This document shows, piece by piece, positions 1 to 64,000 of a stretch of 64,000 nucleotides of DNA. The notes under the pieces are model-generated. The model saw nothing but the letters and a program-made list of their open reading frames with translations. It had not been told where the DNA came from and made no database searches. The translations under genes were made by a program, and so were the position numbers. The stretch spans positions 310,001-374,000 of the forward strand of contig JAIQFP010000001.1 of NCBI GenBank assembly GCA_020073165.1. Direction: 5' to 3'. The stretch's first letter is position 1. Each line of letters starts with the position of its first letter. Source of the stretch: Terriglobia bacterium (GTDB taxonomy: Bacteria > Acidobacteriota > Terriglobia > Terriglobales > Acidobacteriaceae).

Positions 1-309
1 GGTAGCGTTGACGTCGGCCTCCGATTGCACGTTTTCCAGTTGCGCCAGCAATTGACCCTTCCTTACGCGGTCGCCCTCTTTGACGTACAACCGGGTGATC
101 TTGCCAAAGGCGTTGGCACCGATGTTGACATAGGTTTTAGGCTTGATTTCACCCGAGGCGCTAACCACCGCGGTCAAATCCAGCCGCTGGACTTTGCCGG
201 TCTGCACCGTGACCACGTTCTTGTGGCTCTGGTAGACGGTGAAGCCGACGATGGCCAGGAGAAGACCTGCCACCCCGGCGCCGATTGCAATTTTTTTCCA
301 AGTGCTCAT
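1..309 (-). CDS. RND efflux periplasmic adaptor (HlyD/MacA family), N-terminal part
   Basis: Only the first 103 codons are in the window; the gene runs off the left edge. Translation of the minus strand starts MSTWKKIAIGAGVAG, has one hydrophobic anchor at about residues 5-24, then a barrel-sandwich/biotinyl-lipoyl-like stretch ending in GDRVRKGQLLAQLEN (about residues 80-95), the usual start of a membrane-fusion protein. Such adaptors bridge an inner-membrane pump (MacB or RND type) and a TolC-like outer-membrane channel. The start ATG (309) is preceded by an AGGGA ribosome-binding site. The pump genes are expected further left. The plus-strand open frame over the same bases is a shadow. The family call is firm; the substrate cannot be told. 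Confidence 0.85.
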   Translation of the reverse strand, partial: MSTWKKIAIGAGVAGLLLAIVGFTVYQSHKNVVTVQTGKVQRLDLTAVVSASGEIKPKTYVNIGANAFGKITRLYVKEGDRVRKGQLLAQLENVQSEADVNAT

Positions 310-627
310 TGCGTCCCTGTCATGCCCTGAAACCTGGCCACATAACCCTCATGTTCTCAGTCTGCCGGGTGACGGGGCGCACTCCAGCAGATACGGCCAG
401 GCCACGCAAAAAGTTCCCCCAGCCGCGCCTAAAGCGCCCACGAACCCCTGCGATCGGGGAGGGTTAACGGACAACAGTTGATTATAACGTGCCGGTTTCC
501 CGGAAAAGGCCAGGCAACTCAGTGGCGGGGACGCCAGCCCCGGGGGCCGGGCAACCCGGGGGGCCGGCGAAGCCAGCCGTGACACTGGACAACCCCCCAC
601 AATTTGTTTACATCGCATGACTTAGCC
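310..627. other. Divergent intergenic region with GC-rich inverted repeats
   Basis: This spacer lies between two divergently transcribed genes. From about 520 to 585 it carries runs such as GCCCCGGGGGC and CCCGGG on both sides of a short spacer, which can fold into GC-rich hairpins. I see no credible coding frame: the open frames here lack ribosome-binding sites and conserved content. Confidence 0.5.
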
Positions 628-656
628 TTGCTTTGCCAGGCCGTAAGACATAGAAT
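628..656 (+). promoter_or_regulatory. Candidate sigma70-type promoter for the GWxTD gene
   Basis: TTGCTT at 628-633 and TAGAAT at 651-656 are separated by 17 bp, a good match to -35/-10 elements, and lie about 37 bp upstream of the ATG at 693. Seen by eye only; no transcription start data. Confidence 0.45.
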
Positions 657-692
657 GTCGCTACCGGCGCGTCACGTGAGGAGTGCCCCGTC

Positions 693-2447
693 ATGTTCAG
701 GGTAGGTACAGGAAATCGCGTTCTTCTCCCTTTTCTACTGATCTCGCTGCTGGCGCTGGGGTCCGTGGCGGTGGCGCAAGCCACGAAGGCAGACGGCGAT
801 CAAGCCGGAACCGCTTCCCAGGGGCAACCAGGCCAGGGAGACCAGCAAACCGACCCCCTGAAACGTCCGATCAGCGAGAAGCAGAGAAAACAGAATGCCA
901 AGTCGCTGAAGGTCGAGTTGAGCAAGACCTACAAGAAGTGGCTGGATCAGGACGTTCCCTGGATCATCACAGACGAGGAACGGGCCGCTTTTAAGCAGCT
1001 TTCCAACGACGAAGAGCGCGACAATTTCATCGAAGCCTTCTGGCAGCGCCGGGATCCCACGCCGGATACGGTGGAGAACGAATTCAAAGAAGAACATTAT
1101 CGGCGCATCGAATACGCGAACGAACATTTTGCCGCCGGGATACCCGGATGGAAGACGGACCGCGGCCGCATGTACATCATGTACGGCCCCCCGGACGAGA
1201 TTGACGCGCATCCTTCCGGCGGTACCTACGACCGTCCGATGGAAGAGGGCGGCGGCAGCACTTCGACCTTCCCGTTTGAAGACTGGCGCTATCGCTACCT
1301 GGAGGGCCAGGGGCTTGGACAGGAAGTCATCATAGAGTTCGTGGACACGTGCATGTGTGGCGACTACCACATGACCATCGATCGCTCGGAAAAAGATGCG
1401 CTCAAGTACACGCCGAATGGCGGCTTGACGCTGTTCGAATCCATGGGTCTGGCGAACAAGACGGACCGGTTCACACACGGGGGCATTGAGCAAATCGGAA
1501 CAGGTGTTCTGAATGGCGGCGTGGACACCCAAACGAAAGAGTTTGATCGCCTGGAGCAGTTCTACGCGCTCCAGAAACCGCCAGCGGTGAAGTTCAAGGA
1601 CCTGGAGGAGGTTGTCAGCCACAAGATCAACGTGAACCTGATGCCGTTCGACGTGCGCGCGGATTTCATCCGAGTGACGGGCGATACGGTGCTGGTTCCA
1701 GTCACGGTGCAGGTAAAGAATCGCGACGTGACCTTCGTGAACAAGGACGGAGTGCAGCGCGGAACGGTCAACATTTTTGGCCGAGTCACGACCCTCAGCG
1801 GCCGCATTGCGCAGACGTTCGAAGACACCGTGCAACAGGACATTCCGGCGGAACTGCTGCCCAAGGTCACGGAAAACTCTTCGGTGTACTGGAAGGCGCT
1901 CCCGCTACGGCCGGGGCGCTACCGGTTTGACGTCGTGGTAAAAGATGTCAACGGAGACCGGGTCGGCACGTGGAGCAAGGGAATCGTGGTGCCGGACTTT
2001 GCCGATGACAAGCTGGAGGCCTCTTCTCTGATCCTGGCCGACCAGATGGAGCCGGTGGCGGCCAAGAATGTGGGTACAGGCAATTTTGTCATTGGCACCA
2101 CCAAGGTAAGGCCGCGGGTGGCGCCCTCGGACGGCAAGCCGGTGGTTTTCAAGCGCGACCAGAAATTGAACTTCTGGATGCAGGTTTATAACCTCAGCGT
2201 GGACGATAAGACCCACAAGCCTTCCGCCACGGTGGAGTATGACGTAGTTAACACGGCAACCAACAAGCCCGTGATTCACACTGTGGAATCCACGGACCAG
2301 ATGGGGAACATCGGCGACCAGGTGACGCTGCAGAAGACGCTCTCGGCCGCCAACCTTGGTCCTGGGGTGTATCGTATTCAGATCAAGGTGAACGACAACA
2401 TTTCCAAGCAAATGGTGGATCCTTCGGCAACGTTTGCGGTGGAGTAG
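693..2447 (+). CDS. Secreted GWxTD domain-containing protein
   Basis: 584 residues with a signal peptide (hydrophobic stretch about 10-28, probable cleavage after AVAQA). The hallmark GWKTD motif is at residues 152-156, followed by RGRMYIMYGPPDEID, the signature that gives the family its name; it is abundant in Acidobacteria and Bacteroidetes and has no established biochemical role. The second half (about 300-584) is beta-rich and resembles tandem Ig-like/MG-type modules. The ATG at 693 has GGAG upstream. The next gene starts 38 bp after the stop on the same strand, so the two are probably co-transcribed. Family assignment is secure; function unknown, probably extracytoplasmic. Confidence 0.88.
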   Translation: MFRVGTGNRVLLPFLLISLLALGSVAVAQATKADGDQAGTASQGQPGQGDQQTDPLKRPISEKQRKQNAKSLKVELSKTYKKWLDQDVPWIITDEERAAFKQLSNDEERDNFIEAFWQRRDPTPDTVENEFKEEHYRRIEYANEHFAAGIPGWKTDRGRMYIMYGPPDEIDAHPSGGTYDRPMEEGGGSTSTFPFEDWRYRYLEGQGLGQEVIIEFVDTCMCGDYHMTIDRSEKDALKYTPNGGLTLFESMGLANKTDRFTHGGIEQIGTGVLNGGVDTQTKEFDRLEQFYALQKPPAVKFKDLEEVVSHKINVNLMPFDVRADFIRVTGDTVLVPVTVQVKNRDVTFVNKDGVQRGTVNIFGRVTTLSGRIAQTFEDTVQQDIPAELLPKVTENSSVYWKALPLRPGRYRFDVVVKDVNGDRVGTWSKGIVVPDFADDKLEASSLILADQMEPVAAKNVGTGNFVIGTTKVRPRVAPSDGKPVVFKRDQKLNFWMQVYNLSVDDKTHKPSATVEYDVVNTATNKPVIHTVESTDQMGNIGDQVTLQKTLSAANLGPGVYRIQIKVNDNISKQMVDPSATFAVE

Positions 2448-2484
2448 CCGCCCGTGCTTGGTGTCCCACGAGGTATTTGGAGTG

Positions 2485-4170
2485 ATGCTCCGTAAGCTCG
2501 GGTTCTTGGTGGTGGCGTTGGGCCTGGCGCTTCCGGCGTCGGCTGGCGAGCAACCAGGCTCGATTACAGGATACGTACGCGATGCCGGCGGCGTGCCGCA
2601 AATGGGCGCCATGGTGGAAGTTCTGGGCACGGCGTTGCAGTCGCTGCGGGTGTTTACCGACGAACACGGCTTTTACGCGGCAAACGGGTTGCGCCCCGGC
2701 TCGTACAGCGTCAAAGTCTCTGCTCCGTCCTTCCTGCCGGCCTTGCGGGAGCGGGTAGGATTGCGCCCCGGCGTCAATGCGGTGGTGAACATCACCCTGA
2801 ATACCCTGTTCGAAGCCCTCCAGTTGACGCCCGCGCGGAGTACGGCCGAAGACGACGACTGGAAATGGGTACTGCGGTCAGTTTCGAACCGACCGATTCT
2901 CCGCATGCTGGATGACGGTTCGGCGGTGCTGGTATCGGAGTCGGAGCAGGACGATCACGAACTCAAGGGCAGGCTGTCGTTCCTGGCGGGCTCGGAGTCC
3001 GGAGGATTTGGGAGCACGTCGGACGTGACCACAGGCTTCTCGGTAGAGAAGTCAATCTTCTCTACAGGGACGGTAGCGGTAAGCGGGAATGTGGGTTACA
3101 ACAGCGGGTCGCCTGACGCGGTGCTGCGGGCATCATACAGCCACAAGATGGCGAATGGCTCCAATCCACAGGTTGCTTTGACCATGCGCCGGCTAGCGGC
3201 GCCCGATGCCAACCTGCACACGGAAGGGTTGCAAGCGCTCGCGTTGACCACTTCCGATGATTTCACCCTGGGCAACGTCCTGGAACTGAAATTCGGCAGC
3301 GAAATGCAGACCATCCAGTTCATGGGACGGGTGAGCGCATTCCGTCCCTTTGGGTCGGCCGATCTCCATCTCTCTCCCAATACCGTCGTGGAGTACAGTT
3401 ACACCACGTCCGAACCAGATAGCCGGATGGAGAAAGGGTTCGAGTCTGCTCCCGCTGACCTGAGCGAGTCCGGGCCGCATATGAGCGTGGCCGGCTTCCT
3501 GCCCGCGCTGGAGCGGGCCCATCACCAAGAGCTCTCAGTGTCGCGCCGGGTGGGCAAGACGAATTTGCAGTTTGCCGTGTATGCCGACCGCGTGGCCGAT
3601 CCTGCCCTCACCGGGGTCGGCGAACCCTCCAGTGAAAGCGGGGAAGTGCTCCCGGATATCTATTCGGGAACCTTTACCTATCAGGGCAGGGACCTGGATA
3701 CGCGCGGGTTGCGGGTTGTCCTGCAACGCAAGGTGACCTCGGATATCACCGCGACGCTGGACTACGGCTACGGAGGAGTGCTGGATTTGGCCAAGCCCGA
3801 CGTGAGCCTGGAGGAGGCGCGGGAATGGACGGTGACGCGGAATCGGCACACCGTGGCGGCAAAAGTCAGTGGCACGGTGCCCTGCTCCAAGACCCGCTGG
3901 ATCGCCTCGTATCGCTGGCTGAACGGGCAGGCGCTGACGCCTGTGGACATGTTCAACGCATCGCCCGGGCAGGCGGATCCGTACCTGAATATCTTCTTGC
4001 GCCAACCCATCCCTGGAACCGGCTTTTTGCCAGGCCGCATCGAGGCGATGATTGACGTGCGCAATCTGCTGGCGCAAGGCTACGTCCCGGTGCTCGGGCA
4101 GGATGGGCACACCGTCTACCTGGTGCAATCGGCGCGGGCGGTGCGGGGCGGAGTGTCGTTCACCTTTTGA
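2485..4170 (+). CDS. Outer-membrane beta-barrel-like protein with carboxypeptidase-regulatory N-terminal domain
   Basis: 561 residues from ATG 2485, chosen over the upstream in-frame start because it is directly followed by a signal peptide (MLRKLGFLVVALGLALPASA) and has GGAG just upstream. Residues about 23-105 form a carboxypeptidase-regulatory-like domain (GSITGYVRDAGGVP onward) like that at the N-terminus of Oar-type TonB receptors. The remaining ~450 residues are beta-strand rich and end in VSFTF, an aromatic outer-membrane C-terminal signature. No TonB plug domain is apparent, so it is better seen as a barrel relative than a standard receptor. It follows the GWxTD gene closely and precedes a full Oar-like receptor. 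Confidence 0.75.
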   Translation: MLRKLGFLVVALGLALPASAGEQPGSITGYVRDAGGVPQMGAMVEVLGTALQSLRVFTDEHGFYAANGLRPGSYSVKVSAPSFLPALRERVGLRPGVNAVVNITLNTLFEALQLTPARSTAEDDDWKWVLRSVSNRPILRMLDDGSAVLVSESEQDDHELKGRLSFLAGSESGGFGSTSDVTTGFSVEKSIFSTGTVAVSGNVGYNSGSPDAVLRASYSHKMANGSNPQVALTMRRLAAPDANLHTEGLQALALTTSDDFTLGNVLELKFGSEMQTIQFMGRVSAFRPFGSADLHLSPNTVVEYSYTTSEPDSRMEKGFESAPADLSESGPHMSVAGFLPALERAHHQELSVSRRVGKTNLQFAVYADRVADPALTGVGEPSSESGEVLPDIYSGTFTYQGRDLDTRGLRVVLQRKVTSDITATLDYGYGGVLDLAKPDVSLEEAREWTVTRNRHTVAAKVSGTVPCSKTRWIASYRWLNGQALTPVDMFNASPGQADPYLNIFLRQPIPGTGFLPGRIEAMIDVRNLLAQGYVPVLGQDGHTVYLVQSARAVRGGVSFTF

Positions 4171-4352
4171 GTTCGTGGCTCTAACTACCCGCTTCTGGTA
4201 ATAGAAACTGCAAGCAGTTCCTCGCAGTGTGTAGCTCTGGGCTTGCCTTGGCCCGCATCGATGTTTCCCAAAAACGAACGTCCGTTTGAAACGCCCGTTG
4301 TTTTTCTTGTTCCCAATAGGGGGCTTGAGGCCTAAACTGCCGGGCAACGGGA

Positions 4353-4358
4353 TATAAT
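4353..4358 (+). promoter_or_regulatory. Candidate -10 element (TATAAT) upstream of the Oar-like receptor
   Basis: A perfect TATAAT hexamer lies 73 bp before the chosen ATG (4432). No good -35 sits at 16-18 bp; TTGAGG is 22 bp upstream, too far for a standard promoter. Tentative. Confidence 0.35.
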
Positions 4359-4431
4359 CCCCCGATCCAACGGGAAGGTCCCAGGTGCAAGCGATGACGG
4401 TTTCATCGCGTGGGCGAAAAGGAGAATGACC

Positions 4432-7400
4432 ATGAGAGTGAGGATGATCCTCGCTTTTGTTCTTTTGGCGGCCGGGGTGCTGGCCGCGCAAACATTTCGT
4501 GGTGGCATCGTAGGAACTGTCACAGATACCAGTGGAGCCGCGGTCGCGGATGCCAAGGTGACGGTCACCAGCGTCGGAACCGGTCTGAGCCGCAGCCTGC
4601 AGTCGGACAGCGAAGGTAATTTCCACTTCAGCGAATTGCCTGTGGGCAACTACACGGTGACGGCGGTCAAGAGTGGTTTCAGCACACAGAATGTGAAAGG
4701 TGTACTGGTGACTGTCTCCGCCGACACCCGAGCCGACATGAAGCTGTCGCCGGGCCAGGTGCAGCAGGTGGTCGAGGTGAACGCCGAGAATCCCCTGGTA
4801 GACACGTCGAGCGCTACCGTGGGCGGGACGATTGAAGCCCAGCAACTGGAGTCGATTCCGGTGAATGGGCGTGACTTCACTCACGTGATGGCGCTGGTAG
4901 CAGGAGCGACCGCCGACCCGGCCGGAGTCTCGGAATCGCCCGGTTCGTTCGGGTACCTGAGTGTGAACGGCAACCGCGGACGATCGAACAACTACTTGCT
5001 CGACGGCACGGACATGAACGACGGGTACCGCAACGATCCGGCGGTAAACGAAGGCGGCGTGTTTGGCGTGCCGGCAACGATTCTTCCCATCGATGCACTG
5101 GAAGCGATTCCCGTGATCTCGGGGGCGGAGGCGGAGTACGGACGTAATTCCGGCGGAATTGTGAATATCATTACGAAGTCGGGAACCAACGAACTGCACG
5201 GCAGCGTCTTCGAATATTTCCGCAACAATGCCCTGGACGCGCGGAATTTTTTCAACGCCCGGCCGGGTGCACAGAACAGCTTTCACAACAACCAGTTCGG
5301 CGGATCGATCGGCGGACCGATCTGGAAGGACCACACCTTCTTCTTCGGTGCCTATGAGGGGCAACGGGAGCGGGGGGGGCTTCCGACGGAGGCGACAGTT
5401 CCAACGGCAGCCGACATCGCCACTGCGATCGCAAACAACGATGGCTTCGAGAATCCGATTGCTGCGAACCTTATCGCAGCCCACGTTTGGCCGACCGCAC
5501 CGAGCGGGACTTTTCTGGGGTCAACGGATTTCAGCAACCGCCTGGACAGCTTGATTTTCAAGATCGATCATCACTTCCATGGCAGCGACGTGTTCACTGG
5601 ACGCTACTTCTTTGGCGACAGCCTCCAGAGCTTCCCGCTGGCCCTGGAAGGCGGCGGCGGCTTGCCCGGGTACAACACGGTTGTGCCCACGCGAGTCCAA
5701 TTGGTATCGCTGTCTTTGACTCACGTCATCTCTCCGAGAATGCTGTTGGAAATTCGCGGAGGGTATAACCGGTTTACGGAGATGTCGTTCCATCCCGAAG
5801 ACAGTGCATTCGATCCGACGACGGTTGGTCTGGACACCCTGAACGGAAGCGGGGATCTGGGATTGCCGCTGATCTCCGTTGGTGGCTTTAGCCAGATTGG
5901 CGCCAATGTTTCGGTGCCACGCGGGCGCGTGGACACGAACTGGCAATATGACACCAACCTGTCCTACGACACGGGACGACACAACTGGAAATTCGGATAC
6001 GAATTCCGGCGCACATTTGTGGACGGGTTCTTCGATGCCGGGTATCGCAGCAAGATTTCGTTTGCAAATCTCGATTCATTCATTGGTGCTGGCAATCCAG
6101 AACTTTTCGGAGATGCCCCGAGTTTGCCCACGGACTTCGCTCTGCCCACCGGGCGGCAGGCGCAGGGCTTCTCGTTACGCCACACCCATCAGAACAACCA
6201 TAGCTTCTACGCTCAGGACACGTTCAAGGCATTTCGCAGGCTCACGCTGAACTTCGGTCTGCGCTGGGATTACTTCGGCGTGATCGGCGAAAAGGACGGG
6301 TTGTTCAGCAATTTCAACTTCGACCCGGCAAGTCCCATGCCGGTGCTGACCAACCAACTCTATCCCAAGGACTACAACAATTTTGCTCCGCGCGCTAGTT
6401 TCGCCTACGACGTTTTCGGCACCGGCAAGACCGTCCTTCGCGGGGGCTGGGGCGTGTACTATGACGCCTTTTCGCAGGATTTCTTCGTCGGACAATTGCC
6501 TTTCAACACCTTTAATTCTGGGCCAGCGTACAACGGCGTGGGACCTGCGCCGGTGACCTTCAACTTCAGCCCGGCTTTCAACGGCTCTGACCCGAGCGTC
6601 AGCGCGTTCAGCCTGGTATCGTGCGGGGGAAACAGCATTCCGGTGCCCAACTCCGGAGGGCTGTGCACACCACCCGTCTTCGCCCAGGGTGACTTCAGCG
6701 CCTCCGACGTTTTCACCGTGGACCAAAAGATACGCACCCCTTACGTGCAGAACTACAACTTCAATATGGAGCAGGAACTGTCAGCGAATGTAGGGCTCCA
6801 GGTTGGCTACGTTGGCTCCTCGGGACGGAAACTCTTTCGCTACGTGGACCGCAACCAAGCGTGCCCGCCTTCCCCGACGTCGATCAACTGTCCCGCCTCG
6901 ACCCCGGCGTTCCCATTGTTCGAGTACATCAACACTTTCCAGTCTTCGGCCTCGTCCACCTACAACGCCTTGCAGGTTCAACTGAAAATTCGCAACATGC
7001 ACGGCTTCAACTCGTCGCTCAACTACACGTGGTCCCATTCGATTGATAACGCCAGCGACGGCCAGGACTACGTTCCCAATGCCACCCAGCCGGACAATAG
7101 CTTCAATCCGAACGCCGAGCGTGCCAACTCGAACTTCGACACGCGGCACCGCTTCACCTTGACCTACAGTTACGACATTCCGAGCCCGCATACCATGAAA
7201 TGGCTGCTGGGCGGATGGGCTGTAGATGGGGTAATCAGCCTGGCGACCGGGCAGCCCTTCAACGTGAACTACCTGTTCGAAAATGACTTCAATGGGAACG
7301 GTGAGTTTTTTGGAAGACCGGACCTGGTTGGCAACCCGTTTGCCGGCACGAGTACACCCTTCAATTATCTGAACCTGACTGCGTTCGCGGTGCCCTGCAC

Positions 7401-7794
7401 CATCGACACTTTGGGAAACTGCATCGGGGGTCAGCACTTTGGCAACCTGCCGCGTAACGCATTCGTGGCGCCTCACTATCGCAACTTTGACTTCTCCCTC
7501 AGCAAGACGCTGAACCTGACCGAACGGCTGAACGTGAGGTTACGGGCAGACTTCTTCAACATCTTCAACCACCCGAACTTCTCGAACCCGCTGCTGCCGA
7601 ACTTTGGCGTGGACTTTCTGGCCAATGGACTCGATACGAACGCCTTCCTGCCTGGCGGCTTACCTAACCCGAATTTCGGACACGGGCTTGGTTTCCTGGG
7701 GATCGGCGCCACGCCCGACGTAGGAAGCGGGAACCCGTTCCTGGGCGGTGGCGGGCCGCGCGACATCCAGTTGTCGGTGAAATTTAGTTTCTAG
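4432..7794 (+). CDS. Oar-like TonB-dependent outer-membrane receptor
   Basis: 1120 residues. ATG 4432 is preferred to ATG 4426 because AAGGAG ends about 7 bp upstream of it but abuts the earlier codon. Signal peptide at residues 1-19; carboxypeptidase-regulatory-like domain about 22-105 (GIVGTVTDTSGAAVADAKV); TonB plug about 120-245 with LLDGTDMND and AEYGRNSGGIVNIITKSGTN; then a long barrel with RLTLNFGLRWDYFG and RLNVRLRADFFNIFNHPNF, ending in LSVKFSF. This is the expanded acidobacterial Oar-like family, thought to import oligosaccharides or other large substrates using TonB energy. A strong hairpin follows. Substrate cannot be inferred from the neighbours. Confidence 0.92.
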   Translation: MRVRMILAFVLLAAGVLAAQTFRGGIVGTVTDTSGAAVADAKVTVTSVGTGLSRSLQSDSEGNFHFSELPVGNYTVTAVKSGFSTQNVKGVLVTVSADTRADMKLSPGQVQQVVEVNAENPLVDTSSATVGGTIEAQQLESIPVNGRDFTHVMALVAGATADPAGVSESPGSFGYLSVNGNRGRSNNYLLDGTDMNDGYRNDPAVNEGGVFGVPATILPIDALEAIPVISGAEAEYGRNSGGIVNIITKSGTNELHGSVFEYFRNNALDARNFFNARPGAQNSFHNNQFGGSIGGPIWKDHTFFFGAYEGQRERGGLPTEATVPTAADIATAIANNDGFENPIAANLIAAHVWPTAPSGTFLGSTDFSNRLDSLIFKIDHHFHGSDVFTGRYFFGDSLQSFPLALEGGGGLPGYNTVVPTRVQLVSLSLTHVISPRMLLEIRGGYNRFTEMSFHPEDSAFDPTTVGLDTLNGSGDLGLPLISVGGFSQIGANVSVPRGRVDTNWQYDTNLSYDTGRHNWKFGYEFRRTFVDGFFDAGYRSKISFANLDSFIGAGNPELFGDAPSLPTDFALPTGRQAQGFSLRHTHQNNHSFYAQDTFKAFRRLTLNFGLRWDYFGVIGEKDGLFSNFNFDPASPMPVLTNQLYPKDYNNFAPRASFAYDVFGTGKTVLRGGWGVYYDAFSQDFFVGQLPFNTFNSGPAYNGVGPAPVTFNFSPAFNGSDPSVSAFSLVSCGGNSIPVPNSGGLCTPPVFAQGDFSASDVFTVDQKIRTPYVQNYNFNMEQELSANVGLQVGYVGSSGRKLFRYVDRNQACPPSPTSINCPASTPAFPLFEYINTFQSSASSTYNALQVQLKIRNMHGFNSSLNYTWSHSIDNASDGQDYVPNATQPDNSFNPNAERANSNFDTRHRFTLTYSYDIPSPHTMKWLLGGWAVDGVISLATGQPFNVNYLFENDFNGNGEFFGRPDLVGNPFAGTSTPFNYLNLTAFAVPCTIDTLGNCIGGQHFGNLPRNAFVAPHYRNFDFSLSKTLNLTERLNVRLRADFFNIFNHPNFSNPLLPNFGVDFLANGLDTNAFLPGGLPNPNFGHGLGFLGIGATPDVGSGNPFLGGGGPRDIQLSVKFSF

Positions 7795-7817
7795 CTGTCG
7801 AGCGCAAGCACTCTCCT

Positions 7818-7845
7818 GGCTCCTCCTGCCCGCGCAGGAGGAGCC
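7818..7845 (+). terminator. Strong hairpin after the Oar-like gene
   Basis: A perfect 12-bp stem (7818-7829 with 7834-7845) around a CCGC loop, followed by GTTTA. It lies 23 bp after the stop codon. The stem is very stable but the U-tract is short, so it may be an imperfect intrinsic terminator or an mRNA 3'-end stabiliser. Confidence 0.6.
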
Positions 7846-7870
7846 GTTTACTTGCAGGGGTCAGGTTCTA

Positions 7871-7913
7871 GGTGTCCGATGCAGGGTCTCGAACCTGCGA
7901 CCCGACAATCGGC
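7871..7913 (-). other. tRNA-3'-end-like fragment
   Basis: On the minus strand this stretch contains GCAGGTTCGAGACCCTGC, resembling a T-arm with a GGTTCGA loop but one base too long, followed by an acceptor-like segment ending in ACACC. No matching 5' half, D-arm or anticodon arm is visible. It could be a decayed tRNA or an old attachment site. Low confidence. Confidence 0.25.
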
Positions 7914-8019
7914 CCCCGCCCGGCCGCGTCTGCTGTATCCCTTCCGTCACTTGGGTGAGTCCTGAGCCCGTGCTAGATTCCCGAGTAGAACCCAAAATCC
8001 ACACTTTGAGAGATTGCTG

Positions 8020-9477
8020 ATGCGGCGCGTTTCATGCCTCTGGCTGGTTGTCTGCGTGGGGTTCGTTCTGCCGTCTTTCGCCCATCACATCAAGCCCGGC
8101 GCAACCAAGACCATGCCCGTAACGACCTCCTCCGCCAAGGCGCGCGATTTGTATGAGCGGGCGATGGAGGATTACGAGAACCTGCACCTGGAGCGGGCCA
8201 ACATCGGATGGCGGGCGGCGGCCGCTGCTGATCCCGAATTTGCCCTGGCGCATTTGTGGATTGCCTTCAATGACCGCAACCCGGACGAAGCCAGCGCGGC
8301 CCGGGGGAAGGCCAAGGCGCTAGCGCCGAAGGTGACGCCGGGCGAGCAGTTGATGATCCAGTGGATCACCAACATCCAGGAAAACAACTTCATCGCCGGC
8401 ATCGCCGCCATGAACGACATGCTGGAGATGTATCCCAAGGACAAGCGGGTGCTTTACCTGGTGGGAAACTGGCTGATGGTGGAGGAAGAATACGGGCCTT
8501 GCCAGAAGATGCTGGAGCGGGCGTTGGCGATCGACAAGAACTATCCCGCGGCATTGAATGACCTGGGATACGCGTATGCGCGCAATCGCGAGTTCGATCA
8601 GGCGTTCGCGACCATGGAGCGGTATGTGACCTTGCTACCCAAAGAACCCAACCCGCAGGATTCTTACGCTGAGATTTTGCGCATGGCGGGCAAATTTGAT
8701 GCTGCCCTCGACCACTACCGCGCCGCTCTGAAAATCGATCCGGTTTTTGTTTCGTCGCAGCTCGGGCTGGGAGACACTTACGCGCTAATGGGTGATGAGG
8801 CGCAGGCACGGGCCGAGTACGACAAGGCCATCGCGGCGGCCCAGACCGAGGCCGACCGCCTGGACTATGGTCTGCAGAAGGCCATGAGCTGGGCGCGGGA
8901 GAGCAATTTCTCCGAGGCCGACAAAGCCTTCACCGCCGTGGCCGAGAAGGCCCACGCGGGCGGATTGCACATGGAGGAAGCGCAGGCACATCGCATGATG
9001 GGCATGTACCAGGGCGAGGATGCCTCGGCCCTGGCGCACCTGCAAGCGGCAGAAGATGCGCTAAGCCACGGGGAAAACATTGCCCAGTCCGACCGCGAAG
9101 AGGAACGAGCGCGCATTTTGCGCTACCGAGCCACCCGTGCCATCCACGCCGGAAATCAGGAACTCGCGGACAAGAGTCTCCATCAACTGGAAACGATGGC
9201 GAGCAGCAGCCGCAGCGGTGTTATCCAGACCTCCTATCATGGTGCCGCCGGGGCCCTGCTTGCGGCCAGGCAGAAATACGCCGACGCCATTCCCCATCTG
9301 GAAGAAGACCGCGACAACCCGTATTCCATGGAGTTGCTGTCCCGCGCCTATTCCGAGACTGGCGCCACCGACAAGATGCACGAGGTCGAAGGCGCGTTGC
9401 GGGGGACGAACGTCGCAACTATGGAGCAGGCGCTGGTGGTGGCTGCGGCCCGGGCCAGGCGGCCGGAATACCCGTAG
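8020..9477 (+). CDS. Secreted tetratricopeptide-repeat protein
   Basis: 485 residues from ATG 8020; a TTG two codons earlier also fits but ATG is simpler. Signal peptide about residues 1-22 (hydrophobic core LWLVVCVGFVLPSFA). At least six TPR-like helical pairs follow, for example YPAALNDLGYAYARNREFDQA and FVSSQLGLGDTYALMGDEAQA-type units in the middle. TPRs mediate protein-protein contacts; no catalytic motif is visible. It stands alone between the receptor and a PilZ gene and is similar in architecture to the lipoprotein at 54.3 kb. Likely periplasmic scaffold; partner unknown. Confidence 0.8.
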   Translation: MRRVSCLWLVVCVGFVLPSFAHHIKPGATKTMPVTTSSAKARDLYERAMEDYENLHLERANIGWRAAAAADPEFALAHLWIAFNDRNPDEASAARGKAKALAPKVTPGEQLMIQWITNIQENNFIAGIAAMNDMLEMYPKDKRVLYLVGNWLMVEEEYGPCQKMLERALAIDKNYPAALNDLGYAYARNREFDQAFATMERYVTLLPKEPNPQDSYAEILRMAGKFDAALDHYRAALKIDPVFVSSQLGLGDTYALMGDEAQARAEYDKAIAAAQTEADRLDYGLQKAMSWARESNFSEADKAFTAVAEKAHAGGLHMEEAQAHRMMGMYQGEDASALAHLQAAEDALSHGENIAQSDREEERARILRYRATRAIHAGNQELADKSLHQLETMASSSRSGVIQTSYHGAAGALLAARQKYADAIPHLEEDRDNPYSMELLSRAYSETGATDKMHEVEGALRGTNVATMEQALVVAAARARRPEYP

Positions 9478-9641
9478 GAATATCTGATTGTTAATTTGCC
9501 CGGTTTGAATACCGAATCGGGACCCCCTTTCCCAGAAGTGATTCTCAGGCCCGTCGCCGGCTGTCTGCCAAGCCTCCCATGCTTCAATCAACCATCAAAA
9601 GTCAAAACTCCACAATCCCGCGTGTGGTAGTCTCGCTGTCC

Positions 9642-9974
9642 ATGCCTCCTGCCAAACCTGAGCGGCGTTCCCGCCAGCGCATTCCGGCGCGTGTTCCGGT
9701 CAAAGTCAAGGCGAAAGAGGGGACGCTGGAGACCACGGGATACACCCGGGACTTGAGCGCCACGGGGATCTTCCTCTACACCGATTCCCAAATCAGTGAA
9801 GGGAGCGAACTGGAGATGGTGCTGATTCTACCTGCAGAACTGACGCAGGGCGAGAAACGCTGGGTGTGCTGCCAGGCGTCGGTGGTGCGGGTGGAAAATG
9901 CCGGGGCAGGAGGTAAGTTTGGGGTGGCAGCCAATCTCCGCAGCGTGGAGGTTTTGCCGGAAATCGTGGGCTGA
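9642..9974 (+). CDS. PilZ domain protein (possible c-di-GMP receptor)
   Basis: 110 residues from ATG 9642; an in-frame start at 9579 would add 21 poorly conserved residues. PilZ motifs are clear: an Arg-rich RRSRQR near the N-terminus and DLSATGIF about 30 residues later, matching the RxxxR and [D/N]xSxxG c-di-GMP-binding signature. Single-domain PilZ proteins like this usually act as c-di-GMP-responsive adaptors for motility, exopolysaccharide or type IV pili. A hairpin follows the stop. Confidence 0.85.
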   Translation: MPPAKPERRSRQRIPARVPVKVKAKEGTLETTGYTRDLSATGIFLYTDSQISEGSELEMVLILPAELTQGEKRWVCCQASVVRVENAGAGGKFGVAANLRSVEVLPEIVG

Positions 9975-9985
9975 TGCCTGACTCC

Positions 9986-10007
9986 GCTGCACCAGATTTG
10001 GTGCAGC
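9986..10007 (+). terminator. Hairpin downstream of the PilZ gene
   Basis: GCTGCACC pairs with GGTGCAGC across a six-base loop; GTTTT follows after four bases. A second short hairpin (CCTTGAA/TTCAAGG, 10097-10119) and a run of eight T at about 10055-10062 lie further on. Plausible terminator for the PilZ gene. Confidence 0.45.
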
Positions 10008-10153
10008 TCGGGTTTTGGCACCGCTCCCCTAGGGCGAGGAAAGAGGGCAGTAAATTTTTTTTGCACATGCATCGGGATTGGTGCAATAATGCTGGCCCTT
10101 GAATTGCTCTGGTTCAAGGTTAGCGAAAACGAAAGCATCAGGTAGGTTCGGCC

Positions 10154-10483
10154 ATGTGGATTGAGAAATTGTCCTGCGGTGTGCTGCGTGTGCTGACTCC
10201 GCTGGGACCGCGCTACATCGAGCCCACGTTCTGGCAGCGTGTACACCTGCTATGGATTTTCCGCAACTTCCAAACCTTGCCGCCACAGGTCCTGCGGCCG
10301 TGGGAACAGCGGCTGATTGATGGCCTGTGTGCGGAGCAACGCTTCACCGCCTTGCCCCAACTCAACGGCGTGGAAGACGCCCCGGTCATCGGAACTCTGG
10401 AACGGCGTCCGCCGATTGCGGTGGAAGCATTGCCGGCCCGGCGGGCGAGTGCAAGAGTTACGGACGCGGTGGCACGGTCGTAG
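10154..10483 (+). CDS. Conserved hypothetical protein of the acidobacterial MWIEKL type
   Basis: 109 residues, no signal peptide. The first ~60 residues (PLGPRYIEPTFWQRVHLLWIF, then LPPQVL and LIDGLC) read like a compact conserved domain; the C-terminal 40 residues are Pro/Arg/Ala rich and probably disordered. ATG 10154 has AGGTAGG about 8 bp upstream. I recall similar short proteins in Acidobacteria but know of no function. It lies just upstream of tRNA-Lys. Confidence 0.6.
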   Translation: MWIEKLSCGVLRVLTPLGPRYIEPTFWQRVHLLWIFRNFQTLPPQVLRPWEQRLIDGLCAEQRFTALPQLNGVEDAPVIGTLERRPPIAVEALPARRASARVTDAVARS

Positions 10484-10658
10484 CGATCCCTTAGTAGCTC
10501 TGCCCATCCCGAAAATCACGCGAGCGACACAGCCGTGGCGGGCCAGACGCCGACGCTGCTGCGGGGTTCGTGTTAGACTCAATACGTCGCACGTTTTCGA
10601 CTGCTGCTGGCTGCAGTTCCCAAAGGTCCGCGGCGACAACTCCGCAATGGAATTTCCC

Positions 10659-10734
<76 letters not shown>

Positions 10735-10801
10735 GCTTCTCTCCATCCCTTCAACCACTTGTCCGGTCGGCGAGGGAACAGAAGGGAACCGAAAGCGATT
10801 C

Positions 10802-10969
10802 TTACTCGGGCTTTCTGGGCAAGACCATCCGGGCGGCCTGGCTGTTCGCTTCCCGCATGTCATCCGGTATAGCCTGCGTGTAGAGGTTCATGGTGGTGCG
10901 AATGTCCGCGTGACGCAGCAACTCCTGTTGCACCTTCACGTCCACCTTCAAGGAACGCAACATGGTGGA
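10802..10969 (-). pseudogene. C-terminal remnant of a tyrosine recombinase (integrase)
   Basis: The last 55 codons (STMLRSLKVDVKVQQELLRH and the following ADIRTTMNLYTQ) match the C-terminus of phage-type tyrosine recombinases, including the box-II His/Arg context (LLRHA) and the catalytic Tyr in NLYTQ. The upstream Arg-containing HTFRHTY segment expected just before STMLRS is missing: the frame continues into unrelated sequence (up to 11305). The enzyme is therefore truncated and inactive. It sits just inside the tRNA-Lys attL copy with its 3' end toward the tRNA, as expected of an integrase left behind after decay of an integrative element. Confidence 0.8.
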
Positions 10970-11273
10970 ACCCAATTGTACAGGAATCCGGTGGGATTCT
11001 GGATTCCTGGGTCGAATCCCACTGTCATCAATCAGTTCTCGATTTATCAGAATAACACTTTGGTAGTGGCAAATCCTGCAATAGCTATACCCTAGCTCTT
11101 CTGGGGGGCTGCATTGTGCGGGAGCGGCTGAGTATGATACCAACATTCGCATGGACCTGATAGACGATAGGGAGGCGGCCCGGACGCACGGGGCTGCTCT
11201 GCTTGTATGGATGGTTGAGCTTGCCGTCCCGGGGGCGACGCTCTTACGAAGGCTTTGATGAGGAGATGTTCCT
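10970..11273. other. Non-coding stretch inside the tRNA-Lys island
   Basis: No gene seen. GTGGGATTC at 10991-10999 pairs with GAATCCCAC at 11014-11022, with GGAATCC/GGATTCC nested around it. Part of this (GGGTCGAATCCC) resembles a tRNA T-arm lacking one base, but there is no cloverleaf. Confidence 0.4.
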
Positions 11274-12014
11274 GTGCTACGTTGTGCGTTTGCGGTTGCT
11301 TTCATTTTTGGCCTGCTGGTTGGGGCCCGTGGGCAAGAGGCACGGGTTGCTGAGCCTAATAAGGCACCGTCACTTCAGCCTATTCTTGAGGCTCTAGATA
11401 AGGCAAAACTCTCGGGATCTCTCGTATTTTCGGGACGCTGCGATTTGCGGGAGTGCAAGCCTTTTAGACCAACCTCAGAGTGTTTTCCGGACTTTCCGCA
11501 ATTCCGTGCTCGTGCAACCAGCGAAGGTTCCCCTCTTCAAACCTTGCGTGAAATATTCGCGGATGATCCAGCCATGCAGGTAATGCAGGAATCAGACGGG
11601 ACAATTCGAATGATTGAAACCGGCGTTCCGACGGATCTCCTAAACATCAGGATTAGAGACATCGTATTTGAGGGCTATGGGCATAGCGCCGTGTACAATC
11701 CAAACGCTGCCCTGAATTTCATTTTGTCGGCACCGGAAGTGGTAGCTTTCATGAAACTTCACGACATCGGATGGCCGTTCGCCGGCGAAGCAGCGCCGGG
11801 CAACCCTGGCGCGTGGCCGCCTGATTTGCCGCACATTTCGGGATCTCTGGATAACGTAACCCTCTCCGAGGCGCTGGACCGCGTCCTTAAGACCTTCCCC
11901 GGCGTCTGGGTTTATGAAAACTGCCCACGAAGTGACAAGAAAAACCGTGTTGTCTATTTCCGATTTTTCCACCTCCGGAAAATAGGTTCTGGCGTGCCAC
12001 TTGTCGATGAATAA
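11274..12014 (+). CDS. Secreted hypothetical protein, island cargo
   Basis: 246 residues from a GTG at 11274 with AGGAGA about 8 bp upstream. Signal peptide about residues 1-20 (AFAVAFIFGLLVGARGQ). The body has two segments resembling secretin/TonB short N-terminal (STN-like) folds: about 95-125 (MQVMQESDGTIRMIE) and about 185-215 (ISGSLDNVTLSEALDRVLKT). Two Cys in DLRECKP and SECFPD may form a disulphide. Base composition is clearly more AT-rich than flanking genes, consistent with acquisition. It lies within the tRNA-Lys-bounded segment with the next gene 39 bp away. Function unknown. Confidence 0.65.
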   Translation: MLRCAFAVAFIFGLLVGARGQEARVAEPNKAPSLQPILEALDKAKLSGSLVFSGRCDLRECKPFRPTSECFPDFPQFRARATSEGSPLQTLREIFADDPAMQVMQESDGTIRMIETGVPTDLLNIRIRDIVFEGYGHSAVYNPNAALNFILSAPEVVAFMKLHDIGWPFAGEAAPGNPGAWPPDLPHISGSLDNVTLSEALDRVLKTFPGVWVYENCPRSDKKNRVVYFRFFHLRKIGSGVPLVDE

Positions 12015-12053
12015 CAAATTTCCATAACCACATGCAAACTCACGTAGTGCGAG

Positions 12054-12572
12054 ATGTCTGAAGAAATCTTCGTACGGAATAGAGTTTGGAGAAAAACTCG
12101 AATCGCGGGTTTGGTCTTGATTTTGCTATTCACACTCGCTTCGCTGCCCGCTAGCGCGGCGGAAAACCTAAGGTCCCTATTTATCCACGCGGCGTGTGAT
12201 GGGAAAATCTCTTCTGCTGTACTTTCTTCTTTGAAAGAGGAAATCCGTACCTCAACAAAATACCAATTAGTTCCCGGATTGGATGACAATGGCCGGATGG
12301 ACACAGTGCTGACCATTTACATGAACTGCGCGGAGCGCAGTGATGTTGCTGCCGTTGCAACAAGCCACGGGTGGGCCCATTGTGACAGTGTCACAGATTG
12401 CCGTGGGACAGTTGATGGGAGCTCCATAAGATCGACCTTGTGCGATGCCATCGCTGCCGCAGAATGCGGACGAACGCTTTTCAAGGCGTTCGACGCCTAC
12501 GTCAGCAGTAGCAGTGTGGGCGCATCCCGGACCGCCGAAGCCAGACAGTTCGGCCACAAACCAACGACTTGA
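12054..12572 (+). CDS. Secreted cysteine-containing hypothetical protein, island cargo
   Basis: 172 residues. A short basic N-terminus precedes a hydrophobic segment (IAGLVLILLFTLASL, about residues 17-31) and a probable cleavage after PASAA. The mature part carries about six Cys (AACDG, MNCAE, HCDSVTDC, TLCDA, AECG), suggesting disulphides in the periplasm or outside. AT-richer than the chromosome average here. It follows the preceding secreted gene by 39 bp, likely one unit. No family recognised. The start at 12054 is the first ATG; a nearer start is possible. Confidence 0.55.
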   Translation: MSEEIFVRNRVWRKTRIAGLVLILLFTLASLPASAAENLRSLFIHAACDGKISSAVLSSLKEEIRTSTKYQLVPGLDDNGRMDTVLTIYMNCAERSDVAAVATSHGWAHCDSVTDCRGTVDGSSIRSTLCDAIAAAECGRTLFKAFDAYVSSSSVGASRTAEARQFGHKPTT

Positions 12573-12697
12573 GTTGCCATGCGTGTCGTAGATAAGGGAA
12601 CTTTAGGGGAACTGTAAGCACGGTCGGGTATAGATCGGGCTTACTTTTCACTCCATGATATTCCTCGTAAGTCCCTGAAATTGCGTTTCTCCTTGCA

Positions 12698-12725
12698 TTC
12701 GATTCCTTCCGCGCTCACCAACTTC
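12698..12725 (+). repeat. attR-like repeat: copy of the tRNA-Lys 3' end
   Basis: Matches 10712-10739 at 26 of 28 positions, including the CGCGCTCACCA acceptor end, but without the rest of a tRNA. Orientation is direct, as expected for attL/attR flanking an element of about 2.0 kb. Confidence 0.75.
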
Positions 12726-12783
12726 ATCAGTGCTTCAACCGCTTAACCGGCGGGCCATTCGACACTCTTGGCGGGGTGAGCTT

Positions 12784-13119
12784 TCACGGGTTCCCTTGAC
12801 GTTGCGCGACTTCAGAACAGGGCACATCGCGGCAACTGTACTGGTGCAGCTCTTGCATGGTTTGACTCAAGTGATTGCCCAGGAAGTCCAGGGCCAGGAC
12901 GACTCCACAAGAGGTTGCGAACGCCAGCAAAACGATCACCGTACAGGCGATCATGGCGATCCTCTTGTCAATGGCCGCGGGTTCTCTCAAGGATTTATCT
13001 GCCCGCGGCATGCCCACCAGCGTCATGGTCAATCTGGCAACGGTTGTGTGGCTCGGCGGGTACCCCCCAAACTCGCTGCTCAGCAGTTTGCCGGTTTCTT
13101 CGAAGGTGCGTTGCTTCAC
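12784..13119 (-). CDS. Small single-pass membrane protein, unknown
   Basis: 111 residues. I place the start at a GTG (13119) because a perfect AAGGAGG lies 5 bp upstream; the ATG at 13143 would put that Shine-Dalgarno inside the gene. One clear membrane helix (MIACTVIVLLAFATSCGVVL, about residues 55-78) separates a soluble N-terminal half from a short C-terminal tail containing two Cys (YSCRDVPC). It begins 44 bp after the multicopper oxidase stop, on the same strand, and is probably co-transcribed. No family recognised. Confidence 0.6.
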   Translation of the reverse strand: MKQRTFEETGKLLSSEFGGYPPSHTTVARLTMTLVGMPRADKSLREPAAIDKRIAMIACTVIVLLAFATSCGVVLALDFLGNHLSQTMQELHQYSCRDVPCSEVAQRQGNP

Positions 13120-13163
13120 ATTGACCTCCTTGGCAAAGCGCAATTGGCTTTGCCCTGTTGGGG

Positions 13164-14324
13164 CTACGGCTCGACCTTGTACAGAGTGACCATGCCAGCC
13201 ATCATGTGATCGTCGATGTGGCAGTGGTACATCCAGATGCCCGGGTCGTCAGGAACCATGTCAGCGGTGAGCATGTCCGCTGGCGAGATGCTGAGGACGT
13301 CGGTGCGGCGCCCCCTGGCAAGCACTACGTTCCCGTGCCAATGGGGATTGTGACCGTTAACGATTCCGCCAAGGGTGATCAGGTACCAGCGCACGCGTTC
13401 ACCCTTCTTCATGGTCATCATGGGCCCGTTGCCGTACATGTACCCGTTGACGCTCGACCGGAAGTTCTCGGCGGTGAAACCGGTTCCAATCAGTGAGAAG
13501 AGGCCGTCACTGTCGACGGGCTTGCCGTCCAGCTTGTTCACTCCCTTGGGATCCGTGGTGTAGGTCTGGATATTGTGGTCGAGGTACCAGCTCACGTTCT
13601 CGTCGAAGATCATGAACAGGCTGACGAACTCACGATCGACATCTTTGGGACGGCCGTCGGGACCCGCCATGCCTCGGGCCGTAATGATGATGGGGCCGAT
13701 CAGCCCGCTGTTGACGTCGCGCTGCTCGTTGACGTGGGAGTGGTAGAGCCAGATGACGGAGCTGCCATCGGCTGGTCCGGGACCGGCGCGCTCGGGAACT
13801 TGCCACGTGTAGGTATGCGTCTCTCCGGGCGGGACGATGGAATTAGCTTTGTCGGCGGCGGAGGAGCCATCGTCGTAAACCGAGCCTTCTGAGTCCTTGT
13901 TATAGAACACGCCATGCGGATGCATGCTGTAAGGCTTGGTGGCGTTGTTTTTGAAGACGACGCGGATGGTGTCTCCGACTTCGGCCCGCAGCACGGGTCC
14001 GAGAATTCCCAAGTGCTGCCACTCCGGAGCGCGGGGCTTGAGTTTGGAAAAAGTGGCATCGGTGTATTCGCGATAGACGGCCTTGCGATATACCTTGCCA
14101 ATACTGTGCGGACCGCGGTTCATGAACGTCGCGGCATAGCCGTCGAACTTCATGCCCATCATTTTGTTGATGCCATCGGGTGCGTAGTCCCATTCGACTT
14201 CGTCGGCAGCCACGTAGTAAGTGTGGACCTTGCCGGGATCGCGGGACGCCGTCTGCTTCGCTGCCATCGCAAAGGGACTTAGCAAGGCAACGCACAACAA
14301 TTTGATCACGACAGTTCTGAGCAT
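13164..14324 (-). CDS. Multicopper oxidase, exported
   Basis: 386 residues from ATG 14324, chosen because AGGAGA lies 6 bp upstream and a signal peptide follows directly (MLRTVVIKLLCVALLSPFAMA). Copper-ligand blocks are all present: MHPHGVF, WLYHSHVNEQRD, NPHWHGN and WMYHCHIDDHMMAGM, the last supplying the type-1 Cys and flanking His. Multicopper oxidases oxidise metal ions (Cu+, Fe2+, Mn2+) or phenolics and reduce O2 to water in the periplasm. Length is shorter than three-domain laccases, closer to two-domain or ceruloplasmin-like forms. It is divergent from a CadC-like regulator. Substrate unknown. Confidence 0.88.
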   Translation of the reverse strand: MLRTVVIKLLCVALLSPFAMAAKQTASRDPGKVHTYYVAADEVEWDYAPDGINKMMGMKFDGYAATFMNRGPHSIGKVYRKAVYREYTDATFSKLKPRAPEWQHLGILGPVLRAEVGDTIRVVFKNNATKPYSMHPHGVFYNKDSEGSVYDDGSSAADKANSIVPPGETHTYTWQVPERAGPGPADGSSVIWLYHSHVNEQRDVNSGLIGPIIITARGMAGPDGRPKDVDREFVSLFMIFDENVSWYLDHNIQTYTTDPKGVNKLDGKPVDSDGLFSLIGTGFTAENFRSSVNGYMYGNGPMMTMKKGERVRWYLITLGGIVNGHNPHWHGNVVLARGRRTDVLSISPADMLTADMVPDDPGIWMYHCHIDDHMMAGMVTLYKVEP

Positions 14325-14648
14325 GTTTTCTCTCCTGGAGGTTTCGGTCAGAATCCAGTCGGAGACGAGAAGGGCACTCCTCCCAGGCGCCCTTCCGTTT
14401 CGGTTCCGCGGCAGCGACCAGCGGATTTCAACCGGCAGCCCCAGATACTCCGCAAAGCGTCCTCTGCCACCCTCGCGCCCGAATGTGAAGGCAAAGCCGC
14501 TCCCACGCAATCCAACTCTGCGCAAATTGTGGACTAACAGCTAACCAGTTCGTTCTAAATGACTTAGCTGGATAAGCTAACCGCCTTATTGGGCGCACAT
14601 GGGACGTGCTAGACTCGACCGCGCAAGTTCTTCGGCCTCCTTCTAGCC
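14325..14648. promoter_or_regulatory. Divergent control region between multicopper oxidase and CadC-like regulator
   Basis: Contains a perfect dyad TTAGCT-N5-AGCTAA (14564-14580), with AGCTAACC repeated around 14539 and 14575. A possible promoter for the plus-strand gene follows: TTATTG (14586-14591), 18 bp, TAGACT (14610-14615). No coding frame is evident. The dyad could bind the encoded winged-helix protein; this is inference. Confidence 0.35.
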
Positions 14649-16982
14649 ATGGGAGCCACGCCAGACAAGTTCGCTGCTCGGAATGTCACCTACCACTTCG
14701 GCCTTTTCGTGCTCGATCCGGCGACTGGCACGCTGACGCGCAACGGAGTCCGCGTCAAACTGCAGGATCAACCTTTTCAGCTCCTGGTTCTGCTGCTGGA
14801 ACAATCCGGGCAGATCGTTTCGCGGGAAGAGATTCAGCGCCGGCTGTGGCCGGGAAACACCTTCGTAGAATTCGACAAGAGCCTGGGTGTGGCCGTTCTT
14901 AAGGTTCGAGAAGCCCTGCGGGATGAAGCCAGCAATCCGCGCTTTGTCGAGACGATCCCCCGCAAAGGATATCGCTTCATCGGCCCGGTGCAGACTGGAG
15001 GGCCGCTGGCGCCCCGCGCCGCCGCAGCCGATCAACTCCAGTTGGCGCACCTTCATGCGGGCAGGTCAGATTGGCTTCGGAGAATGAGCATCGCGGCGGC
15101 CGCAGTCGTGGTCGTGGCGCTCGCGGCGGCGGGCTGGTTTTGGCGAGAGCAGACGCGGGGGCGCATTCCCGAGCGCGCGCCGATCGTCGTCGGCGAGTTC
15201 AGAAATACAACCGGTGAGCCAGTGTTTGACGGATCCCTGCGGCGGGCGGTGGTAATTCAGCTCAACCAATCTCCCTATCTGCATGTTCTGCCGGATGAAA
15301 AACTTAGCGAGATCCTGCAGGATCTTGGGCGCTCGCCCGATGACGAGCTGACACCGGCCTTGGCACGGGAAGTATGCCAACGGGCGCATGCTTCGGCCGT
15401 GGTTGATGGATCCATCCAGGCCGGCGGTGGTGCTTACCTTCTGGCGATGGAAGCCAATCGCTGCAGTGACGGAAGTTCCCTGGCTCAGGAAACTCTGACC
15501 GTCGCCAACCAGCAGCAGGTATTGCCTCGGTTGGGGTCCATGCTCGAGGATCTTCGCCGCAGGTTTGGTGAGTCGCGCCAGTCGCTTCTGAAATACGACG
15601 TGCCGGTTGAACAAGCGACCACCAGCTCCTTGGAGGCTCTGAAAGCTTACCAACTGGGTCTGGAGCTGCGGGCGCACTCCAAGAACCTGGAGGCGAGGCC
15701 CGCCTTCAAGACCGCGATTGCACTGGACCCGGATTTCGCCATCGCCTACGCTCAGCTGGGCTCTTCATACTCCAATCTTGGAAACACAGTCGAGGCCAAG
15801 AAGTATTTCCAAAGAGCGTTTGAGCTTCGAGCTCGCGCCACAGAACCTGAAAGGCTCTATATTACGGGGCGTTATTTCGACATCGTGACAGGTGAAACGG
15901 AAAAAGGCTCCGAGACCTACAAATTGTGGACCGAGCTGTATCCGGGCGACTGGCGGCCATACAATGCAGTGGCCAATGATGCTTATCAGCTGGGAAGATA
16001 TGAGACCGTCGTCGATGCTGCTCGGCAAGCGGTCCGGCTCGGACCCAATCAGAACTTCGGGTATGTCAACCTGATCAACGGGCTTATCGCGCTGAATCGC
16101 CTCGAGGAAGCGAACAAACTCTGCCAGCAACTGATCACACAAGGACATGATGACTCCTTCATCCACATTGACCTGTTCACGATTGCCTCTCTTCAGCATG
16201 ATGAACTGGCGCTAAGCCGTGAGCTGGAATGGGCCCGCGAGCATCCCAACAATGCCGATATGCTCTATGCTCGGGCGGAGACCGCTGCTGCCGAAGGAAA
16301 GGTAAAAGAGAGCACCAAGCTGTTTGAACAGGTAGCGGGGCTGGATGCTGCCACTGGCGACCTGGAATCTGCCGCCAACGCCTTGGCAATTACGGCAGAG
16401 ATCAATTCAGAGATGGGATGGTCGGCGGTAGCGGAGAGAAAGTCCGGGGAGGCCCTCAAACTCGGGAAGAATGAACTTGTGCTCGGACTTGGATCTCTTG
16501 TCGCAATACGCGCCCACCACATGCGGAGAGCGAAGGAACTACTGGATCAACTCGACCACGACTATCCGATCTCTACCTTCAACCTTGGAGTTTATTCCCC
16601 GGTGGTGCGAGCGATGATGGCAGTGTCACGCGGCAGCACCGCAGAAGATGTAACAAATTTAATGCAAGCGGCCCTCCCCTATGAATTCGGATTTGAGGCA
16701 GATATGCTGCCAATCTACGTCCGTGCAGAATGTTATCTCGATACGCACGCGGCAGAGGAAGCATCACGAGAATTTCAGAAGATACTTGATCACCACAGCG
16801 TCGACGCCGCCACGACACTGTACCCTCTTTCTCAGCTGGGCTTGGCGCGCGCCTATGCCGCGATAGGACGAAAGGCGGATAGTCGCAAGGCCTACCAACA
16901 GGTGTTCACGCTTTGGAAGGATGCGGACAAGGATCTCCCGATTCTCTTGGCCGCCCAGCAAGAACTTCGGGCCCTGAAATGA
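14649..16982 (+). CDS. CadC-like winged-helix regulator with TM helix and TPR sensor domain
   Basis: 777 residues. An OmpR/PhoB-type DNA-binding domain is at about 17-112 (YHFGLFVLDPATGTLTRNG at the start, FVETIPRKGYRFIGP at the end). One membrane helix follows at about 146-167, then a periplasmic region with a TolB-like segment (about 180-320) and TPRs (about 330-777, e.g. AIALDPDFAIAYAQLGSSY). This one-component, membrane-bound layout is typical of acidobacterial CadC-like regulators that sense a periplasmic signal and bind DNA directly. No strong ribosome-binding site precedes ATG 14649. Divergent from the multicopper oxidase, which may be its target. Confidence 0.85.
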   Translation: MGATPDKFAARNVTYHFGLFVLDPATGTLTRNGVRVKLQDQPFQLLVLLLEQSGQIVSREEIQRRLWPGNTFVEFDKSLGVAVLKVREALRDEASNPRFVETIPRKGYRFIGPVQTGGPLAPRAAAADQLQLAHLHAGRSDWLRRMSIAAAAVVVVALAAAGWFWREQTRGRIPERAPIVVGEFRNTTGEPVFDGSLRRAVVIQLNQSPYLHVLPDEKLSEILQDLGRSPDDELTPALAREVCQRAHASAVVDGSIQAGGGAYLLAMEANRCSDGSSLAQETLTVANQQQVLPRLGSMLEDLRRRFGESRQSLLKYDVPVEQATTSSLEALKAYQLGLELRAHSKNLEARPAFKTAIALDPDFAIAYAQLGSSYSNLGNTVEAKKYFQRAFELRARATEPERLYITGRYFDIVTGETEKGSETYKLWTELYPGDWRPYNAVANDAYQLGRYETVVDAARQAVRLGPNQNFGYVNLINGLIALNRLEEANKLCQQLITQGHDDSFIHIDLFTIASLQHDELALSRELEWAREHPNNADMLYARAETAAAEGKVKESTKLFEQVAGLDAATGDLESAANALAITAEINSEMGWSAVAERKSGEALKLGKNELVLGLGSLVAIRAHHMRRAKELLDQLDHDYPISTFNLGVYSPVVRAMMAVSRGSTAEDVTNLMQAALPYEFGFEADMLPIYVRAECYLDTHAAEEASREFQKILDHHSVDAATTLYPLSQLGLARAYAAIGRKADSRKAYQQVFTLWKDADKDLPILLAAQQELRALK

Positions 16983-17236
16983 ACTGCGGACCGGACCACG
17001 AGCACGGCAGATGGCACTAGTCCCAAGCTGTTCTGAAATCTGGAGAGTCGGCATCAGGGAAGGGACAGGCGCATCTTTCTGGCGCACAGGCACTCCTCTC
17101 CTCGGTCAATCTTTCTGCTCATGGTGTTTGCCGCTACTACGCGCTATGATTAGCAAACAGCAGGAGGAAATTTGTGCCAAGAAGTAGGCGTTGACGCCCT
17201 CGCGGCACATCGACTTTGGCAGAACAGGAGATTCCC

Positions 17237-17827
17237 ATGTTTCAGATCCGGCTCATCATTGCTTTGATAATAACAGTGGCATTTCTGCCAGGAACGCTCG
17301 TGGCTCAGTACTCCTCCAGCGACGCTGGCCAGTACACCATCCTGAACGCGCAATACGGGACCACACGCAACCACGTAGATGTAACCAACCGGCTCAAGGA
17401 AATTGCCCGCCAGGATCGCACCTTCCGCATGGGGAACAGCACCTTCGGTGTGGACCCCGATCCAGGGCAAGTGAAGACACTCCGCATTTATGCCCGCGGG
17501 CCGAATGGGCAGGAACGCATGTTTGAGTATCGTGAAGGCAGCACGGTCGACGGCTCGATGTTCAGCAGTTGGGGCAGAGGCGACTGGGGCAACGACCCAT
17601 GGCATGGCGGGTGGGAAGGCGGCGGTGGCTATCAACCACAACCCGAGATGACCACAGCCCTGCAAAATCTGCGCGAAGCGCAGCAGAACCTCGAGTCGGC
17701 TTCGCGTGACAAAGGCGGCCACCGGGTAAAAGCTCTGGACCACATCCGGCAGGCCATCGCGGAGGTCGAGGCGGGGATTCAGTACGACAACACCCATCGA
17801 TCGAAGGGCGAAGACAGAAGACACTAA
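17237..17827 (+). CDS. Secreted DUF3395-like protein
   Basis: 196 residues from ATG 17237, with CAGGAG 6 bp upstream and a signal peptide (MFQIRLIIALIITVAFLPG, cleaved near VAQ). Residues about 32-110 (ILNAQYGTTRNHVDVTNRL, FGVDPDPGQVKTLRIY) resemble the DnaJC11 C-terminal DUF3395 fold, which also occurs in bacterial secreted proteins. A Gly/Trp-rich linker (GRGDWGNDPWHGGWEGG) leads to a C-terminal helical hairpin (about 145-185). Role unknown. Confidence 0.65.
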   Translation: MFQIRLIIALIITVAFLPGTLVAQYSSSDAGQYTILNAQYGTTRNHVDVTNRLKEIARQDRTFRMGNSTFGVDPDPGQVKTLRIYARGPNGQERMFEYREGSTVDGSMFSSWGRGDWGNDPWHGGWEGGGGYQPQPEMTTALQNLREAQQNLESASRDKGGHRVKALDHIRQAIAEVEAGIQYDNTHRSKGEDRRH

Positions 17828-17840
17828 GACAGGCTCGGAA

Positions 17841-17868
17841 GGTTCTCTTCCTTTCGTGCTCACCGACT
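17841..17868 (+). repeat. Possible third, diverged copy of the tRNA-Lys 3' end
   Basis: Aligns with 10711-10738 at 21 of 28 positions, including GGTTC, TTCCT and GCTCACC blocks in order and without gaps. It may be a relic attachment site from an older insertion. The match is weak enough that chance is not excluded. Confidence 0.35.
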
Positions 17869-18218
17869 ATTGCGTTTTGTTCGCCGCCGTTTGTAGCCCA
17901 CCGGCTTGCGGAAGGTCTAAGCCGTTGGCAGGCAAACGCTTGCCGTCGGGGTGTATCATCCCTGAGCGCACCGAATCGCACCAGCAGGACCGATAAAAAG
18001 AAACCGAAAGGGTGAGTCCCCAGACGGGGGTGCGGCATCATAGGCAAGGTGCGGTCGAGGGTGTTCTGTTCTCTTCGAGGCCCGGCCTTGGCTCACTTGT
18101 GCGTCGAGCGGGTGCAGTAAACACTCTCCAGTCGGTTAGCTCTGGCCGGGCGCAGCGATGTGGGGCAGGACGGCGGCGCTGCAAGAAAGAATCAAAAACT
18201 TGCTGAGGAGATCCGGCA
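17869..18218. other. Intergenic region upstream of egtB, nothing assigned
   Basis: About 350 bp with no convincing gene, tRNA or terminator. Short open frames on both strands lack ribosome-binding sites and recognisable content. It should contain the egtBD promoter, but I could not pick one. Confidence 0.4.
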
Positions 18219-19559
18219 ATGTCTGCGGCGCGCGAGACTGTTGAAGTTCGGCATGCACTGCTGGAGCGAATGGCCGAGGCTCGCTTCCAGACGGACGAAA
18301 TCTTCCAGATCGTACGGACGGATTCCCTCTACGAGCGGCCCATTCCCGAGCGGCACCGGATCATCTTCTATCTTGGGCACCTGGAAGCCTTCGATTGGAA
18401 CCTTCTGCGGGAACGGGTGTTGAGAGTGGATTCGTTCCATCCGGAGTATGACCGGCTCTTCGCGTTCGGAATTGATCCGGTGGACGGAGGGCTGCCGGCG
18501 GACCAGCCCGCAGACTGGCCTTCGGTCGCGGAAGTAAGGAGTTACGTCAGCCGAATTGGTCAATCTTTGGATGCAGGGCTGGCAGGCGGGTTGCTCTCGG
18601 ATGAGAGGTCGGTGGTCGAGGAAGGGTATCCGGCGAGTGTGCTGGTTCAGGTGGCGATTGAGCACCGGTTGATGCACGCGGAAACCCTGGCTTACATGCT
18701 CCACCAGTTACCGCTCGAGCGGAAGAATAGACAATCTCGCGGCCCTGAGGTCGTGGCCTCAGCGGTCACACCCAGGATGATCGAGATTCCCGCGGGGCAG
18801 GCAACTCTGGGGTTGTCACGCAGAGCGAGCAACTTTGGCTGGGACAACGAGTATGAAGCGCACGCGGTAAGCGTCGCTGAATTCGCCATTGACCAGTACA
18901 AAGTGACCAATGGTGAGTACCTGGAGTTTATGGCTGCTGGGGGCTACGAAAACCGGTCGCTCTGGGCCGACGCGGATTGGAATTGGAAGACGCAGCACAA
19001 CATCAACCATCCTGCTTTCTGGAGGCAGCAGGGTGAGACATGGTATTTCCGGGCAATGTTCGAGGAGGTTCCGCTGCCGCTGGACTGGCCGGTGTACGTG
19101 AGCCAGGCGGAGGCGAGCGCCTACGCCCGCTGGGCGGGGAAGGCCTTACCAAGTGAAGCGCAGTGGCATCGCGCGGCTTATGGAACGCCTGACGGCGACG
19201 AACGGGCCTATCCGTGGGGTAACGAAGCCCCTAGCGCGAAACGGGGAAACTTCGATCTGCAGAGCTGGGACCCTGCGCCGGTCGGAGCTTTCCCCCAGGG
19301 TCAGAGTGCGTTCGGTGTCGCCGACTTGCTGGGCAATGGCTGGGAGTGGACCTCGAGTGTGTTTGCACCCTTCTCCGGGTTCCGGCCGTTTTCGTTTTAC
19401 CAGGGATATTCCGCGAATTTCTTTGATGGACAGCATTACGTGATGAAGGGTGGATCGGCCCGCACGGCTGCCTGCATGTTGCGCCGCTCGTTTCGCAACT
19501 GGTTCCAACCGCATTACCAGTATGTGTATGCGGGATTCCGCTGCGTGAGGAACAAATGA
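18219..19559 (+). CDS. egtB: Ergothioneine sulfoxide synthase EgtB
   Basis: 446 residues: an N-terminal DinB-like helical bundle (about 10-165) with the three expected iron ligands, H54 (YLGHLEAFDW) and H149/H153 (EHRLMHAE), and a C-terminal formylglycine-generating-enzyme/sulfatase-modifying fold (about 185-445; DQYKVTNGEYLEFM, GGSARTAACMLRRSFRNWF). EgtB is a non-heme iron enzyme joining trimethylhistidine (hercynine) to a thiol (gamma-glutamylcysteine or cysteine) with O2 to give the sulfoxide precursor of ergothioneine. ATG 18219 has GAGGAG 8 bp upstream. The stop overlaps egtD by 4 bp (ATGA), implying translational coupling. Confidence 0.93.
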   Translation: MSAARETVEVRHALLERMAEARFQTDEIFQIVRTDSLYERPIPERHRIIFYLGHLEAFDWNLLRERVLRVDSFHPEYDRLFAFGIDPVDGGLPADQPADWPSVAEVRSYVSRIGQSLDAGLAGGLLSDERSVVEEGYPASVLVQVAIEHRLMHAETLAYMLHQLPLERKNRQSRGPEVVASAVTPRMIEIPAGQATLGLSRRASNFGWDNEYEAHAVSVAEFAIDQYKVTNGEYLEFMAAGGYENRSLWADADWNWKTQHNINHPAFWRQQGETWYFRAMFEEVPLPLDWPVYVSQAEASAYARWAGKALPSEAQWHRAAYGTPDGDERAYPWGNEAPSAKRGNFDLQSWDPAPVGAFPQGQSAFGVADLLGNGWEWTSSVFAPFSGFRPFSFYQGYSANFFDGQHYVMKGGSARTAACMLRRSFRNWFQPHYQYVYAGFRCVRNK

Positions 19560-20545
19560 AACCACAACGGCACTTCATGCTGACACACGCCATTACGGCT
19601 GATCCGGCATTCGAATTTGCCGCGGAAGTTCGGGCCGGGCTGACCAAGCCGGGGCAGAAGGAACTCCCGTCGAAATACTTGTATGACGATGTGGGGTCGG
19701 CGCTGTTCGAGGTGATCAGCGTGCTGCCGGAATATGGCCTGACCCGGGCCGACGAACGGTTGCTGCGGCGCAATGCGTCGGACATTGTCGACCGGCTTCC
19801 GGTGCCGGTGATGGTGGCCGAACTGGGCAGCGGCAGCGGCAAGAAGACGCGCTGGATCCTGGAGGCGCTGTGCCGGCGGCAACACACTTCCTATTGCCCG
19901 ATCGAAATCTCCCCCAAGGCGCTGGCCATGTGCGCGCGCGAGCTGGGCGATATCGATTCGATCAGCATTGTCGGCTTCGAGCGCGAGTACCTGGATGGGC
20001 TGCTGGAAGTGGCCGCACGGCGATGTCCGGGACAGCACCTGCTGGTGTTGTTCCTGGGGAGCACCATTGGCAACTTCGACCGGCCTGCAGGTTTGAAATT
20101 CCTGCGGCAGGTGCGGGGAATTCTGCAGGCAGGGGATTCGCTGCTGCTGGGAACGGATCTCGAAAAGCCGATCCACCGGCTGATCGATGCCTACGATGAC
20201 TCGGTCGGGGTGACGGCGGCGTTCAATCTGAACCTGCTGGCCAGGATCAATCGGGAACTGGACGCGGATTTTGATTTGCACGAGTTCGAACACGTGGCCC
20301 ACTTCAACGGCGAGGCGCGCAGCGTGGAGATGCATCTCCGGTCGAAGCGCGAACAGACAGTGACCATCTACAAGGGCGGATTTTCGACTGCGCTCCTTGA
20401 GGGTGAAACCATCTGGACGGAAAGCAGCCACAAATATTCTCCCGAGGAGATGTTCCAGATCGCGCAAAATGCGGGATTCCGCTGCCAGGAGCAATGGATC
20501 GACGAGGAGTGGCCGTTCGCGGAGAATCTGCTGATCGCGGAATGA
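19556..20545 (+). CDS. egtD: L-histidine N-alpha-methyltransferase EgtD
   Basis: 329 residues, the usual length of EgtD. It makes hercynine by three SAM-dependent methylations of histidine. Visible marks: the N-terminal substrate motif KYLYDDVGSALFEVI (40-54), a SAM-binding glycine loop VAELGSGSGKKT (87-98), and the C-terminal ETIWTESSHKYSPEEM region. It overlaps egtB by 4 bp. No egtA, egtC or egtE is nearby; the next gene is convergent. Assignment is secure because of the egtB partner. Confidence 0.93.
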   Translation: MKPQRHFMLTHAITADPAFEFAAEVRAGLTKPGQKELPSKYLYDDVGSALFEVISVLPEYGLTRADERLLRRNASDIVDRLPVPVMVAELGSGSGKKTRWILEALCRRQHTSYCPIEISPKALAMCARELGDIDSISIVGFEREYLDGLLEVAARRCPGQHLLVLFLGSTIGNFDRPAGLKFLRQVRGILQAGDSLLLGTDLEKPIHRLIDAYDDSVGVTAAFNLNLLARINRELDADFDLHEFEHVAHFNGEARSVEMHLRSKREQTVTIYKGGFSTALLEGETIWTESSHKYSPEEMFQIAQNAGFRCQEQWIDEEWPFAENLLIAE

Positions 20546-20555
20546 ACCAGGTTCT

Positions 20556-21536
20556 TTACTGCTTAGCTGCCTCGATGCGGCATGGCATCAGTTCTTGCGG
20601 ATAAAACAGCGACACACCTTTCCGTGTCTTTCCATGTTTGTCCACAACCTCCAGGTCCCAGTGCCGCTGCTTGTCCACCGGTGCGGGCAGCTCAATCTCG
20701 AGCTGATAGAAACTCACCATCAGATCGTAAAGGTAGCGTAGTTGTGCCGCCATCCGTTCCCGGCCTTTAGGTGACAGGTCATAGAGAGGCGAAAGACTTG
20801 AGTTCGGAATGTCAAGCACTGCCCCGCCGGTTAGAGCGGCCAAAGAGTGAAGAACTCGTGGCCCGAGGCGTTCTTCTTCTGTCGGGAAATTGTTTTCTGT
20901 CATATAAAACGCAAAAAAGCGGACACCCTTGCTTAACAGCCTCGTTTGTACGTCCTCCTCTGTCTTGTGGCTGATGTTGTCTCCACCATCAGTGATGGCG
21001 TAAATCACGTCACCCGGCATCGGTGACCCAAACAAGTCAGCGGCATATGTGAGAGTGTCGAACAGGGCTGTTCGACGCTTGCCTTTAGGGGCCGCTTTGC
21101 TTCCGTCCTCAAGTTGCCTGAGTTTTTCAAGTACCTGCATACGGGCAGAGGTGAAGTTGGTAACGTCAAGCACCTGAGCGGCAAAAACAACTAGGGCGAC
21201 TTGATTCGGTCTTGATGCTGAAGAAATGATGTCGCCTGCAACCAGTTGGGCGATCTTCCAAGTGTACTCACTGCCGGTGATACTGCCGCTCGCGTCGAGC
21301 AACATCACGAGCCGCCGCGGGCCGATTTCAACCTGCTCGGATCGAACCGTAACTGGCTTGCCGCGGAGCTTGCCATGAAAGGCTGTTGTGGGCAGGTCGG
21401 GCACTAGATTTCCGTTTGAATCGCGAACGTTCACAGTCATGGTGCGATGGAGGCAGTTGTCCGTACTTTGGGCCACCAGTCGACAGACTGCCAGAAGGAG
21501 GAGTAAGAGCGGGAGAATCTTCCTCAGGTGGAACAA
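20556..21536 (-). CDS. Secreted von Willebrand factor A-domain protein
   Basis: 326 residues from a TTG at 21536, chosen because a perfect AGGAGG lies 6 bp upstream and the signal peptide (FHLRKILPLLLLLLAVC) begins there; the GTG at 21569 would place this ribosome-binding site inside the gene. The VWA fold has a MIDAS motif DASGS in VMLLDASGSITG, then a Thr/Asp-rich segment (YAITDGGDNIS). This type is common in Acidobacteria as secreted or periplasmic proteins of unknown partner. It is convergent with egtD, 10 bp apart. Confidence 0.85.
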   Translation of the reverse strand: MFHLRKILPLLLLLLAVCRLVAQSTDNCLHRTMTVNVRDSNGNLVPDLPTTAFHGKLRGKPVTVRSEQVEIGPRRLVMLLDASGSITGSEYTWKIAQLVAGDIISSASRPNQVALVVFAAQVLDVTNFTSARMQVLEKLRQLEDGSKAAPKGKRRTALFDTLTYAADLFGSPMPGDVIYAITDGGDNISHKTEEDVQTRLLSKGVRFFAFYMTENNFPTEEERLGPRVLHSLAALTGGAVLDIPNSSLSPLYDLSPKGRERMAAQLRYLYDLMVSFYQLEIELPAPVDKQRHWDLEVVDKHGKTRKGVSLFYPQELMPCRIEAAKQ

Positions 21537-21705
21537 TCGCCACCTCCTCGGGGACGAAAAGGTTATCACAGGATTGGCAGGGTTGGCGGCCTTGCTGGGT
21601 CTTGCAAAATCCGCAGTGGCAGGGACTCAGGTGCGCGATTTACCCAGTTGGTACGCTTCTGAAACGGGTTCCAGGATCGTGACTGGCATCTGGGACAATG
21701 CAACC

Positions 21706-22140
21706 ATGATGCGATTCGGAACCGGATCTCTTGCTGCTCTGTTTCTGCTGGCCGGCACGGCTTCTGCGCAGCCCTGCCCCAAGGTTACGTACACTACCGA
21801 AGCTGCGACCGTGAAGAAGCTGGTTGCCAGCGTGAACTGCTTGGTCGGCGGAGCGGAAAAAGCCAAGACGGCCACAACTGAGGCTACAGGGCCGCAGGTG
21901 GATACTTTTCAAATGGTAGGCCCACAACACAGCCGCGCCTACCGGAAGATCGTAGTGGTGCTGCTGGTCGTCCCGGCGGGCGAGACTACCAAGACCGCCC
22001 TGGCGACGGTGGAGAACCCGGAGGCCAGGATTGCCGCCACCGGCGGCGCCCAATGCAGGGTAATTGTTAACCACGACAACACGGTTGACGGGCAGTGCAA
22101 TCTGACCGGCGGTACCTTCTACGTGGTGTACCAGAACTGA
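21706..22140 (+). CDS. Small secreted protein, unknown
   Basis: 144 residues from ATG 21706 (a second ATG follows immediately). Signal peptide MMRFGTGSLAALFLLAGTAS with cleavage near ASAQ. The mature part contains four Cys (QPCPK, VNCLV, GAQCRV, GQCNL) consistent with two disulphides, and no family I recognise. The reading frame is open much further upstream (to 21388) but that part overlaps the divergent VWA gene. Its 3' end overlaps the likely start region of the permease gene. Confidence 0.6.
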   Translation: MMRFGTGSLAALFLLAGTASAQPCPKVTYTTEAATVKKLVASVNCLVGGAEKAKTATTEATGPQVDTFQMVGPQHSRAYRKIVVVLLVVPAGETTKTALATVENPEARIAATGGAQCRVIVNHDNTVDGQCNLTGGTFYVVYQN

Positions 22141-23504
22141 TCGGCATCGTTGAGCCCACGCTCTTGAATTCCGCCAAACCCCGCCGCTTGCTCGGAGTGT
22201 TCGACGCCACCATGATCGTGATGGGCGGCATCGTAGGCTCCGGCATCTTTATCAATCCCTACGTGGTCGCGCTGCGAGTGCACACGCCTTTCCTGATTCT
22301 TGGGGTCTGGCTGCTGGGCGGGGTGCTGGCCATGCTGGGCGCGTTCATCTGGGCGGAGCTGGCCACTCGCCTGCCGGAGGCGGGAGGGCAATATCTCTAT
22401 CTGCGCGAGGCCTACCATCCTTCCGTGGCCTTCATTTATGGATGGGTTCTGCTGCTGGTGACCCAGACCGGGGGCATGGCGGCGGTCGCGGTCACGTTTG
22501 CCAAGTATTACCGCGAGATCACGGGATTCTCGGCTAGCGATGGCGCCATTGCCTCGGCGGCACTGCTGGGATTGACCGCCATCAACTGTCTCGGCGTGCG
22601 GGCAGGGAGCAATGTTCAGAGTGGCCTGATGTTGCTCAAGGCCGGCGCCATCGCCGCCATGGTTGCGGTTGGCATGCTGTGGGGTGGCGGGGCGGTACAG
22701 GTGGTGCCGGTTCTTGATCGGCCAGTGTCGTTTGGGCTGGCAGGGGCGATCGGCGCGGCGATGGTCCCCGTAGCCTTCGCGTATGGGGGATGGCAGACCG
22801 CGAGCTTTGTCGCCGGTGAGATGCGCGATCCGCGGCGCGACCTGTCGCGTGGACTAGTGGCAGGCGTGCTCGGCGTAGTGCTGCTTTACCTGGCGGTAAA
22901 CTTCGTTTGCGTGCGCGTGCTCGGTCCGGCGGGGTTGGCGGCGACGCGCACTCCGGCTTCGGCGGTGATGCGGGCGGCTCTGGGCGCGCGCGGGGCGCAG
23001 TGGATTGCCTTCGGCATTGCGGTGTCCACGCTGGGATTTCTCAGCCAGGGGATTCTTACCGCTCCGCGGGTTTACTATGCGATGGCGCGGGACGGCCTGT
23101 TCTTTCGCAGCGTAGGCTGGCTGTCTCCGCGGACCGGCGTTCCGGTGGTCGCCATTGTGCTGCAAGGAGTGACGGCGACCGTAATCGCGCTCTCGGGCCG
23201 CTACGAGCAGATTCTGAACTATGTGGTGTCGGTGGACTTCATTTCGTTTGGGCTGACCGCAGCTTCGTTGTTTGTGTTCCGGCGCAAGCTTGATGCGGCT
23301 CCTGCGCAGGGTCTGTATCTGGCGCCGGGGCATCCCTACACCACCGGACTGTTCGTGCTGACCTGCGCCGGAATCGTGATCAGCACGATCGTTAGTTCTC
23401 CAGCGAACAGCGCGGTGGGCTTGACCATCCTGCTGGCGGGCATCCCGGTATATTTGTACTGGAGCCGGGGAGCACGCCGGAATCCGCCTCCACAAGAGCT
23501 ATGA
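22095..23504 (+). CDS. APC-family amino-acid permease
   Basis: 469 residues if started at GTG 22095; TTG 22164 is an alternative that removes 23 residues and most of the overlap with the preceding gene. About 12 membrane helices. The first conserved block, FDATMIVMGGIVGSGIFINP, is the helix-1 substrate/ion motif (GSGIF) of the amino acid-polyamine-organocation family. It probably imports an amino acid by proton or sodium symport or exchange. The ATGA overlap with the following aminotransferase indicates a two-gene operon, suggesting the transported compound is transaminated. Confidence 0.85.
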   Translation: MQSDRRYLLRGVPELIGIVEPTLLNSAKPRRLLGVFDATMIVMGGIVGSGIFINPYVVALRVHTPFLILGVWLLGGVLAMLGAFIWAELATRLPEAGGQYLYLREAYHPSVAFIYGWVLLLVTQTGGMAAVAVTFAKYYREITGFSASDGAIASAALLGLTAINCLGVRAGSNVQSGLMLLKAGAIAAMVAVGMLWGGGAVQVVPVLDRPVSFGLAGAIGAAMVPVAFAYGGWQTASFVAGEMRDPRRDLSRGLVAGVLGVVLLYLAVNFVCVRVLGPAGLAATRTPASAVMRAALGARGAQWIAFGIAVSTLGFLSQGILTAPRVYYAMARDGLFFRSVGWLSPRTGVPVVAIVLQGVTATVIALSGRYEQILNYVVSVDFISFGLTAASLFVFRRKLDAAPAQGLYLAPGHPYTTGLFVLTCAGIVISTIVSSPANSAVGLTILLAGIPVYLYWSRGARRNPPPQEL

Positions 23505-24574
23505 GACAGCGACATTCCGACTACATGCTGTGGGCGAAGACTCAGGGCCGGGCGCGGTTCAATCTGGCGTCGAGCGGCGTGGGCCCGTTCCCCTTGCGCG
23601 AGCTTCCCGTCACGATCGACCAACTCGAGATCAACGGGGACAGCACGTATGGCTATGCGCCGTTGCAGCAAGCCATCGCGAAAAAGTGTGGAGTCGATCC
23701 GGATTGTGTGGTGGCAGCAGCGGGGACTTCCATGGCCAATCACTTGGCGATGGCGGCGCTGATCGATCCGGGGGACGAGGTACTGATTGAGCATCCCACC
23801 TATGAGCTGCTCACTTCCACCGCGCTATATCTGGGGGCGGCGGTGAAACACTTCCCTCGCAGCGAAGAGAGCGGGTACGCCGTGGACCCGGCAGAGATTC
23901 GCCGGGTGATGAGTCCAAAGACCAAGCTGATCGTGCTGACCAATCTGCACAATCCCAGCAGCGTGCTGACGCCGGATTCCGTGCTGCGTGAAGTCGGCAA
24001 CCTGGCGCGCAGTGTGGGGGCGCACGTGCTGGTGGACGAGGTCTATCTCGACGCGGTTTATGAAAATACGCCGCGAAGTTCCTATCATCTGGGGCCGGAG
24101 TTTATTGTTACCACCAGCCTGACCAAGGTTTATGGCCTGAGCGGTCTGCGCTGTGGATGGATTCTGGCCGAACCTGACCTGGCGCGCGCCATGTGGCGGC
24201 TGAACGACCTGTTTGCCTCTATCCCAGCGCATCCCGCGGAGTTGCTGAGCGTGGTGGCGTTCGAGCATCTGGACCAGATTCGAGAGCGGGCGCGCAAGGT
24301 GGTGGAAGCGGACCGCAAGCTGCTGAGCGCGTTTCTGGCGCGGGTGAAGGGCGTGTCGGCGGTGAGCACGGAGTTTGGAACGACGGCCGTTCTGCGGCTG
24401 CTTCGGGGCGGCGTGGAACCATTTCTCTTGCGGCTGCGGACGGAGTTCGAGACTTCGGCTGTGCCCGGAGGGTTCTTCGGTCTGCCGAATCATTTCCGGA
24501 TTGGCATGGGAGTGGATACGGAGATGTTTGGCGAGGGGTTGCGCAGGATTGAGCGGGCACTGGTAAGCGACTGA
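23501..24574 (+). CDS. PLP-dependent aminotransferase, class I/II fold
   Basis: 357 residues. Fold-type I marks: NLHNPSSVL for substrate/cofactor Asn, VLVDEVYLD for the Asp contacting the PLP pyridine nitrogen, and SLTKVYGLSGLRCGW with the Schiff-base Lys. It probably transaminates an amino acid; substrate not predictable from sequence. Overlaps the upstream permease by 4 bp (ATGA). A C-S lyase role (as for EgtE) is conceivable because egtBD is 3 kb away, but nothing specific supports it. Confidence 0.85.
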   Translation: MRQRHSDYMLWAKTQGRARFNLASSGVGPFPLRELPVTIDQLEINGDSTYGYAPLQQAIAKKCGVDPDCVVAAAGTSMANHLAMAALIDPGDEVLIEHPTYELLTSTALYLGAAVKHFPRSEESGYAVDPAEIRRVMSPKTKLIVLTNLHNPSSVLTPDSVLREVGNLARSVGAHVLVDEVYLDAVYENTPRSSYHLGPEFIVTTSLTKVYGLSGLRCGWILAEPDLARAMWRLNDLFASIPAHPAELLSVVAFEHLDQIRERARKVVEADRKLLSAFLARVKGVSAVSTEFGTTAVLRLLRGGVEPFLLRLRTEFETSAVPGGFFGLPNHFRIGMGVDTEMFGEGLRRIERALVSD

Positions 24575-24753
24575 CGACAAGTCCGAGATAGTCGGTGTAG
24601 TCGCCTGTGGCTGCGAAATGATGCGAACATGGGCCGCGCGGGCTGGAGGCAGCCATGCTCAAGCTCTTTGCAATTGACGGCAGGCGGGGCGCGAAGGATA
24701 ATGCCGGGAGTCTAGGCATGCTTCCCCCTCGCCGCCGTCCAGAGGTGGCTTCC

Positions 24754-25662
24754 ATGAGTCTTCTTCGCAGCTTCACCTTGGCTCTGCTTCTGCTGTTGCT
24801 CTGCGCTCCGCTGATGCTGGCGCAGTCCAACTCCATCATCACCGACGCCCACATTACCTTCACCACTATTGACGTGCCGGGGGCAGGCGTCACGAACGTT
24901 TTCGGCATTAACAGTGCTGGAGACATGGTTGGGAGTTACGGGGCCGCGTTCAACACACCTGGACACGGCTTCCTGTTCAGCGGCGGAAATTTCACGTTCT
25001 TTGACTATCCTGGCGCGTACTCCACCCAAGCCTTTGGCATCAATGATTCCGGGTTAATTTCCGGCACAGCTTTTGTCCTGCAGAATACCGCTGCGGTGGG
25101 TTTCCTTTATGACGGAACCAGCTTCACTACCATTCGCGCGCCGGGCAAGAGCGGCACACTTCCAAGGGGAATCAACAACGCTGGCACTGTCGTGGGTGGG
25201 GATGGTGCGACGCTCAGCGCAACCAAGGGCTTCGAGCTCATCGGGACTCGGTTCAAGACTATTTCGCCGCCGGGAGATTTCATCTATGTTTTCGCAGACG
25301 GCATCAATAATCTAGGCGAGATTGTAGGCACGGACGACAACAGCAGTTTTTTTTACCGCGCAGGCACGTTTAAGACTATCGGCGTTGCTGGCGCAAGTCA
25401 GACCGAAGCATGGGGCATTAACGACAGCCGAATCATCGTGGGGTGGTATGTCACGTCTGCTTGCCTTCCCTGCGGATTTGCCCTGAAGAACGGGAAATAC
25501 ATTTCGCTGAGCTACCCTGGCGGACAAGCGACCGCAGCTCTCGGTATCAGCGCGTCCGGACAGATCGTTGGATCGTACATCGACCCGTCCAACGTCACAC
25601 ACGGCTTTGTGACCAGCCCGATTACGGCAGCCGATTTCGAGCGCTACGGTCGACGGCAATAA
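24754..25662 (+). CDS. Secreted HAF-repeat protein
   Basis: 302 residues from ATG 24754, which starts the signal peptide (MSLLRSFTLALLLLLLCAP, cleaved near MLAQ) and has AGAGGTGG upstream. Six repeats of GIN-x-x-G-x-x-VG type are spread through the protein: GINSAGDMVGSY, GINDSGLISG, GINNAGTVVGG, GINNLGEIVGTD, GINDSRIIVGWY, GISASGQIVGSY. These HAF-type repeats likely build a beta-propeller. Found widely in Acidobacteria as extracellular proteins without known function. A strong bidirectional terminator follows. Confidence 0.8.
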   Translation: MSLLRSFTLALLLLLLCAPLMLAQSNSIITDAHITFTTIDVPGAGVTNVFGINSAGDMVGSYGAAFNTPGHGFLFSGGNFTFFDYPGAYSTQAFGINDSGLISGTAFVLQNTAAVGFLYDGTSFTTIRAPGKSGTLPRGINNAGTVVGGDGATLSATKGFELIGTRFKTISPPGDFIYVFADGINNLGEIVGTDDNSSFFYRAGTFKTIGVAGASQTEAWGINDSRIIVGWYVTSACLPCGFALKNGKYISLSYPGGQATAALGISASGQIVGSYIDPSNVTHGFVTSPITAADFERYGRRQ

Positions 25663-25691
25663 ACGAGATCTTGGAGACTCAAGATGTGGAA

Positions 25692-25721
25692 TGCGGCGGA
25701 TGGCTCTCTCCATCCGCCGCA
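25692..25721. terminator. Bidirectional intrinsic terminator
   Basis: A perfect 12-bp stem, TGCGGCGGATGG (25692-25703) with CCATCCGCCGCA (25710-25721), six-base loop, then ATGTTTTCT on the plus strand. It lies exactly between the converging HAF-repeat gene and the decayed SGNH-like gene. Confidence 0.75.
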
Positions 25722-25728
25722 ATGTTTT

Positions 25729-26388
25729 CTACTGCCCAATCCAGTTTCTCACCCAGTCTGAGAGAAAGGATTGGGCCATCGGCAGGTTGCCCTGGATCCA
25801 CTCGACAAGCTGAGTCGCGACCTTGAGTTGCCCTTTGAAGGTGGGGTGGGTGTGGTCGCCAAAATATTGGGTATAGTCCTGATCGAGATCGCCATAGCGA
25901 ACGTCGCCTAGGTTGTTGGCACACCGGAAGTCGCTCCTAGTCGTGCTGTCGCACCAGTTTAGTTGGTTACCAGAACTAATGTTTACTCCGCTGGCCCAAA
26001 GATATGGCCTTCAGTCAAACCAGGGTGCGCTGTTGTAGCTGACATCACCCGAGTATGGATCAGGGGTCGCATTGATCTGCGCCAAGATCAGCCGTTGCAC
26101 AGCGAACGAAAGTTCGTAGGCAAAAGGTTCAGGGTTTAGGCATCCGTTGGGGCTGCCATTAGCGTACCCGCCGTAAATGCGACTGGTGATAAAGATCTGC
26201 TGCAGGTGGGGGTAACGAGGAATGCCGGTAGAGTTTCCGTTAGCGTCGAGTTCGCAACACTTGAGATAACGCATGATGTCGCCTAGGTAGGCCTCAGCAA
26301 CGTAGGCGTCGGGCTCAAAGGTCGGATTGCCTGGGGGGCAGTAAAGCCGTTTTAAGTCAGCAGCGATGGGAGACGAGGGAGTTGCCAC
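25729..26388 (-). pseudogene. Decayed SGNH/GDSL-like secreted protein with an in-frame TGA
   Basis: Reading the minus strand in one frame from about 26388 to a TAG at 25729 gives 220 codons broken by a single TGA at 26013-26011. Before it: QQIFITSRIYGGYANG, CLNPEPFAYELSFAVQRLI and SYNSAPWFD; after it, in the same frame: RPYLWASGVN, GDHTHPTFKGQLKVA and SDWVRNWIGQ. Related proteins I recall read PW-x-x-W-G-x-YLWADG and end in a DGTHPS block, so TGA replaces a Trp codon. The N-terminal half, including signal peptide and first catalytic block, is missing; upstream sequence in frame stays open for a while but has no start with a ribosome-binding site. Most likely a pseudogene. Confidence 0.7.
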
Positions 26389-26506
26389 TAGTGCAAGTGT
26401 GATTGGACGATTGCTAGTTGGCGTAACATCGCGATTACACCAACTACGCCGTCGGTCTGAAGGAAATCAGCACGCCACGCGACCACCTCCTAGTCGGGAC
26501 GACTTC

Positions 26507-27010
26507 CTATCGCGCTAGAATTCTCCGCACCTGTTCAATGTGATTGATGTCATGGGCAGCCATGTGGCGGCAGAGGTCGCGGACGGTAAGCTTGCCGCGT
26601 TCTGAATGGACGCCATGGCGTTGCCACTGCTCAGGAGTGAGGTGGGCAAACATGCGCAAGTTGGCTTCGCGCAGCAGGCGGAACATCGCCAAGGCATCTT
26701 GCGGTTTCCAGGAGGCATAGTCTCCCACTCTCGCCCACAGGTCCTGATCGAAGCCACGCAGTTCAATGCCATCCTGCTCGAGCATCTGGCGGTAACGCCA
26801 AGTGCTGGTCAACTCGTCCTCCGCCAGGTGCGCCAGAATCTCGGTGACCGACCATTTCCCGGGAGCAGGCCGCCGCGTCAATTCAGCTTCCGCTACGCCC
26901 TCAATTAGAGACGCCAGCGTTTGCGGCGCTTCCCGCTGCATAGCGATCGGATCCTTGCCGGCGGTGTAGCCTTCAAGGCGCGCCTTGTATTGCTCGGCAG
27001 TCTCGGACAT
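26507..27010 (-). CDS. DinB-family protein
   Basis: 167 residues, the normal length of a DinB/YfiT-like four-helix bundle. Metal-ligand His positions are visible: ILAHLAEDE near residue 60 and RHMAAHDINHIEQV near the C-terminus. The family includes thiol-dependent metalloenzymes (bacillithiol or mycothiol S-transferases), many uncharacterised; here the substrate is unknown. The gene ends close to the pseudogene and is followed upstream by the repeat-containing spacer and epoxide hydrolase. Confidence 0.85.
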   Translation of the reverse strand: MSETAEQYKARLEGYTAGKDPIAMQREAPQTLASLIEGVAEAELTRRPAPGKWSVTEILAHLAEDELTSTWRYRQMLEQDGIELRGFDQDLWARVGDYASWKPQDALAMFRLLREANLRMFAHLTPEQWQRHGVHSERGKLTVRDLCRHMAAHDINHIEQVRRILAR

Positions 27011-27083
27011 GGCTAGTCTCCTCGTTTTGCACTACGGCTTCCGAATGAAAAGGTTACCAGTGCTTGAAGAATTACGCTCAGCT

Positions 27084-27147
27084 GCGGGGGCGGGACGCCC
27101 CCGCCCTTCGGCTTCGCTCAGGGCAAGCTGGCCGGCGGGACGCCGGC
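27084..27147. repeat. Stack of short palindromes downstream of epoxide hydrolase
   Basis: Three adjoining elements: an 8-bp-stem hairpin GCGGGGGC...GCCCCCGC (27084-27104), a CCCTTCG-x5-CGCTCAGGG element (27103-27124), and GCCGGC-N5-GCCGGC (27131-27147). Similar pieces occur elsewhere in the window (48698, 56451), so this is a dispersed repeat cluster, possibly serving as a terminator. Confidence 0.55.
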
Positions 27148-27166
27148 GCTACGAGTTACATCGGCG

Positions 27167-28318
27167 TTACGGACGGAGGCTTCGGAAGAACTCGCGAATA
27201 TCTTTGGCCAGCAGTTCGGGCTGTTCAGCGGCGGCGAAGTGGCCTCCGCGGGGCATTTCGGTCCAGTGCTGGATGTTGTAGCCGCGCTCAATCCACTCTC
27301 TGGGTGGAAATGGGGCTTCTTTTGGAAAGCGCGCGATCCCGCAGGGGACGGTGACGTACTCGCCCTTCTGAAAATGCACCGGCGCTTTGCTGTATTCGTA
27401 GTACAGGCGGCAGGAAGAATGGATGGTTTCGGTCATCCAGTAGAGGGTTACATTCGATAACAGCTCATCCTTGGTGAAGCGGCGCTCGACGTCGCCTTCG
27501 CAGTCCGCCCAGTCGCGAAACTTTTCCACGATCCAGGCCGCCAAGGCAGCCGGCGAGTCATTCAGGCCGTAGGCGAGGGTCTGGGGATGGGTGGTCTGAA
27601 TGTGGTCATAGGCCCCACTTTTTTCGTACCAGCGCTTGTCCTCGTCCAGGAAGGCCTGTTCGACGGGTGCGAGTTTTGTGTCGGGCTCCAGGTAAGGCCG
27701 GTACGAGCCGGGACTGTAGTTGAGATGAATACCGAGGATGTGTTCGGCGTGGCGGAGGCCCAGAATAGTGGTGACGCCCGCGCCAAAGTCTCCTCCCTGT
27801 GCGGCGAAACGGTCGTAGCCCAGCTCTTTCATCAGTTCCACCCACAACTCGGCGGTGCGGAAGTTGTTCATGCCGGGCTGGGTAGGCCGGTCCGAGAAGC
27901 CGAAGCCAGGGAGGGAAGGGACAACCACGTCGAAGGAGTCCGCGGGATCGCCTCCGAAACTCTCCGGGTCGGTGAGCATGGGGATAATCTTCAGCATTTC
28001 CAGGAACGACCCGGGCCAGCCGTGAGTGATGATCAGCGGCATCGGGTTCGGACCTTTGCCGCGCTCGTGGATGAAATGAATCCCAATTCCCTGCGCCTGA
28101 TAACGGTAGTGATGGAGGCTGGACCACCTCTTGATCTGGGCCTGCCAGTCGAACTGCTCTTGCCAGTACCGGCAGAGCTCCTGCATGTAATCGAGGCTCA
28201 TGCCGTACTGCCAGGCTGAACCGGGAATCTCGTCCGGCCAGCGGGTGCGGGCCAGGCGGGCGCGGAGATCCTGCACAGCGGATTCGGAATAGGGAAGGGA
28301 GAAGGGCTCGATGGTCAT
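27167..28318 (-). CDS. Epoxide hydrolase, EHN/alpha-beta hydrolase type
   Basis: 383 residues from ATG 28318 (GAGG 5 bp upstream). Residues 1-105 match the EHN N-terminal domain of microsomal-type epoxide hydrolases. The alpha/beta hydrolase core carries the oxyanion motif HGWPG (99-103), nucleophile D177 in QGGDFGAG, lid Tyr in YYEYSK and catalytic His at about 360 in RGGHFAAAE. It hydrolyses an epoxide to a diol through a covalent ester. Divergently transcribed from a CGNR regulator across a spacer with two near-identical operators, so it is probably regulated by that protein. A TTGACA -35 candidate on the minus strand (28404-28399) lies inside operator 2. Confidence 0.9.
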   Translation of the reverse strand: MTIEPFSLPYSESAVQDLRARLARTRWPDEIPGSAWQYGMSLDYMQELCRYWQEQFDWQAQIKRWSSLHHYRYQAQGIGIHFIHERGKGPNPMPLIITHGWPGSFLEMLKIIPMLTDPESFGGDPADSFDVVVPSLPGFGFSDRPTQPGMNNFRTAELWVELMKELGYDRFAAQGGDFGAGVTTILGLRHAEHILGIHLNYSPGSYRPYLEPDTKLAPVEQAFLDEDKRWYEKSGAYDHIQTTHPQTLAYGLNDSPAALAAWIVEKFRDWADCEGDVERRFTKDELLSNVTLYWMTETIHSSCRLYYEYSKAPVHFQKGEYVTVPCGIARFPKEAPFPPREWIERGYNIQHWTEMPRGGHFAAAEQPELLAKDIREFFRSLRP

Positions 28319-28345
28319 AGTGCCTCGCAATCGGTGACTGCTTGA

Positions 28346-28377
28346 TGTAACCTGTTAATATCACTTTACAAGTTACA
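28346..28377. promoter_or_regulatory. Operator 1, 32-bp inverted repeat
   Basis: TGTAACCTGT and ACAAGTTACA, inverted with one mismatch, separated by 12 bp. The same layout recurs 46 bp downstream. Located in the 122-bp divergent spacer between epoxide hydrolase and CGNR regulator. Confidence 0.65.
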
Positions 28378-28391
28378 CTAGACCATTTTGC

Positions 28392-28423
28392 CGTAACCTG
28401 TCAAGATAGTAATAGAAGTTACA
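28392..28423. promoter_or_regulatory. Operator 2, 32-bp inverted repeat
   Basis: CGTAACCTGT and AGAAGTTACA with the same 12-bp centre length as operator 1. It ends 17 bp before the ATG of the CGNR gene, so binding could block that gene (autoregulation) as well as the divergent promoter. Confidence 0.65.
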
Positions 28424-28440
28424 GCAGAAGGGGAAGGCGC

Positions 28441-29100
28441 ATGCAGTTTGAATTCATCGCCGGCAATCTAGCGTTGGATTTCGCCAACACCGTGCACGAC
28501 TACGGTGCTTCTGTTTCGGAAGACGACCTGAAGAGTGGCTCGGAACTGGTCAGATGGGCGCGGCAGGCTGGTCTGTTGAGCGAGCGCGAGAGCCAGGAGC
28601 TTTATCGCCAGGCGGGGGCCAATCTGGGTCCCGCCGCTACCGGTTTCCAGCGCTCCCTGCGGCTGCGCCGGTTGGTCTATGAGGTCTTTTCTGACCTCTC
28701 CCACGGTGGCCGTCCGCGACCTGGGGCGCTGGCCGCTTTGAACTCGTACTTCAAGCAGGCCATGGCCGCGGTGAGCATTCAGCGGGTGAGGGACAGATAC
28801 GAACTGGGGTGGGAAGAGAACGCCTTCGGTCTCGATCGCGTGCTGTGGGCGGTGACGCGCTCGGCCATGGATCTCCTCACCTCGGAGAGACTGGGGCGGA
28901 TCCGGCAGTGCGCGGGCGACACCTGCACCTGGTTGTTCCTTGATACCAGCCGCAACGGGATGCGCCGCTGGTGTGACATGGAGGCGTGTGGAAATCGCGC
29001 CAAGGTGCGACGCTTCCGGCAGCGGGTAAAGACAGAGGCCCGCCATGCCAGGCCCAGGCTCGAGAGGGGAGACGCGCGAAGACGGGCGAGGGAGACTTAG
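28441..29100 (+). CDS. ABATE-domain/CGNR zinc-finger transcriptional regulator
   Basis: 219 residues. N-terminal ABATE-like ligand domain (about 1-150; FEFIAGNLALDFANTVHD) followed by a CGNR zinc finger (about 157-200) with Cys in CAGDTC and in RRWCDMEACGNRAKVRRF, the motif that names the family. CGNR proteins are putative DNA-binding regulators. ATG 28441 has GGGGAAGG upstream. The two palindromic operators immediately upstream make it likely that this protein controls itself and the epoxide hydrolase, perhaps in response to an epoxide or its product. Confidence 0.88.
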   Translation: MQFEFIAGNLALDFANTVHDYGASVSEDDLKSGSELVRWARQAGLLSERESQELYRQAGANLGPAATGFQRSLRLRRLVYEVFSDLSHGGRPRPGALAALNSYFKQAMAAVSIQRVRDRYELGWEENAFGLDRVLWAVTRSAMDLLTSERLGRIRQCAGDTCTWLFLDTSRNGMRRWCDMEACGNRAKVRRFRQRVKTEARHARPRLERGDARRRARET

Positions 29101-29157
29101 CGGCTGCGGGCTAGCTCCTTGCCAGGCAGGCTGTAAGGGCAGGCCGGCGAGAGCGCC

Positions 29158-29286
29158 TTAGGACTTTTCTTCCTTGAGCATCTGGGAGCTGGTCTTGCAG
29201 GTCCACAGCAAACCCGTCACCGCCGTGGCCACGCCGATAACCAGCCAGATAGCCAGAAACATCCTAACCAACTGAATCAGGTGCAT
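29158..29286 (-). CDS. Possible 42-residue single-pass membrane protein
   Basis: A short frame from ATG 29286 to TAA 29158 encodes MHLIQLVRMF followed by a hydrophobic helix (LAIWLVIGVATAVTGLLW) and a charged tail ending KEEKS. Composition is that of a real single-pass peptide, with Lys-rich tail in the cytoplasm. The ribosome-binding site is weak. No homologue known to me; it may be spurious. Confidence 0.4.
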   Translation of the reverse strand: MHLIQLVRMFLAIWLVIGVATAVTGLLWTCKTSSQMLKEEKS

Positions 29287-29301
29287 CGGAACGCCCCATT
29301 G

Positions 29302-29329
29302 TTGACGCCAAGTTTGGCGCTGGTATTAT
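29302..29329 (+). promoter_or_regulatory. Candidate sigma70-type promoter
   Basis: TTGACG (29302-29307), 16-bp spacer, TATTAT (29324-29329), pointing at the secreted gene at 29479 with a leader of roughly 140 nt. One of the best promoter matches in the window. Confidence 0.5.
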
Positions 29330-29478
29330 GCTCAAGCTGGACCCCGGAGTCCAGGGGTATCGGCCTGCGGGAATCTGCGGAAGCAAAAAAATGTCCAACT
29401 TCTTCGCGTGAGCCGGGTTAGTAGGCGTGTAGCGTTGGGGATCACATTCTGAAGAAGAGGACCTGGAGGGAACAAGAG

Positions 29479-29901
29479 ATGGCTAAAGTATTGAAATACA
29501 GTGTGATAGCGACGGTAGTGCTGTGCATGGTGGTTCTGGGGGCGGCGCTTACATCGGGGGCAGCAATGGCCCAGGACGATGCTTCCAGTCAGGGCACGAG
29601 ACCGGGGCAGCAGGCGGAGAATCCGGGAGCCCGCGCCGATTCAGCGCAGGCGTTCGATCACTGGCTGCGCAAGAATCCCGAGGCGCGGCAGGAGATCATG
29701 AAGGACCCGTCCCTGCTGAACAATCCGGACTATATGGCGAAACATCCGGACTTGCAGAAGTTCATGAGCGAGCACCCCGATTTCCAGAAGGCGGCGCAGA
29801 AGAACCCGAACCGTGTGATGCACAGGTCGGAGCACCAGGAGCACAACGCGGCTGCGCGGCACAAGCAACGCGAAAACAACGGGCGGCCGGCGAAGCAGTA
29901 G
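29479..29901 (+). CDS. Small secreted protein with helical HPDxQK repeats
   Basis: 140 residues with an N-terminal signal segment (about 1-31, cleavage near AMAQ). The mature region is very polar and repetitive: NPEARQEIMKDP, NPDYMAKHPDLQKFMSEHP, DFQKAAQKNPNRVM, each about 12-14 residues with an Asn/His-Pro start, then a basic, His/Gln-rich tail. Such proteins are common in Acidobacteria and look like periplasmic or extracellular stress proteins, but function is unknown. ATG has GGAGGG about 9 bp upstream; promoter candidate at 29302 and a strong terminator follow, so it is monocistronic. Confidence 0.7.
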   Translation: MAKVLKYSVIATVVLCMVVLGAALTSGAAMAQDDASSQGTRPGQQAENPGARADSAQAFDHWLRKNPEARQEIMKDPSLLNNPDYMAKHPDLQKFMSEHPDFQKAAQKNPNRVMHRSEHQEHNAAARHKQRENNGRPAKQ

Positions 29902-29922
29902 AGTGGTGAGGATTGAACGACG

Positions 29923-29950
29923 AGGAGGCCAGGAAGCTGGCCTCCTTTTT
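29923..29950 (+). terminator. Intrinsic terminator
   Basis: AGGAGGCCAG (29923-29932) pairs perfectly with CTGGCCTCCT (29937-29946) around a GAAG loop, followed by TTTTT. Textbook form, 21 bp after the stop codon of the preceding gene. Confidence 0.9.
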
Positions 29951-30022
29951 CTGGTCATTCTTCCCCCCGCGCCGCAACTTCCTTGAGGGGCGAGCCTCGC
30001 ACTTACCGTTTACGATAAGGGT

Positions 30023-30784
30023 GTGGAACGACGGGTGAAACTCGCGCGCCAAGTCGGTCTGGCGCGAGCACTCTCGAAACTAGGCTACTGCTCGCGCTCC
30101 CGCGCGTGCGAACTGATCCGCGCCGGACGGGTCACGCTCGATGGGAGGATTCGCCGCGATCCGGAAACTCCGGTCCATCTCAACCAGGACCGGATATCAG
30201 TTGACGGAAGGTCCGTCGCCACCCCAGGCAAGGTGTACCTCATGCTGAACAAGCCGCGGGGCGTGGTCACCACCACATCGGACGAGAAGGGCCGGGAGAC
30301 CGTTTACGCATATGTGGGCGAGGAACAGCCGTGGGTGGCGCCGGTGGGAAGGCTGGACAAGGCCAGCGAGGGCTTGCTGCTTTTGACCAACGACCCAGAG
30401 TGGTCGGCACGTATCCTTGCCCCCGAAACGCATCTCGATAAGACCTATCACGTGCAGGTGGGAACCGTCGCAGACGGCATGCTGTTGGATTCGATGCGGA
30501 AGGGCGTCAAGGCTGGCGACGGTGATTTTCTTCGGGTCAAGAGCGCGCGGATTCTGCGCGGAGGGCAGCGCAACACCTGGCTCGAGGTGGTGCTGGATGA
30601 AGGGAAGAACCGCCACATTCGCCGCCTGCTGGCGCAGCTTGGGGTGGAAGTCCTGCGACTGGTGAGGGTGGCGATCGGGCCGCTTGCGCTGGGGGAATTG
30701 TCCAAAGGCTCGATTCGCCGGCTCACAGCCGAAGAGAAGCGGGCGCTGGACCGGGGCAGTAGCGGCGACTCATCCCTTGGTTAA
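30023..30784 (+). CDS. 16S/23S rRNA pseudouridine synthase, RsuA/RluB/RluE/RluF family
   Basis: 253 residues. S4 RNA-binding domain at about 13-60 (RALSKLGYCSRSRACELI), then the catalytic domain with LNKPRGVVTT and the active-site Asp in VGRLDKASEGLLLLTND (about 113-129). Converts a specific rRNA uridine to pseudouridine; which site cannot be told by eye. Start taken at GTG 30023; GTG 30035 is possible since the ribosome-binding site is close. The 3' end overlaps the convergent rhodanese gene by 15 bp. Confidence 0.9.
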   Translation: MERRVKLARQVGLARALSKLGYCSRSRACELIRAGRVTLDGRIRRDPETPVHLNQDRISVDGRSVATPGKVYLMLNKPRGVVTTTSDEKGRETVYAYVGEEQPWVAPVGRLDKASEGLLLLTNDPEWSARILAPETHLDKTYHVQVGTVADGMLLDSMRKGVKAGDGDFLRVKSARILRGGQRNTWLEVVLDEGKNRHIRRLLAQLGVEVLRLVRVAIGPLALGELSKGSIRRLTAEEKRALDRGSSGDSSLG

Positions 30785-31141
30785 GGGATACGCTTTTTCG
30801 CGCCATTCGCGAATGCCGCCATCCATCGAGAGGACGTTGGTGTAGCCCATCTTTTGCAGGTTATCGGCAGCCAAGGCCGAGCGGTAACCGCCTCCGCAGT
30901 ATAGGATCATGGGCGCGTTCAGGTCGGGCACGCGGGCTTCGACATCGCGCTCGATAACGCCCTTGCCAAGATGGACCGCCCCGGGGAGGTGGTCCTTGGC
31001 AAACTCGCTCTCCTCGCGCACGTCCACCAGGAGGAATTTGTCCCCTCGGTCAAGCCTGGCTTTCACCTCGTTAACCGTGGTTTCGCGGACTCGTTTGCGG
31101 GCGTCGTCCACGATATGGAGAAAACGCGGGGAATGTTGCAT
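30770..31141 (-). CDS. Rhodanese-like domain protein
   Basis: 123 residues from ATG 31141 (GGAGAG upstream). Single rhodanese domain with LLVDVREESEFAKDHLPGAVH and active-site Cys82 in YCGGGYRSA. Likely carries a persulfide for sulfur transfer, or detoxifies thiosulfate/cyanide; single-domain forms are hard to assign. The frame is open 18 codons upstream, but that part has no conserved content. Convergent overlap with the pseudouridine synthase. Confidence 0.88.
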   Translation of the reverse strand: MQHSPRFLHIVDDARKRVRETTVNEVKARLDRGDKFLLVDVREESEFAKDHLPGAVHLGKGVIERDVEARVPDLNAPMILYCGGGYRSALAADNLQKMGYTNVLSMDGGIREWREKAYPLTKG

Positions 31142-31234
31142 GGGCTCTCCCTTGGCGGAGTAGTCTTGGCACAAATATTCTAGCGAAAAAATCACAGCGT
31201 GAGGGGTAAACCAGGGGATGGGTCCGCGGCCGCC

Positions 31235-31600
31235 TTAGCCGGCGGCAGCGCCCAGCTGCGTCTGCCCGAGCAGGGTGTGCAGGTCAGCCTGCAGCTTGCT
31301 ACGCTCTTCCTCAGTGAGATCACAGAATTCGAAGGGCTGAAGGCAGCCTTGGGTGGCCCAGTGGGGAAACAGCATGCGAGCTTTGTTGCGCACGGTGGTG
31401 GAGCCCACGTGGAACATGACCTCCACTTTGATGCCTTCGTCCACCGGCTTCTCCATGTGCAGCAAGCCTCCGGTGATGGAGAGCTGGTGCAGACGGCCGC
31501 GCACGTTCCGGCCGTTTTCCAGCCGAAGCAGGACCAGCACAGCTCCCGCCAGCTTGACGCGGCGGGCGCGGTTGACGTGTTCTCCTAAACGGTCGGGCAT
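31235..31600 (-). CDS. PilZ-like domain protein
   Basis: 121 residues from ATG 31600; the frame is open to 31882, but the extra 94 residues look non-coding and the true start is uncertain. RRVKLAGAVLVLLRLENGR, then LHQLSITGGLLHME and a beta-strand series (VEVMFHV, RNKARMLFP) follow the PilZ fold; the [D/N]xSxxG motif is present as QLSITGG with Gln for Asp. c-di-GMP binding is therefore doubtful. Adjacent to rhodanese on the same strand and divergent from the Crp/Fnr regulator. Confidence 0.6.
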   Translation of the reverse strand: MPDRLGEHVNRARRVKLAGAVLVLLRLENGRNVRGRLHQLSITGGLLHMEKPVDEGIKVEVMFHVGSTTVRNKARMLFPHWATQGCLQPFEFCDLTEEERSKLQADLHTLLGQTQLGAAAG

Positions 31601-32047
31601 GCGCTGCTTGCCAATATCGCATTGGACGCGCAGGACAGGGAGATTACGAAAGCACTCGGCCTGCTGCGTCGAGATCGCCCCCGGCTGGGAAGCTGGATCT
31701 TCCGCAAATTCGTGTCTGGCTGATCCATTTCCGGCCTCGCAGGAGGACAGACCGGATTGGGCCCACCTGGCCTTGAAGGCCACGTTTCGAGTGGGCACCG
31801 GAGCCAATTGTCGATTGGGCGAAGCTTGGAAACGGCAAGGGCGTGGCGAATTCTGGGGCGACTGGCAGCCATGGGCCGGCATGCGCCGTCACTCTGGAGG
31901 AGGCAGGGTCCGCCGGTTGGGTGTCTAGGGCCAAGGCGGGGAGGCAAGCCCCTCCCAGGTAGACACTTATTGTGACAACCGGCCTGGCGGGCCGGGTCCC
32001 CCGCCTCATGTTCCGTCCGTAACATGTTCCCGTCCAATGTGCTGCAA
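31601..32047. other. Spacer between PilZ-like gene and Crp/Fnr regulator
   Basis: About 450 bp. The minus-strand frame of the PilZ-like gene stays open to 31882 but without convincing content; plus-strand frames lack ribosome-binding sites. Nothing else assigned. Confidence 0.35.
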
Positions 32048-32065
32048 ATCACAACCTAAAGTGAT
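32048..32065. promoter_or_regulatory. Inverted repeat ATCAC-N8-GTGAT upstream of the Crp/Fnr gene
   Basis: A short perfect dyad 31 bp before the ATG. It differs in spacing from the standard Crp (TGTGA-N6-TCACA) and FNR (TTGAT-N4-ATCAA) boxes, but similar half-sites make autoregulation plausible. Confidence 0.35.
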
Positions 32066-32096
32066 ATAGTCGCGGCAGGTGGAGGACTCCGCCGGC

Positions 32097-32813
32097 ATGA
32101 GCTCACCCTACGGGCTGCAGATCACCGAAAGCTGCCTGATTTGCAAGTTGCGCAACTCGGGGTTTTTCTGCGATCTGCCCAAGCCCTCGCTGGAAGATCT
32201 GGAGCGGGTGAAATACGCCAGCGCCTATCCTCAGGGAGCAGTTTTGTTTGTAGAAGGGCAGTCGGCACGCGGCGTGTACATTGTGTGCAGCGGCCGGGTG
32301 AAACTCTCCACCACGTCGCGCGACGGCAAGACCCTTATCCTGCGCATCGCGCAAGCCGGCGAAGTGCTGGGCTTGCATGCGACCGTGTCGGGCAAGCCAT
32401 ACGAGCTGACCGCCGAAACGCTGCAGCCATGCCAGCTGGATTTCGTAAAGCGCGACGACTTCCTGCGCTTTCTGCAGAACCATGCCGATGCCTGCCTGAA
32501 CGCGGCCCAACACCTCAGTGAAAACTGTCAGAGCGCGTATGAAATGATCCGCTCGCTAGGGCTGTCGCACTCGGTTTCCGAGAAACTGGCACGGCTGCTG
32601 TTGGAGTGGGCGACGGATGGCGACAATACCAAGGACGGAATTCGCATCAAGGTTTCTCTCACCCACGAAGAAATCGCTCAATTGATCGGCACCTCGCGCG
32701 AGACCGTCACCCGGGTGCTGGGGGAATTCCGGGACAAGCAACTCGCCCAATTGCGCGGGTCGACGCTGCTCATCCGCAATCGAGCCGGCCTGGAGAAGTT
32801 GATCGGCGCCTGA
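32097..32813 (+). CDS. Crp/Fnr-family transcriptional regulator with FNR-like cysteines
   Basis: 238 residues from ATG 32097 (GGAGG upstream). Cyclic-nucleotide-binding-like domain about 28-145, C-terminal Crp-type winged helix about 155-235 with recognition helix ISRET-type motif GTSRETVTRVL. N-terminal Cys13, Cys16 and Cys25 plus Cys112 recall the four ligands of an oxygen-labile [4Fe-4S] cluster in FNR (C20, C23, C29, C122 in E. coli), with wider C16-C25 spacing. It may thus sense oxygen or NO. The cAMP-binding residues of Crp are not evident. Next gene on the same strand begins 154 bp later. Confidence 0.85.
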   Translation: MSSPYGLQITESCLICKLRNSGFFCDLPKPSLEDLERVKYASAYPQGAVLFVEGQSARGVYIVCSGRVKLSTTSRDGKTLILRIAQAGEVLGLHATVSGKPYELTAETLQPCQLDFVKRDDFLRFLQNHADACLNAAQHLSENCQSAYEMIRSLGLSHSVSEKLARLLLEWATDGDNTKDGIRIKVSLTHEEIAQLIGTSRETVTRVLGEFRDKQLAQLRGSTLLIRNRAGLEKLIGA

Positions 32814-32967
32814 GGGCCGAGGGTCTTCATAATCCCTTTCTAATTCTTTCCGGAACGTCCGCAACCGGCTCATCCTGCACCGCGTGTGCGCAAGCTCTCT
32901 TCAGTAAGGAGCGAACGATTACCGGGGTTACTTTACGCTCGCGGGCTTGCGCCGTAAGCTGCGCCTG

Positions 32968-33702
32968 ATGAGGCTGAACGCCCTGCTGATGTGCCGGGAC
33001 CGGGAGTCGCTGCGGGTGCTGGCGACGGCCCTGCACGAGTTGCGGGTCGAGCCGCAAGTCTGCTTGTCCGCGCCTGAGGCGATGGAATTGCTGATGCGAG
33101 GGCACTACTCCGCGCTGCTGCTTGACTTTGATCTCCCGGCGGCGGCTCAGGTTGCCCGCATCGCCCGCATGGCGCCGTCGCAGCGCAGGCCGGTAGTGTT
33201 CGCGATGATCGGGGCGCTGACGGGCGTGGCCGCGACCTTTGAGGCCGGCGCCAACTTCGTTATCTACAAGCCGCTGGGGTTGGAGCAGGTCACACGCTCC
33301 CTGCGCGCAGGGCGAGGCTTCATGCAGCCCGACCGGCGAAGGTCGCCGCGGCAGGCGCTCGAAACCCTGGTCTACCTGCAGTTCGGCGTTGCTGCGTTGC
33401 CGGCGATTGTGCTCGACCTGAACGAACAGGGATTGGCCCTGCAGGCGGCGGAACCGCTGCCGGCGGTTCCGGAAGTTCCTTTCCGATTTGTTCTGCCGGG
33501 CACCAACAGCATGGTGGAAGGCACGGGCGAAATGATCTGGGCCGACGACGAAGGCCGCGTGGGAATGCTGTTTTCTCAGCTGGCGCCCACCTCGCGCCGA
33601 CACCTCAAGAACTGGCTCAACAAGCGCACCTCGACGAAACGCTCCGTCCGGGTTAGCGCGCGCCCGGAGAGGGCGCGGGTATCGGTGTCAGCCGTGCATT
33701 AA
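32968..33702 (+). CDS. Receiver-like plus PilZ domain protein
   Basis: 244 residues from ATG 32968. The N-terminal ~120 residues look like a CheY-type receiver: likely phospho-acceptor Asp53 in LLDFDLP and Lys in YKPLG; the canonical acidic pair near residue 11 is weak (CRDRES). A PilZ-like domain follows (about 128-220; RRSPRQALETLVYL and VLDLNEQGLALQ), where the usual Ser of DxSxxG is Asn. The pairing suggests a phosphorelay- and possibly c-di-GMP-linked adaptor, but both sites are degenerate. The C-terminal tail is basic (TSTKRSVRVSARPERARV). Confidence 0.65.
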   Translation: MRLNALLMCRDRESLRVLATALHELRVEPQVCLSAPEAMELLMRGHYSALLLDFDLPAAAQVARIARMAPSQRRPVVFAMIGALTGVAATFEAGANFVIYKPLGLEQVTRSLRAGRGFMQPDRRRSPRQALETLVYLQFGVAALPAIVLDLNEQGLALQAAEPLPAVPEVPFRFVLPGTNSMVEGTGEMIWADDEGRVGMLFSQLAPTSRRHLKNWLNKRTSTKRSVRVSARPERARVSVSAVH

Positions 33703-33777
33703 TCTCCGCGATCTCCATGGTCTAAGATTTTTCCACCTCATGCTAGACTCACCATTTCTTCCGGGTGAGACGACCGC

Positions 33778-35190
33778 ATGTCAGAACTGACCTTTCTACC
33801 AGCCGTGTCCATGGCTGAGCAGATTCGCCGCAAGAAGATCTCTCCAGTCGAGTTGGTAGAAGCGCACCTTGCGCGGATCGAGCTGCTAAATCCCAAGCTG
33901 AACGCATTGGTGCAGGTGGATGCGCAGCGCGCGCGTCGCCAGGCACAGGCCGCCGAGAGTGCCGTCCTGCGCGGGGAAAAGCAGGGCCCGCTGCACGGGG
34001 TACCAATCAGTATCAAGAGTTCCATTGACGTTGCGGGGCTACGGTGTGAAGCCGGGACGAAGTTGCGCGCGGGGTATGTGGCGTCACAGGATGCTCCCCT
34101 GGTGGCGCGGCTGCGCGCGGCGGGTGCGATCGTCCTGGGCGTAACAAACACTCCCGAGTTCTTGATGGCCTGGGAGACCGACAACCTGCTATATGGCCGC
34201 ACCAATAATCCGTGGGACGTCTCGCGCACGCCCGGGGGATCGAGTGGTGGGGAAGCAGCCGCGATTGCGTCGGGCTGCTCTGCAGGCGGTGTTGGCAGCG
34301 ACGGCGGCGGCTCGATTCGGGTGCCGGCGCATTTCAGTGGAATCTGCGGGCTCAAGCCCACGCCCGGGCGCATTCCGGCAACTGGACACTTCCCGGTGTC
34401 GGTAGGCCCGTTTGCCCTGCTGGGCGTGGTGGGGCCGATGGCACGCACGGTTGCTGACTTGAGAGTGCTGTTCGAAGTCATGCAGGGCCCGGATGATGGT
34501 GATCCGTCGGCCGCACCGGTCCCGGTGCATTGGACGGCGATTCAAGAACTGAAGAAGTTGCGTATTGGATATTTCGAGGATGACGGCCGCACGCCGGTCA
34601 CCGCTGAAACGCGGGCGGCAGTGCGGAAAGCCGTGCAGGCCCTGGAGCGTGCCGGATTTCAAGTTGCGCCGTTTCGTCCCGAGGGATTGGAAGTGTCACA
34701 GCAATTGTGGTGGAAGTTGTTCGGAATTGCCGGCGGAATGCTGCTCCGCCCGATGACGCGCTTGCACGAAGCTGAGCTGAGCCCGATTCTGCGCGAGTTC
34801 TCCGATTGGGTAGCCGCGGAGAAGCCGCACACCGCGCAGACCCTGCTCGATACCTGGATTGAGCGCGATGTAGTGCGCATGCAGGTCTTCCGGCAAATGC
34901 GGGAGTTTCCCATCTTGCTGTGTCCGGTCGCGGCGGTTCCGGCTTTCCGGCACGGCGAGCGCAGTTGGACGATTGACGGGCAGACGGTGAAGTATCTGGA
35001 CGCCTGGAGTTACTGCGAGTGGTTCAATCTGCTGGGCATGCCGGGGATGGCGGTGCCGGTGGGGAGGTCGGCGGAGGGGTTGCCGATTGGCGTTCAGGTT
35101 GTGGGATTGCCGTGGCAGGAAGAAGTCGTGCTGGCAGTGGCGGCGGAGTTGGAAGCGCAGCGGGGGAAATGGCAGGGGCCACCGATCTAG
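33778..35190 (+). CDS. Amidase signature family hydrolase
   Basis: 470 residues with the Ser-cisSer-Lys triad: K80 (PISIKSSID), S155 in the Gly-rich TPGGSSGGEAAAIASG, and nucleophile S179 (GSDGGGSIR). Amidases of this class hydrolyse carboxamides; relatives include GatA, fatty-acid amide hydrolase and aryl-acylamidases. It has no GatB/GatC partner here, so a catabolic amidase is more likely than a tRNA amidotransferase subunit. No signal peptide; cytoplasmic. Confidence 0.88.
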   Translation: MSELTFLPAVSMAEQIRRKKISPVELVEAHLARIELLNPKLNALVQVDAQRARRQAQAAESAVLRGEKQGPLHGVPISIKSSIDVAGLRCEAGTKLRAGYVASQDAPLVARLRAAGAIVLGVTNTPEFLMAWETDNLLYGRTNNPWDVSRTPGGSSGGEAAAIASGCSAGGVGSDGGGSIRVPAHFSGICGLKPTPGRIPATGHFPVSVGPFALLGVVGPMARTVADLRVLFEVMQGPDDGDPSAAPVPVHWTAIQELKKLRIGYFEDDGRTPVTAETRAAVRKAVQALERAGFQVAPFRPEGLEVSQQLWWKLFGIAGGMLLRPMTRLHEAELSPILREFSDWVAAEKPHTAQTLLDTWIERDVVRMQVFRQMREFPILLCPVAAVPAFRHGERSWTIDGQTVKYLDAWSYCEWFNLLGMPGMAVPVGRSAEGLPIGVQVVGLPWQEEVVLAVAAELEAQRGKWQGPPI

Positions 35191-35419
35191 CAGTGCCTTC
35201 ACCTGTCATCGGCGCGGGGCTAAGAACGTGGACAGCCTAGATGCTAGCTCCGGTGCCTGCACCGGCCAAGAGAGCCAACTGCGCCTCTACGGGAACAGGG
35301 GAGGCGATCAGCCGGCCAGCCCTCGACACGCGTTTGCAAACGAGTTAAGCTGGCGAATCGGTTACCCAACCGATGCCAGCAGTGGGTGAGGGGTTTCGGC
35401 GTTATTTCCGAAGTAAACC

Positions 35420-38284
35420 ATGCCACGGACAGAGGGCTATTTCGGTTCCAGATTCCCAGCCAGCCTCATTGCGTTCCTGGTCCTGTCGGCGGCCTATCTC
35501 TATGCCTTCCCGCAACCCAATGTGTTCTACGCCGGAGTGGTTCTGCTGCACGCTGTGGCCGGCGTGGTGGCTACCATCCTGTTGCTTGTTTTCTGTTACC
35601 GCCTTCTCAGAAATTCCAGTCTTGCCGTGCGCCTTGGATGGTTGCTTTTGTCAGGCGGCGGGATCCTGGGATGCATCCTGATTTACACCGGGACGCCGCG
35701 GGTTGAGTGGATCTGGCTGTACTTCCACATGATTGTGTCGCTGGCCGGCGCGGGCCTCCTGTTTGCCGACTGGGCAGGGAAGCGCGGCTGGTTAGGTCCG
35801 GGCGCCAGCGCAACCATGATTCGAATTGTGGTGTGTCTGGCGGTGTTGGCAGGGCTGGGCACGGGTGCCTGGTACTTGCGCAACGCGCGCTGGCAGAGCC
35901 GGGCGCGCATTGAAAATCCCACCATGCCACCGGCCACCATGGACGGCGAAGGCGACGGGCCGCAGGGTCCGTTCTTCCCTAGTTCTGCGCAGGTTTACGG
36001 CGGGCAGAAAATTCCCAGCCAGTACTTCATGGAATCGGATTCGTGCAAGCGCTGCCATGAGGATGTTTACAACCAGTGGTTCAGTTCAGCACACCATTTT
36101 TCTTCGTTCAACAATCAGTGGTACCGCAAGAGCGTCGAGTACATGCAGGACACCATCGGTACCCGGCCTTCGAAGTGGTGCGGGGGCTGCCACGATCCTG
36201 CCGTGCTCTACAGCGGGTTGATGGATACGCCCATCAAGCAGATCGTGCACCGTCCTGAGGCGCAGGCCGGCCTGGGCTGCATGATGTGCCACTCCATTGC
36301 CGACGTGAAAAGCACCATGGGCCAGGGGGATTTCTACCTGGAATATCCCAAGTTGCACGAACTGGCTGCGACGAAGAACCCGGTTGTCCGCGCACTGCAC
36401 GACTTTCTGGTCAAGTTGAATCCCGAGCCACACCGGCGTGTGTTTCTGAAGCCTTTCATGCGCGAGCAGACGGCGGAGTTCTGCTCCAGTTGCCACAAAG
36501 TCCACCTCGACGTGCCGGTGAATCACTACCGCTGGATTCGCGGCTTCAACGAGTATGACAACTGGCAGGCGAGCGGGGTGTCGGGGCAGGGGGCACGCTC
36601 TTTCAACTATCCGCAGAAGCCTTCGCAGTGTGCGGACTGCCACATGCCGCTGACGGCTTCCAAAGATCAGGGAAACCTCAATGGCTTCGTACACTCGCAC
36701 CGCTTCCCGGCAGCGAACACGGCCCTGCCGACGGCCAGCGAGGACGCGGAACAGCTCAAGATCACCGAGAATTTCCTGAAGAACGACATTCTGAGCGTGG
36801 ATATCTTCGCGCTATCGCCAGCGCAGGCGGAGGTGAAATCCGGCGCCGTCACGCAGTCGGAAATGTCCACCACCTTTGCGGTGGGTGAGGAAGCGGAGAC
36901 GAGGGTTGCGCCGTCAGGCCCGGCGGAGGCCGCCCCGGTGACCGCTCCGCTCAACCGTGTGCAGCCCGTGGTGCGCCGTGGCGACACGGTACGCGTGGAT
37001 GTGGTCGTCCGCACCAAGAAGATCGGGCACTTCTTTCCCGGCGGTACGGTGGATGCCTATGACACCTGGTTGGAACTCAAGGGCACCGACGACAAGGGCC
37101 AGGCCATCTTCTGGAGCGGCATGGTGGAGGACAATGGCAAAGGCCCGGTGGAGAAAGGCGCGCACTTTTATCGCTCGCTCATGGTGGATGGGCACGGAAA
37201 TCCCATCAACAAGCGCAACGCCTGGGCGACGCGCGCGGTGGTTTATGTGCACCTGATTCCGCCGGGCGCGGCAGATACGGTTCACTACCGGCTGCACATC
37301 CCGGAGAACGCCGGCGACAAGATCACGCTGCATGCGCGGCTGTGCTATCGCAAGTTTGCCTGGTGGAACACGCAGTTTTCATTTGCGGGGGTACCCGATC
37401 CCAGCCAGCCGAAGCCCGAAGTCACTCCTGATTATGACGACACGAAATTTGCATTTAGCGGATCGCTGGCAGGAGTGTCGGCGAAGGAAGAGAAGATACC
37501 CAATCTTCCCATCGTCGCCCTGGCGGAAGATGAAGTCACCGTGAATGTGGCCCCGCATGGCTCTCCCCAGCCACAGGCGAAAGTTGCTCTACAGAGCGCA
37601 GATTGGCAGCGCTGGAACGATTACGGCATTGGCCTGCTGTTGCAGGGCGATTTGAGAGGCGCGCAAGGGGCGTTCCAGCGAGTCACAGAGATCGATCCCA
37701 AGAATCCCGACGGGTGGGTAAACATCGGCCGCGCGGCGTTGCAGGAGGGCGACATGGACCGCGCGCGAACCGTGCTGGAGAAGGCGCTGGCGGTGAGTCC
37801 GAACCTGGCGCGCGCACATTTCTTCTACGCCAAAGTCCTGCGCAACGATGGCCGTTACGACGAGGCTGCCGACCACCTGCGCAAGGTGGTCGAACAGTAC
37901 CCGCGGGACCGGGTGGCGCTGGACGACTTAGGGCACACACTATTCCTTCAGCGGAAGTATGCGGAGGCGGTTAAAGTCTTGGACTCGGTGCTGACGATCG
38001 ATCCCGAGGACCTGCAAGCGCATTACAACCTTATGCTTTGCTACACCGGCCTGGGTGACGCGAAGCAGGCGCACGAGCATCAGGTGCGGTATTTGCGCTT
38101 CAAGGCGGACGAGGCCGCGCAAGCGATCACTGGGCCGTACCGGCAATTGAATCCTGAAGACAACAATGAGCGGCAGGCGATCCATGAGCATGTGTCGGTG
38201 GCGCTGGAAAGTGCGAGTCCTCGATCGATCCAGGCCAGGCGCAAGCGGGTGAAGACGACCTCCGTTGCCGGGGCGTCGAAATAA
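35420..38284 (+). CDS. Membrane-anchored pentaheme c-type cytochrome with C-terminal TPRs
   Basis: 954 residues. About five membrane helices (13-30, 36-60, 68-91, 97-117, 134-153), then a periplasmic cytochrome c554-like part with five CxxCH heme sites: C209-H213, C254-H258, C287-H291, C355-H359, C404-H408. A beta-rich segment (about 500-690, FFPGGTVDAYDTWLELKG) precedes TPRs at about 735-905 (AFQRVTEIDPKNPDGWVNIG onward). Multiheme cytochromes move electrons; fused TPRs suggest assembly into a larger complex. The stop overlaps the next gene by one base (TAATG). Founder of a three-gene cluster with two FG-GAP/ASPIC proteins. Partners and electron acceptor unknown. Confidence 0.85.
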   Translation: MPRTEGYFGSRFPASLIAFLVLSAAYLYAFPQPNVFYAGVVLLHAVAGVVATILLLVFCYRLLRNSSLAVRLGWLLLSGGGILGCILIYTGTPRVEWIWLYFHMIVSLAGAGLLFADWAGKRGWLGPGASATMIRIVVCLAVLAGLGTGAWYLRNARWQSRARIENPTMPPATMDGEGDGPQGPFFPSSAQVYGGQKIPSQYFMESDSCKRCHEDVYNQWFSSAHHFSSFNNQWYRKSVEYMQDTIGTRPSKWCGGCHDPAVLYSGLMDTPIKQIVHRPEAQAGLGCMMCHSIADVKSTMGQGDFYLEYPKLHELAATKNPVVRALHDFLVKLNPEPHRRVFLKPFMREQTAEFCSSCHKVHLDVPVNHYRWIRGFNEYDNWQASGVSGQGARSFNYPQKPSQCADCHMPLTASKDQGNLNGFVHSHRFPAANTALPTASEDAEQLKITENFLKNDILSVDIFALSPAQAEVKSGAVTQSEMSTTFAVGEEAETRVAPSGPAEAAPVTAPLNRVQPVVRRGDTVRVDVVVRTKKIGHFFPGGTVDAYDTWLELKGTDDKGQAIFWSGMVEDNGKGPVEKGAHFYRSLMVDGHGNPINKRNAWATRAVVYVHLIPPGAADTVHYRLHIPENAGDKITLHARLCYRKFAWWNTQFSFAGVPDPSQPKPEVTPDYDDTKFAFSGSLAGVSAKEEKIPNLPIVALAEDEVTVNVAPHGSPQPQAKVALQSADWQRWNDYGIGLLLQGDLRGAQGAFQRVTEIDPKNPDGWVNIGRAALQEGDMDRARTVLEKALAVSPNLARAHFFYAKVLRNDGRYDEAADHLRKVVEQYPRDRVALDDLGHTLFLQRKYAEAVKVLDSVLTIDPEDLQAHYNLMLCYTGLGDAKQAHEHQVRYLRFKADEAAQAITGPYRQLNPEDNNERQAIHEHVSVALESASPRSIQARRKRVKTTSVAGASK

Positions 38285-39990
38285 TGGCCTCCTATATTTT
38301 CCCGCGCTTCGCGACGGCGGGCGTGTTGCTGCTGGCTGTCTTGACTACCCCAGGCTTCGCGCAGCAAATCACATATCGCGACATCACCGCCCAGGCCGGA
38401 ATCCAGTTCAAGCACAACAACGGCGCATTCGGAAAAAAGTATCTGCCGGAAACGATGGGGCCGGGATGTGCATTTATTGACTATGATAACGATGGTTGGC
38501 CCGACATCCTTCTGATGAATGGCGAGAACTGGCCGGGCCACGGCGGCGCCGTGACCACCCTCAAGCTGTATCGCAACGATCACGATGGCAAGTTTACCGA
38601 CGTCACCCGCAAGGCGGGACTGGCGATATCCATGTTTGGTTTGGGCGTCTCCGTCGGCGACTACGACAACGATGGCTATGACGATCTCTTTCTGAGCGCG
38701 CTGGGGCAGAGCCATCTGTTCCACAACAACGGCAATGGCACCTTCAGCGATGTGACCAAGGCGGCAGGCCTGTGGGGACCGAATGAATTTTCCACCAGCG
38801 CGGCATGGGTGGATTACGACCGCGACGGCAAGCTCGATCTCGTGGTCACCAATTACGTGCAATGGTCCGAGAAGGGCGATTTGTACTGCACTCTCGACGG
38901 CACGCGCAAATCGTATTGCACGCCAGAATCCTACAAAGGCACTTCGACGCGGCTATGGCACAACCTGGGCAACGGCAAGTTCGCAGACGCCACCCAGAAG
39001 GCCAAGTTCTATGATCCAACTTCCAAGGGACTGGGCGTGGCGGTGCTCGACTACAACGGCGACGGCTGGCCCGACATCCTGCTAGCCAACGACACCCAGC
39101 CCAACAAGCTGTATCTCAACCAGCGCGACGGCACCTTCGAGGAGAAGGGGGTCTCGGCGGGGATCGGCTTTAGCGAAGACGGGGTAGCGCGCGCGGGCAT
39201 GGGCGTGGATGCGGCTGACTATGACCACTCCGGGCATCCCAGCATCATCATCACCAACTTCGCCAATCAAATGCTTTCGCTTTACCACAACGAGGGTAAC
39301 GGCTTGTTTGTGGATGAAGCGCCACGCTCGGAGGTGGGGAGGGCCACGCTGGTAACGCTGGGCTTCGGTTGCTTCTTTTTCGATTACGACAATGACGGTT
39401 GGCCAGATATCTTCGTGGCCGACGGACATATTGAAGATGCGATTGAGCGGGTGCAGAAGCGTGTGACCTATGCCGAGCCTCCGCACGTGTTTCACAATCT
39501 GGGAGGCGGCAAATTCCAGGAAGTGACAACCTCCCTTGGGCCGGGGTTTGCCGCGCCAAAGGTGGCGCGGGGCGCGGCGTACGCCGACATTGACAATGAC
39601 GGTGCGCTCGATGTGCTCATGACCACCAACGGCGGGCGGGCCTACCTGTATCACAATGAGGGCGGGAGCAACCACAGTCTGCGGGTGAAACTTTCGGGGA
39701 CGAAGTCGAATCGGGATGGGATTGGCGCGGTGGTGCGCGTGACTTCCAGCAAAGACCAGCAATGGCAGATGGTGCACAGCGGGTCGAGTTACTTGTCGCA
39801 GAGCGAACTGGTGCTGACATTTGGGTTGGGCAGCACGGGGAAGGCAGACTCGGTGGAAGTGCAGTGGCCGAGCGGGCAGGTGGACAAGTTGGCGAACGTG
39901 GGGGCGGGGCAGACGGTGACGGCGCAGGAAGGGAAGGGTGTGGTCGCAACGAGTCCCTACAAATCATCGCCAGTCAGCAAAACAAGGTAG
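38284..39990 (+). CDS. Secreted CRTAC1-type FG-GAP/VCBS plus ASPIC-UnbV protein
   Basis: 568 residues, signal peptide 1-26 (ATAGVLLLAVLTTPGFAQ). Repeated calcium-loop motifs typical of FG-GAP/VCBS blades run through about 40-440: DYDNDGWPDILL, DYDNDGYDDLFL, DYDRDGKLDLVV, DYNGDGWPDILL, DYDNDGWPDIFV, DIDNDGALDVLM. Together they should form an integrin-alpha-like beta-propeller. The C-terminal ASPIC/UnbV domain is at about 465-545 (RDGIGAVVRV, GSSYLSQSELVLTFGLG). Its start is coupled to the cytochrome stop codon, so the two are made together. Function unknown; probably a secreted Ca-binding partner of the cytochrome. Confidence 0.88.
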   Translation: MASYIFPRFATAGVLLLAVLTTPGFAQQITYRDITAQAGIQFKHNNGAFGKKYLPETMGPGCAFIDYDNDGWPDILLMNGENWPGHGGAVTTLKLYRNDHDGKFTDVTRKAGLAISMFGLGVSVGDYDNDGYDDLFLSALGQSHLFHNNGNGTFSDVTKAAGLWGPNEFSTSAAWVDYDRDGKLDLVVTNYVQWSEKGDLYCTLDGTRKSYCTPESYKGTSTRLWHNLGNGKFADATQKAKFYDPTSKGLGVAVLDYNGDGWPDILLANDTQPNKLYLNQRDGTFEEKGVSAGIGFSEDGVARAGMGVDAADYDHSGHPSIIITNFANQMLSLYHNEGNGLFVDEAPRSEVGRATLVTLGFGCFFFDYDNDGWPDIFVADGHIEDAIERVQKRVTYAEPPHVFHNLGGGKFQEVTTSLGPGFAAPKVARGAAYADIDNDGALDVLMTTNGGRAYLYHNEGGSNHSLRVKLSGTKSNRDGIGAVVRVTSSKDQQWQMVHSGSSYLSQSELVLTFGLGSTGKADSVEVQWPSGQVDKLANVGAGQTVTAQEGKGVVATSPYKSSPVSKTR

Positions 39991-40024
39991 CTGACAAACT
40001 GCTTGAGGTTTCCTCTGGGCAGGC

Positions 40025-40043
40025 TTGTGTTCTCTGTGGTTAA
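40025..40043 (-). repeat. Copy of a dispersed CACAGAG repeat
   Basis: On the minus strand reads TTAACCACAGAGAACACAA. Related copies are at 52435, 62038 and 63877. It sits 12 bp before the next start codon, in its leader. Confidence 0.5.
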
Positions 40044-40054
40044 CTTCTTTACGC

Positions 40055-43000
40055 ATGATTCAGCGAATCGGCAGCATCCTGCTTGTGATCGCCAGTCTGT
40101 TGACTCTGTCCGCGCAAAAACCTGCCCCAAGCAGTCCCGCAGAAGCCGCCCGCCTCAACAACCTGGGCGCGGCTTATATGAACCAGCAATTGTTCGAGAA
40201 GGCGCTCAAGAATTTTCAGGATGCGGCTGCGCTTGATCCCACGCTGCAAATCACGCGACTGAACCAGGGGATCGCACTGCTGAACATGGGGAAGGTGGAT
40301 GCCGCTAAGCAGTTGCTTGAAGAAGCCGTCAAGCGCGACGCCAACGATCCGAACGCCTGGTACAACCTGGGTCTGCTGTACAAGAATTCTGACAACCCGC
40401 AGGCGGCGGTGGATGCATTCCGGCGCGTGACTGGCATCGATCCCAACGATGCCGATACCTGGTACTTCCTGGGCACGGCGTACGCGCAGGCGAAGCAGTT
40501 TCCGCAGGCGATGGAGGCGTTCCAGCACGCGCTCAAGTTGAACCCGTTGCATGCCTCGGCACAGTTCGGGCTGGCGCGGGCGCTGCAGCAGTCAGGGGAT
40601 GCGGCGGGCGCGCGGGAACATCTGACGCGCTTCCAATACATCACGCAGAACAAGCTGGGCGCGGCGATCAGTCTGGCCTATGGAGAGCAGGGGAAGTATT
40701 CGCTGGCGGAGGAGGCGGCGGGAGCGCCGGAGAAAGTGCCGTCGCAGATTGCGGTTAAGTTTGTGGATGTGACGAAGGAAGCCAAGATCATCTCGCAAGT
40801 GATCGACCCGAAAGGGTCGAGGGAAGACGGAGTTGCCCTGGGTTTCGGCGCGTGTTTTCTCGACTATGACAATGACGGTAGGATCGATCTTTTCTTGCCT
40901 GACAATGGTGCCGATGGTGGCATAACGCTGTATCACAGCGTTGGTAGCGGGAGATTCGAAGATGTAACTGCCAAGTCCGGTCTTCATCCCAACGCACATG
41001 CATTCGCTTGCACTTCGGGCGACTACGACAACGATGGATTCGCAGACGTATCCCTCACTTCAGGCAAGGGTCCAGTACTGTTGCACAATGAGCACAACGG
41101 AACGTTCAAGGACGTTACCGCCGCAGCTGGCTTGACGCAAGAAGGCTATGTCTTTGGTCTTACCTTTGTGGACTACGATCACGACGGCGACCTCGATCTC
41201 TTTGTTGGAGGTTCAACCGCACTTTGGCGGAACAACGGCAATGGCACATTTACTGCCGTAACAGGGGAGACGGTATTCTCGAAAGAGGGAGCAGTCCTTT
41301 GCAGCGGGAACACTGTTGGCTCGGATATTAATAACGACCGAGCAGTGGACCTGGTGACGACGTGCCCTGCTGGTACTCCTGAGATACTGCTGAATCCGCG
41401 TGAGGGAAGGTTCCAAGGTTTGCCTTGGGTTTCGAGCACGCCTAAGTTTAACGTCGGTGTTATTGTTCTAGATTTCAACCACGATGGTTGGATGGATCTC
41501 GTGTTCGGCCAGACAACCTCTCCCGGCTTGTCCCTCTGGCGCAACAACCAAGGTAAGACCTTCGACCCTGTTTCATTGCCCGCCAGTGACCTCGCCCGTG
41601 CCTACGGCGTCGCCGCCATCGACTACGACAACGACGGCTGGGTGGACCTCGCGGCTGTCGGGGAGACGAAAGACGGCAAGGGCGAAATTCGCCTTTTCCG
41701 CAATCTTGGCCCTGATGGCTGGAAAGACGTCACCGCCGACGTCGGCCTCGACAAGATCCAACTGAAAGACCCCCGCGCTCTCGTCACCGCCGACTACGAC
41801 AACGACGGCGACACCGATCTGCTGATCACCCAGAACCACGGTCCAGCCGTACTGCTTCGCAACGACGGCGGCAACCAAAATCACTGGCTCAAGCTCTCGC
41901 TCAAAGGCCTGGCCGACAACAAGAGCGCCATCGGTACGAAAGTCGAGGTGTTTGCCGGGGGGAACCGGCAGAAATTCGAGATTGCGGGGTCGTCTGGCTA
42001 CCTGGGGCAGAACTCAACCGACCTTGTCGTCGGACTCGGTCAGGCAAAGACAGCCGATGTCGTGCGCATGCTCTGGCCTACTGGCGTGCTTCAGGACGAA
42101 GTCGAGGTCGCGGCCAACCAGACGCACAAGCTTACCGAGATTGATCGCCGAGGCAGTTCGTGTCCAACCCTGTTTGTATGGGATGGGCATCGCTACGCTC
42201 TCGTCGCCGACATGCTGGGAGCGGGCGTGGTCGGCCATTGGGTCGGGCCGGGGCAGCGCAACATTCCGCGGCCGACCGAGTACCTCAAGGTTGATCGCCA
42301 GGCGATCCGCGAGAAAGACGGCAAACTCAGTTTCCGCTTCATGGAACCCCTGGAAGAGGCCGTGTATCTCGACCAGGTGCAGCTGCTGGCGGTGGATCAT
42401 CCTGCGACGTTCGACGTTTATCCCAACGAATACTTTGCCAGCAATCCGCCGTATCCGGTGTTCAAGGTGGTGGCCAGCGACACGAAAGATGCCCGCCCGC
42501 CAGCCGGGGCTTGGGATGAGCATGGCCACGACGTTCTGCCTGATCTGTTGGCACACCACTATTTCGGCGACTTCGAGGTGCTCTCGTTCGCGGGCTTTAC
42601 CAAGATGCACAGCCTGGAACTCGACCTGGGTGCGGCTTATCGTGGTGGTCCGCTCTGGCTGCTGATGCACGGGGAAATCGAATACTTCTCCGCCACCAGC
42701 ATGTATGCGGCCGATCAGGCCGGGCTGCAGCCGGTGTCGCCCTACGTGGAAGCGCTGGGCGCGGACGGGAAGTGGACGCGGGTGATCGACGACCTGGGTT
42801 TCCCCGCGGGCGGGGCACGAACGATGACTGCGGACCTCAGCGGAAAACTCCCGCAAGGCACCCAGCGCATCCGAATCACGACCAATCTTCAGATCTACTG
42901 GGACAGTATCCTGATCAATCGCACGAGCCAGGACCAGAGCGTGCGCCTGAGTCCCGTCCCGCTGACGCGCGCCGATCTGCGTTTTCATGGTTTTCCGCTG

Positions 43001-43450
43001 AAGATCGAGAACCAACCCCCGGGGAATGTCGCGTATGAGTACGAGAAAGCCAGTGCCACCGGGCCTTACACGCGTCCGGCGGGGAGCTACACGCGCTATG
43101 GCGACGTGCTGCCGCTGGTGACGGCTTTCGATGACCGGTTGGCGGTGTTTGGATCGGGAGACGAGGTCGCGCTGGAGTTTGATCCGGCCAAGCTGCCGCC
43201 GCTGCCTCGCGGGTGGACGCGGGATTATTTCTTTGTCGCCAATGGGTACGAGAAAGATATGGATTTCTATGCTTACAACCCGATCGCGGTCGATCCGCTG
43301 CCCTTCCGGGGGATGGGGACGTATCCGTATGCGAAAGGGAAGAACTATCCGCTGAGTGAGACCCATCTCGATGACCTGTTGAACTACAACACGCGGTATG
43401 TGTCAGGGAACGAGGCACGGGGACACGCGTTTGACTACCCCACGAAATAG
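40055..43450 (+). CDS. Large secreted TPR + FG-GAP/VCBS + ASPIC-UnbV protein with unassigned C-terminal region
   Basis: 1131 residues from ATG 40055, which begins a signal peptide (IGSILLVIASLLTLSAQ). TPRs about 30-215 (LNNLGAAYMNQQLFEKAL, YFLGTAYAQAKQFPQAM); FG-GAP/VCBS blades about 230-610 (DYDNDGRIDLFLPD, DYDHDGDLDLFV, DFNHDGWMDLVF, DYDNDGDTDLLI); ASPIC/UnbV about 620-705 (GTKVEVFAGG, GSSGYLGQNSTDLVVGLG). Residues about 710-1131 form a further region starting CPTLFVWDGHRYALVADMLG, with many aromatic residues and no family I recognise. The TPRs resemble those on the upstream cytochrome, suggesting shared partners. 64 bp separate it from the preceding gene; likely same operon. Confidence 0.85.
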   Translation: MIQRIGSILLVIASLLTLSAQKPAPSSPAEAARLNNLGAAYMNQQLFEKALKNFQDAAALDPTLQITRLNQGIALLNMGKVDAAKQLLEEAVKRDANDPNAWYNLGLLYKNSDNPQAAVDAFRRVTGIDPNDADTWYFLGTAYAQAKQFPQAMEAFQHALKLNPLHASAQFGLARALQQSGDAAGAREHLTRFQYITQNKLGAAISLAYGEQGKYSLAEEAAGAPEKVPSQIAVKFVDVTKEAKIISQVIDPKGSREDGVALGFGACFLDYDNDGRIDLFLPDNGADGGITLYHSVGSGRFEDVTAKSGLHPNAHAFACTSGDYDNDGFADVSLTSGKGPVLLHNEHNGTFKDVTAAAGLTQEGYVFGLTFVDYDHDGDLDLFVGGSTALWRNNGNGTFTAVTGETVFSKEGAVLCSGNTVGSDINNDRAVDLVTTCPAGTPEILLNPREGRFQGLPWVSSTPKFNVGVIVLDFNHDGWMDLVFGQTTSPGLSLWRNNQGKTFDPVSLPASDLARAYGVAAIDYDNDGWVDLAAVGETKDGKGEIRLFRNLGPDGWKDVTADVGLDKIQLKDPRALVTADYDNDGDTDLLITQNHGPAVLLRNDGGNQNHWLKLSLKGLADNKSAIGTKVEVFAGGNRQKFEIAGSSGYLGQNSTDLVVGLGQAKTADVVRMLWPTGVLQDEVEVAANQTHKLTEIDRRGSSCPTLFVWDGHRYALVADMLGAGVVGHWVGPGQRNIPRPTEYLKVDRQAIREKDGKLSFRFMEPLEEAVYLDQVQLLAVDHPATFDVYPNEYFASNPPYPVFKVVASDTKDARPPAGAWDEHGHDVLPDLLAHHYFGDFEVLSFAGFTKMHSLELDLGAAYRGGPLWLLMHGEIEYFSATSMYAADQAGLQPVSPYVEALGADGKWTRVIDDLGFPAGGARTMTADLSGKLPQGTQRIRITTNLQIYWDSILINRTSQDQSVRLSPVPLTRADLRFHGFPLKIENQPPGNVAYEYEKASATGPYTRPAGSYTRYGDVLPLVTAFDDRLAVFGSGDEVALEFDPAKLPPLPRGWTRDYFFVANGYEKDMDFYAYNPIAVDPLPFRGMGTYPYAKGKNYPLSETHLDDLLNYNTRYVSGNEARGHAFDYPTK

Positions 43451-43588
43451 CACCGAGAAGCTCGACTATGTTGTCACTCAGCAGTTCTCAGATGCCAGTT
43501 CCCGGTTCTCAGTTCGCAGAGGACGGACCTCTCCACGAAATCGTTTTAATGATTGACATTCCCCTGACCCCATAATCCAATACCCGGA

Positions 43589-44971
43589 ATGGCCTCCACT
43601 TCTGCCGGCAAGCCTGCCGCATCTGCGCCGCGTCTGCGGCGAACCCTGACCCTTTGGGACCTGATTCTCTACGGTGTGATTGTCATTCAGCCGGTAGCGC
43701 CGATGTCGGTGTTCGGGGTGCTGAGCAATCGTGGTCACGGACATGTTGTCACTACCATTCTCATCGCCATGGTCGCGATGCTGTTCACGGCGATCAGCTA
43801 CGGACGCATGGCCCGCGCCTATCCCAGCGCTGGGTCGGCGTTCACCTACGTGGGCCAGGAGATCAATCCCGCGCTGGGCTACGTCACCGGCTGGAGCATG
43901 GTGATGGATTACATGCTCAATCCCATGATCTGCATCATCTGGATCAGCCAGCAGGCGCATGTGTTCGCTCCCGGGGTTTCGTATGGGGCGTGGGCGGTGT
44001 TCTTTGCCCTGGTGTTTACCGTGTTGAACGTCCAGGGAGTGAAGACGTCCGCGCGGGTGAATTCGGGACTGGCTGCGGCGATGGGAGTGGTGATCGCCAT
44101 CTTCTTTGTGGCGGCAGCGCGGTACGTTTTCGGTCATCCGCATGATGAGGCCTTCTTCACGCGGCCCTTCTACGATCCGCAGACCTGGAACTCGCAAACG
44201 GTTCTTGGAGGGACCTCGATCGCAGTGCTCACCTACATCGGGTTCGACGGCATCTCGACGCTGTCGGAGGAGGCGGAGAATCCGCGCCGCAACATCCTGC
44301 TGGCCACGGTGCTTACCTGCCTGGTGATCGGCATTCTCTCGGCGTTGGAGGTATATGCGGCGCAGTTGATATGGCCGGCCTCCGAAGCCTATCCCAACCT
44401 GGACACGGCGTTCACGTTTGTGGCCGGACGAGCCTGGCAGCCGCTGTTTGCCGTGGTCGGGTTCACGCTGGTGGTGGCGAATTTTGGCTCCGGCATGGGC
44501 GCGCAACTAGGCGCCGCGCGCCTGCTCTACGGCATGGGACGCAGCAGCGCGCTGCCGAAGTCTTTTTTTGGAGCCGTGGATCCGAAGCGCCACGTTCCTC
44601 GCAATAATGTGCTTTTCGTCGGCGTGCTGGCCTTGGCCGGCGCTTTCATCCTGCCTGCGGTTGCGGGCGAGGCCACCGGCTACGAACTTGGGGCGAATTT
44701 GCTGAACTTCGGGGCGCTGATCGCGTTTATGGGAGTCAACGCCGCCGCATTCACACGCTACTATCTGCGGGCGGACAAGAAGAAGCTTTCCAACCTTTTG
44801 CCGCCGCTGCTGGGATTCGTGATCTGCTTTCTTCTGTGGTGGAACCTCAGTACCAAGGCGCGAATCTTCGGCGCGATCTGGATGGGCGTTGGCATCGCCT
44901 TCGGCGCCTGGAAGACGCGCGGCTTCCGCGGCAACCTGATCGACTTCGAATTGCCCCCGGAAGAAGCCTAG
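43589..44971 (+). CDS. APC-family permease (putrescine/amino-acid importer-like)
   Basis: 460 residues, about 12 membrane helices. LTLWDLILYGVIVIQPVAPM and the following SVFG match the first helix of the APC group that includes the putrescine importer PuuP; YIGFDGISTLSEEAENPRRN is the conserved helix-6/loop motif. It probably takes up an amino acid or polyamine. It follows the cytochrome/ASPIC cluster by 138 bp on the same strand; whether it belongs to that unit is uncertain. The C-terminus is soluble and short. Confidence 0.85.
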   Translation: MASTSAGKPAASAPRLRRTLTLWDLILYGVIVIQPVAPMSVFGVLSNRGHGHVVTTILIAMVAMLFTAISYGRMARAYPSAGSAFTYVGQEINPALGYVTGWSMVMDYMLNPMICIIWISQQAHVFAPGVSYGAWAVFFALVFTVLNVQGVKTSARVNSGLAAAMGVVIAIFFVAAARYVFGHPHDEAFFTRPFYDPQTWNSQTVLGGTSIAVLTYIGFDGISTLSEEAENPRRNILLATVLTCLVIGILSALEVYAAQLIWPASEAYPNLDTAFTFVAGRAWQPLFAVVGFTLVVANFGSGMGAQLGAARLLYGMGRSSALPKSFFGAVDPKRHVPRNNVLFVGVLALAGAFILPAVAGEATGYELGANLLNFGALIAFMGVNAAAFTRYYLRADKKKLSNLLPPLLGFVICFLLWWNLSTKARIFGAIWMGVGIAFGAWKTRGFRGNLIDFELPPEEA

Positions 44972-45032
44972 GAAGGATATCCAGTGGGTTTCACAGCACG
45001 TCTGATTTGTGAGTCGTGCGGAGGGACCAGTG

Positions 45033-45245
45033 ATGCGAACGCTGGTGCTGGGAATCATTGTGGGTGGTCTGGTGGCAACCGCCACAAGGCCCGCCTCCAA
45101 TAGCCTGAATCCGGCGCAGTTCCTCTTTTCCCCGCAGCTCGTCTGCTGCGTTAGTTCCGTCCAAGTTGATTTATACTCCTTTCGCTCGAAGTTCCGAATC
45201 GCTGGAAAGACAGACGACTATGGAATGGCTAGCCACCAGCGTTGA
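45033..45245 (+). CDS. Doubtful small open frame with good ribosome-binding site
   Basis: 70 codons from ATG 45033 with GGAGGG about 9 bp upstream. The N-terminus is hydrophobic (MRTLVLGIIVGGLVATATRP), but the remainder has no recognisable content and its end overlaps the next gene by 26 bp in another frame. It may be a truncated gene at the edge of acquired DNA, or non-coding. Confidence 0.25.
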   Translation: MRTLVLGIIVGGLVATATRPASNSLNPAQFLFSPQLVCCVSSVQVDLYSFRSKFRIAGKTDDYGMASHQR

Positions 45246-45711
45246 CGACGATTTCCCTGAGAGAGACTTCTATCTCTGTCCCAGCAACTCGCTGGACGAA
45301 GTTGTGGACAAAATCACTCCCCGTACACCGTATTTTGGATTTTTCGTCCTTATGGATGCACGCGGTGTTGCGGATGACAGTATCAAAGAATCAGCGAAAA
45401 AACTCTTGGCAAAAGGGTTGGTATGCTTATGCGCTTGGGGCCCAGATTGCGAAAGAGTCCATGACCTTTTTGACGCCGCGGATGACGAAATTCACCCTTG
45501 CAGCACTTACGAGGATTTCGTCATGACCACGTGGCAGTCACGCGACACTTTGGAAGAAGCCCTCTGGTATTTTGTCCGTTGTGGAATGATATCGGACAAG
45601 TACGAGATGAAGTGCAAAGATTGGATAATAGCTCCAATCGAGAATCCGGAGTGGGAACAGGAAGTGCGTAGCAAAATTAGTAAAGTGAATGCAATAAGTG
45701 AAGATGACTGA
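45220..45711 (+). CDS. Uncharacterised protein with CAWGPDCERVHD motif
   Basis: 163 residues from ATG 45220 (GGAAAG upstream). The core FGFFVLMDARGVADDSIKE, then CAWGPDCERVHDLFD and a conserved MTTW near residue 105 followed by LEEALWYFVRCG. I recall this combination from a small uncharacterised family of cytoplasmic proteins that is often found near mobile DNA, but cannot name a function. Codon and base use are more AT-rich than in the neighbours, pointing to recent transfer. No signal peptide. Confidence 0.6.
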   Translation: MEWLATSVDDDFPERDFYLCPSNSLDEVVDKITPRTPYFGFFVLMDARGVADDSIKESAKKLLAKGLVCLCAWGPDCERVHDLFDAADDEIHPCSTYEDFVMTTWQSRDTLEEALWYFVRCGMISDKYEMKCKDWIIAPIENPEWEQEVRSKISKVNAISEDD

Positions 45712-45822
45712 ACGTGTTCTTCTCTAAGTATTCAACTCCTTCCTGACGTAGCTGAATCGTTGTTGAAAAAGTCCCTTTGCACCAGCCAAATTACCGAATT
45801 ACGAAATTACCCATTACACAAT

Positions 45823-48465
45823 TCAGTCCGCGTTCCATCCCTTCACTTCTACCACCGGTTTGGACGTACCCAGATCGGCGGCGTGGTAGGTGGCGGTAAC
45901 TTCGCGTTTCTCCCCCGGCAGCAGGGAAATGTAATTGTCCTGCCACAGCACCGGCAGGATCTCCTCTCCACCGACGCCCTTATTCACCTTCAGGCGAACG
46001 AAGAACGCCAGGCCCTGGCTGGGATTCTCCACCACCACGTGGGTGATGGCATCCGCGCCCTTGTGTTCGGTGTGGTCGGTGACCTTCAGCTTTACCTTGG
46101 GCAGTTGAGAGAGCGCGGTGTAATCGGCGTAAGAGGCTGTCGGTGTCACGTACCAGTTGGTTTTCTCCCAGTCCAACGTTTCAGGCTTGGTTGAGAGCCA
46201 GTAGAAGTTTGAGCCCACGACTTGGCCGCCGGCATCTTCCAGTCGCAGCACTACGAAATAGGTTGGGCTCAGTCCGTCCATTTCCGGCAGGGTCAGGACT
46301 TTGTTGGTACTATCGGCAGCTGCATCCATCGAAGTCTGCTGCGAAAACTTCTCCGTCATATCGAGGTTGAAGACCTTGGTGGTCAGCCTCAGGCCCTTGG
46401 CGTCCTGATATTGGCTGCTCACCACCCAGATGGAGTGATCGTCGTAACCGTACACCGGGTGCAGCGCCTCCATGGCTTTCTTGGCGCCGAAGTAGCCTCC
46501 GCCGGGGCGCAGGTAATAGTCGTAGAGGTGCCAGATCATCGAAGGCCAGGCGTTGTTGAGCATCCACTGGATGATGCCGGTGGAGTTGTATTTGTTGCGG
46601 CTGTAGGCCTCGAACATGGCGCGGATGCCTTCGTATCCCATGAGTTGCGATTTGAAGGCGAAGTCCTCGACACCTGTCGAACTTCCGTAGCGCGCGTTCA
46701 GCGCATCGGTGAATACGTGGATGTTCTTGAACTGGCCGCCGCCGGCATGGTAGTTCCACCAGTCGTCAATCGGCCAAAGATGCTCTTTGGGGAGCATCGC
46801 GCGAAGGCTCTCGATCGGCGGCACCGCTGGGCCCGGGCTGGTTTCGGTGTTGAATCCCTTGGCGCCGCCGTGTTCGGAGTCCTGTAGCCAGTAGCTCGGA
46901 GGAACGTACTCGTAGGGACCGGGCATCTTAACGCCAGGTTCGCCGGTCACCGAGGTCACGATGTCTTTAGCGGAGGAGACCACGGGGTTGGGCCAGCGGC
47001 ACTGCTTTTCGACGTTGAGGTACATTTGCTCCACGTCCGGTGGAGGCGGGTTGTCACTGCCGTTGAGCCACATCACCAGGCTGGGATGACTGCGCAGGCG
47101 ATAAATCTGGTCGCGCAACGATTCCTGCGCGATGGTGAAGTCCGCGGGCGCCCAGTTGCCCCAGTGCTCCCAGTGATCGCAGCAGCACCAGCCGGCCATA
47201 ATCAGGATTCCTTCGCGGTCGGCCAGGTCGAAGAACTCCGGCGTTTCCAGCTTGCCTTCCAGCCGGATAGTGTTCAGGCCCATGTCCTTGACGTAGCGGA
47301 ATTCGTCCTCGATGCGCTGCTGGTTCTCGCGCAGCATCATGTCGGGGGACCAGCCGCCGCCGCGGATCAGGATCTTCTTTCCGTTGATAGTGAAGACGCG
47401 GCCGTTATTGGCATTCAGGGTGGAATCGATCTCGCGAATACCGAAATGCGTGTCGGCATGGTCCGACAGCTTGCCGTCGACGACGAAATCCATACTCAAC
47501 GGGTAGAGGTTGGGCGTGCCCATCTGGGCCGGCCACCAAAGGCGGGGATGGGAAATGTTCAGTTGAGAAAACTGTTCCGGCTCGAAGGCGACGTCCTTCG
47601 CTTCGCCCGGTCCGAGTTCCACCTCCTGCGCGAACTCGATCGCCTCGATCCGGCCCTTCAGCGTGCCCTTCACCGGCTGGTTCGTCGCATTCTTGATCAG
47701 GGCAGTGACGGTCAGGTGTGCGCTGTTATTGGCGGGAGAATCCACCTTCGAAAGCACCGTGGGATAGCGCAGGGCCACGGGTCCGCTGGTAGTCAGAGTG
47801 ACGCCGCGCCACAGCCCCATGTTCTTGTCGGGAGGCGCGGGGTTCCAGTCTACGAAAGTGATGGCGAGGTCGGTTTCAGTGGGAGCAAAGACCTCGACGG
47901 CCAATGCGTTCGATTCTCCGGGGCGCGCCAGGCCGGTGATATTGAACTCATAGGTGCGCCAGGCGCCGGCGACGTCTTCCTGCCTGGCGATCTGTTTTCC
48001 GTTCAGCCAGATGTTGGCGCGGTAATTGATGCCGGCAAAGTGCAGCCAGAGGGTTTTTCCTTTGTCGGAAGCGGGAATCACAAACTGCTTGCGATACCAC
48101 CAGGGCACCGCGAACGGGCTGTCGGGCTGCATCGCGAGATTGGAAAAATTCATGCCGACGGGGTAGGTGACTCCGGGAAAGGAGCGCAGGTTCATGCCGT
48201 AGCCCGGGTCGGGATACACCTTCTGCTTGACCAGGGCCGCCACCACCGTGGTGGGGACGTTCACCGTGTACCAGCCCCTGGTTTCGAACCTGGGCGTGGA
48301 AAGCACGTCGCCGCTCTCCGGTACCTTGGAAGAAGACTGCAATTGCCAGCCGTCGGCCAAGAAGAGGGTTGCTTGCGGCCGCGAGCGGTGAGCAGGGGTG
48401 TGCTGCGCAATCACCAGGCAGGAGAACAAGACCAGCGACAGAAACAGGACGCTGCGCAATTTCAT
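45823..48465 (-). CDS. Glycoside hydrolase family 2, exo-beta-D-glucosaminidase-like
   Basis: 880 residues from ATG 48465, start of a signal peptide (MKLRSVLFLSLVLFSCLVIA). GH2 layout: jelly-roll sugar-binding domain (about 40-210), Ig-like domain (215-330), TIM barrel (about 335-690), then Ig-like C-terminal domains. Likely acid/base Asp471 in MWLNGSDN and nucleophile Glu541 in FNTETSPG correspond in context to the catalytic Asp/Glu of CsxA-type exo-glucosaminidases rather than to the NEP Glu of beta-galactosidases. Expected to release glucosamine from chito-oligosaccharides outside the cytoplasm; mannosidase-type activity remains possible. Upstream ACGTTT direct repeats may be LacI-type control sites. 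Confidence 0.85.
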   Translation of the reverse strand: MKLRSVLFLSLVLFSCLVIAQHTPAHRSRPQATLFLADGWQLQSSSKVPESGDVLSTPRFETRGWYTVNVPTTVVAALVKQKVYPDPGYGMNLRSFPGVTYPVGMNFSNLAMQPDSPFAVPWWYRKQFVIPASDKGKTLWLHFAGINYRANIWLNGKQIARQEDVAGAWRTYEFNITGLARPGESNALAVEVFAPTETDLAITFVDWNPAPPDKNMGLWRGVTLTTSGPVALRYPTVLSKVDSPANNSAHLTVTALIKNATNQPVKGTLKGRIEAIEFAQEVELGPGEAKDVAFEPEQFSQLNISHPRLWWPAQMGTPNLYPLSMDFVVDGKLSDHADTHFGIREIDSTLNANNGRVFTINGKKILIRGGGWSPDMMLRENQQRIEDEFRYVKDMGLNTIRLEGKLETPEFFDLADREGILIMAGWCCCDHWEHWGNWAPADFTIAQESLRDQIYRLRSHPSLVMWLNGSDNPPPPDVEQMYLNVEKQCRWPNPVVSSAKDIVTSVTGEPGVKMPGPYEYVPPSYWLQDSEHGGAKGFNTETSPGPAVPPIESLRAMLPKEHLWPIDDWWNYHAGGGQFKNIHVFTDALNARYGSSTGVEDFAFKSQLMGYEGIRAMFEAYSRNKYNSTGIIQWMLNNAWPSMIWHLYDYYLRPGGGYFGAKKAMEALHPVYGYDDHSIWVVSSQYQDAKGLRLTTKVFNLDMTEKFSQQTSMDAAADSTNKVLTLPEMDGLSPTYFVVLRLEDAGGQVVGSNFYWLSTKPETLDWEKTNWYVTPTASYADYTALSQLPKVKLKVTDHTEHKGADAITHVVVENPSQGLAFFVRLKVNKGVGGEEILPVLWQDNYISLLPGEKREVTATYHAADLGTSKPVVEVKGWNAD

Positions 48466-48565
48466 GAGGAGACCCTGTGGCGAAAAGTAAGAATGCAATG
48501 GCGCTCCATTATGCCGCACCGGGGCTGAGGATGGGGTTCGAGGGCATACCAAGAAGCTTAATAAC

Positions 48566-48589
48566 ACGTTTTAATGATACGTTTCAATG
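48566..48589. promoter_or_regulatory. ACGTTTYAATG direct repeat upstream of the GH2 gene
   Basis: ACGTTTTAATG (48566-48576) and ACGTTTCAATG (48579-48589), offset 13 bp. On the minus strand they read CATTGAAACGT and CATTAAAACGT, similar to LacI-family half sites (TGAAACGT). They lie about 100 bp upstream of the GH2 start. No LacI gene is in the window. Confidence 0.35.
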
Positions 48590-48697
48590 TACCGGGCTTG
48601 GCCTTGGGAAATCGCGCTGCAGCCGGGACCAGCTCCCGGTTCACAGTGGTCCGGCTTCTCCTCTTGCAGATTGCGATCTTTGCGGTGGCCAGCGCGA

Positions 48698-48717
48698 CCC
48701 TTCGACTGCGCTCAGGG
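48698..48717. repeat. Short dispersed CTTCG-CGCTCAGG element
   Basis: CCCTTCGACTGCGCTCAGGG, with CCCT/AGGG ends able to pair. It resembles 27105-27123 and the core of the GIY-YIG-flanking repeat (58753, 59258). The rest of the 48466-48784 spacer shows no gene. Confidence 0.45.
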
Positions 48718-48784
48718 CAGGCTCTGGCGCTGCTGCCTGGTTTATAATCATCAATTCTGCCGTATATCCTGGAGTGACAAGAAG

Positions 48785-50773
48785 ATGATTCGATTTCTGC
48801 AAACCCCTGGGCCCCTGAAGAAGATTATTCTCGGAGGGCTGCTGCTGATTATTTGTGCGGCCATGGTGATCACGCTGGTGCCCGGCGGGGTCGGCTCGAG
48901 CTTCGGTTTTGGCGCCCCAGGACGCGGGGTGGTGGCCAACGTGGCCGGTGAGGAAGTGACCACGGTCGAGGTGCAGCGGGAGGCCCGGCAGATGCTGCGC
49001 CAGCAGTTTCCCCGGGGCAGTGCCATGGCGGCGCAATTGCTCCCCTTCTTTGCCAGCCGCGCAGCCGAGGAACTGATCACCCAGAAGGCGGTGCTGGCGG
49101 AAGCCGACCGCCTGGGTCTGCATGTGAGCGACGAAGAGCTGCGGGATGAGTTGCAACATGGCCGCTACGCCGCGGCCTTCTTCCCCGGCGGCACTTTCAT
49201 TGGCGAGGACGCGTACGAGGCCAGGATCCAGCAGGCCGACATGACCGTGCCGCAATTCGAGCAAGGAGTGAAGGAGCAGATCCTTTTCGACAAGCTGCGC
49301 AACCTGGTGGCGGGCAGCGCCTTTGTGACCGACGCCGAAATCCGCCAGGAATTCGTACGCCGCAACACCCAGGTCAAGTTTGACTACGCCGTACTGCGCA
49401 AAGAAGACATTGCCAAGGAAATCCACCCCAGCGATCCTGAACTGAAGGCGTACTACGACAGCCACCTGGCCAACTACAACAACTCCATTCCCGAGAAGCG
49501 TAAAGTCCAGTATGTCCTGATCGACACGGCGAAGCTCCAGTCAGAGGTCCAGGTCACACGCGAAGATTTGCAGGCGTATTACGATCAGCACCGTGACGAG
49601 TATCGTCTACCCGAGCAGGTGAATGTGCGGCAGATCCTGATCAAGACCCCTCTGCCCGGTGCCGATGGGAAGGTGGACCAGAAGGGTGTTGACGAGGCTC
49701 GTGGCAAAGCCGAAGACGCCCTCAAGCAGCTCAAGGCGGGGGCGAGCTTCGAAGACCTGGCCAAGAAGTACTCCGAAGATCCCAGCGGCAAGACTGGCGG
49801 CTCGATCGGGTGGATTCGCCGCGGCGGCTTTCCGGTTCCTGAGGTGGACACGGCTGCGTTTTCCTTGCCCAAGGGCGGGACTAGCGACGTAATCAACGCG
49901 GGCTATGCATTCGTCATTCTTCACATCGATGACCGTCAGCCGGCTCACATGAAGACGCTGGAAGAGGTCAAGGACCAGATCGAACCCGCCATCAAGCGGG
50001 AGAAGGCTTCGCGCGCCGCTGACGCGGCGGCCAGCAGCTTGCTCAGCCAGGCCCGTGCCAACGGTCTTGACAAGGCGGCTGCTGCCAAAGGGATGACGGT
50101 CGTGAACACCGACTTCATCAGCCGCGGCGACGCGCTGCCCGGGATTGGTCCCTCCCCGGCCTTCATGGATGCAGTGTTCAATGCGCGAGAGAAGGCGCCG
50201 CCGGATGAAGCGCAGTTGCCGCAGGGCTTTGCGGTGTTCCAGGTGCTGGCGGTCAAGCCTCCGGCCACGCCTACGTTCGAAGAAATCCGCAGCCAGGTGG
50301 AGACGCAGTTCAAGAACGAACGCACCACCGCTCTGCTTACCCAGAAGACGCAGGAGCTTTCCGACCGCGCCAAGGCCGGGCATGACCTGAAGAAAGCGGC
50401 CAAGGAACTGGGCGCGACCATGAAGACCAGCGATTTCGTGCTGCCTGACGGGCAGGTGCCCGATATCGGCTCGATGGGGGGCGCCGCGTCAGGGGCGTTT
50501 TCCATGAAACCGGGCGAGATCAGCGGGCCTATCGACAATGGCAATACCGGCGCGGTACTGCAAATCCTGGAGAAGCAGGATCCGTCGGACCAGGACTTTG
50601 CCGCGAAGAAGGACCAGATTCGCGATTCGCTGCTGCAGAACAAGCAGGGGGAATTGTTCAATCTGTTCGTGGCCAACCTGCGGGACCAGATGCAGAAGGC
50701 CGGGAAGATCAAGATCAACCAGGAAGAGATGAAAGGTCTGACCCGCGGCCAGGGCAGCGAAGAGGGCGAGTAA
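48785..50773 (+). CDS. SurA/PpiD-type periplasmic peptidyl-prolyl isomerase
   Basis: 662 residues from ATG 48785. One N-terminal anchor helix (KKIILGGLLLIICAAMVITL), a SurA-N-like chaperone region (about 50-265), a parvulin domain (about 275-385) with VNVRQILIK, FEDLAKKYSEDPSGKTGG and GYAFVILHIDDRQP, then a C-terminal helical region and a second degenerate parvulin-like segment (about 480-560). This membrane-anchored layout is that of PpiD, a foldase assisting proteins leaving the Sec translocon. The frame is open 66 codons upstream, but that part covers the repeat and non-coding spacer. Confidence 0.88.
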   Translation: MIRFLQTPGPLKKIILGGLLLIICAAMVITLVPGGVGSSFGFGAPGRGVVANVAGEEVTTVEVQREARQMLRQQFPRGSAMAAQLLPFFASRAAEELITQKAVLAEADRLGLHVSDEELRDELQHGRYAAAFFPGGTFIGEDAYEARIQQADMTVPQFEQGVKEQILFDKLRNLVAGSAFVTDAEIRQEFVRRNTQVKFDYAVLRKEDIAKEIHPSDPELKAYYDSHLANYNNSIPEKRKVQYVLIDTAKLQSEVQVTREDLQAYYDQHRDEYRLPEQVNVRQILIKTPLPGADGKVDQKGVDEARGKAEDALKQLKAGASFEDLAKKYSEDPSGKTGGSIGWIRRGGFPVPEVDTAAFSLPKGGTSDVINAGYAFVILHIDDRQPAHMKTLEEVKDQIEPAIKREKASRAADAAASSLLSQARANGLDKAAAAKGMTVVNTDFISRGDALPGIGPSPAFMDAVFNAREKAPPDEAQLPQGFAVFQVLAVKPPATPTFEEIRSQVETQFKNERTTALLTQKTQELSDRAKAGHDLKKAAKELGATMKTSDFVLPDGQVPDIGSMGGAASGAFSMKPGEISGPIDNGNTGAVLQILEKQDPSDQDFAAKKDQIRDSLLQNKQGELFNLFVANLRDQMQKAGKIKINQEEMKGLTRGQGSEEGE

Positions 50774-50894
50774 CGCCAGGGTATTGCGGGGGAGGCATCC
50801 AGGTCCCCGGCCCATAGTTTTTCTCTGTGTTGTTCCTCACGGGCAGAGTCCGAGAGGAGTTCCCATTAACGCTCAGCCATCATAAGAAAGAACC

Positions 50895-52427
50895 ATGGTT
50901 TTTCCCCGCGCGACAGGAATTTTGCTGCATCCGATCTCACTGCCGTCGCGTGGCGGCATCGGGGATTTTGGCCCGGCGGCTTATGAGTTCGTAGATTTCC
51001 TGGCCAGCGCTCGCCAGGGTTTGTGGCAGGTCCTTCCCCTGGGCCCGCCTGCGGCTGGAAATTCTCCCTACTCCTCGACCTCGGCATTTGCCGGCAATCC
51101 GTTGCTCATCAGCCTGGAGCGTTTGGCAGAGCGTGGCTGGATCGAGCCCGCGCAGTTCACGGGTCCGCCGGAGCACGTGGGCATGATCGACTACGACGAG
51201 GTGAGCCGTCACAAGCTGCCGCTGCTGGCCCAGGCCGCGCGCAATTTCCTGGAGCATGCTCCTGCCGCGGCACGCGGCCGCTTTGACCGCTTCTGCAGCG
51301 ACAACGCCTGGTGGTTGGAGGATTTTGTCCTCTTTGATGCCTTGCGCGAGCGCTGCAACGGCCAAGTCTGGAAGCACTGGCCACGGGACCTGGCCCGCCG
51401 CGAGGCGACGGCGCTGGAGGCCGTGCGCCGGGAGCTGGCATCGGAAATGGCGCTGCGCCGTGTGATCCAGTTTGCCTTCTGGGAGCAGTGGCGGGCCTTG
51501 CATCGCTACTGTGCGCAGAAGTCTATTCGCGTGGTCGGCGACATCGCCATTTTTGTGGACTACGACAGCGCCGATGTCTGGAGGTGTCGCGATCTCTACC
51601 GCTTGAGAGACGACCTTGAGCCCGAGGTGGTTTCCGGAGTGCCTCCCGACGCGTTCAGCGCCACCGGCCAGCGTTGGGGCAATCCGCTCTACAACTGGGA
51701 CGCCATGCGCGCCCGCGGCTACGAGTGGTGGATCCAGCGCCTGCGCTGGGCCACGCAAACCTGCGACTACATCCGTCTCGACCACTTTCGCGGATTCGAT
51801 CAGTTCTGGGAGATTCCTGCCCACGAGCCTACGGCAATGAACGGACGCTGGGCGGATGGGCCCAAGGACGACCTCTTCAACCAGGTTCGCGACGCCCTGG
51901 GCGGGCTGCCGTTCTTTGCCGAAGACCTGGGCTACATCACGCCCGAGGTGCACGCCCTGCGGGAGCGCCATCACATTCCCGGGATGGCGGTGCTGCAGTT
52001 TGGCTTCAGCAATCCGGGCGCACACGTCTATTTGCCGCATCGGCTTACACCCGACCGGGTGGTGTACACCGGCACCCATGACAACGACACCACGCTCGGT
52101 TGGTGGAACTCGGGCGTGAGCGAAGAGGAGCGTCGTGCCGTGCGGAATTATGTGGGAGCCTGCGAAGATGGGATCAACTGGGGTTTGATTCGCCTGGCCC
52201 AAGGCTCGGTGGCCAGCCTGTCAGTGGTTCCATTGCAGGATGTGCTGGGGCTGGGCAGCGAAGCCCGCCTGAATGTCCCCAGCGTGAAGGATGGTAATTA
52301 TCGCTGGCGATTCCAGCCCGGAGCCCTCAAGCCAGAATTGGCACAGCGTCTGGCAATCTTGGCTGAGGTCACGGATCGGCTGCCACCGCCGGTGCCGGAG
52401 CGGCCACAAGAAGACTTCGCGGCATAG
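50895..52427 (+). CDS. malQ: 4-alpha-glucanotransferase (GH77)
   Basis: 510 residues, normal for MalQ/amylomaltase. GH77 marks in order: RATGILLHPISLPS at the N-terminus, LPLGPPAAGNSPYSS, GDIAIFVDYDSADVW, nucleophile D296 (IRLDHFRGF), acid/base E343 (FAEDLGYITPEV) and the transition-state Asp in YTGTHDNDTTLGWW. It transfers alpha-1,4-glucan segments between maltodextrins or glycogen. It is alone here, without glycogen genes. Start ATG 50895 follows AAGAAAG. Confidence 0.93.
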   Translation: MVFPRATGILLHPISLPSRGGIGDFGPAAYEFVDFLASARQGLWQVLPLGPPAAGNSPYSSTSAFAGNPLLISLERLAERGWIEPAQFTGPPEHVGMIDYDEVSRHKLPLLAQAARNFLEHAPAAARGRFDRFCSDNAWWLEDFVLFDALRERCNGQVWKHWPRDLARREATALEAVRRELASEMALRRVIQFAFWEQWRALHRYCAQKSIRVVGDIAIFVDYDSADVWRCRDLYRLRDDLEPEVVSGVPPDAFSATGQRWGNPLYNWDAMRARGYEWWIQRLRWATQTCDYIRLDHFRGFDQFWEIPAHEPTAMNGRWADGPKDDLFNQVRDALGGLPFFAEDLGYITPEVHALRERHHIPGMAVLQFGFSNPGAHVYLPHRLTPDRVVYTGTHDNDTTLGWWNSGVSEEERRAVRNYVGACEDGINWGLIRLAQGSVASLSVVPLQDVLGLGSEARLNVPSVKDGNYRWRFQPGALKPELAQRLAILAEVTDRLPPPVPERPQEDFAA

Positions 52428-52434
52428 TCTGGTG

Positions 52435-52470
52435 GTTGTGTTTCTCCGTGCCTCTGAGTCTCCGTGATGA
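52435..52470 (-). repeat. Copy of the dispersed CACAGAG/CACGGAG repeat
   Basis: On the minus strand it contains GGAGACTCAGAGGCACGG followed by AGAAACACAAC. Very close to the copy at 62038. It lies just past the malQ stop codon. Confidence 0.55.
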
Positions 52471-52483
52471 AGCCTCCGGCCAA

Positions 52484-52512
52484 GAAAAAGCCGGGATCCG
52501 AAGACCCCGGCT
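52484..52512 (-). terminator. Intrinsic terminator of the XRE gene (UUCG loop)
   Basis: Read on the minus strand: AGCCGGGGTC, TTCG loop, GATCCCGGCT, then TTTTTCTTG. Ten-bp stem with one G-T pair and the exceptionally stable UUCG tetraloop. It lies about 95 bp downstream of the XRE stop codon; on the plus strand it could also end malQ transcripts weakly. Confidence 0.8.
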
Positions 52513-52607
52513 GCAGTTGGCTGGTTGCCCGGATAAAACTTGTGTGCACGCGGGCGCTCTCGCCCACGCAGCCTCTAACGAACCTATCGGCGGCGCGCTC
52601 CGCGACT

Positions 52608-53147
52608 TTACGCGCTGCGTCGCGGCCGTACGGTCAAGTCCCGCACCTGCGCCAGGATGCTCGACATCTGCAAGCCGTTCAGTTGCGAGAGGAAGGGCAT
52701 CAGCTCGGCGATAAACGGGTCCTGCAGCAGTTCGCGGACTTCCTCCTGGCGGCTGCGTTCGCCGCCCGAGAGCAGTTCAGGCACGGTCACCTCCAGTGCC
52801 CGCGCCAGCCGCTCCAGCGAGGAGAGGGTGGGCGTGGCCTTCTCGTTTTCGATCTTGGACACGTAGGTGCGCGGCACCGACATACGGGCGGCCAGTTGCC
52901 GCTGGCTAAGCCCGTTGCGCAGGCGCAACGAACGGATGGATGCAGCCAGGTTCAGGTGCCCGCGCCCATTGCCGTTCGAGGGCGCCACTGGTGGCAGTGG
53001 CAGAGTTGCGACAATTTCCGGCTCGTCCTCGTCTAATGAGCCATGGCAGCGGCGGCAAAGGTTGTTGGTGGTACGGAATTGGACCAGCAGGCAGCGGTCG
53101 CAACGAACGACTTCCCTGGAATCAACCGGGGCAAGGGTCGTGGCCAT
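52608..53147 (-). CDS. XRE-family regulator with N-terminal zinc ribbon
   Basis: 179 residues. Four Cys (RCDRC, LCRRC; residues about 16-34) form a small zinc ribbon. A Pro-rich linker leads to an XRE helix-turn-helix at about 65-125 (IRSLRLRNGLSQRQLAARM, YVSKIENEKATPTLSSLERL). The C-terminal ~50 residues (LLQDPFIAELMPFLSQL) are helical and may dimerise. Targets unknown; it is divergent from the HD-domain gene across 180 bp. Confidence 0.85.
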   Translation of the reverse strand: MATTLAPVDSREVVRCDRCLLVQFRTTNNLCRRCHGSLDEDEPEIVATLPLPPVAPSNGNGRGHLNLAASIRSLRLRNGLSQRQLAARMSVPRTYVSKIENEKATPTLSSLERLARALEVTVPELLSGGERSRQEEVRELLQDPFIAELMPFLSQLNGLQMSSILAQVRDLTVRPRRSA

Positions 53148-53327
53148 TTAGGTTTGGGAGCTGCCAGAGCGGAGGCTACTCCGGAACCGGGGGAAATGTT
53201 CCAACTCCTCGGTAATCTGCGGGACAAGAGGTGTGGATGTCAAGCAAAATCTGGGGTGAAACACAAAAGATCATGTGCAAAAGCCAAAACAAGCGGGCGA
53301 AAACCGAGAGAAAACAGGTAAGAAACC

Positions 53328-53918
53328 ATGAATGAGCGCGAGGCGGCCTGGGGTTTACTAACTGAGTTCACCCAATCGGAAAGTTTGCGCAAACACGCCC
53401 TGGCGGTGGAGGCGTGCATGCGCGCCTACGCCCGCAAACTGGCGGCTGGTTCTCCCGAACAAGAGAACCTGTGGGGCGTGGTGGGATTGCTGCACGACTT
53501 CGATTACGAGAAGTGGCCGAGCCAGGAAGAGCATCCGTACAAAGGTAACGAGATCCTGAAAGAGCGCGGCTATTCGGACGAGATCCGGCGAGCGATCATG
53601 TCGCACGCCGAGTACTCCGGCGTGCCACGGGAGACTCCCATGGAAAAAACCCTGTTCGCCTGCGACGAACTGGCGGGATTCATCACTGCCTGCGCGCTCG
53701 TGAAGCCGGGCAAGTCGCTGTCCGAAGTCGAAGCCAAGTCGGTCAGAAAAAAAATGAGAGACAAAGCCTTCGCCCGCAGCGTGAACCGGGAAGACATCGT
53801 GACTGGGGCAGCGGAGTTGGGAGTGGAGTTGGAGGAGCACATTGGGTTTTGCATTGAGGCGATGAAGGGGATCGCCGAGAAGCTGGGCTTGGATGGGAGC
53901 GGGGCGAAGACGGCGTAG
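53328..53918 (+). CDS. HD-domain phosphohydrolase-like protein
   Basis: 196 residues. HD motif residues: H in SLRKHALAVEACMRAYA (about residue 23), HD pair in GLLHDFDYEKWP (about 56-57), H in IMSHAEYSG (about 88) and D in FACDELAGF (about 107). This HDIG-like set implies a divalent-metal phosphohydrolase, probably acting on a nucleotide or phosphate ester; substrate unknown. Ribosome-binding site AGGTAAG is about 8 bp before ATG. Confidence 0.82.
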   Translation: MNEREAAWGLLTEFTQSESLRKHALAVEACMRAYARKLAAGSPEQENLWGVVGLLHDFDYEKWPSQEEHPYKGNEILKERGYSDEIRRAIMSHAEYSGVPRETPMEKTLFACDELAGFITACALVKPGKSLSEVEAKSVRKKMRDKAFARSVNREDIVTGAAELGVELEEHIGFCIEAMKGIAEKLGLDGSGAKTA

Positions 53919-53962
53919 TTACGGCTGTCCGACGTCCAAGTCGGAGAGGTCGCAGACGGGAG

Positions 53963-54015
53963 GGCACGGCTTCAGCCGTGCCGTTGGATGCGGAAATGAC
54001 CGCGGCTTTAGCCGC
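53963..54015. repeat. Two palindromes, GGCACGGCT-type and GCGGCT-type
   Basis: GGCACGGCT-TC-AGCCGTGCC (53963-53982) and GCGGCT-TT-AGCCGC (54002-54015). Perfect arms with a two-base loop. A similar 20-bp palindrome occurs at 55807. The surrounding spacer (53919-54256) has no gene; its end carries a perfect AAGGAGGT ribosome-binding site for the next gene. Confidence 0.6.
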
Positions 54016-54256
54016 TGGGGTTGGCCACAGTGCAGGACACCTCAGTGGGTGGGGCGAACAGTCTGCCGCATGACTGAAGCCAAGTCATTTGTCCGCTGTT
54101 ATGTAGGCCCCACTTTGCGGAAAAGCCCACGCCCCTCGCTATCCAAACCCACGACGCTCACGTCTAGCCAAACGGGGATCGTCGAGGTCCCCGTTCATAG
54201 TTCCGGTCTGATTCCGAAAGCCAAAATCGCGACAACTTTCGAAGGAGGTATCCCCG

Positions 54257-55759
54257 ATGCGCCGGAAAGACTCCATGCATTTTCTGCTGGCTGCGATCGT
54301 GCTGTGCGCCGCCACCTGGACGGCTTGTACCGGTTCGAGCGACGCTGGCAGATCTGCGTCAGCCTCGTCCGATAGCGGCAAGATTCCGATCAGCACCAAG
54401 TCCGAAGAGGCACGCAGAGAGTTTCTGCAGGGACGCGATCTGGCCGAGAAACTGCTGGCGCAGGACTCTCTCCAGCATTTTGACAAGGCCGTCGCCCTCG
54501 ATCCGGATTTCGCTTACGCCGAATTGACACGGGCCAATTCTTCTCCGACGGGCACGCAGTTCTTTGAGCACCTGAACAAAGCCGTGGCCCTGGTGGACAA
54601 GGCTTCTGAAGGGGAGCGCCTGCTGATTCTCGCCAACCAGGCGGGCGCAAACGGCGAGGTGGTGAAACAGAAAGAGCTGCTCGACAAGCTGGTGGCTGCG
54701 TATCCCAACGATGAGCGGGCGCGCTTCAACCTGGGCGGGTACTACTTTGGCCAGCAGCAGTACGCTCAAGCCATCGAGCAATACAAGAAAGCTACGGAAC
54801 TGGCTCCGAACTACTCGCCGGCCTACAACATTCTCGGCTACGCCTATCGCCAGGCGGGTGATTACGGCAATGCCGAGCAAGCGTTCAAGAAGTACATCGA
54901 GTTGATTCCCAACGATCCCAACCCCTACGACTCTTATGCGGAACTGCTGCTGAAGATGGGCCGGTTCGACGACTCCATCGCGCAATATCGCAAGGCGCTG
55001 GCGGTGGATGAGCACTTCGTTCCGTCACACTTCGGGATTGCCGCCGATCTGTTGTACATGGGGAAACCGGCAGATGCGGCCGCCGAGCTGCAGAAGATCA
55101 CAGAGAAGGCGCGGAATAACGGTGAACGCCGCACCGCGCTGTTTGGGCAGACGGTGGTTGACGTGGACGGTGGCAAAATGAACCAGGCCCTGGCCGAACT
55201 CGACAAACAATACGCTATCGGCCAGGAGACCAACGATGTGGCCGGTATGGCCGGCGACCTGCAGAACAAGGGCAACATCCTGGCCGAAATGCAGAAGTAT
55301 GATGCCGCCCAGCAGCAGTTCGATCAGTTACTGCAATTGGTGGAAGGATCGAATCTTTCGCAGAAGATCAAAGACAACGCAAAGCTCTTCCACCATTTCA
55401 ACCTGGCGGTGGTGGCGATCGGGAAGAAGGATTATACAGCAGCGAAAACTCACGCCGAGGAATTCAGCAAGGGCGCGGAGGCGTCACAGAACGCGTTCCA
55501 AATAAAACAATCGCACGCATTGGCAGGTACCATCGCGCTGGCGCAGAAAGACTACGATACGGCGATTACGGAACTGCAGCAGGCCAACGAACAGAATCCC
55601 CGGGACCTTTACCGGTTGTGCCAGGCCTACCAGGAAAAAGGCAACGGAGCGAAGGCGCAGGAGTTCTGCACGCGGGCGGCAGAATTCAATTCATTGCCGC
55701 AGCTGAATTATGCATTCGTGCGGAGCAAGGCGCAGAGGGTAGCGGGAAAAAAGGGATGA
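54257..55759 (+). CDS. TPR-rich probable lipoprotein
   Basis: 500 residues. N-terminal export signal (MHFLLAAIVLCAATWTAC) ends in a lipobox-like TACTG, suggesting lipid anchoring at Cys24. The mature protein is nearly all TPR (about 60-480; FNLGGYYFGQQQYAQAIEQ, AYNILGYAYRQAGDYGNAE, PYDSYAELLLKMGRFDDSI). It resembles the secreted TPR protein at 8.0 kb in size and repeat pattern. AAGGAGGT lies 8 bp upstream of ATG, one of the strongest ribosome-binding sites here. Scaffold of unknown partner. Confidence 0.8.
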   Translation: MRRKDSMHFLLAAIVLCAATWTACTGSSDAGRSASASSDSGKIPISTKSEEARREFLQGRDLAEKLLAQDSLQHFDKAVALDPDFAYAELTRANSSPTGTQFFEHLNKAVALVDKASEGERLLILANQAGANGEVVKQKELLDKLVAAYPNDERARFNLGGYYFGQQQYAQAIEQYKKATELAPNYSPAYNILGYAYRQAGDYGNAEQAFKKYIELIPNDPNPYDSYAELLLKMGRFDDSIAQYRKALAVDEHFVPSHFGIAADLLYMGKPADAAAELQKITEKARNNGERRTALFGQTVVDVDGGKMNQALAELDKQYAIGQETNDVAGMAGDLQNKGNILAEMQKYDAAQQQFDQLLQLVEGSNLSQKIKDNAKLFHHFNLAVVAIGKKDYTAAKTHAEEFSKGAEASQNAFQIKQSHALAGTIALAQKDYDTAITELQQANEQNPRDLYRLCQAYQEKGNGAKAQEFCTRAAEFNSLPQLNYAFVRSKAQRVAGKKG

Positions 55760-55779
55760 ACGGCCGGTGCACAAGGCCA

Positions 55780-55826
55780 GCGCCTGAAGGCGAGTTCGTG
55801 GCTTACGGCACGCCTGAAGGCGTGCC
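55780..55826. repeat. CGCCTGAAGGCG palindromes
   Basis: CGCCTGAAGGCG at about 55781-55792 and GGCACGCCT-GA-AGGCGTGCC at 55807-55826. Same 9-bp-arm, 2-base-loop design as 53963. They lie between two convergent genes and may terminate both transcripts. Confidence 0.55.
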
Positions 55827-55871
55827 CTGATACGAATCGTCACGGCCCACGTTGTACCGGCCACCTGCCCA

Positions 55872-57446
55872 CTAGAGGAGCGCGTCAGCCACCTTGCCGC
55901 TCGCGATCACGTCCGCAATGCGGGCGAAGTCCTGGTACATCACGCGGTCCTTGTCCATCGTCGGACAGACTGCCCGGATGGCGGCATGGGCCTGTTGCAG
56001 GCGCTTGGAGGTCTTGAGCGGAGCGAGAAAATCCAGCGCCTGCGCGGCGGCCATGGCTTCGATGGCCATGGCGTTGCGCGTGTTCTCGACGATCCTCTTC
56101 AGCTTGAGCGCCGCGCCCATTCCCATGGAGACGTAGTCTTCCTTGTTGCCCGACGTGGTGATGGAATCGACCGAAGCGGGATGAGCGAGCACTTTGTTTT
56201 CGCTGACCAGGGCGGCGGCGGTGACTTGGGGCATCATGAATCCAGAATTGAGCCCGGCGCCAGGAGCGAGAAACGGCGGCAAGCCTTCGCTGAGCGCCGG
56301 ATTCACCAGGCGCTCCAGACGCCGCTCGGAAATTCCAGCCAGAGCGCTCAGGGCGATGGCGAGAAAGTCCAGAACGAAAGCCACCGGCTCGCCGTGAAAA
56401 TTCCCTCCGGAGAGAATATCGCCGCCACCTTCACCGGAGCTTCGCTCCTCGGGACGGGCGGGGGCGCCCGTCCCCACGTGGTCCTTGCCTGGGAACACCA
56501 GCGGATTGTCCACGGCGGAGTTGACTTCCGTTTCCATAACTTCACGGCAATGGGCGAGGGTGTCGCGCACCGCTCCGTGGACTTGGGGCATGCAGCGCAA
56601 CGAGTAGGCATCCTGCACGCGGTCGCAATCGCGGTGCGACTCGCGAATCTGGCTGCTTTCGAGCATCCGTCGCAAGTTCTCGGCGGTCTTCAACTGGCCC
56701 GCGTGCGGGCGTGCCTGGTGAATGCGGGCATCGAAGGCGACATCAGTGCCCTTCAACGCGTCGAGGGTCATGGCGCCGATCACGTCGGCAGAATCCACCA
56801 GCGTCTCCGCGGCGAGCAGCGCCAGGATTCCCACGCCCAGCATGCCCTGGGTGCCGTTGATCAGCGAGACAGCTTCTTTGGCTTCGAGCACCAGGGGCTT
56901 GACCTGCGCTCGCTTCATTGCCTCGGCGCTAGGGATGCGCCCGCCCTGTTCGTCCAGACACTCGCCTTCGCCAATCAGCGCCAGCGCCAGGTGCGCCAGC
57001 GGGGCCAGATCGCCACTCGCCCCGACGCTGCCCTGCGACGGCACCATTGGTGTCACCCCGCGATTGAGCATCTCGCACAGGGTGTCGATGATCGCAGCCC
57101 GCACGCCGGAGTAGCCCTTGGAAAGCGAGTTAGCGCGCAGCAGCATCATGGCGCGGGTTTCGGCGATGGATAGCGGCTCGCCCACGCCCACGGCGTGCGA
57201 GCGCACGAGGTTAACCTGCATCTCGCGAATCTGCTCGCCGCCGATGCGGACGTCGCTCAGCTTGCCGACGCCGGTGGTGATGGCATAGGAAACCTGGTTG
57301 TTGGCGACCAGGGCGTCGACCACAGCGCGGGCGCGGTCCACAGCGGTGCGAGCGTCGGGATCGAGCAGGACTGGTCGGCGCTCGACCGCGACTTCGCGCA
57401 CCGCTTCGAGCGTCAAATCATTGCCGTTGATGTGGAGAGCTTTCAT
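55872..57446 (-). CDS. hutH: Histidine ammonia-lyase
   Basis: 524 residues. The catalytic MIO group forms from A143-S144-G145 in SVGASGDLAPLAH; other marks are SYAITTGVGKLSD and SGGNFHGEPVAF. HutH deaminates histidine to urocanate, first step of histidine breakdown. An extra ~20 residues (about 321-341, KDHVGTGAPARPEERSSGEG) interrupt the usual NPLVF-to-DILSGGNF junction and are encoded by a GC-rich palindrome (56451-56474), so a repeat seems to have inserted in frame; the length excess over typical ~505-510 residues fits. Last gene of the minus-strand operon; other hut genes are not in the window. Confidence 0.92.
   Translation of the reverse strand: MKALHINGNDLTLEAVREVAVERRPVLLDPDARTAVDRARAVVDALVANNQVSYAITTGVGKLSDVRIGGEQIREMQVNLVRSHAVGVGEPLSIAETRAMMLLRANSLSKGYSGVRAAIIDTLCEMLNRGVTPMVPSQGSVGASGDLAPLAHLALALIGEGECLDEQGGRIPSAEAMKRAQVKPLVLEAKEAVSLINGTQGMLGVGILALLAAETLVDSADVIGAMTLDALKGTDVAFDARIHQARPHAGQLKTAENLRRMLESSQIRESHRDCDRVQDAYSLRCMPQVHGAVRDTLAHCREVMETEVNSAVDNPLVFPGKDHVGTGAPARPEERSSGEGGGDILSGGNFHGEPVAFVLDFLAIALSALAGISERRLERLVNPALSEGLPPFLAPGAGLNSGFMMPQVTAAALVSENKVLAHPASVDSITTSGNKEDYVSMGMGAALKLKRIVENTRNAMAIEAMAAAQALDFLAPLKTSKRLQQAHAAIRAVCPTMDKDRVMYQDFARIADVIASGKVADALL
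56451..56474. repeat. Palindrome inserted within hutH
   Basis: GGGACGGGCG pairs perfectly with CGCCCGTCCC across GGGG. It is of the same kind as the GCGGGGGC hairpin at 27084 and encodes part of the extra HutH loop. Confidence 0.65.
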
Positions 57447-57505
57447 GATTTAGGTTTTGGGTCTCAGGTGTCAGGTACGCTGAGACCCGACACCTGTGAC
57501 CTGTG

Positions 57506-57949
57506 CTATTTTCCCGCCGCCGCCCGAAATGCCGTGAGGTACTTCTGCGGCATCGGCGTGATCTTCATCTCGTGATCGATCACGATGTGCGTGGTCTCAC
57601 CCTCGGCCAGCAACGTGCCATCCTCCGCTCGCACCAGTTCGTAAGCAAAATGTATTAAGGACTCGCGAATATTCTTTAAGTGCGTGCGCACAATGATCTC
57701 TTCGTCGTAGCGCGCTGGGACCTTGTAGCGGCAGCGGGCGTCCACTACGGCGATGTGGCAGCCGTCGTCGCGTTCCATCTCCTTGTACGTGAACCCCAGC
57801 TGGCGCAGCAATTCTACGCGCCCGACTTCGAACCAGATGAAATGATTGGAATGATAGACGACACCCATCTGGTCGGTCTCGGCGTAGCGCACGCGCAGGC
57901 GGGTTTCGCAGACCACAGGATGTCCGTTGGCGGTCACTTTCCGCTCCAT
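57506..57949 (-). CDS. Hotdog-fold acyl-CoA thioesterase (YbgC/4HBT family)
   Basis: 147 residues. RYAETDQMGVVYHSNHFIWF contains the family Asp (D26) and conserved N-H-F context of 4-hydroxybenzoyl-CoA thioesterase-like enzymes. It hydrolyses acyl-CoA thioesters. The start overlaps the end of the upstream enoyl-CoA hydratase by 16 bp, so the two are translated together; hutH follows 59 bp later. Substrate probably a CoA intermediate of this operon. Confidence 0.85.
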   Translation of the reverse strand: MERKVTANGHPVVCETRLRVRYAETDQMGVVYHSNHFIWFEVGRVELLRQLGFTYKEMERDDGCHIAVVDARCRYKVPARYDEEIIVRTHLKNIRESLIHFAYELVRAEDGTLLAEGETTHIVIDHEMKITPMPQKYLTAFRAAAGK

Positions 57950-58716
57950 TGCGGCTTGCGTTTTTCCAGGAATGACGAGATGCCCTCGCGGAAATCGGCT
58001 GTGGTGCGGATGCGGGCGTTGTCTTCGACGGCCGTGGCGATCTGCTCGTCGAGCTGGCCGGCGATGAAACTGTTGATCAGCTTCTTGGTGGCGCGAACCG
58101 AGGAGGGGCTGTTCTCAAGAATCTGGGCGGCCAGTTGGCGCGCGCGCGTCATAAGTTGGTCCGCCGGGACCACTTCGTTGACCAGCCCATAGCGATGGGC
58201 TTCGGCAGCATCGAAAAGCCGTCCAGTGAGGAGCAGGTCGCGGGCAATCTTGTGCCCCACTTGCCAGACCAGGATCGAAGAAACGATGGCGGGGACGAAT
58301 CCGATGCGTACCTCGGTGTATCCGAACTTGGCTTCGGGGACGGCGAGGGTGAAGTCGCACATGGTGGCCAGACCGGTGCCGCCGGCGATGGCAGCGCCGT
58401 TCACAGCGGCAATGGTGGCTCGAGGAAATTCATAAAGCCGGCGGAAGATGCGCGCCATGCGCGTGGAATCCTGCACGTTTTCATCGTGCGTTTTCCCCAG
58501 CAATGACTTCAGTTCATCCAAATCCAGGCCGGCGCAGAAAGCCTTGCCCGCGCCGGTGAGGATCGCAACTTGCGCCGGCGAGCGCTCGATCTCGTCCAGC
58601 GCTGCGAGGAGTTCGTCCAGCAGTTGGAAGCTGATGGCGTTGCGCTTGTCGGGGCGGTTGAGGGTGATGGTGGCGACCCCGGCGTTGAAGGCGAGTTGGA
58701 GAGTTTGGCAGGTCAT
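57934..58716 (-). CDS. Enoyl-CoA hydratase/isomerase family protein (methylglutaconyl-CoA hydratase-like)
   Basis: 260 residues from ATG 58716 (GGTAGAG upstream). Crotonase marks: TLNRPDKRNAIS, oxyanion-hole stretches FCAGLDLDEL and AAVNGAAIAGGTGLA, and the region around FGYTEVRIGFVPA with the usual catalytic Glu position. Next to HMG-CoA lyase and an acyl-CoA carboxylase it may be the methylglutaconyl-CoA hydratase of leucine breakdown; that is inference. The reading frame continues upstream without a stop through a repeat into the GIY-YIG gene, so a 393-residue fusion could also be made. Confidence 0.85.
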   Translation of the reverse strand: MTCQTLQLAFNAGVATITLNRPDKRNAISFQLLDELLAALDEIERSPAQVAILTGAGKAFCAGLDLDELKSLLGKTHDENVQDSTRMARIFRRLYEFPRATIAAVNGAAIAGGTGLATMCDFTLAVPEAKFGYTEVRIGFVPAIVSSILVWQVGHKIARDLLLTGRLFDAAEAHRYGLVNEVVPADQLMTRARQLAAQILENSPSSVRATKKLINSFIAGQLDEQIATAVEDNARIRTTADFREGISSFLEKRKPQWSGK

Positions 58717-59115
58717 TTTGTCTCTACCAACAGGGTTGTCATCACTAACAACTTTGTCATCCTGAGCGAAGCGAAGGACCTGCTTGTTGTCGGTGCCACC
58801 CAATATTGTGGGCGTGAGCGGCTTGATCGCGCCGTACCAGTCTTCACTCAAGTCCTCCCAAGTGGGATTTTGCGATTCGATCAGTGCGACTTTCTTCCGG
58901 CGCAGCCATCCCTTAATCGTCTTTTCTCTCGCAATCGCATTCCCCACATATTGGAAAGATTCAAAGTATACAAGGCGGTGCACCCGGTAGTCGCTGGTGA
59001 AGCCTGGAAACATGTCGTGCCTGTGCTCCCACACCCGGCGATGAATGTTGTTGGTAACTCCGGTGTACAAGACCCGCGACTTGCTCGCCATCATGTAAAC
59101 GTAGAAGTGGCGCAT
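58717..59115 (-). CDS. GIY-YIG nuclease-like gene, open into the downstream enoyl-CoA hydratase
   Basis: 133 codons before the hydratase ATG, with no stop of its own. Residues 1-95 are a GIY-YIG domain of the small YhbQ/UPF0213-like kind: YVY (5-7) and YTG (17-19) for the two Tyr motifs, Arg26/27 and the EKTIKGW block (64-70), then LIESQNPTWEDLSEDW. Residues about 111-120 (KQVLRFAQDD) are encoded by a dispersed repeat. A perfect 33-bp inverted repeat brackets the gene (58753 and 59258) and a diverged copy lies just upstream (59121). Such nucleases cut or nick DNA; here it looks like part of a mobile unit inserted into the operon. Confidence 0.7.
58753..58785 (-). repeat. Left copy of 33-bp inverted repeat flanking the GIY-YIG gene
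   Basis: Read on the minus strand it begins AAGCAGGTCCTTCG and ends CAGGATGACAAA. It is the exact reverse complement of 59258-59290. It lies inside the open frame and encodes KQVLRFAQDDK. Confidence 0.85.
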
Positions 59116-59120
59116 GCAGA

Positions 59121-59162
59121 AAGCAGTTCCTTCCCCTTCGCTTCGCTCGGGTCAGGATGACA
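59121..59162 (+). repeat. Diverged copy of the GIY-YIG-associated repeat
   Basis: Starts AAGCAGTTCCTTCC and ends GTCAGGATGACAA, with several substitutions and a few extra bases relative to the 33-bp repeat, same orientation as 59258. It abuts the GIY-YIG start codon. Confidence 0.65.
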
Positions 59163-59257
59163 ACGTCTACATGAGAAATGAGATTCATGTGGAAGTCTGT
59201 GCCGGTCGTCACAGCAAGAATTCTGATGCTCCGCAAGCACTCAAACGCTACATAGGA

Positions 59258-59290
59258 AAGCAGGTCCTTCGCTTCGCTCAGGATGACAAA
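59258..59290 (+). repeat. Right copy of 33-bp inverted repeat flanking the GIY-YIG gene
   Basis: Perfect inverted partner of 58753-58785 over 33 bp. It ends 11 bp from the 3' end of the HMG-CoA lyase gene. About 470 bp lie between the two copies. Confidence 0.85.
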
Positions 59291-59301
59291 TCGGTATGGT
59301 G

Positions 59302-60180
59302 TCAGTCCGCCGCTGACGAATTCGTATACCTCGCCCCGATCTCCGTGGTCACCCGCAGCAGGATGTCCAGCGGTTTGAGCGGCGGCAATGCTGCGCCACG
59401 CTGCTGTAAGGCTTCAATCACCCTCTCCGTCGGGATGTTTCCCACCAGCGCATCCTGCGCGAACGGGCAACCGCCCAGCCCCCCCAGCGCCGAATCAAAG
59501 CGCCGGCACCCGGCGTCGTAGGCCGCCAGAATCTTTTCAACTGCCTGGTCGGGACGGCTGTGCAGGTGCACTCCAATTTCGAGGTACTCGTATTTTGCCA
59601 GCACGGCGGAAACCAATTCGCGAATCTGCTCCGGCCCGGCCAGCCCCACGGTGTCGGCCAGCGAAATCATCTTGATGCCGGAAGACTCCAGCAGATCGAC
59701 TGCGTCCACCACCTCACCAGCGTTCCAGGGATCTCCGTAGGGATTGCCAAATGCCATGGAAATGTAGACCACCACACTCAATCCCGCTTCGTCGGCTCTC
59801 TTTTCGATCTTCTCCAATTCCTCGATGGCTTCTTCCAGCGTCTGGTGCTGGTTGTTACGCAGAAAGGTCGGCGAAACCGAATAAGGGAATCCCAGCGTGC
59901 GGACAGCTTGCGTGTTGATCGCCCGCTGCGCGCCTTTTTCATTGACCACGATGCCGATGATCTCAACATCATCGGGAGGATCAAGTTCTTTGAGCACGTC
60001 TTCGGAATCCGCCATCTGTGGGACGGCTTTGGGCGAGACGAATGAGGCCGCATCAATGTGCTTGAACCCCGCACTGATCAAGGCTTTCAGGTAGTCCACC
60101 TTGATGTAGGTAGGGACCTGCCCCTTGAGCCCTTGCCAGGCATCGCGAGGACACTCGATCAGTTTGACGGAGTCAGGCAT
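59302..60180 (-). CDS. Hydroxymethylglutaryl-CoA lyase
   Basis: 292 residues from ATG 60180; the longer frame to 60240 only adds codons from an inverted repeat. HMGL-like TIM barrel: LIECPRDAWQG supplies the metal/substrate Glu-Arg-Asp set, GVHLHSRPDQ the metal His pair, and GGLGGCPFA the catalytic Cys loop. Splits HMG-CoA into acetoacetate and acetyl-CoA, last step of leucine catabolism. Upstream neighbour is a carboxylase beta subunit; downstream the GIY-YIG unit separates it from enoyl-CoA hydratase. Confidence 0.9.
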   Translation of the reverse strand: MPDSVKLIECPRDAWQGLKGQVPTYIKVDYLKALISAGFKHIDAASFVSPKAVPQMADSEDVLKELDPPDDVEIIGIVVNEKGAQRAINTQAVRTLGFPYSVSPTFLRNNQHQTLEEAIEELEKIEKRADEAGLSVVVYISMAFGNPYGDPWNAGEVVDAVDLLESSGIKMISLADTVGLAGPEQIRELVSAVLAKYEYLEIGVHLHSRPDQAVEKILAAYDAGCRRFDSALGGLGGCPFAQDALVGNIPTERVIEALQQRGAALPPLKPLDILLRVTTEIGARYTNSSAAD

Positions 60181-60190
60181 ATCAACGTGT

Positions 60191-60257
60191 GATTTCAGAT
60201 TGCAGATTTCAGATCTCTGATTTTCTGAGGCGTGTTCCAATTCTGCAATCTGAAATC
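60191..60257. repeat. Inverted repeat of ATCTGAAATC type
   Basis: GATTTCAGATTGCAGA (60191-60206) and its exact reverse complement at 60242-60257, with further AGATTTCAGAT/AATCTGAAATC units around them. It lies between the carboxylase and the lyase genes and may form an intra-operon hairpin. Confidence 0.65.
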
Positions 60258-60276
60258 TTCAATCTGAAATCCATTC

Positions 60277-61977
60277 CTAGGTTTGCAGCACTCCCACCTT
60301 AAACTCCGCCACATCCGGATTCAGCGCCGCCGCTTCGAGCGCTTGCGTGATGGCCTCACGCGTCTCGATGGGATCGATGATCTTGTCGATCCACAACCGC
60401 GCCGCTCCATAGCGCGGGTCAGTCTGCTCGTCGTAGGTGCGCTTCACCGACTCGTACAGTTCTTTCTTTTCTTCGTCGCTCAGTTTCTTGCCGCTGCGTT
60501 CCAGTTGCTTGATCTTGATTTCGACGAGTGTCCCGGCGGCAGAATCGCCGCTCATCACAGCATACCGAGCGGTGGGCCAGGCAAACATGAAGCGCGGATC
60601 GTAGGCCTTGCCGCACATAGCATAGTGTCCGGCGCCGAACGAGCCCCCGACGATCACCGTAATCTTGGGCACAACCGAGTTCGACACGGCATTCACCATC
60701 TTGGCTCCCGCCTTGATGATGCCGCTCCACTCGGCGTCGCGTCCCACCATGAATCCATTCACGTCGTGGAAGAAGATCAGCGGGATCAGATTCTGGTTGC
60801 AGTCCATGATGAAGCGGGCGGCTTTTTCGGCGGACTCGGTGTAGATGACGCCGCCAAACTCGATGCGCTTGTGGCCCTCGTGGTCAGTCTGGTGAGCGTG
60901 CAGTTTCTGGTTGGCGACGATGCCCACGGCGAAGCCGCCGATGCGGGCGTAGCCGCAGAGCACGGTCTTGCCGTACTCGGCTTTGTATTCGTCGAAGCGG
61001 CTGCCGTCCACAATACGCGCCAAGATTTCTTTCATGTCATAGGGGCGGCCGGGCGAGGAATCGTAAATGCCGTAGATTTCCTCGGCCGCCAGCGTAGGAT
61101 TCTCCGGCTTCTTGCGGTCCCACGGAGACTGGCGCCGGTAGCCCCATTTCTCGACCATGGAGCGAATGCGCGCGATGCAGGCTTCGTCGTTGGGCTCGTG
61201 AAAATCGATGGTGCCGCTGATGGCGGAATGCATGGCCGCGCCACCTAGTTCCTCGGCAGAGACCTTCTGGCCAATTGCTGCCTGCACCAGCGCCGGGCCG
61301 GCGAGAAACAGGCCGCTGCCGTCGGTCATGAGCACGTTGTCGCACATCACGGGAAGGTAGCCGCCGCCGGCTACGCACATGCCCATGATGGCGGCGATCT
61401 GGGAAATCCCCATGGACGACATCACGGCGTTATTGCGGAAGACGCGGCCGAAATCGTCGGTGTCGGGAAAGACGTCTTCCTGCAGCGGCAGGAACACGCC
61501 TGCCGAGTCCACCAGGTAAATAGTGGGAATGCGGTTCTCGATGGCGATGTTCTGGGCGCGGATGACCTTTTTCGACGTCATGGGAAAAAACGCGCCAGCC
61601 TTCACCGTGGCGTCATTGGCGATGATCATCACCAACCTGGTGTGGACCCGTGCCAGCCCGGTGATGACGCCGGCGGCGGGTGCGCCGCCCCATTCCTCGT
61701 ACATCAGGTAAGCAGCATAGCTGCACAGTTCGAAGAAGCTTCCAGGATCGGCAAGGAGGTTGATGCGCTCGCGGGCGGTCAGCCGCCCCTGCGCGTGCTG
61801 CCTCTCGATGGCCTTAGGGCCGCCACCCTCGCGGATTTTTTCTTCCTCGTTGTGGATTTGCGAAACCAGGTCAGCCATGAAGCGCATGTTGGCTTCAAAG
61901 CGGGCGGAAGTCGGGTCTACACGCGAGGTGAGAACATTCGACGCCGGAAGCGTGCTGGATTCGGTACGATCGGCCAT
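60277..61977 (-). CDS. Acyl-CoA carboxylase beta subunit (methylcrotonyl-CoA carboxylase-like)
   Basis: 566 residues, typical for a carboxyltransferase beta subunit. Conserved blocks: GRLTARERINLLADPGSF at the N-terminal half-domain, GMCVAGGGYLPVM for the acyl-CoA site, and GGSFGAGHYAMCGKAYDP with FAWPTARYAVM in the C-terminal half. It moves carboxyl from carboxybiotin to an acyl-CoA. With HMG-CoA lyase next to it, methylcrotonyl-CoA (leucine pathway) is the best guess; geranyl- or propionyl-CoA are alternatives. The biotin-carrying alpha subunit is not in the window. Confidence 0.9.
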   Translation of the reverse strand: MADRTESSTLPASNVLTSRVDPTSARFEANMRFMADLVSQIHNEEEKIREGGGPKAIERQHAQGRLTARERINLLADPGSFFELCSYAAYLMYEEWGGAPAAGVITGLARVHTRLVMIIANDATVKAGAFFPMTSKKVIRAQNIAIENRIPTIYLVDSAGVFLPLQEDVFPDTDDFGRVFRNNAVMSSMGISQIAAIMGMCVAGGGYLPVMCDNVLMTDGSGLFLAGPALVQAAIGQKVSAEELGGAAMHSAISGTIDFHEPNDEACIARIRSMVEKWGYRRQSPWDRKKPENPTLAAEEIYGIYDSSPGRPYDMKEILARIVDGSRFDEYKAEYGKTVLCGYARIGGFAVGIVANQKLHAHQTDHEGHKRIEFGGVIYTESAEKAARFIMDCNQNLIPLIFFHDVNGFMVGRDAEWSGIIKAGAKMVNAVSNSVVPKITVIVGGSFGAGHYAMCGKAYDPRFMFAWPTARYAVMSGDSAAGTLVEIKIKQLERSGKKLSDEEKKELYESVKRTYDEQTDPRYGAARLWIDKIIDPIETREAITQALEAAALNPDVAEFKVGVLQT

Positions 61978-62037
61978 AGGCGGTGGGCCCGAAACTATTT
62001 ACGGTATATCAGCGGAGCAGGAGAGGGCAAACCGCTC

Positions 62038-62070
62038 TCACCACAGAGACACAAAGGCACGGAGAAAGTC
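62038..62070 (+). repeat. Copy of the dispersed CACAGAG repeat
   Basis: Contains CCACAGAGACACAAAGGCAC then GGAGAAAGTCACA. It fills most of the gap between the two enzyme genes and touches the 3' end of the upstream gene. Close to the copy at 52435. Confidence 0.55.
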
Positions 62071-62710
62071 ACAAATCTGAAGGCAGAACCGAATCACGGC
62101 GGGATGCTCGATTCTGTAGGCGACGCACCGCCTCGACCACCGGGTCTTCCACCACTGCATCCACGAGCCCGATGCGCAGCGCCTCCGCGGCGTGGAGCTT
62201 CTCCGCGGCTACCAACATCTCCAGCGCTTTGGCTTTCCCAACCAAGCGGGGCAGGCGTTGAGTTCCGCCCCAGCCGGTGATCAAGCCCAAGGCGGCGCCG
62301 CGATGGCCGAAAATGGCATGTGGCGACGCGATCCGGTGATGGCACGCCAGAGCCAGGTCCAGTCCTCCCCCCATGCAGTAGCCGTGAATCGCCGCATAGA
62401 CCGGCGCAGGATATCGTTCTACGACGTTCATCAAGTGCTGACCCATGCTCGCAAAGCCCAGGGCGTCCGGACCGCCCAGTTGCGATATCTCGTGCAAGTC
62501 CGCGCCTGCCGAAAAGGCTGGGTGTCCCGAGATCACCAGCGGCACGGCAGGGGCGTTTCCGGACGCCAGGTTTTGGATTTCTTCTGTCAGGGCTTTGACT
62601 TTGTTGCGAGTCAACCGGTTGGTTCCGTCGGGCGAGACGAGGGTGAGGAAGAAAATTCCATCGTCATGTGCGAGGGTGAAGTCGGGGTGGCTTTCAAGCG
62701 ACTCTGCCAT
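62069..62710 (-). CDS. Short enoyl-CoA hydratase/isomerase family protein
   Basis: 213 residues, about 45 shorter than typical crotonases because the C-terminal helices are reduced. FSAGADLHEI and AIHGYCMGGGLDLALACHH give the oxyanion hole and CoA-binding motifs; FGHRGAALGLITGWGGTQRL follows. Catalytic acid residues are not obvious, so it may be an isomerase or a degenerate member. The C-terminus (ASRRDSVLPSDL) overlaps the repeat at 62038, which may have replaced the original end. 15 bp downstream of the uncharacterised gene. Confidence 0.8.
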   Translation of the reverse strand: MAESLESHPDFTLAHDDGIFFLTLVSPDGTNRLTRNKVKALTEEIQNLASGNAPAVPLVISGHPAFSAGADLHEISQLGGPDALGFASMGQHLMNVVERYPAPVYAAIHGYCMGGGLDLALACHHRIASPHAIFGHRGAALGLITGWGGTQRLPRLVGKAKALEMLVAAEKLHAAEALRIGLVDAVVEDPVVEAVRRLQNRASRRDSVLPSDL

Positions 62711-62725
62711 CGGGAAAGCCTGCAG

Positions 62726-63445
62726 TCATATCTTCTCAATCCACTCTGCCAGGTCACATCCATCTTCGCTGAGCTCAAAGGCCCCCATGCGGACACCATC
62801 GCCGATCAGCCGGTGGGAGGCTGGGTCTCGCGCGACCCGGGAAATCCATTGGCGCCCGACATCGTACTGGTTGGCAGTGAACCAGCGTTGCGGCAGAATC
62901 TGGACCAGGCCGGCTTGCGGATACAGCACGTGGAGGTTGCAGGCTGCGTCATCGCGGTTCTTGGCCGGGCGCGAACTTACCAGCAGCAGCTCGTCGAGCG
63001 AGCGGAACTCTTCGGGCACTTCGATCTTGTGGGTGCCGGCGGCCAGCCGGGTACTGACCTCAAGTTCGGCGAGCGGCGCGGTGGCGGCGTAGACCTTGTC
63101 GCTGGAATTCTTGAACCAGCCCACGATCTCGGCAAAAGAGAAGCCCGCCAGTTGATCGGGATCGAAACACATCACGCGCAGGGCACCGGGCTCGGGACAC
63201 CAGACTCCCAGCCGCTCCGGTGGGATGAGAAACGGCACGCAGTGGGTGTTCAGCGCGAGCCTTGGCTGTGAGGGTTCCTGCTCCAGGCCGAGGGTTGCCA
63301 GATAGGCGAGCTCGCCCTCGTTGCCGTGATAGGTCCAGACGAAATTCTGGCCAGACGCCCCGCGCAGAGGGGGAAAGGTTTTCCAATACCAGGGAGAGGG
63401 CCCGGGAGTTTTCTCGAGAAGGGCCAGGCGCTTGTCGGAGGACAT
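62726..63445 (-). CDS. Uncharacterised protein in the acyl-CoA operon
   Basis: 239 residues, cytoplasmic, no family recognised. WYWKTFPPLRGASGQNFVW near the N-terminus and several Trp/Pro-rich strands suggest a compact beta domain; the C-terminus (GCDLAEWIEKI) is acidic. Its ATG shares a base with the stop of the B12-binding gene (TGATG), so it is translationally coupled to it, and 15 bp separate it from the following hydratase. The tight coupling suggests a role with the B12 enzyme, perhaps in assembly, but this is inference. Confidence 0.65.
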   Translation of the reverse strand: MSSDKRLALLEKTPGPSPWYWKTFPPLRGASGQNFVWTYHGNEGELAYLATLGLEQEPSQPRLALNTHCVPFLIPPERLGVWCPEPGALRVMCFDPDQLAGFSFAEIVGWFKNSSDKVYAATAPLAELEVSTRLAAGTHKIEVPEEFRSLDELLLVSSRPAKNRDDAACNLHVLYPQAGLVQILPQRWFTANQYDVGRQWISRVARDPASHRLIGDGVRMGAFELSEDGCDLAEWIEKI

Positions 63446-63867
63446 CAGCCGGCTGCCGGAACGCCGCGCGGCTTCACGTTGGCGCGAATGAATTGCACGA
63501 TGCTGTCCATGGCCGTGCCCGGTTGGAAGATTGCGGCTACGCCGATCTTCTTGAGGGCGTCCACGTCCTGGTCGGGAATAATGCCGCCCACCAGCACCAG
63601 GATGTCATCAACATGGTGCTGCTTGAGCAGGTCCATGACGCGCGGCACGATGGCGTTGTGCGCGCCGGAGAGGATCGATAGCCCGATGACGTTCACGTCT
63701 TCCTGCACGGCGGCGTTGACGATCATCTCCGGAGTCTGGCGCAGGCCGGTGTAGATCACTTCCATGCCGGCATCGCGCAGGGCGCGCGCAATGACCTTGG
63801 CGCCGCGGTCGTGGCCATCGAGGCCGGGCTTGGCGACCAGCACGCGAATCTTGGCTTCATTCGGCAT
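63445..63867 (-). CDS. Cobalamin-binding domain protein (small mutase subunit-like)
   Basis: 140 residues. Single B12-binding Rossmann domain with the base-off/His-on motif in LDGHDRGAK (DxHxxG) and the downstream LSILSGAH and VGGIIPDQD blocks. It matches the C-terminal domain of methylmalonyl-CoA mutase, here as a separate polypeptide, as in two-subunit acyl-CoA mutases (isobutyryl-CoA or methylmalonyl-CoA mutase). The catalytic large subunit would be expected upstream, beyond the right edge. Confidence 0.9.
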
Positions 63868-63876
63868 CCCCCTAAT

Positions 63877-63909
63877 TTAACCACAAAGGACACAAAGGGT
63901 CACGAAGAG
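63877..63909 (+). repeat. Copy of the dispersed CACAGAG repeat; window end
   Basis: TTAACCACAAAGGACACAAA then GGGTCACGAAGAG, directly upstream of the B12-binding gene start. The last ~90 bp of the window show no further gene. Confidence 0.5.
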
Positions 63910-64000
63910 CGGGTGATCCGGCCATCTGGTCATCAGGCCATTTTGGGCCTAGGGTTTCAGTCACCGATGACCCGATCTCCGGATCACTCCATGGTCTTGA

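Follow-up and report, generated by a model that had tools for sequence, protein, structure and literature searches.

A row of four minus-strand genes in the 64,000-nucleotide window analyzed here (the window being the whole stretch of DNA, from a Terriglobia bacterium) raises the question of why a small GIY-YIG nuclease gene enclosed by inverted repeats is found between the genes of an HMGL-like lyase and an enoyl-CoA hydratase, the latter followed by a thioesterase gene (Table 1). A sequence-only reading of the locus had proposed a minimal mobile unit made of a nuclease and its repeats. The exact 33-bp inverted repeat on which this proposal was built was confirmed: the two arms are 33 nt long and 100% complementary, are separated by a spacer of 472 nt, and enclose a small gene with a PF01541 match. 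With up to 3 mismatches allowed, the window contains two matches to the repeat core, GTCATCCTGAGCGAAGCGAAGGA, compared with none in 100 shuffles. A copy described as third and diverged is real and located at the nuclease start, but it is not decayed: the hairpin is complete, belongs to the same kind and differs in its longer apex. The supposed relatives near positions 27105 and 48698 turned out to have only an inner CTGAGCG..GAAGG-like core in common with the repeat; they lack the GTCAT tag and the tail and were therefore left out of the repeat counts. These short hairpins (window positions 27070-27160 and 48660-48760) are possibly distant relatives or unrelated palindromes.

Table 1. Features of the nuclease locus, with positions in the window
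Feature	Position	Strand	Remarks
HMGL-like gene (HMG-CoA lyase type, PF00682)	59302-60180	-	upstream; adjoins the hydratase gene in relatives without the unit
Upstream terminal repeat, type A	59258-59290	-	TGTC tag; hairpin core 59265-59287; tail CCTGCTT
Third repeat	59121-59162	-	adjoins the nuclease start codon; same hairpin base (core 59128-59161), longer apex, tail ACTGCTT
GIY-YIG nuclease, 98 aa	58822-59115	-	no stop codon of its own; compact single-domain fold predicted
Downstream terminal repeat	58753-58785	+	inverted relative to the upstream copy; translated in the nuclease frame as ..KQVLRFAQDDK..
Enoyl-CoA hydratase (PF00378)	57934-58716	-	in frame with the nuclease, no stop between them
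Thioesterase (PF13279)	57506-57949	-	downstream; conserved neighbor, used for the local tree

GIY-YIG enzymes are hydrolytic nucleases in which two tyrosines, a glycine, an arginine and a glutamate have catalytic roles. In Pfam, GIY-YIG was the sole match of the bracketed gene (PF01541, E = 4e-12, 46.7 bits, curated cut-off 22.6), and no HUH/Y1 transposase (RAYT) match was obtained. The window protein keeps all five residues, and each is highly conserved across 60 nucleases (Y7 in 57/60, Y17 in 58/60, G19 in 57/60, R27 in 59/60, E64 in 60/60). An AlphaFold model of the 98-aa protein, built on a 26-row alignment, had a mean pLDDT of 92.4. The closest solved structure, by sequence as well as by fold, was the UPF0213 protein BH0048 (PDB 1zg2; Foldseek E = 1.3e-4), and the second Foldseek match was the branched-DNA nuclease Slx1 (E = 0.017).

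In the 4.6 Mb of the own genome, the 23-mer core was found in 28 copies at up to 3 mismatches, compared with none for the reversed control. PF01541 gave five matches in this genome, one of them inside a 614-aa frame that was judged UvrC-like by its length alone and left out, which leaves four small GIY-YIG genes. Six of the 28 repeat copies lie within 1 kb of these four genes, where 0.054 would be expected (P = 3e-11), so that the clustering which the sequence-only reading had suggested looking for exists in the own genome. Repeats spread without regard to GIY-YIG genes had been named as a counterargument; by density this does not hold, but 22 of the 28 copies are located away from such genes. 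Most copies fall into three tail subtypes, A (GTC...GGACCTGCTT), B (GGC-GTC...GGA(C/T)C..GCGCGC) and C (CCTAGGT), and copies of these subtypes flank the nuclease genes in the window, on contig C8 and on contig C2, respectively: three nuclease/repeat pairs in one genome. The fourth small GIY-YIG gene, on contig C6, has a hairpin upstream only. In the type-B nuclease on C8 (L035), a valine replaces the conserved YIG glycine (G19); judged by this substitution the enzyme may therefore be impaired, although type-B copies exist elsewhere in the own genome.

The gene-distant copies are what would be expected if abundant passive REP hairpins, for instance terminators, had come to lie beside a small mobile gene by coincidence, and the available part of a 2013 survey describes REPs as mostly intergenic (PMC3733652). 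Such a coincidence is extremely improbable in view of the clustering in the own genome, of unit-specific tails matched on the two sides, for which permutation already disfavors it, and of the recurrence of this arrangement in several phyla whose repeat sequences differ (see below for both).

Using a profile of 17 proteins, we detected the nuclease in 33 of 61 genomes, counting the own genome, at 1 to 8 matches per genome. One weak match came from the 14 genomes of the sister family f2, and a sample of the phylum had the nuclease in 21 of 197 genomes at E = 1e-20; matches above the stated E-value limits were excluded from the counts. A set of 60 genes was obtained from 71 gene rows by removing those below 85 bits and the two rows of a duplicate locus (L150) and adding three genes of the own genome, and it spans 29 of the 33 genomes with a match. 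Sequence identity indicates that locus L051 very probably belongs to the same genome as G001; the nucleases of both are identical and therefore do not represent two independent cases.

A motif scan covered 69 gene rows within about 350 bp of the gene, with segments from 26 unit-free loci as controls. Among the 51 rows with at least 95 bits, the motif was present upstream in forward orientation in 43, downstream in reverse orientation in 44, and on both sides in 40, and the 18 weaker rows had it upstream in 9, downstream in 8 and on both sides in 5. Control segments contained the upstream-type motif in 2/257 and the downstream-type motif in 1/257 cases. Motifs in the "wrong" orientation were likewise more frequent near the gene than in the controls (14/51 and 24/51). 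By a stricter motif rule, 56 of the 60 genes (29 genomes) are flanked by a hairpin, 42 of them on both sides; distal control segments of the same loci carry the strict motif in 7/121 and 4/121 cases and are thus not motif-free. A best-inverted-repeat score that takes no account of the sequence was at least 20 for 31 of the 60 genes and for 15 genes of a 22-locus hold-out (newly taken from 38 listed matches), compared with 0/204 control windows. The strict motif was found in this hold-out upstream of 14, downstream of 10 and on both sides of 9 of the 22 genes (distal control segments, 4/44 and 2/44), and several hold-out genes have strong inverted repeats that it does not cover. The pairing of the nuclease with inverted repeats is neither due to chance nor local to the window, and the link first proposed from this one locus extends genome-wide and across phyla.

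In structure, the repeat is a REP-like hairpin tagged with CGTC or TGTC; changes in its stem are compensatory, its apex is variable, and its tail is unit-specific and common to both sides. It is built of a GTC tag, a base stem of 4-5 bp (ATCCT/AGGAT and compensated variants), a tandem GA/GA, a self-pairing apex, and a tail, which is mostly ACC/ATC. Since the predicted stability of the short type-A hairpin alone is unremarkable (z = 0.24), a covariation test was taken as evidence instead. In this test, GTCANNNNGA anchors were located in the flanks without presupposing any pairing, and GA followed by the exact complement of NNNN was sought within 84 nt. A perfect stem complement after GA was present for 116 of 150 anchors, compared with a mean of 32 and a maximum of 52 in 5000 arm shuffles. 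This was true of 50/52 TCCT/AGGA, 35/43 TCCC/GGGA, 12/13 TTCT/AGAA, 9/10 TTCC/GGAA and 5/5 TGCT/AGCA arms, and rarer arms were mixed. The apex between the two GA steps comprises 5 to 63 nt (median 21), and many genes have unlike apices on their two sides; among the 70 apices of at least 12 nt, the median folding z score was -2.3, with 63% below -1.5. An unusually stable fold was predicted for a gene-less dimer (z = -5.6).

Within a unit, the 10-nt tails of the two sides agree at 8.0 of 10 positions, compared with 4.3 after permutation (42 units; 0/10000), and this matching also holds inside genomes with several units (0/10000 permutations). Nuclease similarity and tail similarity are correlated (rho = 0.25; 0/2000 permutations), with 7.2/10 matching tail positions in the top similarity class and 3.7 in the lowest. 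Shared ancestry may inflate this overall correlation, and among pairs inside one genome the trend was not significant (51 pairs, P = 0.075). An exception is G020, which has type-A tails, yet its nuclease lies outside the type-A clade.

The type-A 30-mer is present in 9 of the 61 genomes, with up to 39 copies. Four of the five genomes with type-A or A-like tails (G000, G001, G029, G020, G004) contain the type-A repeat versus 5 of the 56 others (P = 0.001), and three of the five versus 3/56 have at least three copies (P = 0.005); this association is partly circular because the unit's own flanks are counted. By family, the repeat pattern occurs in 20/23 f1 genomes and 0/14 f2 genomes, and within f1 the repeat number did not differ significantly between the 17 genomes with and the 6 without the nuclease (Mann-Whitney P = 0.20). 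Two genomes without a detected nuclease, G011 and G002, have 23 and 12 pattern matches, respectively. G011 is 99% complete and has 14 matches of the type-A 30-mer; its copies are possibly orphan repeats left after loss of the nuclease. Arrays of near-identical hairpins were also noticed, one with a spacing of about 87 bp beside a nuclease gene (G016, contig C47, near 86698-87733) and one with a spacing of about 65 bp (G019, contig C6, 6765-7102).

As the sequence-only reading had assumed, the lyase and hydratase genes are otherwise adjacent: 0-191 bp separate them in 22 of 26 unit-free loci of relatives. The junction is occupied in 4 of 30 hydratase loci (own genome, G001, G029 and G004), each time together with repeats, and in the remaining 26 no nuclease was found there. 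The expected empty sites thus exist. The case that would have spoken against the proposal, a repeat-free nuclease gene conserved here in distant relatives, was not seen. None of the 22 short empty junctions contains the tag-stem word, which is also absent from two loci with larger gaps of 1058 and 434 bp (L112 and L114), and no lyase was detected at L103 and L123.

Gene and repeats are therefore present or absent together at this junction, which argues against a homing-like course of events, namely that repeats came first and the nuclease gene entered pre-existing inverted dimers by cutting gene-free repeat alleles. Gene-less inverted dimers of near-constant spacing would suit this course (two in the own genome, both with a 32-bp gap, and four in G029, 47-48 bp from start to start), as would the GIY-YIG fold, known from homing nucleases; overall, we regard it as unlikely.

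The four junction nucleases group in a single clade (94/85), and their divergence keeps pace with that of their neighbors, the nuclease/hydratase identities to the own genome being 91/93, 72/67 and 68/59%. The local gene tree scatters the four genomes and requires 3 changes, of which the starred branches force 2; many of its forks are weak. Because the four nucleases fall into one clade, the insertion at this site is old or recurrent and not a fresh jump: the alternatives are many losses of a single old insertion, repeated filling of the site, or movement of the block via recombination.

At nine of the 69 loci scanned, the unit lies beside an enoyl-CoA hydratase gene. This observation was set aside, since the junction of the window accounts for four of the nine and one further locus for three, which leaves four distinct loci. 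In three relatives (L074, L147 and L156), a nuclease or its remnant lies at one common locus near a different enoyl-CoA hydratase, with a match strength declining from full (G028) to a fragment (G024).

Outside the junction, similar nucleases were found in flanks without detectable protein similarity, including the same-genome pairs G028c/G028g and G032a/G032b; G000c and G001b share a common locus. The congeneric genome G001, in which the flanks are 89-90% identical, cleanly lacks one of the two dimers of the own genome, and the regions of the other dimer and of one solo copy are missing as well, less cleanly. In the genus of G112, the flanking blocks are about 65-104 bp apart in G187 and G101 versus about 970 bp, including the unit, in G112. 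The same site holds some 770-790 bp of other sequence in G272 and G233, a nuclease in G263, and a nuclease match between the same flanks in G250. The 45-bp terminal repeat of the G112 unit has at least 8 further matches in G112 and at least one match each in G261 and G259, i.e., in at least 2 of 30 congeners, as counted from the 9 candidate stretches scored per genome in 31 genomes.

These distributions bear on a reading in which the unit benefits its host. A resident Ssn-type nuclease would trim incoming or replicating single-stranded DNA at the repeats, for example tuning transformation or recombination; the flanking copies would be regulatory or terminator sites, and spread would occur by ordinary horizontal transfer and by homologous recombination between repeats, with no mobility driven by the nuclease. 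The link between nuclease and repeat is common to this reading and to the dispersing unit that we favor, and the two differ on what drives the spread. Long residence would lead one to expect what the window locus offers, with one nuclease clade in four genomes, the identities given above and an in-frame run into the hydratase retained in three of them, and the Ssn nuclease of Neisseria reportedly affects transformation. A patchy distribution among relatives and in the phylum is more like that of a dispersing element. Similar paralogues at unrelated loci of one genome point in the same direction, as does an inverted dimer without a gene that only one of two congeneric genomes has between flanks that are well conserved. 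We therefore consider the host-benefit reading a serious but distinctly doubtful alternative.

Target-site duplications, a further sign of mobility to be looked for, were not found in 42 units (longest shared word in 12-nt flanks, 2.86 versus 2.99 permuted). Of the originally proposed mobile unit, the dispersal of nuclease and repeats is likely, given the empty sites and dispersed copies, whereas the duplications of a classical insertion are missing. A single-gene unit bounded by inverted repeats with conserved (T/C)|GTC ends (T or C precedes GTC in 94 of 98 unit repeats) does bring to mind IS-like transposition, in which the GIY-YIG protein would be a transposase proper and carry out strand transfer. 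We judge this very unlikely, as target duplication is absent, GIY-YIG enzymes are hydrolytic, and gene-distant repeat copies are the majority in the own genome. A movement of the repeats driven by the nuclease is plausible but inferred.

The nuclease frame has no stop and continues through the downstream repeat into the hydratase, giving an ORF of 393 aa (57934-59115, minus strand). It is continuous in the own genome, G001 and G029, where the linkers differ in length and keep the frame, and in G004 a stop lies ahead of the hydratase. In G030, a nuclease shares one frame with another hydratase-family domain. As read from the sequence, possible fusions of the nuclease to metabolic enzymes via a repeat-encoded linker are thus represented by the window ORF and by loci L068, L066 and L085.

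Among 14 loci from public genomes, for which there was no control set, an inverted repeat with a score of at least 15 brackets the gene in 10. The loci span Acidobacteriota, Chloroflexi, Planctomycetota, Bacteroidota and Deltaproteobacteria, and the repeat sequence varies by lineage. At L058 the repeat scores 15 and the top-scoring pair is another sequence, L055 has hairpins of the same type with a score of only 10, and no inverted repeat was found at L054, L062 and L064, each of which is cut by a contig end on one side. A plasmid collection contained 34 records with a homologue, 14 of which were read, and 7 of these 14 have GTC-tagged inverted hairpins with a score of at least 24 (Neisseria, Azospirillum, Novosphingobium, Aeromonas, Shinella, Neorhizobium and Sphingobium). 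Similar hairpins, with alike tails on both sides, occur in the Planktothrix record. In Sinorhizobium meliloti and Methylobacterium other inverted sequences surround the gene, the S. meliloti palindrome being without a GTC-tagged hairpin, and in Spirosoma, Photobacterium, Rhizobium tumorigenes and Sphingomonas flanking repeats were weak, one-sided or not found. In a viral collection, 12 of 18 contigs scored at least 19. The Azospirillum unit is located between sufB and sufC, and the Sphingomonas nuclease gene, which has no visible repeats, between rnc and era. On the Planktothrix agardhii plasmid (L193, 1501-1785), the nuclease gene lies between genes for an MmeI-type restriction enzyme and DISARM drmA.

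We conclude that the unit is probably a minimal site-specific GIY-YIG nuclease gene between inverted copies of its own putative recognition repeat. The best reading of the data is an Ssn-like nuclease and its cognate repeats dispersing together over evolutionary time, which suggests that the nuclease recognizes, and may spread, its own repeat. It would recognize the hairpin in single-stranded DNA, as formed during replication, repair or DNA uptake, and nick the hairpin base. Cutting and host repair might then copy gene-less dimers and, rarely, a gene-carrying dimer into new places, in a REPIN/RAYT-like life cycle that we put forward more cautiously. A hydrolytic nuclease would thereby stand in the place of RAYT's tyrosine transposase. 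In the window, the unit would have entered between the lyase and hydratase genes, and its downstream repeat would have become the in-frame linker to the hydratase.

A broader proposal, tentative and somewhat short of an even chance, is that GIY-YIG nucleases are the missing partner of the whole CGTC-tagged REP superfamily and that, independently and as a second solution, they arrived at a life cycle of the REPIN/RAYT kind. A hydrolytic nuclease would read a tagged single-strand hairpin and a short tail, orthogonal pairs would diversify per genome and spread by nick and repair, and units inserted into operons could be fused in frame to host enzymes via the repeat linker. Tag, base stem and tail amount to a directly testable enzyme-repeat code and, if cleavage proves true, to sets of orthogonal single-strand-specific nucleases. 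The unit would also account for the repeat class that is translated as ..LRFAQDD.. or ..ILSEAKDL.. in the window and is common in predicted proteins of soil bacteria. CGTC-tagged REPs, listed without a mobility enzyme in the available part of the 2013 survey (PMC3733652), are here tied to a small nuclease in several phyla.

As a kind, the combination of nuclease and repeat is probably already known. The homologue of Neisseria gonorrhoeae, 40.9% identical to the window nuclease over 94% of the query, is flanked by inverted CGTCATTCCC hairpins, and we take it to be Ssn. This fits what is said of Ssn, reportedly described in Nature Communications in 2025 as a GIY-YIG family with thousands of homologues, whose members cleave single-stranded DNA at a repeat of which Neisseria has many copies. 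The window nuclease resembles it as a small single-domain GIY-YIG protein whose gene is flanked by inverted repeat copies, and its cognate repeat is found beside the gene as well as elsewhere in the genome, both in the own genome and in relatives. Unlike in Ssn, the repeats of the Acidobacteriota combine a short base stem and tandem GA/GA with an apex that varies freely and a tail specific to each unit. A single genome can contain several different nuclease/repeat pairs, and single-strand cleavage is here a predicted property.

The available part of the 2013 survey groups CGTC-tagged REPs as being without a dedicated transposase and names them in A. lipoferum, N. aromaticivorans, Neisseriae and S. 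meliloti; no mention of GIY-YIG was found in that part (PMC3733652). The GIY-YIG genes of A. lipoferum, N. aromaticivorans and Neisseria have GTC-tagged inverted hairpins on both sides, and for S. meliloti a tagged hairpin around its GIY-YIG gene is not shown. As far as that part of the survey describes them, CGTC REPs share with our repeats the CGTC/TGTC tag, AT at the stem base, inverted (HH) dimers and dispersed copies (PMC3733652). They differ in their stem of 8-9 bp, loop of 4-5 nt and CCA tail, as opposed to the 4-5 bp base stem, GA/GA, variable apex and A(C/T)C tail found here, and in that our repeat is tied to a nuclease gene.

The analogy with REP/RAYT elements drawn by the sequence-only reading fits with respect to inverted dimers and dispersed copies. 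Short hairpins, a bracketed gene and gene-less dispersed inverted dimers are common to both systems, which differ in a GIY-YIG protein instead of an HUH/Y1 tyrosine transposase and a CGTC/TGTC instead of a GTAG tag. REPIN/RAYT systems are the subject of PMC2817692 and PMC3116915. Unlike insertion sequences, units of the window type are without target-site duplication. Among the papers listed in literature searches, no title or abstract opening connected GIY-YIG genes with repeats of the REP type. The acidobacterial variant may be new, with its short GA/GA base, free apex and unit-specific tail, and so may the several pairs per genome, the data on presence and absence, and the explicit connection to CGTC REPs as orphans.
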